Positions 1-42,422 of a DNA stretch of 42,422 nucleotides are shown here, in pieces. Position numbers and translations under genes: made by a program. Location of the stretch: positions 1-42,422 of the forward strand of contig JAUXOC010000041.1 of NCBI GenBank assembly GCA_030682495.1. Direction: 5' to 3'. The notes under the pieces are model-generated. The model had not been told where the DNA came from and did not search any database. It worked only from the letters and a program-made list of their open reading frames with translations. Position 1 is the first letter of the stretch. Each line of letters opens with the position of its first letter. Origin of the DNA: Alphaproteobacteria bacterium (GTDB lineage Bacteria; Pseudomonadota; Alphaproteobacteria; Micavibrionales; UBA2020).

Positions 1-603
1 GTCAGGTTTTCTTCTGATACGGCGTCATCGGGCACTTTGGGGCGTTGCAGTCCCGCAGCCTCGACGCTGACGCCCATCGACTGCGCCACTTTGCCGAAAA
101 GATCGCTCAGCTCAGGGTCGGGAATATCCGTCATCACACCAAAGGCGCCGACGGGTTTTTCGGTCATTATTTTTTGCTGGATGATCTGGCGGCTTTTCGG
201 CAGATCTCCCTCGGCGGCTTCGATCAGGCGCTTACAATCGAAAATCGCGGCTTCGTGGCCGGTTGTGTAATCGACATCGTAATACATATGCTGGAATTGC
301 GGCGGCTTCACGCCGATGGAAGACGCAAGAGAAGAGCTGCGCAGGCTGGCCTTGCTCAGGGCGCTCGTCATCGACCCGGGGGCACCGCCGGGGGCGCCAT
401 CCATCAGGTGGCGGATGCCGCTGGCCAAAAGCGCCCAGGATTCTTTTTGCGCGCTGTCCTGCATCGCGCCGGGTGAGGTAAGGCTGATGTCGATAATCAA
501 TGTGGGTTTGATCGCGCTTTGCTGTTCTTCGATAACCTCGAGAATCTTGCGCAGTGTCAGGTAACGGTCACCCTGAAAACGGGGATTGTTCTGATCGGTC
601 ATG
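1..603 (-). CDS. Hypothetical protein, N-terminal part (runs off left edge)
   Basis: An open frame of 201 codons begins at ATG (601-603, minus strand) and has no stop before the window edge, so the C-terminus is missing. The product starts MTDQNNPRFQGDRYLTLRKI and has no signal peptide or membrane segment, so it is probably cytoplasmic. Residues 70-100 are rich in Gly, Ala, Pro and Ser (a likely linker) and the rest looks mixed alpha/beta. The frame fits the dense coding of the neighbourhood, and a good promoter-like sequence lies about 75 bases upstream. I do not recognise a family. The overlapping plus-strand frames have no such support and are treated as shadows. Confidence 0.6.
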
Positions 604-678
604 CTTTTGTCCCTCACCTGCGCGGCACCAAGCCCGGAGCCGGAAAAACCCTGCGGTTTCAAGCCGCTGATATTTACT

Positions 679-707
679 GTTATAGCAAATATTCGCGATT
701 CTTGCAA
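679..707 (-). promoter_or_regulatory. Putative sigma70 promoter for the left-edge gene
   Basis: On the minus strand TTGCAA (702-707) is followed after 17 bases by TATAAC (679-684). It is placed to read into the gene starting at 603, with a leader of about 70 bases. It was judged by eye against the sigma70 consensus. Confidence 0.45.
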
Positions 708-750
708 TCATATGCCATAATAATGTTGCCCTCCGGGGCCGTTTTGCACA

Positions 751-785
751 AAAAAACACCGGAAGACGGGCTTCCGGTGTTTTTA
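751..785. terminator. Bidirectional intrinsic terminator
   Basis: A perfect 10-bp inverted repeat ACACCGGAAG (756-765) / CTTCCGGTGT (771-780) with a 5-base loop is flanked by A's on the left and T's on the right. On the minus strand it lies just after the stop of the 808-2397 gene and would end that transcript before the left-edge gene's promoter. Confidence 0.8.
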
Positions 786-807
786 GCGGCCCGATGCAGA
801 GGGCAGA

Positions 808-2397
808 TTATTGCGGCATACCGCCCATCAAGCCCCCGACTTCGGAGCCGTTGAGGGTCATGCTGCCGTCCGCCGTCACCGCAAAGACATAGCGGCGGAC
901 GGGCTTGCCGCCTTCGGTATCCTGCTGGCCGAGGACCTGCAGGAAACTCAGCCCTTGCAGGGCGCGGCGGCTCTGGCGCGTATTGCCGCCTTCCAGTTTT
1001 TTCAAAAGCTCGTCGAGGCCTTGAATGGTCAGGGTCATTTCGCCCACGGCGACTTTGGCCGCGCCCGGTGTCGCTTTGAACGAACCGAAGAGGTTGGTCG
1101 ACAAATCAGCCGAGCGCATAAAGGTATTGCGGATGGAAACCGTCGAGCCTGCGCCCGCCAGCATCTGCGGCAAGACCATCGCTGCGGCCATGACTTGCGA
1201 TTCATGGTGACGCTTCAGGTTGCTGGGCTGGCCGCGCTGTTCGGCGTCTTCCGCCATGCGGGCGGCACGTGCGCCCTGTACCAGCAGACCGGCGAAGGTC
1301 TTGTAGAGGCTGGCCATCGGCATATCGTCCATATACAGCTCGATACTTGCGTTTTGCGGCAGGTAGCCCGCGCTTTCAGGCGCAACGAGGTTGCTGCCCG
1401 AAAAATCTTTCAGCGCGACCTGTGCGGCAAGGCTGCCCTTTTCGGTTTTCAGGCCTTTGATCTCGACAAGTGACGAGAGCTCGGCCAGGCGCAGGGCGCG
1501 GGGTTCTTCCGGTGTCTGACCTTCGGGTGCGGGCAGCGGGGCAACGTTGATGCTGAGGTTCTCCATCATAACTTCGGCCTTGGCACCGGCGAAGACTGTG
1601 TTGCCGCCGTCAATCATGACCTCCAGCACCTTTTCGACATCTTCCACAGCCTGTCCGTCAGCGCTTTTGACAAGAGCCTGCATGTTTTTACGGCTTTGCA
1701 GGATCATGGGCAGGTCAAGACTGTCGTATTCTGTTTTGTTATAAAAACGCGCCAGCGCAACTTTGCCACCGCCGGCAAAGTCGGTTTTGCCAATGTTGAT
1801 ACGCGCATCGCGGATTTCGGTTTCAATCGGGCCGCTCCAGGTGCCGTCACCGTTTGACTGCATGTTGACGATAACACGGAGGTTCGCGACGGTCGCTTCG
1901 AAATCCTTGTCTTTTGCCGTTGTGATTTTCAGGTCGCCGTAATCGGCATCTATGCGCGTGGGGTATTGCAGTGTTGCCTGCCAGGCCATGGCAAATTTTT
2001 GCTTGCCGATCTGCAGGCTCAGTTTGTCGCCATCGGCGGCGTTGAAATGTAACGTGGGCTGCAACGCCATGCTGGCAAGATATTCGTCAACATTGTGACC
2101 GTGCGTGACGTTGAGCACGACAGTACCAATGTCGATCGTACCGATATCGGGATAGTGATAGGCGACATCCGGCAGGCGCACTTCGTAATAGCTGCCTTTG
2201 ATCGAAACCTGCGGATCGCCGAGTTTCAGGCCCGCGCCGCTCTGGGTGGCGACATCGCGTTCGAACTTGATGGTTTCGTCAACCACGCGGCGCAGCTCGG
2301 CCGCGCCATCTTCGCTGACTGCTTTTTGCGCAAAAGCCGCGGCGGGGGGAAGTGCCAGTACAGCCAGCACCATGAAAGAAAACACAAATTTACGCAT
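808..2397 (-). CDS. Exported protein of unknown function, 529 aa
   Basis: The start is the ATG at 2397, preceded by an AAGGG-type ribosome site. An upstream in-frame start at 2433 would put 12 residues before the signal peptide and is less likely. The N-terminus (MRKFVFSFMVLAVLALPPAA, then AFA-Q) is a clear Sec signal peptide, so the product should be periplasmic or outer-membrane associated. The mature protein has alternating polar and hydrophobic strands, few Cys and no membrane helix, which suggests a large beta-rich fold. Its style is reminiscent of AsmA/YdgA-type periplasmic proteins, but I cannot show homology. The gene is monocistronic, with a terminator directly downstream and a promoter-sized gap upstream. 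Confidence 0.7.
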   Translation of the reverse strand: MRKFVFSFMVLAVLALPPAAAFAQKAVSEDGAAELRRVVDETIKFERDVATQSGAGLKLGDPQVSIKGSYYEVRLPDVAYHYPDIGTIDIGTVVLNVTHGHNVDEYLASMALQPTLHFNAADGDKLSLQIGKQKFAMAWQATLQYPTRIDADYGDLKITTAKDKDFEATVANLRVIVNMQSNGDGTWSGPIETEIRDARINIGKTDFAGGGKVALARFYNKTEYDSLDLPMILQSRKNMQALVKSADGQAVEDVEKVLEVMIDGGNTVFAGAKAEVMMENLSINVAPLPAPEGQTPEEPRALRLAELSSLVEIKGLKTEKGSLAAQVALKDFSGSNLVAPESAGYLPQNASIELYMDDMPMASLYKTFAGLLVQGARAARMAEDAEQRGQPSNLKRHHESQVMAAAMVLPQMLAGAGSTVSIRNTFMRSADLSTNLFGSFKATPGAAKVAVGEMTLTIQGLDELLKKLEGGNTRQSRRALQGLSFLQVLGQQDTEGGKPVRRYVFAVTADGSMTLNGSEVGGLMGGMPQ

Positions 2398-2499
2398 GAC
2401 ACACCCTTGTAGAGACAGGTAAAAGAACGACATATATTTTTAGAGATAGAAGCCCAGATACTACTATGCAAGAAGACTCTTAAGTAATTCTTATCAAAC

Positions 2500-2532
2500 C
2501 CCGTTGAAATAGACATAAAACGGGACTAGAAC
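2500..2532 (+). promoter_or_regulatory. Putative promoter with embedded inverted repeat upstream of Rap1a-like/uvrB
   Basis: TTGAAA (2504-2509) is followed after 17 bases by TAGAAC (2527-2532). The inverted repeat CCCGTT (2500-2505) / AACGGG (2519-2524) brackets the -35 and spacer and could be an operator. It does not match the usual alphaproteobacterial SOS box GTTC-N7-GTTC, so LexA control of uvrB is not evident here. Confidence 0.4.
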
Positions 2533-2571
2533 AGTGTTTTGCAGGCGGTCAGGGGCAAGGAGCGTTATGTC

Positions 2572-2973
2572 ATGAAGGAATATGCACACAAATGGCGGCT
2601 CTGGGTGGCGGCTTTGCTGCTCTGTGGCGGGCTTTTGGGCGCGCCCCAACCGGCGGCGGCGATGTATGTCGCGGGCGGCGATCTCGTCAAAAACTGCCTG
2701 AGCGAGCGCAAGCAGGACGTCTATGCCTGTGTTCACTATGTTGCGGGCGTCATCGATTATCACACCGTGATGCAGGCTGTTGGTACGGCGCCGACGCTGG
2801 CCTTTTGCCTTCCGGCGAATGTCGGCATCACCGAAGCGGCTTTTGTCGTGCTGACTTATTTGCGCGCGCATCCGCAGCATGATGCCTTTGTTGCCGCCAT
2901 GGCCGTGCCGCTCGCCCTCAACAAAGTCTATCCCTGCCGCAAGCCCGCACCCAAAGCGAGCAAGAAGAAATAA
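2572..2973 (+). CDS. Rap1a/Tai-family secreted protein, 133 aa
   Basis: The ATG at 2572 has AGGAG nine bases upstream; the earlier in-frame start at 2539 lacks this. Residues 1-30 form a signal peptide ending PAAA, so the product is probably periplasmic. The mature part has four Cys (42, 53, 79, 122) in the order NC, YAC, FCLP and YPC around a helical core, matching the Rap1a/Tai family. Known members include type VI secretion immunity proteins, but many are orphan proteins of unknown role. No T6SS effector or structural gene lies nearby, so an immunity function is not supported. The tail is Lys-rich. Its stop lies 16 bases before the uvrB start, so the two are probably cotranscribed. Confidence 0.7.
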
Positions 2974-2989
2974 TAAGGATACCCCGCGC

Positions 2990-5023
2990 GTGAGCAAAGC
3001 TGCCGTCAAAACAGAAAATCCGCTGTTCAACCTCAAAAGCGATTTCACGCCTGCGGGTGATCAGCCGCAGGCGATTGCCGAGCTGACGGCGGGTCTGCGT
3101 GCGCTTGAAAAAAATCAGGTGCTGCTCGGCGTGACCGGTTCCGGCAAGACCTTCACGATGGCGCATGTTATCAACAATCTTGGCCGCCCGACGCTGGTAC
3201 TGGCGCATAACAAGACGCTGGCGGCGCAGCTGTACGGGGAGATGAAAGAGTTTTTCCCCGACAATGCCGTTGAATATTTCGTGTCCTACTATGATTATTA
3301 CCAGCCCGAAGCCTATGTGCCGCGGACAGATACCTTCATCGAAAAAGACGCGACGATCAACGAACAGATCGACCGCATGCGCCACGCCGCCACCCGTGCG
3401 CTGCTCGAGCGGCGCGATGTGATCGTTGTCGCCAGCGTGTCGTGCATTTACGGCATCGGCGATGTTGAAACTTATCAGGGTATGGCGTTTGATATCACGG
3501 TCGGCGACAATATCGACCGCAATGAACTTTTGCGCAAGCTGGTCGATATTCAGTATAAACGCAACGACATCGATTTTTCGCGCGGGTCATTCCGCGTGCG
3601 CGGCGACATTGTCGAAGTTTTTCCGGCCCACTTGGATGACCATGCCTGGCGCGTTTCGCTGTTCGGGGATGAAATCGAAAGCATCACGGAAATCGATGCT
3701 TTGACAGGACAGAAAACCGGCAGCTTTGACAGTGTGCGCATCTATGCCAACAGCCACTATGTCACGCCCAAACCGACGATGCAGCAGGCGATCAAACAGA
3801 TCAAGGCCGATCTGCACACGCGGCTGGATGAGCTGCGCGGGCAAAATAAACTGCTCGAAGAACAGCGCCTTGCACAGCGTACGCAATTCGATCTTGAAAT
3901 GCTGGAAGCCACCGGCATGTGCGCGGGCATTGAAAACTATTCGCGCTATCTGACCGGCCGCAAGGCGGGTGACCCGCCGCCAACGCTGTTTGAATATCTG
4001 CCCGAAGATGCGCTTTTGGTTGTGGATGAAAGCCACGTCATGCTGCCGCAGCTGCGCGCGATGTATAACGGTGATCGCGCCCGCAAACAGACGCTGTCCG
4101 ACTACGGTTTCCGTCTGCCTGCCGCGCTTGACAACCGCCCGCTGAAATTCGAGGAATGGGACGAGATGCGCCCGCAGACCGTTTTTGTTTCTGCCACGCC
4201 CGGCCCGTGGGAGCTGGAGAAAACCGGCGGCGTCTTTACCGAACAGGTTGTGCGCCCGACCGGTCTGACCGACCCCGATGTTATCATCCGCCCGACCGAA
4301 CATCAGGTCGATGATCTGCTGGCCGAATGCCGCTTGCTGGCAGCCAAGGGTCAGCGCGCGCTCGTCACCACGCTGACCAAAAAAATGTCCGAAGACCTGA
4401 CCGAATATATGACCGAGGCGGGCATCCGCGTGCGCTATCTGCACTCCGACGTCGATACGCTGGAGCGGATCGAGATCATCCGCGACCTGCGCCTCGGCGT
4501 TTTTGACGTGTTGATCGGCATCAACCTTTTGCGCGAAGGCCTCGACATCCCCGAATGCGCGCTGGTGGCCATTCTGGACGCCGACAAGGAAGGTTTTTTG
4601 CGCAGCAAAACATCGCTGGTGCAAACCATCGGCCGTGCCGCGCGCAACGTCGATGGTCGCGCCGTGCTCTATGCCGACCGCATCACAGACAGTATTAAAT
4701 ACGCCATCGATGAAACCGCGCGCCGCCGCGAAAAGCAGAAAACATATAATGCCGAGCATGGCATCACACCCGAAAGCATCAAAAAGAAAATATCCGACGT
4801 GCTGGCCAGCGTGTTTGATAAAGCCGACCGCGTCAATGTGCCGATCATCGATGATCTTCCGCATATGGTGGGCAATAACCTCAAAGCGCATCTCACGCAT
4901 CTGGAGAAAAAAATGCGCGAAGCCGCCGCCAATCTGGAATTCGAAGAAGCCGCCCGCCTGCGCGATGAAATCCACAAGCTGGAACAGGCCGATCTCGCTT
5001 TTCGCGAAGGCGTCATAGACTAG
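2990..5023 (+). CDS. uvrB: UvrABC excinuclease subunit B
   Basis: UvrB is the damage-verifying helicase-like subunit of nucleotide excision repair, loaded by UvrA and nicked alongside by UvrC. The 677-residue product is normal length. It has Walker A GVTGSGKT (47-54), the beta-hairpin [11 protein letters not shown] that wedges DNA strands, a DESH box, motif V/VI elements [13 protein letters not shown] and QTIGRAARN, and a C-terminal UVR domain ([17 protein letters not shown]) for UvrC contact. I place the start at GTG 2990, ten bases after AAGGA. The frame is open to 2879, but those extra codons overlap the upstream gene and look non-native. A terminator follows. Confidence 0.97.
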
Positions 5024-5080
5024 GATTTTAACCGCAAATGGACGCCAACAGGCGTGAATATTCGCGGCTTCAAAAACAAA

Positions 5081-5116
5081 AAACGCCCCGGCAATTTGCG
5101 CGGGGCGTTTTGTTTG
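5081..5116. terminator. Bidirectional terminator between uvrB and the convergent unknown gene
   Basis: Arms AAACGCCCCG (5081-5090) and CGGGGCGTTT (5101-5110) have A's before and T's after. It serves uvrB on the plus strand and the 5129-5752 gene on the minus strand. The same 10-base arms recur in the terminator at 16961-16987. Confidence 0.85.
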
Positions 5117-5128
5117 TAGCGTAAATTT

Positions 5129-5752
5129 TTACGCGTTCGGCTTCGGCGGCTTGGGGCCGTCGTTCTTGGGCGTGGTGTTTTTTGGCTCGGCGGCTTTTGG
5201 CTCCGCTTTGGGGGCGGGCGGCGCGACGTCCAGATCTTTCGCGTATTTCAGAAATTCATTGATACGGCTGATTTCGTCCTGCGACCGGCTGGCGATCTGG
5301 GCGATGAATTTGGTCACGTCCTTCAGGCTGGTCGGCGTTTCGATCTGGGTCATTTCCATTTTCAAAATGTCCTGGAAATCGGGATGAGCGACAAGCGCGC
5401 GCGTCCATTCCAGCGTGTCCTTGATGCCTTTGGCGTATTTCGCGCCGTTGCGCTCTTCGGCTTTGGCGATAATTTCTTCGAGGATCTGGATGTCACCCTT
5501 GCCCTTGGTGTCGATCTCAAGCTTTTTCGCAACCGCAACGGTCAGGATTTTGACTTCGGCGATGACCGGCAGCACTTCGTAGGCGGTCATGATCGTGCCC
5601 TTGCGCGGGGACGACAGGATGTTTTTCTGTTCCACCAGCGCGGCGCTCAGGTCTTTGGTCAGCAAATCGACGTTGTTGGAATGCATAACCTTCGGCCCGT
5701 GTTTACGAGCGAGATTGGCGAAGACGAGCGCGAGTTTGATCTGGGGAAACAT
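5129..5752 (-). CDS. Hypothetical cytoplasmic protein with Pro/Ala/Lys tail, 207 aa
   Basis: The ATG at 5752 has AAAGGA seven bases upstream. The product has no signal peptide or membrane segment. Residues 1-170 look mainly helical, with many charged residues and regular hydrophobic spacing. The last 35 residues are a low-complexity tail rich in Pro, Ala, Lys and Asn (APKAEPKAAEPKN...). I do not recognise the family. The gene is monocistronic, with its own promoter-like sequence and a shared terminator. The tail could be a flexible tether, but nothing in the sequence gives a function. Confidence 0.7.
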   Translation of the reverse strand: MFPQIKLALVFANLARKHGPKVMHSNNVDLLTKDLSAALVEQKNILSSPRKGTIMTAYEVLPVIAEVKILTVAVAKKLEIDTKGKGDIQILEEIIAKAEERNGAKYAKGIKDTLEWTRALVAHPDFQDILKMEMTQIETPTSLKDVTKFIAQIASRSQDEISRINEFLKYAKDLDVAPPAPKAEPKAAEPKNTTPKNDGPKPPKPNA

Positions 5753-5809
5753 GTCGAATCCTTTCGGCAGACGGGCGTTTATTATTATAAAGTGTTGTGA
5801 ACAGGGTCA

Positions 5810-5838
5810 TTTGTATACATAAAGAAAAGAACCGTCAA
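5810..5838 (-). promoter_or_regulatory. Putative promoter for the 5129-5752 gene
   Basis: On the minus strand TTGACG (5833-5838) is followed after 17 bases by TACAAA (5810-5815). The leader to the ATG at 5752 is about 50 bases. The -10 matches only four of six consensus bases. Confidence 0.4.
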
Positions 5839-6018
5839 GCGGCCACGATGCGGAAAAGGCATTCAATTTGACATAATATATAAAAATTTGCGGCGCGGTG
5901 ACGAAGGTCGGCGCAGCGAATCGCCTGCTTGTCCTGCCGCGCCGTTTTGGACTACTGTGGGAAGACAGGGAAGAACGGAGAGAACGCTCAGGGGGCGCGG
6001 AGATTACCGCGCGGGGAC

Positions 6019-7974
<1,956 letters not shown>

Positions 7975-8064
7975 GGCGACCACCACCGAAGACAAAATAC
8001 ATTTGAAAAATAAGGGTTTTTATATTTTCAGCTGCCCATTCGGCGTGCGCGGCGGCGATTTTAA

Positions 8065-8093
8065 TTGACATAAATATTACCCAGGGCTAGATA
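8065..8093 (+). promoter_or_regulatory. Strong-looking sigma70 promoter for the HEHIH gene
   Basis: A perfect -35 TTGACA (8065-8070) is followed after 17 bases by TAGATA (8088-8093). It lies 50-80 bases before the ATG at 8146 and after the kinase stop, so the downstream gene is likely transcribed on its own. Confidence 0.6.
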
Positions 8094-8145
8094 TACCTTC
8101 GCAAGCTATTATGCCGTATACCGGCTTTCCAGTGAGGTTAAAGCG

Positions 8146-9420
8146 ATGCCGTCCCTTCAAATCCGCCCGATCAATTTTTACAAGCGTGACCGCGACATGT
8201 TCAACCATATTGCGGCGAAAACGCTTAACAGCCGTAACGTGATCGAGATCGAATACGGCGAATATCCTATGAAGGGCATCGACATTGCGCAGGTTAATCA
8301 ACGACGACTCTCCGTGCGCGGGTATTTCGAAGACCCCCAAGGCGGCTGGTTCGGAAAAGTCTTCAGTACGCTGTTCTCCCTCGGCTATGTGCGTAACGAA
8401 AAGATTCCAACGACGTGGACGCCGGAAGAGGCCGATGTCAACGACCGCAGTGTCGCCTATGACCGTGCGATCTACCTCAATAAGGTTTTTTACTCGCCAC
8501 TGGCGCAGGCAGCCGTTTTAAAGCTGGCACATGCGCCGCTGGCGACGGCGGCCTATGCGGTGGCTGTCGGTGCCAAGACGATCGCGGCAACGGCGGGCGC
8601 GGCGCTGGGCGTGCTCAAGAACAACTACATCCTGAGCGCGCTGCTGCTTTCAAGCGCGCGCTGGGCTACGGCGGTGCAAATCCTGACCATGCCGTTCAAA
8701 TCCGTGATGGATACGGTGGGTCACGAACATATCCATGTGTTACAGGTGCATGACGAGCACAAGACGGGATTTATGTCGGCATCTCAAAATGGGTTAGGGA
8801 TGTGCGAGCAGCTGGTGGAAAATAAGCGCGCAGAAAATTCTCTGCTCTCGAAGATATATGCTGCCGATAATCTCGTCAGCGTCAGCATGCTGACCTACCT
8901 GCGCAAAGATGCAGAGATACAGGCGCGGCTGCATACGGTGCTGGCCCAAGGTTACCGTGAAAAATGGCATAGGCTGCCCGAAACACGGCATGAGGCCTGG
9001 GGCGCGCTGATCTCGATGGGGCTCAACGCGCCGGCTGCCATCCGCCGCGAGCTTGACGAAAGTACAGAGGCGGGACTGGGTCAGTTCTATCAAAAGGGTC
9101 TGCGCGGCGCTTTTGGCCGCGCCGTGCAAAAAACGGTCAACGTCCATGTGGCGCAGCTAAATGCGGCACATGCCAGCCTGCTGACAACAGACGTCAAGGA
9201 AAAATACTGGCGCGACGTGCTGCCCTATCTTTACGGACATCTGGTCGAACTCTATGGTGACCCGTCCGGCCGCCGCCGTATGGGGATCACCGAAGATCCG
9301 GCGCGCGATTTTGCCAAAGTCTCCGCGCGCGTGACCGCAGCGCCCGAACAGTCTGCAGCACCGGAGCAAGATACCGCGCCCAAAGCCACCCCAGCCGCCC
9401 CGAAACGCGCCGCGCTTTAA
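8146..9420 (+). CDS. Protein of unknown family with HExxH motif, 424 aa
   Basis: The ATG at 8146 follows a GAGG site and a good promoter. The product has no signal peptide. Residues about 115-170 form a long Ala-rich hydrophobic stretch, partly glycine-zipper-like, that could be membrane-associated. Directly after it H193-E194-H195-I196-H197 matches the HExxH zinc-protease signature, followed by more His and acidic residues (VLQVHDEH). The remainder is helical, ending in a Pro/Ala/Glu tail of about 35 residues. I do not recognise the family. A membrane-linked zincin is one reading; a chance match in a His-rich segment is the other. The gene is monocistronic, with a terminator just after. Confidence 0.75.
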   Translation: MPSLQIRPINFYKRDRDMFNHIAAKTLNSRNVIEIEYGEYPMKGIDIAQVNQRRLSVRGYFEDPQGGWFGKVFSTLFSLGYVRNEKIPTTWTPEEADVNDRSVAYDRAIYLNKVFYSPLAQAAVLKLAHAPLATAAYAVAVGAKTIAATAGAALGVLKNNYILSALLLSSARWATAVQILTMPFKSVMDTVGHEHIHVLQVHDEHKTGFMSASQNGLGMCEQLVENKRAENSLLSKIYAADNLVSVSMLTYLRKDAEIQARLHTVLAQGYREKWHRLPETRHEAWGALISMGLNAPAAIRRELDESTEAGLGQFYQKGLRGAFGRAVQKTVNVHVAQLNAAHASLLTTDVKEKYWRDVLPYLYGHLVELYGDPSGRRRMGITEDPARDFAKVSARVTAAPEQSAAPEQDTAPKATPAAPKRAAL

Positions 9421-9445
9421 GCCGCCGACATATCTTTGTCACAGC

Positions 9446-9480
9446 AAAAAGGCTCTGGTTTTTAAACCGGAGCCTTTTTG
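9446..9480. terminator. Bidirectional intrinsic terminator
   Basis: Arms AAAAAGGCTCTGGTTT (9446-9461) and AAACCGGAGCCTTTTT (9464-9479) pair with one G-T wobble around a two-base centre, and their A/T ends supply the T-tract in either direction. It separates the HEHIH gene from the convergent epimerase gene. Confidence 0.85.
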
Positions 9481-9509
9481 ATTTAAGTGCCAATAAGCAA
9501 TGTGCGCGT

Positions 9510-10454
9510 TTAGGGGGCTGACAGCAGCGCCTCCGCCTCATCCTCCGCATCCATGCAGGCCTGAAGCCCCGCACGGTAGTCGGGGTAGCGCAGGGTGACG
9601 CCCAGTTCGCGTTTAAGGCGGTCGTTTTTGACGCGTTTGTTGTCGCTGTAAAAACTGCGCACCATCGGTGCGACGTCAGCCTGTTCGTAGGGGATGATCG
9701 GCGGCGGGCAGAGGCCGAGCAGGTTGCAGGCGAAGGCGATCACTTCGTGGCTGCTGCTCGGGTAATCGTCGGCAAGGTTGTAGACTGCACCGGGATTCGG
9801 TTGGCGGATCGATGCGAGGAGCGTCTGCACGATATCATCGACATGGATGCGGTTAAACACATGCCCCGGCTTGTCGATGCGGCGGGCGGTGCCGCTGCGC
9901 ACGGTGTCGAGCGCGCTGCGGCCGGGGCCGTAGATGCCGGACAGGCGGAAAATATGCAGCGGAAAATCTTCGTTGAGCGCGAGGGACTGCCATTGTTCTT
10001 CGGCACGCGCGCGCTGGCTGCCGCGCTGGCTGGTCGGGGCAATGGGCGTGTCTTCGTCGATCCAACCGCCATCGTGGTTGCCGTAAACGCCTGTGGTCGA
10101 TAGATACCCGGCCCATTCGATCGTGCCGCATTCCAAAAGGTCATGCGCATGCGCTTCAAAAGCGGGGTCGCCGCTGCGCGTCGGCGGAATAGACAAAAGC
10201 ACATGCGTCACGCCGCGAAAGCTGCCGAAGGGGTCGGGCAGGTGGTGGGTCGGTTCGAACAATTCGGCGGTAATACCGTCTGCGGCCATTTGCGCGCGTT
10301 TGTCGGGGTCGGTTGTGGTGCCGGCGATGTGCCAGCCCTCGCCGCGCAGCACGGATGCCAGCGCGGCAGCTGTATAGCCATAGCCGAAACAAAAAAGTTT
10401 CTTCTCGCGCGCAGCGGCGGCAAAGGGGCGTGAAATGTCGGTGGGCAGGGTCAT
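9510..10454 (-). CDS. NAD-dependent epimerase/dehydratase-family protein (SDR), 314 aa
   Basis: This is an extended short-chain dehydrogenase/reductase fold. The N-terminal GYGYTAAAL (about 24-32) is a degenerate dinucleotide-binding loop, STTGVYG carries the usual Tyr region, and IYGPGRS and HVDDIVQTL are typical of sugar-nucleotide epimerase relatives. The overall layout resembles YeeZ-type proteins, whose substrate is unknown. The gene starts 15 bases after the GST stop, so the two are likely an operon with GST first. The C-terminus is acidic and Ala-rich. The fold is secure; the substrate and reaction are not. Confidence 0.85.
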   Translation of the reverse strand: MTLPTDISRPFAAAAREKKLFCFGYGYTAAALASVLRGEGWHIAGTTTDPDKRAQMAADGITAELFEPTHHLPDPFGSFRGVTHVLLSIPPTRSGDPAFEAHAHDLLECGTIEWAGYLSTTGVYGNHDGGWIDEDTPIAPTSQRGSQRARAEEQWQSLALNEDFPLHIFRLSGIYGPGRSALDTVRSGTARRIDKPGHVFNRIHVDDIVQTLLASIRQPNPGAVYNLADDYPSSSHEVIAFACNLLGLCPPPIIPYEQADVAPMVRSFYSDNKRVKNDRLKRELGVTLRYPDYRAGLQACMDAEDEAEALLSAP

Positions 10455-10469
10455 GGCATGGCCCCCCGA

Positions 10470-11138
10470 TCAGAAATCCAGGTTCTGGTAGTGGCTGGGC
10501 GGCGCAAATCCGGGGATCATATCGTCAAGCAGCGGCTTGAACGCCGGACGCGATTTGATGCGCGCGTACCAATCCTTGGCGGCCTTGTGTTCGTCCCACG
10601 GCACATCACCGATATAATCGATGGCCGACAGATGCGCGGCAGCGGTGATATCGGCCAGCGACAGATCATCGCCCGCCAGCCAGCGGCGGCGTTCGGTCAA
10701 AAAGCCGATGTAGTCGAGGTGGTAGTGGATGTTGGCGTGACCGGCGCGAATGGACGGGCCATGCGGCTCCCCCATTTTCAGGAAACGTTTCATCATTTTC
10801 TCGCCGACAAGGTTTTCGGTCACTTCGGCGTTGAATTTATGGTCGAACCACGCGACAAGGCGGCGGGTTTCGGCGCGCTGCAAGGGCGCGCGACCCATCA
10901 GGTCGATGGTGTTATAAACTTCGTTGAGGTATTCGCAAATGACCTGGCTATCGGTCAGGATGGTGCCATCCGGCTCGATCAGCACCGGCACGTCGCCGGC
11001 GGGGTTGATGGCCAGAAATTCGGTACGGCGTTCCCATACTTTTTCGATCTTCAGATCGAAATCAAGCTTCTTTTCGGCAAGGGCGATACGCACTTTCCGG
11101 GAAGAAGGATGGAGCCAGAGATGATACAGCGTTCTCAT
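10470..11138 (-). CDS. Glutathione S-transferase family protein, 222 aa
   Basis: This is a cytosolic GST-type protein. The N-terminal thioredoxin-like part begins MRTLYHLWLHPSSRKVRIAL with Ser residues where glutathione is activated, then NPAGDVPVLIEPDG (cis-Pro) and the DSQVICEYL glutathione-binding segment. The all-helical C-terminal domain contains the conserved LSLADITAAAHLS region. I chose ATG 11138; a TTG start at 11174 would add 12 residues that precede the normal family start. It is the promoter-proximal gene of a GST-epimerase pair. The substrate is unknown: detoxification or ring-opening roles are typical, and none is indicated here. Confidence 0.9.
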   Translation of the reverse strand: MRTLYHLWLHPSSRKVRIALAEKKLDFDLKIEKVWERRTEFLAINPAGDVPVLIEPDGTILTDSQVICEYLNEVYNTIDLMGRAPLQRAETRRLVAWFDHKFNAEVTENLVGEKMMKRFLKMGEPHGPSIRAGHANIHYHLDYIGFLTERRRWLAGDDLSLADITAAAHLSAIDYIGDVPWDEHKAAKDWYARIKSRPAFKPLLDDMIPGFAPPSHYQNLDF

Positions 11139-11325
11139 TGGTTTGAATCTTACGCAAGGGTTCCTGAATCGCAAAACATAAAATCAAAGACTTGGCGCGA
11201 ATTCTGGCTTGCATAACTGAAAAATGCGCCGTGGCGATTTTTGGATTCATGAACGGGTGATTCTCAAATTTTACAGATCAGCCAAGAGACAGACAGGCGT
11301 CTGCGCGCAAAGCCTTTAAAAAGGC

Positions 11326-11495
11326 AACCTGCGTGCCATGTGTTTTAACAGAGTCCTGTCATCGGGGCAGGGCTTGCGCGCCGTATCATACCTGTGGGAA
11401 CACAAAGGGCAGCAGTTGCCAGAGTCCTGCGCGGGCGCGGCTCTCCGGCACAAGAGCGGCCTGACATATCCTGCACGGCCGCGCAGGCACGGCCG
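11326..11495 (+). ncRNA. Candidate 6S RNA-like structured RNA in a 413-base gene-free gap
   Basis: The gap 11139-11551 has no credible gene but folds as a long rod on the plus strand. A closing stem pairs CGTGCC (11332-11337) with GGCACG (11486-11491), and after a bulged A, TGTG (11339-11342) with CGCA (11482-11485). TGTCA (11357-11361) pairs TGACA (11462-11466). CGCGCC (11377-11382) pairs GGCGCG (11434-11439). The tip holds TGTG-GGAA-CACA (11393-11404). Between the last two stems is a bubble whose 3' side carries its own hairpin, GCTCT (11440-11444) / AGAGC (11453-11457). A 160-base rod with a central bubble and a 3'-strand hairpin is the 6S RNA plan. GCCGTATCATACC at 11380-11392 resembles E. 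coli 6S. One G-U pair favours the plus strand. No T-tract follows. The ends are approximate, and this was found by hand folding only. Confidence 0.45.
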
Positions 11496-11551
11496 ATTCG
11501 ATTGAAGAAAAGAGGGAAACGATACCCGCGCCGCACGTAGCGGCCTTGCGT

Positions 11552-12232
11552 CTAGCGCATCGGAATGGCGGCCAGTTCGAACTTCACCGGCACATCGCTC
11601 TGACCTGTCGATGCATGGTTTCCGATCGAGAAATCGCCGCGGTTGGCCGTGAAGCCGCCCTTGAGGATAATCATCATGCCGCCCGGCACGTTTTTGTCCA
11701 TCGTGACAGAAAACGGAATGGCAATCGCCTTTGATCTATCGCCGAGGCGAATCCCGCCCTCGGCGATAAATTCGTTTGTGCTGCGGCGCTTGATGGCGCT
11801 CGACATGAATGTCGCGGTCGAGGGTGACTGCGCAACCTGGGTCGATTGCGGCAGATGTTCCAGCAAGGGCACGTTCACCGATTTGGCGGGCAGAAACATA
11901 CTTGCCACATCGGCCATCAGAACCATGCGGCTCTTTTCCAGCTGGGTCGGGTCGAAATTGAGCTGCATGTTGTAGTTCGTGATGGGAATGTCTTTGTTGC
12001 TGGCGCTGCTATTGGTATAGCTCATGCTGCTTTTTTCCTGCACCAGCGACCATTTCTGCGCAGCGGTCGGGCCGGCCATCACGCCGTATTTGCGTGGCTG
12101 CTTGGCTTGTGACAGCGCATCCGGTGCGGCGATGAACAGGCCGGCTGCAATAAAGCAAGCCAGCGCAGCACCTTTGATAAGGCGTGATTTAAAAACGGCA
12201 TAGATGGCTTTGGTCGTCACGCGATCCCCCAT
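11552..12232 (-). CDS. YceI-like exported protein, 226 aa
   Basis: The product has an N-terminal hydrophobic segment (about KGAALACFIAAGLFIAAPDA) ending near ALSQA, a signal peptide for the periplasm. The mature part follows the YceI beta-barrel (lipocalin-like) pattern: KWSLVQEKSSMSYTNS at the first strand, then alternating strands and a final DVPVKFELAAIP strand. YceI proteins bind isoprenoid-like lipids in the periplasm; the ligand here is unknown. ATG 12232 is taken as the start, but GTG 12220 has a better ribosome site (GGGGGA five bases upstream) and may be the real one. The next gene upstream is a second YceI protein 97 bases away, so the pair may share function and transcript. Confidence 0.75.
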   Translation of the reverse strand: MGDRVTTKAIYAVFKSRLIKGAALACFIAAGLFIAAPDALSQAKQPRKYGVMAGPTAAQKWSLVQEKSSMSYTNSSASNKDIPITNYNMQLNFDPTQLEKSRMVLMADVASMFLPAKSVNVPLLEHLPQSTQVAQSPSTATFMSSAIKRRSTNEFIAEGGIRLGDRSKAIAIPFSVTMDKNVPGGMMIILKGGFTANRGDFSIGNHASTGQSDVPVKFELAAIPMR

Positions 12233-12329
12233 GGTCGTGCTGCATGCTCCGCGCAAGGCTGCGCGGGGTATTTTATATTATACCGTAAAAAGGCAGGGCT
12301 TGTCGCGCGGCCTTGGCAAGGGGTTGATT

Positions 12330-12925
12330 TCAGGGCTTTTTGGGCGGCTCTTCGGTGCGGATGCCTTCGACTTCGAGCGTGATGTTCACTTCATCGCCAA
12401 TGCCGGGCAGGCCGTAATCCATGCCGAAATCGCTGCGGTTGATCGAGGTCTTGCCCGAAAATCCCGCCACGAATTGTTTGTTATAGGGGTGAATGGCCGC
12501 TTTGTTGAAGATCACGTCCAACGTCACGGGTTTGGTGGTGCCCAGCAGCGTCAGGTCGCCGGTGATGCGGCCCGTGTTGTCACCGGTCTTTTCGACTTTG
12601 GTGCTTTTGAACGTGATTTTCGGATGCGCGGCAACGTTCAGGAAATCGGCGCTTTTGAGGTGTTCTTCCCATTTTTCGTCATGCAGGCTCAGGCTTGCGG
12701 CATCGATGGTGACGTTCACGCTGCTTTGCTCCGGCTTTTGCTCGCTGAAGGTAAAGCCGCCATCAAAAGCGGTAAAGCTGCCGGTCGAAAACGAAAAACC
12801 CAGATGGCTGACAGAAAAGAAAATCTGCGTATGCGTTTTATCAAACGTAAAGGCATCCGGCTTTGCGGCCAGCACAGGTGATGTGCCAAGAAGTATAACG
12901 ATCAGGGCGGCGGCGAGTATCTTCT

Positions 12926-12929
<4 letters not shown>
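12330..12929 (-). CDS. YceI family periplasmic lipid-binding protein, 199 aa
   Basis: A signal peptide (MKKILAAALIVILLGTSPVL, then AA) precedes a canonical YceI domain: FTFDKTHTQIFFSVSHLGFS at the first strands, FTAFDGGFTF, a central SLHDEKWEEHLKSADFLNV segment, then KITFKSTKVEK and the ITGDLTLLGTTKPV strand pair. The fold is an extended lipocalin barrel that binds polyprenyl-type lipids. Its ATG overlaps the accC stop (ATGA, 12926-12929), so translation is coupled to biotin carboxylase. That is an unusual partner for a periplasmic protein; the link to fatty acid supply is inference. The C-terminus ends in a short Pro/Lys tail. Confidence 0.92.
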
Positions 12930-14293
<1,364 letters not shown>

Positions 14294-14341
14294 ATGAAGT
14301 CCCTTGGTTGTCCTGTTCGCGCGCGTGGTCGGCGGTGCGTC

Positions 14342-14866
14342 TTATTCGATAATCAGCAGCGGCTGGCCAAATTCGACCGGCTGGGAATCTTCGATCAGGA
14401 TGTCGGTCACGGTGCCGGATTTTTCGGCCTTGATCGGGTTCATGACTTTCATGGCTTCGATAATCAGCAGCGTGTCGCCGGCTTTGACGGTAGCGCCTTT
14501 GGTGACGAATTTTGGCGCGCTCGGCTCTGATTGCAGATAGGCCGTGCCGACCATGGGCGATTTGACAACGCCCGGATGGTTGTCGGGGGTCAGCGCCGCG
14601 ACTTTGCCGGTTTCAACCGATGCCACGGGTGCGGCAGCGGTGGCGTGCTGCAAAGCGGGCGCGGCATGTACGGCAGGCGCGCCAAGGTTTTTGGTCACGC
14701 GGACAGATTTATCGCCATCGGTCACTTCGATCTCGGTCAGGCCTGTTTCATTGAGCAGGCCGGCGAGGTTCTTGATCGCCTCGTGGTCGATTTTCATGGC
14801 GGACATGTCGTTGTTCCTCTCTTTGGTGTCTTCTTTGGGCATTTGTACGGCCTTTGCTTTGCTCAT
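14342..14866 (-). CDS. accB: Acetyl-CoA carboxylase biotin carboxyl carrier protein
   Basis: AccB carries the biotin shuttled between AccC and the AccAD transferase. The 174-residue protein has a helical N-terminus, an Ala/Pro-rich linker (about 63-85) and a C-terminal biotinyl domain with the attachment motif EAMKVMN, biotinylated at K140. The thumb-like segment QSEPSAPKFVTKG is present, as in acetyl-CoA carboxylase BCCPs. ATG 14866 has AAAGGA nine bases upstream; an internal ATG (residue 21) would be closer to the usual E. coli-type start, so the first 20 residues are uncertain. It lies 26 bases after aroQ. Confidence 0.96.
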   Translation of the reverse strand: MSKAKAVQMPKEDTKERNNDMSAMKIDHEAIKNLAGLLNETGLTEIEVTDGDKSVRVTKNLGAPAVHAAPALQHATAAAPVASVETGKVAALTPDNHPGVVKSPMVGTAYLQSEPSAPKFVTKGATVKAGDTLLIIEAMKVMNPIKAEKSGTVTDILIEDSQPVEFGQPLLIIE

Positions 14867-14892
14867 GGCGATTGTCCTTTCGGATGGTTTGT

Positions 14893-15348
14893 TCAGGCGT
14901 CGTCGTCCAGCAGGGCGCGCATCGCCTGCAGCGCGAGCAGATAGCCATGCCCGCCAAAACCGCAGATGACGCCCGCCGCAACCGGCGAGACATAGGAATG
15001 ATGGCGGAACGCCTCACGCTGGTAGATATTGCTCAGATGCACTTCGATCACCGGCACGTCGAGCAGCTTGAGCGCGTCGTGAATGGCGATCGATGTATGG
15101 GTATAGGCAGCGGCGTTGATGATCAGGCCGGAAAACCCTTCGCGCGCCTGCTGGATGATGGTGACCAGCTCGCCCTCGTCGTTGCTCTGGCGGAAATCGA
15201 TGGCGAGGCCTAGCTCGCTCGCCAGCTCCTCGCACTCAAGCGCGATGGCGCTCAGGTTCTTGAATCCATAAACATCGGGCTCACGCACGCCGAGCATGTT
15301 CAGGTTCGGTCCGTTCAGGACAAGAATATTATGACGCTGTTTGGCCAA
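14893..15348 (-). CDS. aroQ: Type II 3-dehydroquinate dehydratase
   Basis: AroQ dehydrates 3-dehydroquinate to 3-dehydroshikimate in the shikimate pathway, as a cytosolic dodecamer. The 151-residue product shows NGPNLNMLGVREP (12-24), RQSNDEGELV, INAAAYTHTSIAI, the EVHLSN loop and FRHHS with the catalytic His region, all diagnostic of the type II enzyme. The start is a TTG (15346-15348) with GAGG about six bases before it; no in-frame ATG precedes NGPNLN closely enough. A low-efficiency start may keep output modest. It is the first gene of aroQ-accB-accC, with a promoter-like sequence 40-70 bases upstream. Confidence 0.96.
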   Translation of the reverse strand: MAKQRHNILVLNGPNLNMLGVREPDVYGFKNLSAIALECEELASELGLAIDFRQSNDEGELVTIIQQAREGFSGLIINAAAYTHTSIAIHDALKLLDVPVIEVHLSNIYQREAFRHHSYVSPVAAGVICGFGGHGYLLALQAMRALLDDDA

Positions 15349-15387
15349 GCCAACCTCGTTGGAATTATTCCGGATGGGCGACTTTAT

Positions 15388-15415
15388 AGCATACGTAAAG
15401 CCGCCCGCGAGTCAA
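15388..15415 (-). promoter_or_regulatory. Putative promoter for the aroQ-accB-accC operon
   Basis: On the minus strand TTGACT (15410-15415) is followed after 16 bases by TATGCT (15388-15393). The gap from 15349 to 15726 (378 bases) holds this site, the palindromic repeat at 15575-15658 and otherwise nothing I can identify. Confidence 0.4.
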
Positions 15416-15574
15416 AAATGATTTCCATAAGTCAAAATGCGGACAACAAAAGTACCTTATCCCCATGTTTTTAAATAATACCCCTCGCGCAAAGAGACTT
15501 TCGGCATCGCAACATATCCGTTATAGCTTGTGCGTTCTGCCTTCGGCGAGAGCGGGCGGTCACTGGAGACCAGT

Positions 15575-15658
15575 CTGTCATTCCGAGCGCAGCGAGGAAT
15601 CTTTGTCCTCTCCTTTTGCGGTCAGGCTCAAGATTCCTCGCCGCGCTCGGAATGACAG
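15575..15658. repeat. Long palindromic repeat element (REP/MITE-like)
   Basis: Two 29-base arms, 15575-15603 and 15630-15658, are inverted copies with a single mismatch (A versus G), separated by 26 bases. The arm begins CTGTCATTCCGAGCGCAGCG and ends AGGAATCTT. This motif is a familiar dispersed palindrome in many bacterial genomes. It lies between the divergent aroQ and bdhA genes, about 70 bases before the bdhA start, so its hairpin would be in the bdhA leader if transcription starts upstream of it. No second copy occurs in this window. Confidence 0.85.
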
Positions 15659-15726
15659 AGACATCTCCCGACAGGAGGATGAGGGACGGGGTTCCAGATA
15701 CGTTTTTGAATAAAAGGAGAAAGCAT

Positions 15727-16512
15727 ATGTCCCTCAAAGGTCTTGCCGCCATCGTCACCGGCTCCACCAGCGGTATCGGGCTTGGCATCGCGCAGCGCAT
15801 GGCGGCGGCGGGGGCGGATATTCTGCTCAACGGCCTTGGTGATATGGCGGAGATTGAAAAGGCGCGCCTTGTCCTGCAAAGCGATTACGGCGTGCGTGTG
15901 TTCTATCACGGCGCCGATATGCGCAAACCCGATGACATCCGCGCCATGGTACAAAGCGCCGAAAAGACTTTCGGCAAGGTTGATATTCTCGTCAATAACG
16001 CCGGCATCCAGCACGTCGCGCGGATCGAGAATTTTTCCGATGAACGCTGGAGCGATATCATCGCGATCAACCTCTCTGCCGCGTTTTTTGCAACCAAAGC
16101 GGTGCTGCCCGGTATGCAGACGCGCAGCTTTGGCCGTATCGTCAATATCGCTTCGGTACACGGGCTGGTCGCGTCCAAAGAAAAATCGGCTTATGTCGCA
16201 GCCAAACACGGCGTCATCGGGCTGACCAAAGTCACGGCGCTTGAAAATGCGACGAACGGTATCACCTGCAACGCCATCTGCCCCGGTTTCGTCCTCACGC
16301 CGCTGGTGCAAAAACAGATTGACGACCGCGCCGCACAAAACGGCATGAGCAAAGAAGACGCCGCGCGCGATCTGCTGGGTGAAAAACAACCTGCGCTGGA
16401 TTTCGTCACCACCGATCAACTGGGCGATATGGCGGTTTACCTCTGCGGCGACAGTGCAAAGCTGATGACCGGCGCGGCGCTCACCGTCGACGGCGGCTGG
16501 ACGGCACAGTAA
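15727..16512 (+). CDS. bdhA: 3-hydroxybutyrate dehydrogenase (SDR family)
   Basis: The enzyme oxidises D-3-hydroxybutyrate to acetoacetate with NAD+, in polyhydroxybutyrate or ketone-body use. The 261-residue classical SDR has the cofactor loop TGSTSGIG (11-18), VNNAGIQH, and the catalytic set S143, Y156 and K160 (YVAAK). The lid NAICPGFVLTPLVQKQI and the QPALDFVTTDQLGDMAVYLC region are typical of 3-hydroxybutyrate dehydrogenases. ATG 15727 has AAGGAG upstream; the frame opens earlier only through the palindromic repeat. Its stop overlaps the Nudix start by one base (TAATG). Confidence 0.9.
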   Translation: MSLKGLAAIVTGSTSGIGLGIAQRMAAAGADILLNGLGDMAEIEKARLVLQSDYGVRVFYHGADMRKPDDIRAMVQSAEKTFGKVDILVNNAGIQHVARIENFSDERWSDIIAINLSAAFFATKAVLPGMQTRSFGRIVNIASVHGLVASKEKSAYVAAKHGVIGLTKVTALENATNGITCNAICPGFVLTPLVQKQIDDRAAQNGMSKEDAARDLLGEKQPALDFVTTDQLGDMAVYLCGDSAKLMTGAALTVDGGWTAQ

Positions 16513-16949
16513 TGGGCGCGCCCAAAACCCGCGCCGATATCCGCGTCAAGGCGATGGGGGTATTTCGCCGTGGTGATCAGATCCTTGTAAACGAGGTGCG
16601 AGAGCCGGACGGCACGCTCATCGGCTTTCGCATTCCGGGCGGGCATGTTGAATTTGGTGAAAAATCGTCTGAAACCCTTGTGCGTGAAATGCGCGAGGAA
16701 ATAGGCGCGGAAATCGAAAACCTCCATACGCTCGCGACGATTGAAAACGTCTTTACCTATGCAGGGCAGGCGGGGCACGAGGTGATTGTGGTCTATGCCG
16801 CCGATTTTGCCGATGCGGGTTTTGACGAGCAGGATGTGATCTCCGCGCAGGAAGATGATGGCACAGCTTTCAATCTCGTCTGGCACGACCCAGATGATTT
16901 GCCGGACGGGCTGCCGCTTTATCCCTCCGGATTGCGTGATTATTTATAA
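16512..16949 (+). CDS. Nudix hydrolase, 145 aa
   Basis: Nudix enzymes cleave nucleoside diphosphates linked to another group, with Mg2+. The full Nudix box is present: G44, E50, R58-E59, E62-E63, G65 (within GGHVEFGEKSSETLVREMRE and following residues). The layout (RVKAMGVFRRGDQILVNEV before, IENVFTYAGQAGHEVIVVY after) resembles small housekeeping Nudix proteins of ADP-ribose or nucleotide type, but specificity cannot be read from sequence. The start overlaps the bdhA stop (TAATG), so the genes are translationally coupled. A terminator follows at once. This is one of three Nudix genes in the window. Confidence 0.92.
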   Translation: MGAPKTRADIRVKAMGVFRRGDQILVNEVREPDGTLIGFRIPGGHVEFGEKSSETLVREMREEIGAEIENLHTLATIENVFTYAGQAGHEVIVVYAADFADAGFDEQDVISAQEDDGTAFNLVWHDPDDLPDGLPLYPSGLRDYL

Positions 16950-16955
16950 GGCCAC

Positions 16956-16990
16956 AAAAAAAACGCCCCGTATGAAACGGGGCGTTTTTT
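16956..16990. terminator. Bidirectional intrinsic terminator after bdhA-Nudix
   Basis: Arms AAACGCCCCG (16961-16970) and CGGGGCGTTT (16978-16987) have a 7-base loop, with A-run before and T-run after. It separates bdhA-Nudix from the convergent 62-residue gene. The arms are identical to those at 5081-5110. Confidence 0.88.
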
Positions 16991-17007
16991 GTGAAAGCGA
17001 TAGACGC

Positions 17008-17196
17008 TTAGCCGTTTTTCGGGCCGCCGTCTTTCTTTTTGATTTCTTCGACTTTGGCTTTTACTTCTTGGCCAAATTCGGCAGCGGCTTTTTCGCCTTT
17101 TTCCAGCAGCTCTTCGCCTTTAACGACAGCGTTTGCAAAAGCGTCAGCGGCTTTTTGTTTGCCTTCTTCGAATTTCTTTTTCCAATCAAATGCCAT
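17008..17196 (-). CDS. Small charged helical protein, 62 aa
   Basis: ATG 17196 has a strong AGGAG site eight bases upstream, and a promoter-like sequence lies 55-85 bases upstream. The product is rich in Lys, Glu and Ala with small hydrophobics spaced for one or two amphipathic helices (MAFDWKKKFEEGKQKAADAF, then a second Glu/Lys stretch), and ends in a flexible GGPKNG. It has no Cys, signal peptide or membrane segment. I do not recognise a family. Such helices can bind lipid or granule surfaces, and bdhA is adjacent, so a phasin-like role is imaginable but not shown. The signals suggest high expression. Confidence 0.7.
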   Translation of the reverse strand: MAFDWKKKFEEGKQKAADAFANAVVKGEELLEKGEKAAAEFGQEVKAKVEEIKKKDGGPKNG

Positions 17197-17249
17197 GATG
17201 GTTTCTCCTCTATGATTTTTTTAAATTTTATGGGGTGTGTCGGGTTGTA

Positions 17250-17279
17250 TTCTTAGCACAGCTGGTTGCGCTGCGTCAA
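17250..17279 (-). promoter_or_regulatory. Putative promoter for the 62-residue protein gene
   Basis: On the minus strand TTGACG (17274-17279) is followed after 18 bases by TAAGAA (17250-17255). The leader of about 50 bases is AT-rich and ends in the AGGAG ribosome site. Confidence 0.4.
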
Positions 17280-17315
17280 AAGTTATGTCTATGTTTTTTG
17301 ATTTATTGAGTAAAA

Positions 17316-17918
17316 TCAATGCTTCGGACGGAAGATTCGCGGCGGTTTCAGGGCGATAATGTCGCGGCCTGTCATGCTGGCACGGCGGCCCTGCTCTTCG
17401 CGCGCCGCGCGCAAATCGCCGAGCAGGCTTTTGCGCTCCAGCCGCTCGGCCATGGCGATCAGCTTCGCATCCACCTGCGCGCCCGCTGCCAGCAGCAGAT
17501 GCATGTTGTCCGATTTTTCCGCCGCCACGGCGCAGGTCAGCGCATCGTTACCGCCGTTGTTGCGGTGGGCAAGGTCAGGCTTGGGCAGCAAGACGCTGCG
17601 CATCACATCGCTGCCGCCGGTTGCAGCCAGAATAACAGCGGTGTTTCCGGCGTTATTCGCGGCGCTCACATCCGCACCGCGCAAAACCATTTCACGCACG
17701 ATGTCTTTCAGTTGCATGCGCACGGCCAGATGCAGGGCGGTATCGCCGCGCGCATCGGTGGCATCAAAAGACGCGCCGTTTTTGACCAGCCACATCACAT
17801 CGTCCATGTCCGGCATCTGTTTGCGCAGGGCATTGAGCAATTCCTGCCCATAGGCCTGCGCCTGCGCGGAAGGTGCAGGGGCAGCATGCTTGTTAAACGT
17901 GTGTTCCGGTGCGGTCAT
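17316..17918 (-). CDS. Ankyrin-repeat protein, 200 aa
   Basis: Three to four ankyrin repeats are visible: MDDVMWLVKNGASFDATD, then ARGDTALHLAVRMQLKDIVR with MVLRGADVSAAN, NAGNTAVILAATGGSDVMR, and a weaker NGGNDALTCAVAAEKSDNM with LLLAAGAQVDAKL. Ankyrin stacks bind other proteins; no enzymatic domain is attached. No signal peptide is present, so it is probably cytosolic. I use ATG 17918; TTG 17930 in the same frame is possible. The N-terminal 35 residues are Ala/Pro-rich and disordered-looking, and the C-terminus is basic. The gene appears monocistronic. The partner is unknown. Confidence 0.85.
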   Translation of the reverse strand: MTAPEHTFNKHAAPAPSAQAQAYGQELLNALRKQMPDMDDVMWLVKNGASFDATDARGDTALHLAVRMQLKDIVREMVLRGADVSAANNAGNTAVILAATGGSDVMRSVLLPKPDLAHRNNGGNDALTCAVAAEKSDNMHLLLAAGAQVDAKLIAMAERLERKSLLGDLRAAREEQGRRASMTGRDIIALKPPRIFRPKH

Positions 17919-17999
17919 CGCGTCCGTCAAAAAATATTGATAAAGAGAATGCCCAAGCCTAACCGCGCTGCGGGTTTATGTCAACCCGCAAGGAGGGGA

Positions 18000-18950
18000 T
18001 CAGATCATGCTGTCGAGCCCCTGCTGGAAGATCGCGCGCGGCGTGTAATCGACGCGCACAAGATGCAGGCCGCTGGCGGGGGCCATGAGGCCGCCCTTGG
18101 TGCGGTCGAGTGCTTCCAGCGCCACCCTGACGTCTTCGGGCTGCCATTTTCCCTCGCCGACCAGTGCCAGCGTCCCTACGAAATTGCGGATTTGATGGTG
18201 CAGGAAAGACCGTGCCTCCGCCCAGAGCACCAGATGACGCCCTTGCTGCGGACTGGTTTTATCTTCGATGAATTCCAGCCGCTCCAGCGTGCGGATAGGC
18301 GATTTGGCCTGACATCCGGTGGCGCGGAACGTGGTGAAATCATGCGTGCCGGTCAGATAGCTGGCCGCCTTGTTCATCGCGGCGAGGTCAAGATCAAGGG
18401 GATGATACCAGACGTTGTCGCCGCCAATGGCGGGCGCGGCGCGGCGATTGCACAGGATGCGATAGGCATAGACGCGCCAGGTCGCGCTGAACCGCGCATG
18501 AAAATCGCTGCTGGCCGCTTCGGCGGAAATCACCGAAACGGGCAAGGGGCGCAGATGAAAATTAATCGCGTCGCGCACGGTTTTTTCGTCGGTCTTGCGC
18601 AAAAGATCGATATGCGCGACCTGACCCAGCGCATGCACGCCCGCATCGGTGCGTCCGGCGGCATGCACGGTCACACGCTCGCCGGTGAATTTATAGATGG
18701 CGTCTTCGATGCTGCCCTGTACGGTGGGTAAATTATTCTGCCGCTGCCAGCCCGCAAAATCCGTGCCGTCGTATTCAATCGTCAGCTTCCAGCGCTGCGT
18801 CCTGGCGGCGCGGGCTTCGGTGACGGCGGGCAGGTTATCCTTGCTCGCCTCGGCGTCGGTGCTTGCGGTGCTGTCTTGCTTTACGGCAGTGCCGTCTGCC
18901 GTCATTTCGACGGCATCGGCGTCGATAACAGGGGGCTTGTCTTCGTTCAT
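18000..18950 (-). CDS. truA: tRNA pseudouridine(38-40) synthase with N-terminal extension
   Basis: TruA makes pseudouridine at positions 38-40 of tRNA anticodon arms. The core starts near residue 53 ([19 protein letters not shown]) and carries catalytic D102 in [12 protein letters not shown], then YRILCNR, the [11 protein letters not shown] segment and [13 protein letters not shown]. The first ~50 residues are an acidic, Ala/Thr-rich extension absent from typical TruA, probably disordered. The ATG overlaps the fmt stop (18947-18950), so it is coupled to fmt. If the true start were internal the extension would vanish, but the ATGA overlap supports the long form. Confidence 0.95.
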
Positions 18951-19867
18951 CCTAATACCTCCCCGATGTTGACATGCGTGCCGTTCATATACGACAGGCC
19001 ATCCATCGCTTTGCGGTTTTCCGGTTGTACCGATGTCAGGCGCAGACTACCGCTGCCGCAGGCGACGATCAGATGGCGGTCAATGATTTCGCCTGCCTTG
19101 CCTTGCGTGCCATCAGATTTTTCAATCTCTGCGGCCAAAATTTTCAGCCGCGCCCCGCGATGCAGCGTCCAGACCCCCGGCCAGCCGGACAGGGCGCGCA
19201 TCTGCCGTTCAAGGGCAGCGGCGCTTTGTGCCCAGTCGATCTTGCCGTCTTCTTTCGACAGCATATGCGCATAGGTCACGCCGTCTTCGCTTTGCTTTTC
19301 GGGATTCAGCGCGGGCAAGTTTTCCAACGTCTGGACAATCAGCGCCGCGCCTTGCGCCGCCAGTGCATCGTGCAGCGTTTGCGCGGTTGTTTTTTCCGTG
19401 ATCGGCACTTCACCGCGCATCAGCACGGGGCCTGTATCCAGCCCGGCCTCCATCTGCATAATACAGACGCCGCTTTTGTCGTCGCCCGCCATGATGGCGC
19501 GCTGGATCGGCGCTGCACCGCGCCAGCGCGGCAGCAGCGATGCGTGGATATTGATGCAGCCATATTGCGGCGCATCCAGCACGTCTTGCGGCAAAATCAG
19601 CCCATAGGCGGCAACCACGGCGACATCCGCCTTGAGCGCGGCGAAATCGGCGCGCGCCTGTGCGTCTTTTTTCAGGCTCAGTGGATGACGCACGCTTAGG
19701 CCGAGTTCTTCGGCGCGTCTGTGCACGGGGGAAGGCTGCAATTTATGCCCGCGCCCGGCCGGACGCGGCGGCTGCGAATAGACGCAAACAATGTCATGCC
19801 CCGCGGCATGCAGTGCATTCAGTGCATGTGCGGCAAAATCCGGCGTGCCCATAAAAATCACTTTCAT
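18947..19867 (-). CDS. fmt: Methionyl-tRNA formyltransferase
   Basis: Fmt formylates initiator Met-tRNA using 10-formyl-tetrahydrofolate. The 306-residue product starts [19 protein letters not shown] and has N106 and H108 in [20 protein letters not shown], with the SLLPRWRG tRNA-contact loop and the LDTGP catalytic Asp region. The C-terminal domain is present (PGVWTLHRG). The frame opens upstream to 19978, but the ATG at 19867 matches the family start and overlaps the preceding Nudix stop (ATGA, 19864-19867). Def, which removes the same formyl group, is in the same operon. Confidence 0.96.
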
Positions 19868-20454
19868 GCGCGGCAGGCCTCCGGCGCGGCATGCAGCCGC
19901 CCCGCGCGGGTTTTGTGTATGCGGCGGATATGCCCGCCGAAAAAGCCCTGCGCTTCGATGCCGTCCAGCGCCGCCCATTTCAGTCCCGTGCTTTCGTGCG
20001 AGACGGTCAGCGGCGTATCGGCATCGGCCTCAAAAGCAAAACAAACGTCGAAATGCACATGCACAGGCTCGATACCCCAGTCCTTGCGCCGCAGCGGCAC
20101 ATGGCCGGAATTGAGATCGAAAATGCCGCCGCCCAAAAGCGGGCGCAGCTGTGCTCCGGTCAATCCGGCTTCTTCTTCCGCTTCGCGCAGGGCGGCGGCG
20201 AAGACATCGGGGCTGCCGTCACAATGTCCGCCCGGCGCCATCCAGGTTTTGTTTAGGGCGTGTTCGACCAGCACGACATGGGTGCGGGCGGGGTTGACGA
20301 TCCAGGCGTCGGCAACGACATGCGCGACAAGGTTGTCGCGGCCGTAAGGATTGGGTGAATGGGCAAGGAACTGCTGCAACTGCGCAAGCGCGGCGGCTTC
20401 TTCGTCGTCCTGCGGCGAGAACTTTTCCAGCAGCGCGGCGAGCGGGGATGTCAC
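19864..20454 (-). CDS. Nudix hydrolase between def and fmt (second copy), 196 aa
   Basis: The start is GTG 20454, one base after the upstream Nudix stop (TGA-C-GTG). The N-terminal 45 residues are helical, followed by a Nudix fold. The box reads [20 protein letters not shown] then EAGL: the REUXEEXG part is intact (R90, E91, E94, E95, G97), but the first conserved Glu is Pro82. Boxes of GHCDG-type occur in a known Nudix subgroup, so activity is plausible. Later segments ([30 protein letters not shown]) are typical of this group. The substrate is unknown. The stop overlaps the fmt ATG, so it is coupled within def-Nudix-Nudix-fmt-truA. Confidence 0.88.
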
Positions 20455-20455
20455 G

Positions 20456-20914
20456 TCAGGCCGCTTTTTTGGAGAGGGCCTCAAGCGCAAGGCGCGCCAG
20501 CGGCACGGTATTGGCAGCGGTGATATCGGTCAGGGGCATCCAGACGCAGCCGCTGCTGTTGTTGCTGTTTTTTTCGATATAGCCAATCGGGTTGCCCGCG
20601 ATGGTGGCGGTATAGATCGTGGCGAGGTGGCGCATCGTCATCGGCTCCCCGTTCGTTTCGATGAAGGGAAACAGCGAGCTGAAAGCGCCCAGCTGCTGGC
20701 TGTCGGTGACATAGCAGCCGGTTTCTTCGAAAACTTCGCGCACCAGCGTTTCGTGCAGATGTTCATGCGGCTCTGGCGACCCGCCGGGCAAGTCGTGCAG
20801 ACCCTTATAGCAGCCGAGCACTTTTTTGATGAGCAGGATGCTGTCTTTCGCCTCGTTAAAAATCAGGGCGTAGACGCCGAAATGCGATGTGTATTTGGGT
20901 GCGGTGGATGTCAT
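20456..20914 (-). CDS. Nudix hydrolase between def and fmt (first copy), 152 aa
   Basis: ATG 20914 overlaps the def stop (ATGA, 20911-20914); the frame extends to 20962, but that part lies inside def. The Nudix box is complete: G45, E51, R59-E60, E63-E64, G66 (GGSPEPHEHLHETLVREVFE onward). The preceding strand FGVYALIFNEAKDSILLIKK and the following FIETNGEPMTMRHLATIYTA give a standard small Nudix layout. No specificity motif is visible. It is only distantly similar to the next gene, so a recent duplication is unlikely. A nucleotide clean-up role linked to translation is inference from context alone. Confidence 0.9.
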   Translation of the reverse strand: MTSTAPKYTSHFGVYALIFNEAKDSILLIKKVLGCYKGLHDLPGGSPEPHEHLHETLVREVFEETGCYVTDSQQLGAFSSLFPFIETNGEPMTMRHLATIYTATIAGNPIGYIEKNSNNSSGCVWMPLTDITAANTVPLARLALEALSKKAA

Positions 20915-21489
20915 GGCAATACGTAGCTTTCTTTCATGTCTTCTTCGTGTTCGCGGGTCCATTTCTTCAGCTTGCGCAGCAGCATGTCACGCTTGAGCGA
21001 GGAGAGGTGGTCGGTGAACAGAATGCCGTCGAGGTGGTCGATTTCATGCTGTACGCAGGTAGCGAGCAGGCCATCGGCTTCCATCTCCTGCGGCTGCCCG
21101 TTTTCGTCCAGATATTTGACGCGGACTTTCTCGGGGCGTTCGACCTCGGCATATTGACCGGGGATCGACAGGCAGCCTTCTTCGTAAGTGTTCAACGCGT
21201 CCGACGTCCAGACGATTTCGGGGTTGATGACCGCAAACGGCTTGCCGGGCACAAAGGGGGCAGCATCGCCGTCTTCGCCGGTCTCGCCGCCCGTCTGTTC
21301 CACATCCATCACCAGCACACGCAAAGACAGGCCAACCTGCGGCGCGGCAAGGCCGATGCCGCGTGTGGCATACATCGTCTCGAGCATGTCTTTGACCAGC
21401 TGGCGTGTTTCATCCGTCACTTCAGCGACAGGCGCGGCGGGTTTTTTCAGCACCGGATGCGGTGCGACGTAAATGGGCAATACGGCCAT
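20911..21489 (-). CDS. def: Peptide deformylase
   Basis: Def removes the N-formyl group from nascent proteins and is an Fe2+/Zn2+ enzyme. All three signature motifs are present: GIGLAAPQ (44-51), EEGCLS with metal ligand C106, and QHEIDH with H148, E149 and H152. At 192 residues it is slightly longer than usual because of an acidic insertion (about 64-78, rich in Glu, Gly and Asp) in a surface loop. ATG 21489 has AAAGGA eight bases upstream. It is the first gene of a five-gene overlapping operon ending with truA. Confidence 0.97.
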   Translation of the reverse strand: MAVLPIYVAPHPVLKKPAAPVAEVTDETRQLVKDMLETMYATRGIGLAAPQVGLSLRVLVMDVEQTGGETGEDGDAAPFVPGKPFAVINPEIVWTSDALNTYEEGCLSIPGQYAEVERPEKVRVKYLDENGQPQEMEADGLLATCVQHEIDHLDGILFTDHLSSLKRDMLLRKLKKWTREHEEDMKESYVLP

Positions 21490-21516
21490 GGTTCGTATCC
21501 TTTATTTCCTGCCATT

Positions 21517-21545
21517 TACTTAAGATGAAAGCGCGAAAAGGTCAA
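21517..21545 (-). promoter_or_regulatory. Putative promoter for the def operon
   Basis: On the minus strand TTGACC (21540-21545) is followed after 17 bases by TAAGTA (21517-21522). It lies about 30 bases before the def ATG and after the rmuC stop at 21595. Confidence 0.45.
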
Positions 21546-21594
21546 GCGCGGCGGCATCTGCGGCGCGGCGAAAGTCGTGCCATCTTTTTGAAAT

Positions 21595-22959
21595 TCAGCG
21601 GTTTTCGATTTTGCGCGGGGTTTGGGGCGCATCGTCGTCGGTTTCGGCTTCGGCTTCGGGCTCGCCTGTGCGGGTGGCCAGCTCGGGGGCGGTCAACTGG
21701 CGGGGGCCTTGTTCGATGACGCCGAGGTCAGGCAGGTCGCTGTCGGCACCGATACCCTGCAGGCTCTGGAATTTACGCGCGCCGGGCAAAACGCTGCGCT
21801 CCAGCGAGCCGACAGCATCGTTATAACTGCCAATCGCGCCGGAAAGGCCTTTGCCGATTTTCTGCATATGCCCGCCGAAAACGCCGAGGCGTTTATAAAG
21901 ATCGCGCCCCAGCTCCGAAATCTCGCGCGCGTTCTCGGCCAGTTTTTCCTGCCGCCAGCCGTAATTGACGGCTTTGAGCAGCGAGATCAGCGTGGTCGGG
22001 GAAGACGGAATGACTTTCTGGTCAACGCCCGCCTCGATCAGCGCGGGGTCACGCTCCAGCGCGGCGCTGAAATAGCTTTCGCTCGGCATAAACATCACGA
22101 CAAATTCCGGCGTGTCGAATTTTTCGAAGTAGGCTTTTTTGCCAAGCTCTTTGATCCGTGCACCCACATGGCGCGCGTGACGGTCGAGCGCGTCTTTGCG
22201 TTCAGCTTCGGTCGCGCCGTCTTTGAGGGCATCCATATAGGCGTCAATCGGCACCTTGGAGTCGATCACAATCGATTTGCCGCCCGGCAATCTGACGACA
22301 ACATCGGGGCGCTGGTCATCGACGCTGACTTGCTGGTCGAAATGGATGCCTTCGACCATACCGGCCATTTCCAGCGTACGTTTCAGCTGCATTTCACCCC
22401 ATTGCCCGCGGGTGGAGGGGGAACGCAGCGCCTGTACCAGTGCGCCGGTTTCGCTGCGCAGCTTTTCCTGATCGCTTTTCATGCCTTTCAGATGTTCGCG
22501 CAGCTCGCCATAGGCATTGTGACGTTCTTTTTCGAGCAGGGCGATTTTCTCGTCCATCAGCTTCAGCGTGGCTTCGACGGGCGTGACGACCTGTTTGATG
22601 TCGGTCTTGGCCGCGCTTTGCAGCTGGCCGAATTTTTCCTGCGCGAGGGCGAGGAAGTTGTCGCGGCTGGCGTTCAGCGCTTCAAGGCTCATCGCCTTGA
22701 AATCTGCGGTCATCTGCTGTTTGGTTTGTTCGATCAGGTTTTTTTGTTCGGCGAGGTTCTGCATATCGCTTTCCAGCCGTGCGTTCTGCTGCAAAAGCTG
22801 CTGCACCTGCGCCTCCATCTCTTGCGCTTTTTGCGCCAGATGGCTTTGCAAATCGCTGCCGCCACGGCGGAAGAGCAGGAAACCGGCCGCGAATCCGAGC
22901 GCCAGACCCGCCACGCCGCCCGCCAGTATATAAATAAGGGCATCGGCGGTCGGGGGCAT
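21595..22959 (-). CDS. rmuC: DNA recombination protein RmuC
   Basis: RmuC-family proteins limit DNA inversion and rearrangement and carry a predicted nuclease-like core. The 454-residue protein has an N-terminal membrane anchor (about 8-30), a long Gln/Glu-rich coiled coil (about 35-160), then the RmuC core with TRGQWGEMQLKRTLEMAGM, the RPDVVVRLPGGKSIVIDSKV segment and FVVMFMPSESYFSAAL. The last ~45 residues are acidic and disordered-looking. ATG 22959 gives the expected membrane anchor. It lies upstream of the def operon on the same strand, with its own 105-base gap. Confidence 0.93.
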   Translation of the reverse strand: MPPTADALIYILAGGVAGLALGFAAGFLLFRRGGSDLQSHLAQKAQEMEAQVQQLLQQNARLESDMQNLAEQKNLIEQTKQQMTADFKAMSLEALNASRDNFLALAQEKFGQLQSAAKTDIKQVVTPVEATLKLMDEKIALLEKERHNAYGELREHLKGMKSDQEKLRSETGALVQALRSPSTRGQWGEMQLKRTLEMAGMVEGIHFDQQVSVDDQRPDVVVRLPGGKSIVIDSKVPIDAYMDALKDGATEAERKDALDRHARHVGARIKELGKKAYFEKFDTPEFVVMFMPSESYFSAALERDPALIEAGVDQKVIPSSPTTLISLLKAVNYGWRQEKLAENAREISELGRDLYKRLGVFGGHMQKIGKGLSGAIGSYNDAVGSLERSVLPGARKFQSLQGIGADSDLPDLGVIEQGPRQLTAPELATRTGEPEAEAETDDDAPQTPRKIENR

Positions 22960-23279
22960 ATAAAAGCTCCGGAATCGGGGAAAAACGGGGGGTGAATCGG
23001 ATGGCGAATTATAGGTCAGTGCCGACCACTTACCTACAGAAAAGCGGCAACCCCCTGCAAAAAAACTGTAAACTTATGAAAAATAACAGCGAAAAGGGTA
23101 TAGCGAACACCCGTTCAATGAATTAAATTAGCTTCCTGTGCCGGTTTGCGTAATGAATCGCACAATTGATTTGCTGCTATGTAACAAAATTTCTAAACAG
23201 CCGCAAGTCAACGCTGCACAGATAAACGAAAACAGACGCAAACCTTAGGCACGACACACGCACAGGAAAGGACGCCGCC
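22960..23279. other. Gene-free 320-base divergent intergenic region
   Basis: This stretch separates rmuC (minus) from the AAA+ gene (plus) and must hold both promoters. It is clearly more AT-rich than its surroundings, especially 23060-23200. I see no open frame, strong hairpin or convincing -35/-10 pair with normal spacing. Confidence 0.5.
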
Positions 23280-24686
23280 ATGGCCAACGAAGTAACCAGA
23301 CACCTGATCGTCGATCTCAAAACAGGCTTCGCCTACGGGATCAAACTCGACGCCGAGGGTAACTGCAAGGCTGTGCAACCGCTCAATACCAATATTGAGA
23401 CGCTTGAGGGCAAGCTTGTGCAAAAATTCGGCCCGCTGGCGTCCAATAACGGCACGCCCGGCCTGCGCGATCCGCAGACCTTGCCCTATAGCCAGACGAC
23501 CTATGCGGTGGAGCTGTCCGCCGAAGGCAAGACCGGCAGCATCTTCACCATCGTCTGGCCGAGCAAAAAAGACGCCGAAGCCGGTATTTTGCCGAACATC
23601 GCCAAAGCCGTCCTGCCGGATGATCTGGTCAAGGCGCGTATCGCACCTGCCCCCAGAACCGCCAACAGCGGCGAAAGCGCAGATGATGATGCGAAGCTGA
23701 AAGAGGCGCTGAAGAAAATCGACGACATGATCGGTCTTGATGGTGCCAAGCGCGACATCAAGCAGAACATCGCCGTTGCACGTTTCAACCGCGCCAAAGA
23801 AGACATGGGCGTCAATACCAACCCGATTTCGCGCCACATGGTCTTCACCGGCAACCCGGGTACGGGCAAAACCACCTTCGCCCGCGAAGTGGCCAAGGTT
23901 TATCACGCCCTCGGTTTCATCGAAAAAGCCGAAGTGCATGAAGTGAAGCGCGAAGACCTCGTCGCCGGTTACGTCGGCCAGACCGCGCTGAAAACCAAAG
24001 AAGCGATCGACAAAGCCAAAGGCGGCATTTTGTTTATCGATGAAGCCTATGCCCTGTCGCGCGGCTCTGAAGGCGGCGGCGGTGACGGCAAGGATTTCGG
24101 CCGCGAAGCGATTGATACGCTGGTGGCTGCGATGGAAAACATGCGCGAAGACCTGATCGTCATCGTTGCGGGTTATACCGAGCCGATGAAAAACTTCATC
24201 GACGCCAACCCGGGCCTGAAATCCCGCTTCATGACCTACATCAACTTTGAAGACTATCCGGTCAAAGAACTGACCGAGATCATGGACTTCATGTTGAAAG
24301 AACGCGGCTATACGATTGAGCCCGCCGCGCGCGATCACGCCATCGCGCTGGTACAGGAAGAAAAAGACCGCGCCAAGAAAGATTTCGGCAACGGCCGTAC
24401 GGTGCGTAACCTGGTCGAAAAGGTCGAAAAAGAACTGGCGCTGCGCCTTGAAGAAGAAGGCAAGCTGTCCAAGAACCACGGCCTGACGCCGGACGAGCTG
24501 AAATCCGCCCTCACCACCATCACACTGGTGGATGTGCAGAAAATCAGCCTCGAAGGCCTCAAGGTCAAAGCGGTCAAAGGCATCGGTCTCGGCGCGTCCG
24601 AACCTGCCAACGTCAACAGCCCCTCGGCACTCGATTCCGTGCCTTCGGCCAAGGCGCCCAAGCCTAAAAACGCATTCGGCATGTAA
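23280..24686 (+). CDS. CbbX/SpoVK-type AAA+ ATPase with unknown N-terminal domain, 468 aa
   Basis: The ATG follows AGGAAAGG. Residues 1-135 form a domain I do not recognise (MANEVTRHLIVDLKTGFAYG...), possibly a substrate or partner module. Then a full AAA+ domain of the CbbX/SpoVK/EccA group follows: Walker A GNPGTGKT (191-198), the pore-loop region VAGYVGQTALKTKEA, Walker B with D254-E255 in ILFIDEAYAL, a sensor in IVIVAGYTEPM, and R316 in LKSRF as a candidate arginine finger. The tail after 430 is Ser/Pro/Ala-rich. CbbX remodels Rubisco and EccA serves type VII secretion, but neither Rubisco nor secretion genes are nearby. The target is unknown. It is probably a remodelling hexamer in the cytosol. 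Confidence 0.88.
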   Translation: MANEVTRHLIVDLKTGFAYGIKLDAEGNCKAVQPLNTNIETLEGKLVQKFGPLASNNGTPGLRDPQTLPYSQTTYAVELSAEGKTGSIFTIVWPSKKDAEAGILPNIAKAVLPDDLVKARIAPAPRTANSGESADDDAKLKEALKKIDDMIGLDGAKRDIKQNIAVARFNRAKEDMGVNTNPISRHMVFTGNPGTGKTTFAREVAKVYHALGFIEKAEVHEVKREDLVAGYVGQTALKTKEAIDKAKGGILFIDEAYALSRGSEGGGGDGKDFGREAIDTLVAAMENMREDLIVIVAGYTEPMKNFIDANPGLKSRFMTYINFEDYPVKELTEIMDFMLKERGYTIEPAARDHAIALVQEEKDRAKKDFGNGRTVRNLVEKVEKELALRLEEEGKLSKNHGLTPDELKSALTTITLVDVQKISLEGLKVKAVKGIGLGASEPANVNSPSALDSVPSAKAPKPKNAFGM

Positions 24687-24705
24687 GCTGCCTGCTGATA
24701 CGAAT

Positions 24706-24754
24706 GAAAAGGGCGGCCGTGTGCCGCCCTTTTCTTTTGCCGCCCTTTTCTTTC
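24706..24754 (+). terminator. Terminator with duplicated 3' arm
   Basis: GAAAAGGGCGGC (24706-24717) pairs perfectly with GCCGCCCTTTTC (24723-24734) around a 5-base loop, with T's after. The 3' arm is then repeated: a 16-base unit starting GCCGCCCTTTTCTTT occurs at 24723-24738 and 24739-24754 with one mismatch. The 5' arm could pair with either copy. It lies between the AAA+ gene and cysQ. Confidence 0.8.
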
Positions 24755-24794
24755 GAATGGCGGCGCGCTAAAAAAGGTACAAGGAGATTTTCAG

Positions 24795-25565
24795 ATGACC
24801 GATTTACTGGCGCTGGCCGAAAAACTGATCCCTACCGTGCGCGCGGCAGGTGCGATTGAGCTGAAATATTACCGCGACGGCGCGGATGTTATCGACAAGG
24901 CCGATGGCTCTCCCGTCACGCTCGCCGATCAGGAAGCCGAGGCGCTGATCGCTGCTGCGCTCAAAGACATTGCGCCGGATATTCCGATGGTCGGCGAAGA
25001 ATCGGTGGCCGCAGGGGCGATCCCCGATATTTCGGGCGGGCGTTTTTTTCTGGTTGATCCGCTGGATGGCACGCGCGAATTTATTACCGGCGGCGGTGAT
25101 TTTACCGTCAATATCGCCCTGCTCGAAAACTTCACACCCGTCATGGGCGTGATTTACGTGCCGGTGACGGATGCACTTTACTATGGCGCAGACGGCAAAG
25201 CCTTTATGTCGCTGGAGGGCGCAGCGCCGCAGGAAATGCGTGTGCGCGCCGCGCCGCCGCAAGGCCTGACGGTGGTGGCCAGCAAACGCCACGGCGACCC
25301 CGAAGGGCTGCAGGATTTTCTCAAAGGCCGCAGCGTTGATACGCTTATCAGCCGCTCCAGTTCGCTTAAATTTTGCGTGATTGCGGCGGGGGAGGCTGAT
25401 TTATACCCGCGCCTCGGCCCGACCTCCGAATGGGATACGGCAGCGGGCGATGCGATTTTACGCGCGGCAGGCGGCAAGGTGACGCAGCTGGACGGGCAAC
25501 CGCTTGTCTACGGCAAGGCGGAACAAAAATTCCTCAACCCCGCCTTTGTTGCTTTCGCGGCTTGA
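24795..25565 (+). CDS. cysQ: 3'(2'),5'-bisphosphate nucleotidase CysQ
   Basis: CysQ hydrolyses 3'-phosphoadenosine 5'-phosphate to AMP, clearing a by-product of sulfate assimilation. The 256-residue inositol-monophosphatase-fold protein has the metal-binding GEES (67-70), DPLDGTREF (88-96, three acidic ligands) and W213-D214 in EWDTAAGDAILRAAGG. The TLADQEAEALI segment also fits the family. AAGGAG precedes the ATG. The AAA+ gene upstream ends in a terminator, so cysQ may have its own promoter in a short gap. It fits the sulfur metabolism block further downstream but is not in operon with it. Its stop lies four bases from the convergent arsC stop. Confidence 0.93.
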   Translation: MTDLLALAEKLIPTVRAAGAIELKYYRDGADVIDKADGSPVTLADQEAEALIAAALKDIAPDIPMVGEESVAAGAIPDISGGRFFLVDPLDGTREFITGGGDFTVNIALLENFTPVMGVIYVPVTDALYYGADGKAFMSLEGAAPQEMRVRAAPPQGLTVVASKRHGDPEGLQDFLKGRSVDTLISRSSSLKFCVIAAGEADLYPRLGPTSEWDTAAGDAILRAAGGKVTQLDGQPLVYGKAEQKFLNPAFVAFAA

Positions 25566-25569
25566 TGTT

Positions 25570-26016
25570 TTAGGCCGCGGCGCTTTGTGCGATCAGCGTT
25601 TCGATGCGCTCTTTCAGCATAAAAAACGCGGTATCGAAAGCTTCGACAATCTGGTCAGGGCTGCCGCCCACATGTGCGGGGTCGGGCGTTGACCAATGCA
25701 ATTTTTGCGGCGGTGTGCCTGCGGCGCTGATAAACAGCGGGCAGCTTTCCGCCGCCGCGCTGTCGCAGACCGTGACCACAATATCCAGCGGCATTTTCGC
25801 AAAAACATCCCATGATTTGCTCTGCGGTGCACCGGCAGAAATGCCATGCCGCGCCAGCGTGGCCAGCGCACCAGGATGCACTTTTCCCGTGGGCTGGCTG
25901 CCCGCACTATGCGCCGCAAAGCGGCCTTGGCCGAGGTGGTTCAGCAAAGCCTCCGCCATCACCGAGCGGCAGGAATTTCCGGTGCACAGAAAAAGGACGT
26001 TGAGGGGAGCAGTCAT
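25570..26016 (-). CDS. arsC: Arsenate reductase, low-molecular-weight phosphatase type
   Basis: ArsC reduces arsenate to arsenite for export. The 148-residue protein has the phosphatase loop C11-TGNSC-R17, plus C84 and C92 in [12 protein letters not shown], the three-Cys relay of thioredoxin-linked (or mycothiol/glutaredoxin-like) LMW-PTP arsenate reductases. The general-acid Asp lies in [11 protein letters not shown]. The ATG overlaps the acr3 stop (ATGA, 26013-26016). It is the last gene of arsR-arsI-acr3-arsC, so arsenite formed can leave through Acr3. Confidence 0.95.
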
Positions 26017-27089
26017 GGCTTTTCTCCTTGGGGGAAGAGGTGTTTGAGGCGCAGCGCAACGCCGACCAGCGCGACCAGCACGGGCACTTCGACCAAGGGG
26101 CCGATGACGGTTGCGAAGGCAACGGGGGATGCGAGGCCAAAGGCCGCGATGGCGACGGCAATGGCCAGCTCGAAATTATTACTGGCGGCGGTGAAGGCAA
26201 CGGCGGTGGTGCGCGGGTAATCGGCGCCGGCGCTGCGGCCCATAAAGAAACTGACCGCGAACATCACCACAAAATAAATACCGAGTGGCAGGGCGATGCG
26301 CAGGGCATCCAGCGGCAGCTCCAAAACCATATGGCCTTTGAGCGTAAACATCGCCGCGATGGTAAACAAAAGCGCAGCCAGTGTCAGCGGTGCGATGGCG
26401 GGGACGAATTTTTCATCGTACCACGCCGCGCCTTTGCGTTTGCGCAGCATGCGGCGCGTCAGATATCCTGCCGCGAAAGGCAGGCCGAGATAAAGTGCAA
26501 CGCTTTGCGCCACGGCCATAAAAGAAATATCGCCGAGCGCCACAGTCAAGCCGAACCAGCCCGGCAGAACAGCCAGAAAAAACCACGCATAGGCGGTGAA
26601 GAAGACAAGCTGGAAAACACTGTTGAACGCAACCAGTCCTGCGACATATTCGTTATCGCCCTCTGCCAGCTGGTTCCAGACAATCACCATGGCGATACAG
26701 CGCGCAAGGCCGATCAGGATCAGCCCTGTCATATATTCAGGCTTGTCATGTAAAAAAAGCGCCGCCAGCGCAAACATCAGCACCGGCCCGATCACCCAGT
26801 TCTGCACCAGCGACAGCATCAGGATTTTTTTGTTGCGGAAGACGTCGCCCAGCATTTCATAGCGCACGCGCGCCAGCGGCGGGTACATCATCACAATCAG
26901 GCCGATGGCAATGGGGATACTGGTGCCGCCCACCGACAGCCGGTCGAGCAGTGCAGGCGTTTCGGGAAAGAAACGCCCGAGCAGAATCCCCGCCGCCATC
27001 GCCATAAAAATCCACAGCGTCAGGAAACGGTCAAGCGTACCAAGGCGGCGCGGGCAAGCGGGCGGCACGGCGGCAGCGATGTCGGTCAT
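26013..27089 (-). CDS. acr3: ACR3-family arsenite efflux permease
   Basis: Acr3 is an inner-membrane arsenite/proton antiporter. The 358-residue protein has about ten hydrophobic helices, the conserved Cys of helix 4 (C131 in [14 protein letters not shown]) and the conserved Glu in the [10 protein letters not shown] helix, both required in studied Acr3 proteins. The N-terminus before the first helix is Cys/Pro/Arg-bearing and short. The start at 27089 lies 21 bases after the arsI stop. ArsB, the unrelated arsenite pump, is excluded by these motifs. Some databases label this family arsB; acr3 is the precise name. Confidence 0.95.
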
Positions 27090-27110
27090 GATAAAGCGGC
27101 TCCGTCTGGT

Positions 27111-27587
27111 TTAGCAGCAGCCGCTGCCGGATGTGCCGCAGCTTTTATCTTTATCGGGCGCAGCGGCCAGTTGCGGCGCGCAGCAGGCAGATTCCACGGG
27201 GGCGGCGGCTTTGCTGGAGAAAATCTGTGCATCTTCCATGGTGTGATAGGCTTCCCATGCCATACCGGCGGGGTCTTCCACCCATGACTTTTCCGACCGT
27301 GCGTAGCAGCAGGTGGTTTCACCTTCGCTATGGGTGGTCAGGTTGGCCGCAGAGAGCTGTGCGCGCAGGGCGTTCAGCTCTTCGGCACTGTCGACCTGAA
27401 TGCCAAGATGGTCTACGCCGCGTTTGCCGCTGCGCGACGAAATGGCGAAATTCACATGCGGGTCATCCAGCATCCACTTCGCGTAATCGTCTTTGACCTT
27501 GACGGGCGGCGCGCCAAAGAGGGCGCTGTAAAATGTGACGCTATGCGCAATGTCTTCGACACCGACGTGGATATGTAGACGTTTCAT
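27111..27587 (-). CDS. arsI: ArsI/CadI-type C-As lyase (VOC-fold dioxygenase)
   Basis: ArsI uses Fe2+ and O2 to split the carbon-arsenic bond of trivalent methyl or aryl arsenicals. The 158-residue product has candidate Fe ligands H5 or H7 (HIHVGV), H60 (GVDHLGI) and E112 (WEAYHT), plus the vicinal pair C93-C94 that binds the organoarsenical in known ArsI. The C-terminus adds a Cys-rich tail (ESACCAP and CGTSGSGCC) likely to bind metal. ATG 27587 has AAGGAG upstream, located inside arsR, and overlaps the arsR stop. CadI annotations exist for this family, but the CC pair and operon favour arsenic. Confidence 0.88.
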   Translation of the reverse strand: MKRLHIHVGVEDIAHSVTFYSALFGAPPVKVKDDYAKWMLDDPHVNFAISSRSGKRGVDHLGIQVDSAEELNALRAQLSAANLTTHSEGETTCCYARSEKSWVEDPAGMAWEAYHTMEDAQIFSSKAAAPVESACCAPQLAAAPDKDKSCGTSGSGCC

Positions 27588-27961
27588 GTTCTGTCTCCTT
27601 GTAAAATGGGGGGGCAGCAATTTGCAAGTTCGATCACGGCGCAGCCGCTCTGGCTGTCATCGCGGACGCTGGCGACATCGCTGCGGCAGCAGTTTTCGGC
27701 CATAAAGCGGATCAGGCCGGTGAAAAATCCGAAATCGGCGCGGTAGATGATTGACCGGCCGCGCCGTTCCGACCCCACCAGTCCGGCGCGCGCCAGATGT
27801 GACAGGTGAAACGACAAGGTATTCGCCGGAATGTTCAGCCTTTCGCCCAATGTGCCCGCAGGCGCGCCGCCCGCGCCGTATTCGACAAGCAGACGAAAAA
27901 CCCGCAGGCGGGTTTCCTGCGACAGGGCGGAGAAGGCGGAAAGGGCGTTTTCTGTGTTCAT
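27584..27961 (-). CDS. arsR: ArsR/SmtB-family arsenic-responsive repressor
   Basis: ArsR represses the operon until As(III) binds its Cys residues. The 125-residue protein has a winged helix with the recognition helix around ANTLSFHLSHLARAGL (46-61) and the RRGRSIIYRAD wing. Cys pairs occur at C91-C92 and C115-C116, with C107 between; this C-terminal arrangement matches the type with As(III) sites near the dimerisation helix. The classic CVCDLC motif on helix 3 is absent. It is the first gene of the operon; its stop overlaps the arsI ATG. The operator lies directly upstream. Confidence 0.94.
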   Translation of the reverse strand: MNTENALSAFSALSQETRLRVFRLLVEYGAGGAPAGTLGERLNIPANTLSFHLSHLARAGLVGSERRGRSIIYRADFGFFTGLIRFMAENCCRSDVASVRDDSQSGCAVIELANCCPPILQGDRT

Positions 27962-27967
27962 ATTTCT

Positions 27968-28004
27968 ATTATTCTAGAATTATAGAATTATAGAATAATG
28001 TCAA
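27968..28004 (-). promoter_or_regulatory. ars promoter with overlapping ArsR operator
   Basis: A perfect 9-bp inverted repeat ATTATTCTA (27968-27976) / TAGAATAAT (27991-27999) with a 14-base centre lies immediately before arsR. On the minus strand TTGACA (27999-28004) abuts it and two TATAAT boxes lie inside (spacings 6 and 14 bases). ArsR bound here would cover the promoter. The 8-base unit ATTATAGA is repeated in tandem. Confidence 0.7.
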
Positions 28005-28071
28005 GAATACCTTCGTATGCTGCGCTGCGAAATCATTTATCTGTTTATTTTCAAGTCGATAATTTTTTGGA

Positions 28072-28095
28072 TTGACGACCGACCGACTGGTCGGT
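28072..28095 (+). promoter_or_regulatory. Operator for the TetR-family regulator
   Basis: ACCGAC-tg-GTCGGT (28082-28095) is a perfect 6-bp inverted repeat 13 bases before the tetR ATG, with an extra GACC unit just before it. TTGACG (28072-28077) may be the -35. The position suggests autoregulation of tetR and perhaps control of the RND genes. Confidence 0.65.
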
Positions 28096-28107
28096 TAGCC
28101 TGAAAAG

Positions 28108-28737
28108 ATGAACATATTTGACATCGAAACCGATTCTTTGAGCACGCGCGACCGTCTGGTGATTAAGACGGCGGAGCTGCTGATGCGCGAAAGTTTCGGC
28201 ACCGTCAGCGTCGATGATATCTGCAAGGCGACGGATATCAAGAAAGGCACGTTCTATCACCACTTCGCCTCCAAGGCCGATCTCGCTATCGCGGCCTATG
28301 ACTGGAAATGGGAATATTTCAAAAAAATCCTCGATCATTGCTTCGACAATGCGCTACTGCCCGCCGCGCAGCTGGAGCGTTATGCGGACGAAGTTTATAA
28401 AATGCAAAAACGCATCCATGATATCGAAGGCAAAGTATACGGTTGCCCGCACGCAAACGCGGGACAGGAAATGGGTGCGCAGGATGACCGCATCCGCCAG
28501 AAAATCGCGGATATCTTTGACAAGAACGGCGCCTATCTTGCCGGATTTCTGGCGCGACTGCCCGCCTATGCGGAGCAGCCAGTTGAAAACCGCATGGTGC
28601 GCGCGCAGGAAATGTTTTCCTACACGATGGGGATCCTTTATCAGGCCAAGATCATGAACGATCCGGAAGTGATCCGGCGCGACCTGCTTGTGGGCCTCAA
28701 ACGACTAGTCGGCGTAGAAGGACAACCTACGTCATAA
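28108..28737 (+). CDS. TetR/AcrR-family transcriptional regulator, 209 aa
   Basis: The N-terminal helix-turn-helix spans about residues 14-60, with GTVSVDDICKATDIKKGTFY and HHFASKADL typical of the AcrR group. The C-terminal helical domain (with VYGCPHANAGQEMG and a Cys/His-containing loop) would bind an unknown ligand. ATG 28108 follows GAAAAG. It lies 62 bases upstream of the efflux adaptor on the same strand and has a palindrome before it, so it most likely represses itself and the pump and releases on binding a pump substrate. The inducer is not readable from sequence. Confidence 0.92.
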   Translation: MNIFDIETDSLSTRDRLVIKTAELLMRESFGTVSVDDICKATDIKKGTFYHHFASKADLAIAAYDWKWEYFKKILDHCFDNALLPAAQLERYADEVYKMQKRIHDIEGKVYGCPHANAGQEMGAQDDRIRQKIADIFDKNGAYLAGFLARLPAYAEQPVENRMVRAQEMFSYTMGILYQAKIMNDPEVIRRDLLVGLKRLVGVEGQPTS

Positions 28738-28799
28738 GGCCATAAACAACAATCGCGGCGGCATGGTGCTTTCGCGGGATAAAAACGGAGACAGACGGC

Positions 28800-30026
28800 A
28801 TGCTCAAGGGTGTGGTTATTTTTACGGCGGCGGCTTCGCTCGGCGCTTATATGGTTTTCACCGGCAAACTACCGCTGCCGGGTGGCCCTGCGCAGATGCA
28901 GCAGCCCGCCATCGCGGTGGCCGCCGCGCCGGACGCCGCGCAAGCCATGCCCGCCAGTGTGGCCGTGGCGCTGTCGCGCGAAATCACCGAATGGAGCGAG
29001 TTTTCAGGCCGCCTGCGCGCCGCCGAAGATGTACAAATCCGCCCGCGCGTTTCGGGGACGGTGGATGCCGTGCATTTCAGTGAAGGCGATCTGGTTAAAC
29101 AAGGCCAAACTCTTTTCACCATCGATACGCGTCCTTACAAAGCGCTCTATGACCAAGCCGCCGCCGCGCTGAAAGGCGCAGAGGCACGCGCCGAGCTGAC
29201 GCGCAGCGATCTAGACCGCGCCGAAAAGCTGCTGGCCGAAAAAGCTGTGTCGCAGCGCGAGTTCGATGAAAAGAAAAACGCCTGGCTGGAGGCCGACGCC
29301 GCCGTTGCAGCAGGCAAGGCCGCGGTGGATCTTGCCGCGCTGGATCTGGAATATGCCGAAGTGCGCGCGCCGATTGATGGTCGTGTCGGGCGTCCCGACA
29401 TCACCGTCGGTAATACGGTACAGGCCGGACAGGGTGTGCTGACGACGCTGCAATCAATCGATCCGGTTTATGCGGATTTTGAAATGGACGAGCGCGCCTA
29501 TCTGCGCGTGCTGAAAGCCGTGCGCGGCGACGGCAGGGGCGGGGATATGCCCGTCTTGATGGCGCTGGCCGATGAAACCGAATTGACGCGTGAAGGTCGC
29601 ATCCGCTCTTTCGACAACCAGCTGAGCGGCGATTCCGGTACACTGCGCGTGCGCGCGGAATTCAAAAACGTCGATGGTCTTTTGACGCCCGGCCTCTTTG
29701 CCCGCATCCGTCTTGGCAGCCCCGAAAAATCCGCGGCTGTTCTGGTCAATGACAAAGCCATTAACACAGACCAGACACGCCGCTTTGTCTATGCGCTGGA
29801 TGATACCGGCACGGTCGGCTACCGCCCTGTGACACTGGGCAAGCTGACGGAAGACGGTCTGCGCGTGATTACCGAAGGGCTTGCCGCGGGCGACAAAATT
29901 GTGGTCAACGGCCTGATGCGTATTCAGCCCGGCATGAAAATCCAGCCGATGATGGTGCCGATGGAAACGCTCCAGTCTCCTGAAGCGCCGCCACAGGAAC
30001 AACCGCAGCAACCGCCGCAACAATAA
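28800..30026 (+). CDS. RND efflux periplasmic adaptor (AcrA/MexE-like), 408 aa
   Basis: The membrane-fusion protein links the inner-membrane pump to the outer-membrane channel. The N-terminal hydrophobic segment (about 4-20) anchors or exports it; there is no lipobox Cys. Next come the half-lipoyl motif (VQIRPRVSGTVDAVHFSEGD), a helical hairpin (about 115-180), the second lipoyl half (YAEVRAPIDGRVGRPDITVG), then the beta-barrel and membrane-proximal domain with GTVGYRPVTLG. The tail is Pro/Gln-rich (QPQQPPQQ). GGAGA precedes the ATG. It is the first of three pump genes. Confidence 0.93.
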   Translation: MLKGVVIFTAAASLGAYMVFTGKLPLPGGPAQMQQPAIAVAAAPDAAQAMPASVAVALSREITEWSEFSGRLRAAEDVQIRPRVSGTVDAVHFSEGDLVKQGQTLFTIDTRPYKALYDQAAAALKGAEARAELTRSDLDRAEKLLAEKAVSQREFDEKKNAWLEADAAVAAGKAAVDLAALDLEYAEVRAPIDGRVGRPDITVGNTVQAGQGVLTTLQSIDPVYADFEMDERAYLRVLKAVRGDGRGGDMPVLMALADETELTREGRIRSFDNQLSGDSGTLRVRAEFKNVDGLLTPGLFARIRLGSPEKSAAVLVNDKAINTDQTRRFVYALDDTGTVGYRPVTLGKLTEDGLRVITEGLAAGDKIVVNGLMRIQPGMKIQPMMVPMETLQSPEAPPQEQPQQPPQQ

Positions 30027-30087
30027 TAAGTAAAAAAACCACTTCTTTTCTTCGCGGCTCCCTGCGGGCCGGCCTTTAGGGGGCGTC

Positions 30088-33000
30088 ATGGATATCTCTA
30101 GGTTCTTTATCGACCGGCCGATTTTTGCCGCGGTTTTGTCGATTTTTATTTTCATCGCGGGCGCGGCGGCTTTGCCGACCCTGCCGATTTCGGAATATCC
30201 GAACGTTGCACCGCCTTCCGTTGTTGTGCGCGCGCAGTATCCGGGCGCCAACCCCCGCACCATCGCCGAAACGGTGGCCACGCCCATCGAAGAGCAGGTC
30301 AACGGCGTCGAGGGCATGCTTTATATGTCGTCGCAATCAACGGCAGACGGACAGATGGCGGTCACCGTCACCTTCAAAATCGGTACTGACCCCGATCTGG
30401 CGCAGCAGCTGGTGCAAAACCGCGTGCAGCAAGCCCTGCCGCGCCTGCCCGAAATCGTGCGGCAATTCGGCGTGACGACAGTCAAAAGTTCTGCCAACAT
30501 CACGCTGGTTGTGCATATCACCTCGCCCGATGGCCGCTATGATACGAATTATCTGCGCAACTTCGCCGTGCTCAACGTCAAAGACCGCGTTGCCCGTCTG
30601 AACGGTATTGGCGAGGCGATGGTTTTCGGCGGCGGTGATTACGCGATGCGTATCTGGCTGGATCCCGGCAAGCTGGCGGCGCTTGGCCTCACGGCGGGCG
30701 ATGTGGCGCTGGCCGTGCGCGAACAAAACGCGCAGGTTGCGGGCGGCGTCATCGGCGGACAGCCGCGCACCGACAAAGGCGCCTTCGAGCTTCTGGTCAA
30801 CGCACGCGGACGTTTGCAAACCGAAGAGGAATTTGGCGATATCATTCTCAAGACCAACCCCGGCGGCGGGCTTGTCCGTCTGCGCGATGTGGCGCGGCTG
30901 GAAATGGGGGCGAATACCTATGCGCTCGGCTCGCTGCTCGATAATAAACAGGCGGCGGCCATCGCCGTGTTTCAGGCACCTGAATCAAACGCGCTGCAAC
31001 TTGCCAATGACGTGCGCACCGTTATGGCGGATCTCAAAGAGAACGTCTTCCCCGAAGGTATCGATTATACCATCGTCTATGACCCGACACGTTTCGTGCA
31101 GGCCAGTATCGACGCCGTGATCTATACGCTGATCGAGGCCGTTCTTCTTGTCGTTCTGGTCGTGATCGTCTTTTTGCAGACCTGGCGTGCGTCAATCATT
31201 CCGCTGCTGGCTGTACCGGTATCGGTGATCGGTACTTTTGCCGTCATGAAGCTGCTTGGTTTCTCGATCAACAACCTGACGCTTTTCGGCCTTGTGCTAT
31301 CGATTGGTATCGTCGTCGATGATGCGATTATCGTCGTTGAAAACGTAGAGCGGAATATCGAAGAGGGCCTCAACCCGCGCGAAGCGGCCTATAAGGCGAT
31401 GCAAGAGGTATCGGGGCCGATTATCGCGACATCGCTGACGCTGGCGGCCATCTTTATTCCTGTTGCTTTTGTCAGCGGTCTGACCGGCCAATTCTATGAA
31501 CAATTTGCGCTGACGATTGCGATTTCGGTCTTTATTTCGGCTTTCAACTCGCTCACGCTCAGCCCTGCCATGGCGGCCAAACTGCTGCAAGCGCCGGATG
31601 CCGAGCCTGACCGTCTGCAGCGCGGTATTGATTTTCTGTTCGGCTGGTTCTTCCGCGGGTTCAATAAATTTTTCAAGGCGTCTTCGACCCGCTACGAAGC
31701 CACCACCGGCAGCATCGTGCGGCATAAGGTGGGCATGTTTGCCGTCTATTTTGTGCTGATCGCAGGCTCTGCCGTCTTGTTCAATATCGTGCCGCGCGGT
31801 TATGTACCGGCGCAGGATAAACAGTATCTGGTTGCCTTTGCGCAGCTGCCCTCGGGCGCGTCGCTGCAGCGTACCGAAGATGTTATCCGCCGCATGAGCG
31901 AGATTGCCATGGAAACGCCGGGTGTGCAAAATGCCGTCGCCTTCCCCGGCCTGTCGATCAACGGTTTCGCCGCCAGCTCCAGTGCGGGCATCGTCTTTAT
32001 GACGCTCGACCCGTTTGAGGAACGCAGATCGCCCGAACTTTACGGGCCGGTCATTGCCGAAGGATTGATGGGACGTCTGGGCATGGAAATCGAGGATGCT
32101 TTTGTCGGCGTCTTCCCGCCGCCTGCGGTGGATGGTCTGGGTACCATCGGCGGTTTCCGCCTGCAAATACAGGATCGTTCCGATTTGGGCAACGAAGCGC
32201 TTTATGGCGCGCTGATGGCCGCGCAGATGAAAGCATGGCAGACGCCATCACTGGCCGGTGTGTTCTCCAGCTTTCAGATCAACGTGCCGCAGCTTTTTGT
32301 CGATATCGACCGCGACCGCGCCAAGCAGCTGGGTATTCCGCTGGGGAACATATACGAGACGCTGCAGGTCTATCTCGGCTCGCTCTATATCAACGACTTC
32401 AACCGTTTTGGCCGTACCTATCAGGTCATTGCGCAGGCCGATGCGCCGTTCCGCATGGACGCCGCCGATATCGGCCAGCTCAAAACCCGCAACCTTGCAG
32501 GCGAGATGGTGCCGCTCGGCAGCGTGTTGAATGTATCGCAAAGCTATGGGCCGGATTCCGCCTCGCGTTATAATCTCTTCCGCACGGCCGAGCTCAACGG
32601 CGGCCCCGCGCCCGGTTTCTCGTCGGGTGAAGCGGAGCAGGCGATGATCGATATCCTGCGCGAAGTGCTGCCGCCCGGTATGGATTTTGAATGGACGGAG
32701 CTGAAGTATCAGGAAATCCTTGCGGGAAATACGGCGATTTTTATTTTCCCACTCTGCATCTTCCTCGTCTTCCTTGTGCTGGCGGCGCAGTACGAAAGCC
32801 TGATATTGCCGCTGGCGATTATTATGATCGCGCCTGCGGTGACGCTCAGCGCTGTCTTCGGTGTCTGGTGGAGCGGCGGCGACAACAACATCTTTACCCA
32901 GATCGGGATCTTGGTGGTGCTGGGGCTTGCCTGCAAAAACGCCATTCTGATCGTCGAGTTTGCGCGCGAGCTGGAACTGAGCGGGATGGAAACGGTCAAG

Positions 33001-33264
33001 GCCGCCATGACCGCCTGCCGCCTGCGTCTGCGTCCCATTTTGATGACGTCTTTTGCCTTCATCATGGGTGTTGTGCCGCTGGTTTTGTCGACGGGCGCGG
33101 GCGCGGAAATGCGTCAGGCCATCGGCATCACCGTGTTTTCGGGCATGATTGGCGTGACGTTTATGGGACTGTTCCTGACGCCGCTGTTCTATGTGTTCTT
33201 GCGTAAACTTTCCGGCCGCAAGCTGACCAGCTTGCATCCTGTGCCGCCTCCGAAGGTGCATTAA
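30088..33264 (+). CDS. RND multidrug efflux transporter (AcrB/MexF-like, HAE1), 1058 aa
   Basis: This inner-membrane trimer exports drugs or lipophiles using proton flow. The length and start MDISRFFIDRPIFAAVLSIF match HAE1 pumps. Twelve membrane helices with two large periplasmic loops are apparent. The proton relay is intact: D411-D412 in GIVVDDAIIVVEN and K950 in GLACKNAILIVEF. The PNVAPPSVVVRAQYPGANP and SQSTADGQMAVTVTF segments are also typical. GGGGG precedes the ATG. The stop lies one base before the outer-membrane factor gene. The substrate cannot be read. Confidence 0.96.
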   Translation: MDISRFFIDRPIFAAVLSIFIFIAGAAALPTLPISEYPNVAPPSVVVRAQYPGANPRTIAETVATPIEEQVNGVEGMLYMSSQSTADGQMAVTVTFKIGTDPDLAQQLVQNRVQQALPRLPEIVRQFGVTTVKSSANITLVVHITSPDGRYDTNYLRNFAVLNVKDRVARLNGIGEAMVFGGGDYAMRIWLDPGKLAALGLTAGDVALAVREQNAQVAGGVIGGQPRTDKGAFELLVNARGRLQTEEEFGDIILKTNPGGGLVRLRDVARLEMGANTYALGSLLDNKQAAAIAVFQAPESNALQLANDVRTVMADLKENVFPEGIDYTIVYDPTRFVQASIDAVIYTLIEAVLLVVLVVIVFLQTWRASIIPLLAVPVSVIGTFAVMKLLGFSINNLTLFGLVLSIGIVVDDAIIVVENVERNIEEGLNPREAAYKAMQEVSGPIIATSLTLAAIFIPVAFVSGLTGQFYEQFALTIAISVFISAFNSLTLSPAMAAKLLQAPDAEPDRLQRGIDFLFGWFFRGFNKFFKASSTRYEATTGSIVRHKVGMFAVYFVLIAGSAVLFNIVPRGYVPAQDKQYLVAFAQLPSGASLQRTEDVIRRMSEIAMETPGVQNAVAFPGLSINGFAASSSAGIVFMTLDPFEERRSPELYGPVIAEGLMGRLGMEIEDAFVGVFPPPAVDGLGTIGGFRLQIQDRSDLGNEALYGALMAAQMKAWQTPSLAGVFSSFQINVPQLFVDIDRDRAKQLGIPLGNIYETLQVYLGSLYINDFNRFGRTYQVIAQADAPFRMDAADIGQLKTRNLAGEMVPLGSVLNVSQSYGPDSASRYNLFRTAELNGGPAPGFSSGEAEQAMIDILREVLPPGMDFEWTELKYQEILAGNTAIFIFPLCIFLVFLVLAAQYESLILPLAIIMIAPAVTLSAVFGVWWSGGDNNIFTQIGILVVLGLACKNAILIVEFARELELSGMETVKAAMTACRLRLRPILMTSFAFIMGVVPLVLSTGAGAEMRQAIGITVFSGMIGVTFMGLFLTPLFYVFLRKLSGRKLTSLHPVPPPKVH

Positions 33265-33265
33265 G

Positions 33266-34744
33266 ATGAAAAAATTCGTCATGATACTGGCTCTCACCAC
33301 CGCGCTGGGCGCACCGCTATCGGGCTGCAATCTGGCGCCGGATTTCAAACTGCCCTCGACGGCGGCGCCCGAGACCTTTCGCGAAGCCGAAGAGCTGAAA
33401 GAAAAAGGCAAATGGAAAGTGGGCGAGCCCGCCGCGCATTTCGACCGCGGCGAATGGTGGAAAGTTTTCAAACAGCCCGAGCTGGACAAACTGCAAGCCG
33501 AAGCCGCCACCGGAAATTTGACCGTACAGGCGATGGAGGCGCGCGTACGCCAATCGCGCGCAGCGGCAGGGCAGGTGCGGTCGCAATATTTCCCCGTCAT
33601 CGACGGCAATGCCTCTGCCACGCGGCAAAAGCCCAACGCCGTGACGCGCGGCATGGCGGCAGGCAACGAACTGGCGATTGAAAACAGCCTGAAAACCGGC
33701 CTGACCTTCAGCTATGAGCTTGATCTTTTTGGCCGCGTACGCAACCGCCACAAGGCGGCGAAGGCCGAAGCGGAGAATGCCGAAGCCACGCTGCAAAGCA
33801 TGCGCCTCGCCATGCAGGCAGATGTGGCGGATCTTTATTTCCTGCTGCGCGCGCTTGACCGCGAACGGGGTGTGCTGTCGGTTTCTATCGGTCTGCGCGA
33901 AGATGCGCTGAAAATCCTCAAAAAGCGGATGGAGATCGGCTCCATCACCGAGCTGGATATCGCCGAGGCAACGGTCGACCTTGAAAACACACGCATCCAG
34001 TATCAGGATATCATCCAGCAGCGCAAGGAAGCGGAACATGCGCTCGCGCTGCTGCTCGGCAAGGCGCCGTCGGAGTTTAGCTTGAAATCTGCCGAGCTGC
34101 CGCGCCGCATTCCGGTTATTCCTTCAGGCGTACCGTCCAGCGTGCTGGAGCGCCGTCCTGATGTCACTGCCGCCCAATATAAGCTGGCGGCTGAAAATGC
34201 GCGCATCGGTGTGGTGCGTGCCTCGTTCTTCCCCAGTCTGTCACTGACGGGCAATGGCGGCGTGGAATCGGATGTGCTCTCGAACCTGTTCCGCTGGTCA
34301 AGCCGTACCTGGGCGATTGGCCCGCTCTTGACGCTGCCGGTCTTTTCGGGCGGCGCGGATGTGAAGGCGCTGGACCGTCAAAAAGCAGTTTACGAAGAAG
34401 CCGTCGCCGAATACCGCCTGTCTGTTATTGAGGCCTTCCGCGATGTTGAAAACAGCCTGTCGCGTCTGAAAAGTTTGTCGCGTCAGGCATCATCTCAGGC
34501 CGTGGCCGAAAAAGCCGCCAAACGCGCATCGGAACTGGCAGGCATGCGCTACGACAACGGCGATGTGGGCTATCTGGAGGCGATCACCGCACGGCGCGGC
34601 GCGCTTGAAACGCAGCGCAGCGGTATCCAGATTCAGGGGGCTCGTCTGCGCGAAACGGTGCGGTTGATACGTGCCATCGGCGGCAGCTGGGATCCGCCCG
34701 TTGTCGATACTGCCGCCGCCAAACCCGCCGCCAAGAAAAAATGA
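33266..34744 (+). CDS. Outer-membrane efflux lipoprotein (NodT/OprM-like), 492 aa
   Basis: This is the TolC-like channel for the pump. A lipoprotein signal peptide ends in the lipobox LSG-C21, so it is acylated. The two repeated coiled-coil/beta halves of the family are seen, with ERRPDVTAAQYKLAAENARI and ASFFPSLSLTGNGG motifs in the second half and SYELDLFGRVRNRHKAAKAE in the first. The C-terminus is an Ala/Lys tail. The start is separated from the transporter stop by one base. The stop overlaps the next gene's ATG (34741-34744), implying coupling to a cytosolic protein. Confidence 0.94.
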   Translation: MKKFVMILALTTALGAPLSGCNLAPDFKLPSTAAPETFREAEELKEKGKWKVGEPAAHFDRGEWWKVFKQPELDKLQAEAATGNLTVQAMEARVRQSRAAAGQVRSQYFPVIDGNASATRQKPNAVTRGMAAGNELAIENSLKTGLTFSYELDLFGRVRNRHKAAKAEAENAEATLQSMRLAMQADVADLYFLLRALDRERGVLSVSIGLREDALKILKKRMEIGSITELDIAEATVDLENTRIQYQDIIQQRKEAEHALALLLGKAPSEFSLKSAELPRRIPVIPSGVPSSVLERRPDVTAAQYKLAAENARIGVVRASFFPSLSLTGNGGVESDVLSNLFRWSSRTWAIGPLLTLPVFSGGADVKALDRQKAVYEEAVAEYRLSVIEAFRDVENSLSRLKSLSRQASSQAVAEKAAKRASELAGMRYDNGDVGYLEAITARRGALETQRSGIQIQGARLRETVRLIRAIGGSWDPPVVDTAAAKPAAKKK

Positions 34745-35358
34745 TGATGCGTACCGAAGGTTTAACCGATAGCGAAATCGAAGCAAGACTGCAAAGACCG
34801 GGCGCAGGTTTGCCGTGGCCGGCATTGTTGTTTGTGCGCTACTACGTCGGCCCCTATGTGGCGGCCAAAGCGGATTGGCAGGCCGAGACGGCGCGGTTTC
34901 ATGAAACCGCCGCACAGATCACGGCGATTGCCGACAAACTCGATAACGGCCAGCTGCAAAAACGCATCTTGGTGCCGCGCCTGCGCGGGCTTGAAGACAG
35001 TTCGCGCTATTGGTCGGCGGCGATGACGCTGGAGCATGTGATGATCGTCGGCACGAGCATCCGCGATATCATCATCCGCCTGTCGCAAGAACAGCTGCCG
35101 CCGGGCAAAGCCGATACCGCGCGCGTCAAGCCGCAGGGCAAACTGCCCGCGCAAACGGTCTTGGATAACTATAAATCTTTTACCGCGATGTTGATGCCGC
35201 AGATCGAATCTGCCGTGCCGCCGGAAAAACGCGATGCGAAAATGAAGATGGCGCATCCGTGGTTCGGCGCCTTCAACCTGCGCCAATGGCACTGGCTGCT
35301 GGCCGAACACAACGCCATTCATCTGCGCCAGCTGCGCGAAATTGCGGCGCGCCTGTAA
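34741..35358 (+). CDS. DinB-fold protein (DUF1569-like), 205 aa
   Basis: The product is a four-helix DinB/YfiT-like protein, predicted to bind a metal. H99 in MTLEHVMIVG and the pair H190/H194 in LLAEHNAIHLRQ form the usual His triad, and the HPWFGAFNLRQWHWLLAEHN stretch is typical of DUF1569-like members. No signal peptide is seen, so it is cytosolic. Some DinB proteins are thiol-dependent transferases; the substrate here is unknown. Three consecutive ATG codons begin at 34741, so the exact start is uncertain. It overlaps the efflux channel gene and likely belongs to the pump operon, perhaps as a detoxifying partner (inference). Confidence 0.8.
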   Translation: MMMRTEGLTDSEIEARLQRPGAGLPWPALLFVRYYVGPYVAAKADWQAETARFHETAAQITAIADKLDNGQLQKRILVPRLRGLEDSSRYWSAAMTLEHVMIVGTSIRDIIIRLSQEQLPPGKADTARVKPQGKLPAQTVLDNYKSFTAMLMPQIESAVPPEKRDAKMKMAHPWFGAFNLRQWHWLLAEHNAIHLRQLREIAARL

Positions 35359-35377
35359 AATCGGGCGCGGTCAAAAA

Positions 35378-36130
35378 TCAGATGATCTTTGCAGGTGTGC
35401 CGGCCGCGGTCGCGCCGGCGGGCACAGATTTCACGACAATGCTGCCCGCTGCGATTTTCGCGCCCGCACCGATCTCGATATTGCCGAGGATGGTGGCGCC
35501 CGCACCGATTTGCACGCCCTTGCGCACTTTCGGGTGGCGGTCTTCGGGGGCGAAGGCGCGGCCGCCGAGCGTCACGCCGTGCCAGAACAATACTTCGTCT
35601 TCCACCATGGCGGTTTCGCCAATCACAATGCCGGTGGCGTGGTCAAACATGATGCCGCTGCCAATGCGGGCGGCGGGGTGAATATCGACGGCGAAAAGGT
35701 CAGACACACGGTTCTGCACCAAAAGCGCCAGCGGGCGGCGGCCGTGATGCCACAGGTCATGCGCCAGCCGGTGGCATTGCAGCGCGTGGAAACCCTTGAA
35801 GAATAAAAACGGCCGGAGCGCATCGCAGGCGGCAGGGTCATTGTGCAGCACGGTTTGCAAATCATGCGCGATTTTGCGCGGCAGATCGGCGTCGCGGATG
35901 GTCAGCGCGGCATAGGCATCGCGGAACACGGCGGCAGGAAAATGCAGCGTTTGCAGCTTTTGCGACAGCAGGCGACCCAGCGCATCGCCGACATGTGCGG
36001 CATCCAGAATCGTTTCGCGCAGCCACGGCGCAAAGCTGGCGTCATCGGCGCAGAGTTTTTCTGCTGCACCGCGCAATGCGGGCCAGAGGTCTTGCGGGGT
36101 GGCGGCGGATAGGGCGTGTTCCTGCTTCAT
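35378..36130 (-). CDS. cysE: Serine O-acetyltransferase
   Basis: CysE acetylates serine to O-acetylserine, the carbon skeleton for cysteine. The 250-residue protein has the N-terminal helical domain and the left-handed beta-helix of hexapeptide repeats (IHPAARIGSGIMFDHATGIV, then IGAGATILGNIEIGAGAKIA). The catalytic D-H is in MFDHATG and the second His in FWHGVTLGG. ATG 36130 is used; TTG 36136 is possible. It is divergent from cystathionine beta-synthase, 156 bases away, and convergent with the DinB gene. Family members are feedback-inhibited by cysteine. Confidence 0.94.
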   Translation of the reverse strand: MKQEHALSAATPQDLWPALRGAAEKLCADDASFAPWLRETILDAAHVGDALGRLLSQKLQTLHFPAAVFRDAYAALTIRDADLPRKIAHDLQTVLHNDPAACDALRPFLFFKGFHALQCHRLAHDLWHHGRRPLALLVQNRVSDLFAVDIHPAARIGSGIMFDHATGIVIGETAMVEDEVLFWHGVTLGGRAFAPEDRHPKVRKGVQIGAGATILGNIEIGAGAKIAAGSIVVKSVPAGATAAGTPAKII

Positions 36131-36228
36131 GTTCAAGGTTTTAGCCAGTTATGCGGGGCAAGTCACGCGCAATTTTGAACGTCCATATTCATGGAAAAGC
36201 CGCGCGGAAAAGCCAAAGCCGAAAAGGT

Positions 36229-36257
36229 TTTACTTTGGGTGTAATGCTTTATAAAAT
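36229..36257 (+). promoter_or_regulatory. Putative promoter for the cystathionine synthase/lyase pair
   Basis: TTTACT (36229-36234) is followed after 17 bases by TAAAAT (36252-36257). The remaining leader of about 25 bases leaves no room for a riboswitch. Confidence 0.45.
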
Positions 36258-36286
36258 CAGCAAAATTTCAACATGAGAGATCCCGC

Positions 36287-37672
36287 ATGACCAACCAGCC
36301 GCCCGCCATTCTGGAGCTTATCGGCAATACGCCGCTTGTCGAGATCACCCGCCTCGATACCGGCCCCTGCCGCCTGTTCGCCAAGCTGGAATCGCAAAAC
36401 CCCGGCGGGTCGATCAAGGACCGCATCGCGCGCCAGATGATCGACGTGGCTGAAAAAGAAGGCAAGCTGAAACCGGGCGGCACGATCATTGAAGCCACGG
36501 CGGGCAATACCGGCCTTGGCCTCACGCTCATCGGCGGGCTGAAGGGCTACAAAGTCATTCTCGTCGTACCCGACAAAATGTCGCGCGAGAAAATTTTCCA
36601 TTGCAAAGCCATGGGCGCGGATGTGCGCGTGGCGCGCAGCGATGTTGTGCGCGGCAACCCCGAATATTATCAGGACGTGGCAGCACGTATCGCGCAGGAA
36701 ACCGGCGGTTTCTACGTCAACCAATTCGCCAACCCCGCCAACGTGGCCGCGCATTTTGAATATACCGGCCCCGAAATTTTTACGCAGATGGAAGGCGATG
36801 TGGATGCTGTCGTCTGCGGCGTCGGCTCCGGCGGAACGCTGACCGGCATCGGCAATTACATGAAAAAACATAGCCCGAAGACGGAAATGATACTGGCCGA
36901 TCCGGTCGGCTCTATCCTTGCGCCGCTGGTCAACGAGGGCAAGACGGTCGAGCCGGGCTCCTGGCTGGTCGAAGGCATCGGTGAAGATTTTATCCCCGAT
37001 ATTCTCGATATGTCTCTGTGCAAAAAAGCCTATGCGATTTCGGACGAGGAAAGCCTCGCGACCGCGCGTGAACTGCTGCTGAAAGAAGGCATTCTTGCTG
37101 GCCCATCGTCGGGCACACTGGCCGCCGCCGCCATCAAATACTGCCGCGCGCAAAAAGAGCCGAAACGCGTCGTCACGCTGATCTGCGACCGCGGCGATAA
37201 ATACCTGTCCAAAACCTTCAGCGATTTCTGGCTGAGCGAGCAGGGCTTTACGCTGCGCAAGCCCACGGGCACGATCGAAGACCTCATCATGCGCCGTCAC
37301 GACAGCGGCGATACGGTTTTTGTCCGTGCGACCGACCCTTTGAAAACCGCCTATAAACGCATGCGTTTCGCCGATGTGTCGCAGCTGCCGGTGCTGGATG
37401 AAGCGGGTAAACGTCTGGTCGGTGTTGTCGATGAAAAAACGCTCCTTAACCGCATGACACTGGGTGACAAGGGCGCGCTGATGTCCGGTATCGTTTCCGA
37501 TGTGATGCGTGAAGCCGCCCCCGTGCTGCCCAAGGAAACACCGATTGAAACCGCCGCGCCGCTTTTGCAGCAGGGCGGATCGATCATGGTCGTTGATAAC
37601 GACAAATTTATCGGCGTTGTCACCCGCGTTGATATGCTCAACCATTTTTATCTGAAAGGTCAGGTCGCCTGA
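36287..37672 (+). CDS. Cystathionine beta-synthase with two C-terminal CBS domains, 461 aa
   Basis: This PLP enzyme condenses homocysteine (or an activated serine) with serine to form cystathionine. The fold-type II catalytic domain (about 1-320) has the PLP lysine K44 in NPGGSIKDRIARQM, EATAGNTG (69-76) and the phosphate loop GVGSGGT. A tandem CBS (Bateman) module (about 330-455) follows, as in eukaryotic-type CBS enzymes, and may bind an adenosyl ligand; simple cysteine synthases lack it. AGAG precedes the ATG. It overlaps the next gene by one base (TGATG), so the two steps of reverse transsulfuration are coupled. O-acetylserine use, with cysE adjacent, cannot be excluded. Confidence 0.92.
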   Translation: MTNQPPAILELIGNTPLVEITRLDTGPCRLFAKLESQNPGGSIKDRIARQMIDVAEKEGKLKPGGTIIEATAGNTGLGLTLIGGLKGYKVILVVPDKMSREKIFHCKAMGADVRVARSDVVRGNPEYYQDVAARIAQETGGFYVNQFANPANVAAHFEYTGPEIFTQMEGDVDAVVCGVGSGGTLTGIGNYMKKHSPKTEMILADPVGSILAPLVNEGKTVEPGSWLVEGIGEDFIPDILDMSLCKKAYAISDEESLATARELLLKEGILAGPSSGTLAAAAIKYCRAQKEPKRVVTLICDRGDKYLSKTFSDFWLSEQGFTLRKPTGTIEDLIMRRHDSGDTVFVRATDPLKTAYKRMRFADVSQLPVLDEAGKRLVGVVDEKTLLNRMTLGDKGALMSGIVSDVMREAAPVLPKETPIETAAPLLQQGGSIMVVDNDKFIGVVTRVDMLNHFYLKGQVA

Positions 37673-38841
37673 TGTCTGCTTCCCGTAAAAACCGCGATTT
37701 CTCCACCCGCTGCATTCATGGCGGGCAGCAGCATGACCCGACAACGGGCGCTGTCAATGTGCCGATCTATGCGACATCGACCTATGCACAAAGCGCACCG
37801 GGCGAGCATAAAGGCTTTGTCTATGCGCGCGGCCACAACCCGACGCGCCATGCCTTTGAACGTGCTATGGCCGACCTTGAAGACGGCAGCGCGGCTTTTG
37901 CCTTCGGCTCCGGTCTGGCTGCGATGTGCGCGGTGCTAGACGTACTGCCTGTGGGGTCGCACATGATTGCCTCCGACGATTTGTATGGCGGCAGCTTCCG
38001 TTTGTTTGAACGTGTGCGCAAGGATACGACGGGTCTGGAAGTGTCCTACATCGACATGACCGATGCGGAATCGGTGCGCGCCGCCATTCGCCCGAACACG
38101 AAAATGGTCTGGATCGAAACGCCGACCAACCCGATGCTGAAGCTGACCGATATCGCCGCCGTTGCCAAGATTGCCCGCGAAAAAGCTTTGCTGACGGTCG
38201 TGGATAATACGTTTGCGACGCCGTGGAACCAGCGTCCGATCACGATGGGTGTCGATGTTGTTGTGCATAGCGCGACGAAATATATCGGCGGGCATTCGGA
38301 TATCATCGGCGGCGTGGCGATTGTCGGTGATAATCCCGAACTCGCCGACCGCATGAAATTTATCCAGAACGCGACAGGCGGCATTTTAGGCCCGTTTGAC
38401 AGCTTCCTTGCCCTGCGCGGTGTCAAGACGCTGGATGTACGCATGGAACGCCACAGCAAGTCGGCGGAGAAAATCGCCGCCTGGCTCGATAAACATCCGA
38501 AGGTCGAAAAGGTATGGTATCCCGGCCTTGCCAGCCACCCGCAGCACGAATTGGCCAAGCGCCAGATGCGCGGTTTCGGCGGTATGGTAACGGCAGAGGT
38601 CAAGGGCGACCTTGCGGCATCCCGCCGCATGCTGTCGGCTTGCAAAATCTTTACGCTGGCCGAAAGCCTTGGCGGCGTCGAAAGCCTGATCGAACATCCG
38701 GCCATCATGACCCATGCTTCGGTACCGAAAGAACAGCGCGACGCACTCGGCATTTCCGACGGGCTCATCCGCCTGTCGGTCGGCATCGAAAGCGTGGAAG
38801 ACCTCATCGCCGATCTCGACGAAGCCTTGGCGCAAATATAA
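37672..38841 (+). CDS. Cystathionine gamma-lyase / gamma-synthase family enzyme, 389 aa
   Basis: This Cys/Met-metabolism PLP enzyme has the Schiff-base K203 in HSATKYIGGHSDIIGG, the YARGHNPTR motif (Tyr and Arg of PLP binding), FGSGLAAM and the WIETPTNPMLK loop. Sequence alone does not separate the lyase from the synthase, but coupling to a cystathionine beta-synthase (TGATG overlap) favours gamma-lyase, giving cysteine from cystathionine. A start at 37672 with no spacer suits translational reinitiation. It ends 13 bases from the convergent repeat-protein gene, with no clear terminator between. Confidence 0.92.
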   Translation: MSASRKNRDFSTRCIHGGQQHDPTTGAVNVPIYATSTYAQSAPGEHKGFVYARGHNPTRHAFERAMADLEDGSAAFAFGSGLAAMCAVLDVLPVGSHMIASDDLYGGSFRLFERVRKDTTGLEVSYIDMTDAESVRAAIRPNTKMVWIETPTNPMLKLTDIAAVAKIAREKALLTVVDNTFATPWNQRPITMGVDVVVHSATKYIGGHSDIIGGVAIVGDNPELADRMKFIQNATGGILGPFDSFLALRGVKTLDVRMERHSKSAEKIAAWLDKHPKVEKVWYPGLASHPQHELAKRQMRGFGGMVTAEVKGDLAASRRMLSACKIFTLAESLGGVESLIEHPAIMTHASVPKEQRDALGISDGLIRLSVGIESVEDLIADLDEALAQI

Positions 38842-38854
38842 CGCTGAAAATGTA

Positions 38855-39715
38855 TCAGGGGCCTTTGGGCGTGCGGCGGCGAATGTTGGCTGCGGGGCGA
38901 AGCACGCCGATATCCTGCGCGGTTTCGGCCGCCTCAACGCGGGGTTCCTCGTCCTTCGCACGGGCGGGCTTCAAGGCGTCCGGAATCTGTTCCCAGCTTG
39001 TATAAACGCCCCAGTCGGAATAAAGAACTTTGAAACGCTCCGGTGCATCTTCAAGCGAGGTCAGGGGGTTTTCATGGCATCTGAATTCTTTGCCGACCGA
39101 CAAGGGGCCGCCTTTTAAACCGGCCAATTGATTTCTTTCGCACCAGAAACTGCCGCCGACGGCGCGCGGCGCGCCTTGCAGGGATATCAGCTTGTTATCG
39201 TAAGCCACAAAGTCACCGCCGACAGTTGACGGTGCGCCGCGCAAGTCGGCCAGCTGGTTTGCGTAGCATTCAAAATCGCCGCCGACGCTTGTGGGCGCGC
39301 CCTGCAACGACACAAGGTTATTATACTTACACCAGAAACCACCGCCAACCGTAGCAGGCCCGCCAAACAAAGTGGTCAGCTGGTTCTGCGCGCAGGAGAA
39401 ATAGCCGCCAACGGTGGAGGGCGCTCCTTGCAGGCTGGTCAGATGGTTGTTGTTACATGAAAAGTTTCCGCCCACCGAAGCAGGCGCGCCCTGCAAACTG
39501 GTCAGCTCGTTATTGTCGCAAATAAAATTCCCCTGAACGACAACACGGCTGAGGTCGGGCAACTGCGTGAGCCCTTTGTTCCAGAGGTTGATATCACCTG
39601 CCACGAAAATCGTGCCGTCACTTCTTTTTGTGTAATCAATATCCCACGCCCGCAGCGCCTGTTCGGCGGCAGAGAGCGGGGTTTGCGGCGAATTGTGATT
39701 TGCGGGTGCGGTCAT
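38855..39715 (-). CDS. Leucine-rich-repeat-like protein of 21-residue repeats, 286 aa
   Basis: After a ~45-residue N-terminus come seven clear repeats of 21 residues at residues 71-217, with degenerate ones before (49-70) and after (218-238). The repeat reads L-T-S-L-Q-G-A-P-x-x-V-G-G-x-F-x-C-x-x-N-x, with Leu, Gly-Gly, Phe and mostly Cys at fixed places. Similar repeats of the LTSLxGAPxxVGG type are known in phage and bacterial proteins of unknown function, forming a solenoid. No signal peptide is seen. The C-terminus (239-286) is Pro/Glu/Arg-rich. Codon choice includes more A/T-ending codons than neighbours, a hint of acquisition. The partner is unknown. Confidence 0.85.
   Translation of the reverse strand: MTAPANHNSPQTPLSAAEQALRAWDIDYTKRSDGTIFVAGDINLWNKGLTQLPDLSRVVVQGNFICDNNELTSLQGAPASVGGNFSCNNNHLTSLQGAPSTVGGYFSCAQNQLTTLFGGPATVGGGFWCKYNNLVSLQGAPTSVGGDFECYANQLADLRGAPSTVGGDFVAYDNKLISLQGAPRAVGGSFWCERNQLAGLKGGPLSVGKEFRCHENPLTSLEDAPERFKVLYSDWGVYTSWEQIPDALKPARAKDEEPRVEAAETAQDIGVLRPAANIRRRTPKGP
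39065..39505 (-). repeat. In-gene 63-base repeat array (seven units)
   Basis: The protein repeats at residues 71-217 are encoded by seven in-frame units of 63 bases. The strongest DNA conservation is in the GGCGCGCC-TGCA segment coding QGAP and the CCGCC segment coding VGG. Repeats of this kind can expand or contract by recombination. Confidence 0.75.
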
Positions 39716-39888
39716 AAGAAAGAGCCTGAAGAGAATTTGGATTCGAAAAAGAGCTCAATCATTATGTCAATAAATAGATGAAAGTCAACCGGCGGCGTAT
39801 GGTGTATCTTTTTATCTCTTTTCAATGGCTTGGCTTGTTTCTGCCGCGGACGCGGCGTGGCGCGAGAAGCTTGCGGTCACCTGCCACA

Positions 39889-39917
39889 TTCATGGTAAGG
39901 TACGCGCTCCTTATAAT
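39889..39917 (+). promoter_or_regulatory. Putative promoter for glk
   Basis: TATAAT (39912-39917) is a perfect -10; TTCATG (39889-39894) 17 bases upstream is a weak -35. It lies 30 bases before the glk ATG. The rest of the 231-base gap to the divergent repeat-protein gene shows nothing else I can identify. Confidence 0.4.
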
Positions 39918-39946
39918 TTCAGGCAAAAGACGGAGAGACAGAGCGT

Positions 39947-40888
39947 ATGTCACGGCTGATTGCGGATATCGGGGCGACCAACGCCCGTTTTGCCATTGCG
40001 AACGATGATGGCATCCATCACATCGATGTTTTGCCCTGCGATGATTTCCCCACGCTGGCCGATGCCGCCAAGGCTTATCTGTCGCGCATCGGCGGAGAGA
40101 AGCCGCAAACCGGCGCCTTCGCCGTCGCCATCCCGCTCAGCGGCGCCGATCAGGTGGCCATGACCAACCACGGCTGGACTTTTTCCATCTCCGGTACGCG
40201 CGACGATATCGGCCTTGCCAAGCTGGATGTCATCAACGATTTTACCGCGCTCGCGCTCGGCATTCCGCATCTGACGGAAAATGATTTTTACACGATGGGC
40301 GGCGGTGCGCCCGTCAAAGGCGCGCCCGTTGGCATCATCGGCCCCGGCACAGGTCTGGGCGTCGGCGCGGTTGTCTTCGGCAAAAGCGGGGAGCCGATAC
40401 CGGTCACAACCGAAGGCGGCCACGTCACCATGCCGGCATCAAGCGAGCGCGAATTCCGCCTGTTTGAATGGCTCAAACAAACCAAATACCATCATATCTC
40501 GGCCGAGCGGGTGATTTCCGGCAAGGGGCTCGTCAATATCTATCACGGGCTTTGCGGTCTCGACGGACTTGATCTGCCGGAAAAAACACCGGCGGAGATT
40601 ACCGAAGCCGCGCTCGCGCGCAGCTGCCCTGTCTGCGTGGAGACGCTGGATTTGTTCTGTCATTTTCTGGGCGTTGCGGCGGGCAACCTCGCGCTCACCT
40701 ATGGCGCTTTTGGCGGCGTCTATATTGCGGGCGGCATCGTGCCGCGGCTCGGCAGTTATTTTGCGGCCTCGCGCTTTATGCAGAGCTTCCTCGAAAAAGG
40801 CCGCTTCAAAGACTACCTCGCCCCCGTCCCCGTGCGCGTCATCACCCACCCCTATCCGGGGCTGGAGGGGCTGAAGTATCTGGATTGA
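39947..40888 (+). CDS. glk: Glucokinase
   Basis: Glk phosphorylates glucose to glucose-6-phosphate with ATP. The 313-residue protein has the N-terminal phosphate loop ADIGATNARFA, the catalytic Asp in VINDFTALALGI, the ATP-binding IGPGTGLGVGAV and the TEGGHVTM motif, then GGVYIAGGIVPRL near the C-terminus, as in the bacterial Glk family rather than ROK kinases. GGAGA precedes the ATG. It is convergent with a GH13 alpha-glucosidase, which would release its substrate, but the two are not in one operon. A strong terminator separates them. Confidence 0.94.
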   Translation: MSRLIADIGATNARFAIANDDGIHHIDVLPCDDFPTLADAAKAYLSRIGGEKPQTGAFAVAIPLSGADQVAMTNHGWTFSISGTRDDIGLAKLDVINDFTALALGIPHLTENDFYTMGGGAPVKGAPVGIIGPGTGLGVGAVVFGKSGEPIPVTTEGGHVTMPASSEREFRLFEWLKQTKYHHISAERVISGKGLVNIYHGLCGLDGLDLPEKTPAEITEAALARSCPVCVETLDLFCHFLGVAAGNLALTYGAFGGVYIAGGIVPRLGSYFAASRFMQSFLEKGRFKDYLAPVPVRVITHPYPGLEGLKYLD

Positions 40889-40901
40889 AAAACGATAAAA
40901 C

Positions 40902-40931
40902 AAAAACCCCGCCAGTTACGGCGGGGTTTTT
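40902..40931. terminator. Bidirectional terminator between glk and alpha-glucosidase
   Basis: AAAAACCCCGCC (40902-40913) pairs perfectly with GGCGGGGTTTTT (40920-40931) around a 6-base loop. The A and T ends serve both strands. Confidence 0.9.
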
Positions 40932-40948
40932 GTTTGGCGCGGCGGGAT

Positions 40949-42422
40949 TCACACCCGTCCGAAATATCCGCCGAAGCCGGGCAGGTGCAGGCTGCGCCCT
41001 TCGAGCGTGGATTGCATGCCGTGGCCGTCCATCGGTGTTGAATCTTGCGGCAGGTCGATGGTGATGGGGCTATTGCCAAGGTTGAAACAGCAAATAATAT
41101 CGCCACTTTCGTGCGTGCGCGTAAAGCCGAGCAGGCCATCGGGTGTATCAAAGAATTTGATGCCGCCCGTGACCAGCGCGTGGCTTGCTTTGCGCCATTT
41201 CAGGAAATTGCGCACGAAATGCAGCGGCGAATGGCCGTCGGTTTCCTGCTGCGCGGCGGCTCTGGCCAGATGTTCGATCGGCACGGGCAGCCATGTGGTC
41301 TTGGCCGCTGAAAAGCCCGCATTGGCTTTTTGTCCATCCCACGGGAAAGGCGTGCGGCAACCGTCGCGGCCTTTGTCTTCGGGCCAGAGGAAGATGCCGA
41401 AGGGGTCTTGCAGCAGTTCAAACGGAATATCCGCTTCGGTCAATCCTAGCTCTTCGCCCTGATACATAAACGATGTGCCGCGCAAAGACGTGACGAGGGC
41501 GGCGAGCAATTTTGCCTGTTCGGGGTCGGGCTTGCCGTCCACTGCCCATCGGCTGGCGACGCGCACAACGTCGTGGTTGGAAAACGCCCATGACGGCCAG
41601 CAATCCGCGCCTTCGGCCATATATTCCTCGACCGCGCTGCGCAGCGATTTGGTGTTATAGGCGCCAGGGCCGAGCAGGGCGAAGTTATAGGCGGTATGCA
41701 GTTTCTCCGGCGTGTCGGTATAGGCAACGCTGGTTTTGATCTGGAAGTCGTCGCCGATTTCCGCGACCATAAAGCGTCCTTCGTATTCATCCGTCAGCGC
41801 GCGCAGGCGTTTGATAAAGGGAATCATCTCCGGCTGCGTTTTATCGTAGAGGTGGCGCTGCCAGTAATAGGGATGTGTCTGGCGGCCGCTTTGCTGGTTG
41901 CGGTCGAAGCCTTCGAGCGGCGGGTTGTCGCGCAGTTTTTCGTCGTGGATGCAGTGGTTCAGCGCATCAAGTCGGAAGCCGTCCACACCCCGCTCCAGCC
42001 AGAAACGGCAGACGTCCAAAAGCGCGTCCTGCACGGCGGTATTGCGTACGTTCAGGTCGGGCTGTTCTTTCAAAAACTGGTGGTAATAATACTGCCCGCG
42101 TTTGGTGTCGTATTGCCATGACGACCCACCGAAGACGGACAGCCAGTTGTTGGGCGGCGTGCCGTCGTCTTTGGGGTTGGCCCAGACGTACCAGTCGGCC
42201 TTTTCGTCTGTGCGGCTTTTACGGCTGTCGGCAAACCACGGGTGTTTGTCGGATGTGTGGCTGAGCACGACGTCGATGATGAGCTTGAGGCCGCGCTTGT
42301 GCATGCCTGCCAGCATCTCGTCGAAATCATCGAGCGTGCCGAACATCGGATCAACGTTTTTGTAATCCGATACGTCATAACCGAAATCGATCATCGGGGA
42401 AGTGAAGAAGGGCGAGAGCCAG
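40949..42422 (-). CDS. GH13 alpha-glucosidase (partial, N-terminus off right edge)
   Basis: The enzyme hydrolyses alpha-1,4 (or 1,6) glucosides such as maltose or short maltodextrins. About 490 residues are visible and the frame stays open through the edge: codons before the first internal ATG read WLSPFFTSP, the family's normal lead-in, so only some 40-50 residues are missing. The catalytic set is present: nucleophile Asp in GFRLDALNH (codon 41966-41968), acid/base Glu in MVAEIGDD (41759-41761) and Asp in FSNHDVVR (41570-41572). The RTPFPWD and YQGEELGL segments match oligo-alpha-glucosidases. No conclusion on a signal peptide is possible. It is probably used with glk in disaccharide catabolism. 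Confidence 0.93.
   Translation of the reverse strand, partial: WLSPFFTSPMIDFGYDVSDYKNVDPMFGTLDDFDEMLAGMHKRGLKLIIDVVLSHTSDKHPWFADSRKSRTDEKADWYVWANPKDDGTPPNNWLSVFGGSSWQYDTKRGQYYYHQFLKEQPDLNVRNTAVQDALLDVCRFWLERGVDGFRLDALNHCIHDEKLRDNPPLEGFDRNQQSGRQTHPYYWQRHLYDKTQPEMIPFIKRLRALTDEYEGRFMVAEIGDDFQIKTSVAYTDTPEKLHTAYNFALLGPGAYNTKSLRSAVEEYMAEGADCWPSWAFSNHDVVRVASRWAVDGKPDPEQAKLLAALVTSLRGTSFMYQGEELGLTEADIPFELLQDPFGIFLWPEDKGRDGCRTPFPWDGQKANAGFSAAKTTWLPVPIEHLARAAAQQETDGHSPLHFVRNFLKWRKASHALVTGGIKFFDTPDGLLGFTRTHESGDIICCFNLGNSPITIDLPQDSTPMDGHGMQSTLEGRSLHLPGFGGYFGRV

What the first reader, a model, noticed from the sequence alone, without database searches (positions are those of the whole stretch)
38855..39715. 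Solenoid of 21-residue LTSLQGAP..VGG.F.C..N repeats
Seven regular repeats plus two degenerate ends form most of the protein. Cys at a fixed place in nearly every repeat could create a Cys ladder, unusual in a protein with no signal peptide. Repeats of this type are familiar from phage and scattered bacterial proteins but have no assigned function. The 63-base DNA units make copy number potentially variable, and codon use hints at transfer.
Basis: partly seen in the sequence, partly recalled or inferred. Interest (0 to 1): 0.5.

Follow-up and report, generated by a model that had tools for sequence, protein, structure and literature searches.

The report
Mobile leucine-rich-repeat protein with tail motif
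A bacterial protein built from seven copies of a 21-residue leucine-rich repeat, of a kind that is also abundant in phages, has been inserted between two metabolic genes; its closest bacterial relatives end in a short tail motif that dozens of unrelated proteins share, which may be an undescribed sorting signal.

Summary
In detail: 38855-39715 on the minus strand encodes 286 aa with seven regular 21-residue repeats (71-217) and two degenerate ends; Cys recurs in 7 of 8 places. The repeat is a leucine-rich repeat (LRR) of the IpaH/SspH/YopM type (AlphaFold model pLDDT 86; Z 17.6 to IpaH2.5), with Cys at an inward strand position, so the Cys ladder is buried rather than exotic. The gene is a single-gene, opposite-strand insertion between a cystathionine-lyase gene and glucokinase, adjacent in relatives. 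Its DNA units are too diverged (48-68%) for slippage. Relatives are common in phages, as tandem paralog arrays, and one related genome has 33 matching stretches. New here: the bacterial paralogs end in a conserved tail (about xTVLxxPLxVxRPLxFRK) that unrelated proteins (ankyrin, MORN-like, unknown) of the same genomes also carry at their C-termini; it is absent from 190 of 191 genomes sampled across the class and from a reversed-profile control. This looks like a sorting or docking signal; its machinery was not found (no VirB4, T6SS sheath or encapsulin). The window protein keeps only a weak version (36 of 5000 shuffles score as well). Binding partner and destination unknown.

The parts
38855..39715 (-). 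LRR protein gene, 286 aa
39506..39670 (-). N-terminal cap (residues 16-70): helix, then ...DYTKRSDGTIFVAGDINLWNKGLTQLPDLSRVVVQGNFICDNNE; same cap in bacterial paralogs and in several phage homologs
39065..39505 (-). seven 21-residue LRR units (residues 71-217)
38966..39064 (-). degenerate eighth unit and C-cap (residues 218-250), conserved in bacterial relatives
38858..38965 (-). disordered linker and C-terminal tail (residues 251-286); the last 24 residues are a weak version of the tail motif of relatives
   Evidence: (pLDDT under 50 for most)
39761..39788 (-). promoter-like TTGACT-16-CATAAT upstream of the gene (10 of 12 consensus positions)
   Evidence: consensus match only
38842..39946 (.). 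inserted stretch between the lyase gene and glucokinase; in the congener G001 these genes are about 26 bases apart
37672..38841 (+). left flank: cystathionine gamma-lyase-like gene (name recalled from sequence, not searched)
39947..40888 (+). right flank: glucokinase-like gene (name recalled, not searched)

Best explanation
The gene encodes a leucine-rich-repeat recognition protein of a mobile family shared by phages and an alphaproteobacterial lineage, acquired as a single gene. Shown or strongly supported: the LRR fold (by prediction), the N- and C-caps, the insertion between two otherwise adjacent genes, the amplified paralogs in relatives, the phage relatives. Inferred: the concave face, where residues next to the fixed F.C..N positions vary from repeat to repeat, binds a protein or other ligand; in the relatives the flexible C-terminal tail is a sorting or docking signal that delivers a set of otherwise unrelated proteins (LRR, ankyrin, MORN-like, others) to one place or export route. 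The window protein is probably a member of this set with a divergent tail.
For: Fold: model pLDDT 86.1; Foldseek top hits are IpaH/SspH LRR domains, E from 2.0e-4; VIA-align Z 17.6, rmsd 3.5 over 211 residues to IpaH2.5 LRR 7ya8_B; phmmer SspH2 1.2e-9, YopM 3e-7. Insertion: lyase and glucokinase adjacent without the gene in G001, G005, G006 and no homolog in congeners G001 and G002. Family: matches in 15 of 55 related genomes, 33 stretches in G006; 400 of 477 pattern-matched viral stretches encode relatives. Tail: profile of 19 paralog tails gives 71 matches in G006, 58 in G014, 11 in G005 at E<=10, and 24, 8 and 3 at E<=0.001, of which 9, 5 and 2 are not training rows (my count of its listing); reversed-profile control 2, 6, 1, none at E<=0.001; 1 of 191 genomes of the class at E<=0.001. 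Twelve of 13 non-training matches whose loci I opened end within 6 residues of a stop codon; the thirteenth (L202) was not resolved.
Against: The window protein's own tail was not found in G000 by either tail profile at E<=10; it scores 5.1 bits, reached by 36 of 5000 shuffles. No export machinery was identified: no VirB4 match in G000, G006, G014, no T6SS sheath in 8 of 8 genomes, contractile sheath only in G005, no encapsulin in 8 of 8. Pfam has no LRR match for this protein. Ligand binding is inferred from fold and variability only.
Confidence: 0.6

Rival explanations
1. Cytoplasmic LRR protein with an intracellular partner; the tail is a docking peptide for a common cytosolic scaffold or chaperone and nothing is exported.
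For: No signal peptide or membrane segment is apparent by eye (no predictor was run); secretion machineries tested were absent in G000, G006 and G014; free Cys in the core suits a reducing compartment.
Against: Many unrelated tail-bearing proteins, several with eukaryote-like repeats (ankyrin), are more typical of an effector set than of one scaffold's clients (general knowledge).
Confidence: 0.35
2. Phage-derived cargo gene: the LRR gene came from a phage, where tandem arrays of such genes act as counter-defence or host-interaction binders, and here it is a neutral or domesticated passenger.
For: Vibrio phages carry 52-53% identical homologs; viral contigs carry tandem paralogs with the same N-cap; one lies next to a baseplate-like gene.
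Against: The C-cap (SDxGxFxSWxxxPxxL) is shared with bacterial paralogs and the viral loci opened have other C-termini, so the nearest source is probably another bacterium of the family; no phage gene is apparent beside the insertion.
Confidence: 0.25
3. NEL-type ubiquitin-ligase effector like IpaH or SspH that has lost its catalytic domain.
For: Closest solved folds are IpaH/SspH LRR domains.
Against: None of 13 scanned members matches a NEL model in Pfam at E<=0.1; similarity is confined to the LRR.
Confidence: 0.04

Closest known systems
IpaH/SspH/YopM-type bacterial LRR domains
   Same: Repeat of 20-21 residues with L..L..P..L..L.V..N layout (consensus recalled), N-terminal helical cap, same predicted solenoid (Z up to 17.6)
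   Different: Cys in place of the Val of LxV; GG before the strand; no NEL ligase domain; T3SS context not tested
PHROG 21719 and 7816 (phage proteins, function unknown)
   Same: Same repeat; matches E 2.8e-11 and 7.8e-4
   Different: Profiles of 554 and 739 positions; C-terminal parts of the phage proteins opened differ
Internalin J and other Cys-bearing LRR proteins
   Same: 21-residue LRRs with Cys at a strand position (recalled); phmmer 3e-8, NCBIfam internalin_J 2.2e-7, under its cut-off
   Different: Internalins are secreted and wall-anchored with a signal peptide (recalled)
Encapsulin cargo-loading peptides and VirB/D4 T4SS C-terminal signals
   Same: Short C-terminal hydrophobic/basic signals shared by unrelated proteins (recalled)
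   Different: Encapsulin gene absent in 8 of 8 genomes; VirB4 found in only 1 of 12

Membership tests
Leucine-rich repeat superfamily | 20-30 residue repeats with an LxxLxLxxN-type segment | tested here: met
   V.GG.F.C..N.L in seven units; register equals LxxLxVxxNxL of IpaH
Leucine-rich repeat superfamily | curved solenoid with a strand per repeat on the concave face | tested here: met
   AlphaFold model and structural matches; prediction only
Leucine-rich repeat superfamily | recognised by curated LRR sequence models | tested here: inconclusive
   Pfam: no LRR model for P0001 at E<=10; LRR_4 in 5 of 13 relatives, best 1.1e-5
NEL-type E3 ligase effectors (IpaH, SspH, SlrP) | C-terminal NEL catalytic domain | tested here: not met
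   Protein ends about 36 residues after the C-cap in disorder; no Pfam match
PHROG 21719 phage LRR family | profile match | tested here: met
   E 2.8e-11, residues 39-179
VirB/D4 type IV secretion effectors | host encodes VirB4 | tested here: not met
   PF03135 absent in G000, G006, G014; present in G005 only of 12
Encapsulin cargo | host encodes encapsulin shell | tested here: not met
   PF04454 in 0 of 8 genomes, control rings in 3 of 14
T6SS effectors | host encodes T6SS sheath VipB/TssC | tested here: not met
   PF05943 in 0 of 8 genomes
Tail-bearing protein set defined here | C-terminal xTVLxxPLxVxRPLxFRK-like motif | tested here: inconclusive
   P0001 tail 5.1 bits, best of 27 window C-termini, 36 of 5000 shuffles as high; not found by genome search at E<=10

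The most novel reading that the evidence does not exclude
An alphaproteobacterial family uses an undescribed short C-terminal sorting signal to send a large, diversifying set of repeat proteins (LRR, ankyrin, MORN-like and unknown) to one destination, possibly out of the cell through an export machine not yet recognised; the LRR members form a gene pool shared with phages.
Probability: 0.3. Interest if true: 0.75.

Novelty: new variant of a known kind. Interest (0 to 1): 0.5.

Why it matters
The LRR itself is a new member of a known fold, but the tail turns it into a handle: a C-terminal motif on unrelated proteins, dense in related genomes and almost absent from the rest of the class, can be tagged, deleted and used as bait. 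If it is a targeting signal it defines an effector or cargo repertoire in an uncultured lineage and points to an unknown receptor. The phage link also makes the function of abundant phage LRR arrays testable.

Tried and rejected
Recent repeat-number change in the window gene: rejected. Disulfide or metal Cys ladder: not supported; Cys occupies the inward position of the strand, though no distances were measured. Codon use as proof of transfer: too weak. Terminal repeats or recombination sites at the insertion edges: not tested systematically. VirB/D4, T6SS, contractile injection and encapsulin as partner of the tail: not found in G000, G006 and G014; T1SS, T2SS, T3SS, Dot/Icm not tested. Defence-system profiles: no match for P0001 at E<=0.1. 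Literature: seven searches gave only listings and none about this repeat or tail; no paper was opened, and the library lacks most subscription journals and all preprints, so this is no evidence of absence from print. Scans with P0001 alone found nothing. A shared upstream element in G006 was followed only partly.

Full report
Observation. The ORF at 38855-39715 lies on the minus strand and encodes 286 residues. Seven units of exactly 21 residues start at 71, 92, 113, 134, 155, 176 and 197, flanked by degenerate units; lag-21 identity is 0.47 against at most 0.175 for the best lag in 2000 shuffles. Cys recurs at 66, 87, 108, 129, 150, 192 and 213 (Ala at 171). The DNA units share only 48-68% and TRF lists no array.

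Fold. Given an alignment of 20 sequences (the window protein and 19 stretches from related-loci loci), AlphaFold2 gives pLDDT 86.1, with ten-residue blocks from 21 to 220 at 91-99 and the last 27 residues under 50. PDB matches are IpaH and SspH LRR domains (Foldseek E 2.0e-4 for IpaH7.8; VIA-align Z 17.6, rmsd 3.5, 211 residues for IpaH2.5); human SDS22 (Z 17.4) and SHOC2 (Z 16.4) are close behind, so the fold is LRR and the subclass rests on repeat length and sequence (phmmer SspH2 1.2e-9; NCBIfam SspH2 3.9e-12 but far under its cut-off). In register, LTSLxxAPxxVGGxFxCxxN equals LTxLPxLPxxLxxLxVxxN of IpaH (recalled consensus): F and C are the two inward residues of the strand. The residue between them (S, S, W, E, V, W, R) and the two after Cys vary from unit to unit, as on ligand-binding LRR faces; binding is an inference.

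Transfer. In G001 (same genus) the upstream lyase gene stops about 26 bases before glucokinase; the two genes are also adjacent in G005 and G006. G002's contig ends just upstream of glucokinase, where its last bases continue as in G001. In the window they are 1105 bases apart and hold the LRR gene in opposite orientation. No homolog was found in G001 (79% complete) or G002 (93% complete), and only one copy exists in G000. Codon use is mildly atypical. So this is a single-gene gain or, less likely, repeated loss.

Family. Of 55 genomes searched (G000 included), 15 have matches: G006 33 stretches, G030 16, G014 15. Thirteen members align along an N-cap (AExxLxxWGxxYxxxxDGTIxVPGxLDLSxKxLTxLPDLSxVxVxGxFxC), a variable number of repeats and a C-cap (xSDxGxFxSW). 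In viral contigs 477 stretches matched a pattern and 400 encode relatives; 73 loci were kept. I opened 6 of 73: L127, L090, L093, L097 and L132 have two to six such genes in tandem, L114 one; four of the six (L090, L093, L114, L127) carry a DGSIDVDGDV-like N-cap. The viral label is that of the collection. Annotated phages with a match: 10 of 50,697 records, best a Vibrio phage at 52.9%. Homologs also occur in MAGs labelled Paludibacteraceae, Chlorobiaceae and Aminicenantes, where prophage or binning errors are possible.

The tail. In G006, G014 and G005 many LRR paralogs end, after a linker, in a conserved segment such as ATVLQSPLAVRPPLSFRK; some paralogs lack it (e.g. P0005 and L047). A profile of 19 tails was searched in eight genomes at E<=10: G006 71, G014 58, G005 11, G000 4, G001 3, G003 3, G002 1, G013 1. 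At E<=0.001, by my count of the listing, G006 24, G014 8, G005 3, the others 0; leaving out training rows, 9, 5 and 2. The same tails written backwards gave 2, 6, 1 and 2 in G006, G014, G005 and G000, none at E<=0.001. In 191 genomes of the class (G000 included) only 1 has a match at E<=0.001. I opened the loci of 13 non-training matches: in 12 the match ends within 6 residues of the stop codon, one (L202) was not resolved. These include ankyrin proteins (L204, L200 by eye, and L175 of the window's own genome), MORN-like proteins (L192, L193; naming by eye), a fragment with an AAA_2 match that carries an LRR-like N-cap (L192:668-1282) and unknown proteins (P0009, L203, L205, L208, L183). So the tail travels independently of the LRR. 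Selection caveat: I chose which matches to open, mostly strong ones.

The window protein. Its last 24 residues (AETAQDIGVLRPAANIRRRTPKGP) resemble two tails of its own genome (L183: TVTVLRPLTVHKRPKP; DIDILPPINIRKRGPSS), but neither profile found it at E<=10. With a model of 30 tails it scores 5.1 bits, the best of 27 window C-termini, and 36 of 5000 shuffles do as well; leave-one-out scores of the 30 tails run from 7.7 to 37.2. Suggestive, not shown.

Machinery. VirB4 is absent from G000, G006 and G014 (found in G005 only, of 12), the T6SS sheath from 8 of 8, encapsulin from 8 of 8; a contractile sheath occurs only in G005. T1SS, T3SS and Dot/Icm were not tested.

Verdict. An ordinary LRR fold in an interesting, phage-shared, amplifying family. 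Function most likely ligand binding; destination possibly set by a C-terminal signal that is best seen in the relatives and that none of my searches of the held literature turned up (listings only).

Noticed in passing
L183:640-1572 and 1649-2443; L175:961-1578 (the window's own genome): Tail-bearing proteins of the window's genome: two neighbouring related proteins of unknown family and an ankyrin-repeat protein.
   Followed up: partly
L031 near 5839, L032 near 8079, L170:2334-2367, L171:3985-4018 (G006): A shared 34-base upstream element occurs 4 times in G006, twice upstream of LRR genes and twice upstream of unrelated small genes; no match in G000 and G014.
   Followed up: partly
L067:4867-6792, L068:6133-7773, L069:5315-7231: LRR modules fused behind a larger conserved domain (GW.SC ... 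AAYL motif) in three genomes.
   Followed up: no
L054, L055, L057 (G030): LRR paralogs of another family of the order share a different basic C-terminus (KIADFRRFA..R).
   Followed up: no
L192:668-1282 (G006): The LRR family's N-cap is joined to an AAA_2-like fragment and ends in the tail motif, suggesting that cap and tail recombine between genes.
   Followed up: no
L097:4919-6852: In a viral contig two LRR genes follow directly on a baseplate-hub-like gene (naming by eye).
   Followed up: no
L051:4708-5610 (G014): An ORF that starts as an LRR protein and continues into ankyrin-like repeats and a tail-like C-terminus.
   Followed up: no
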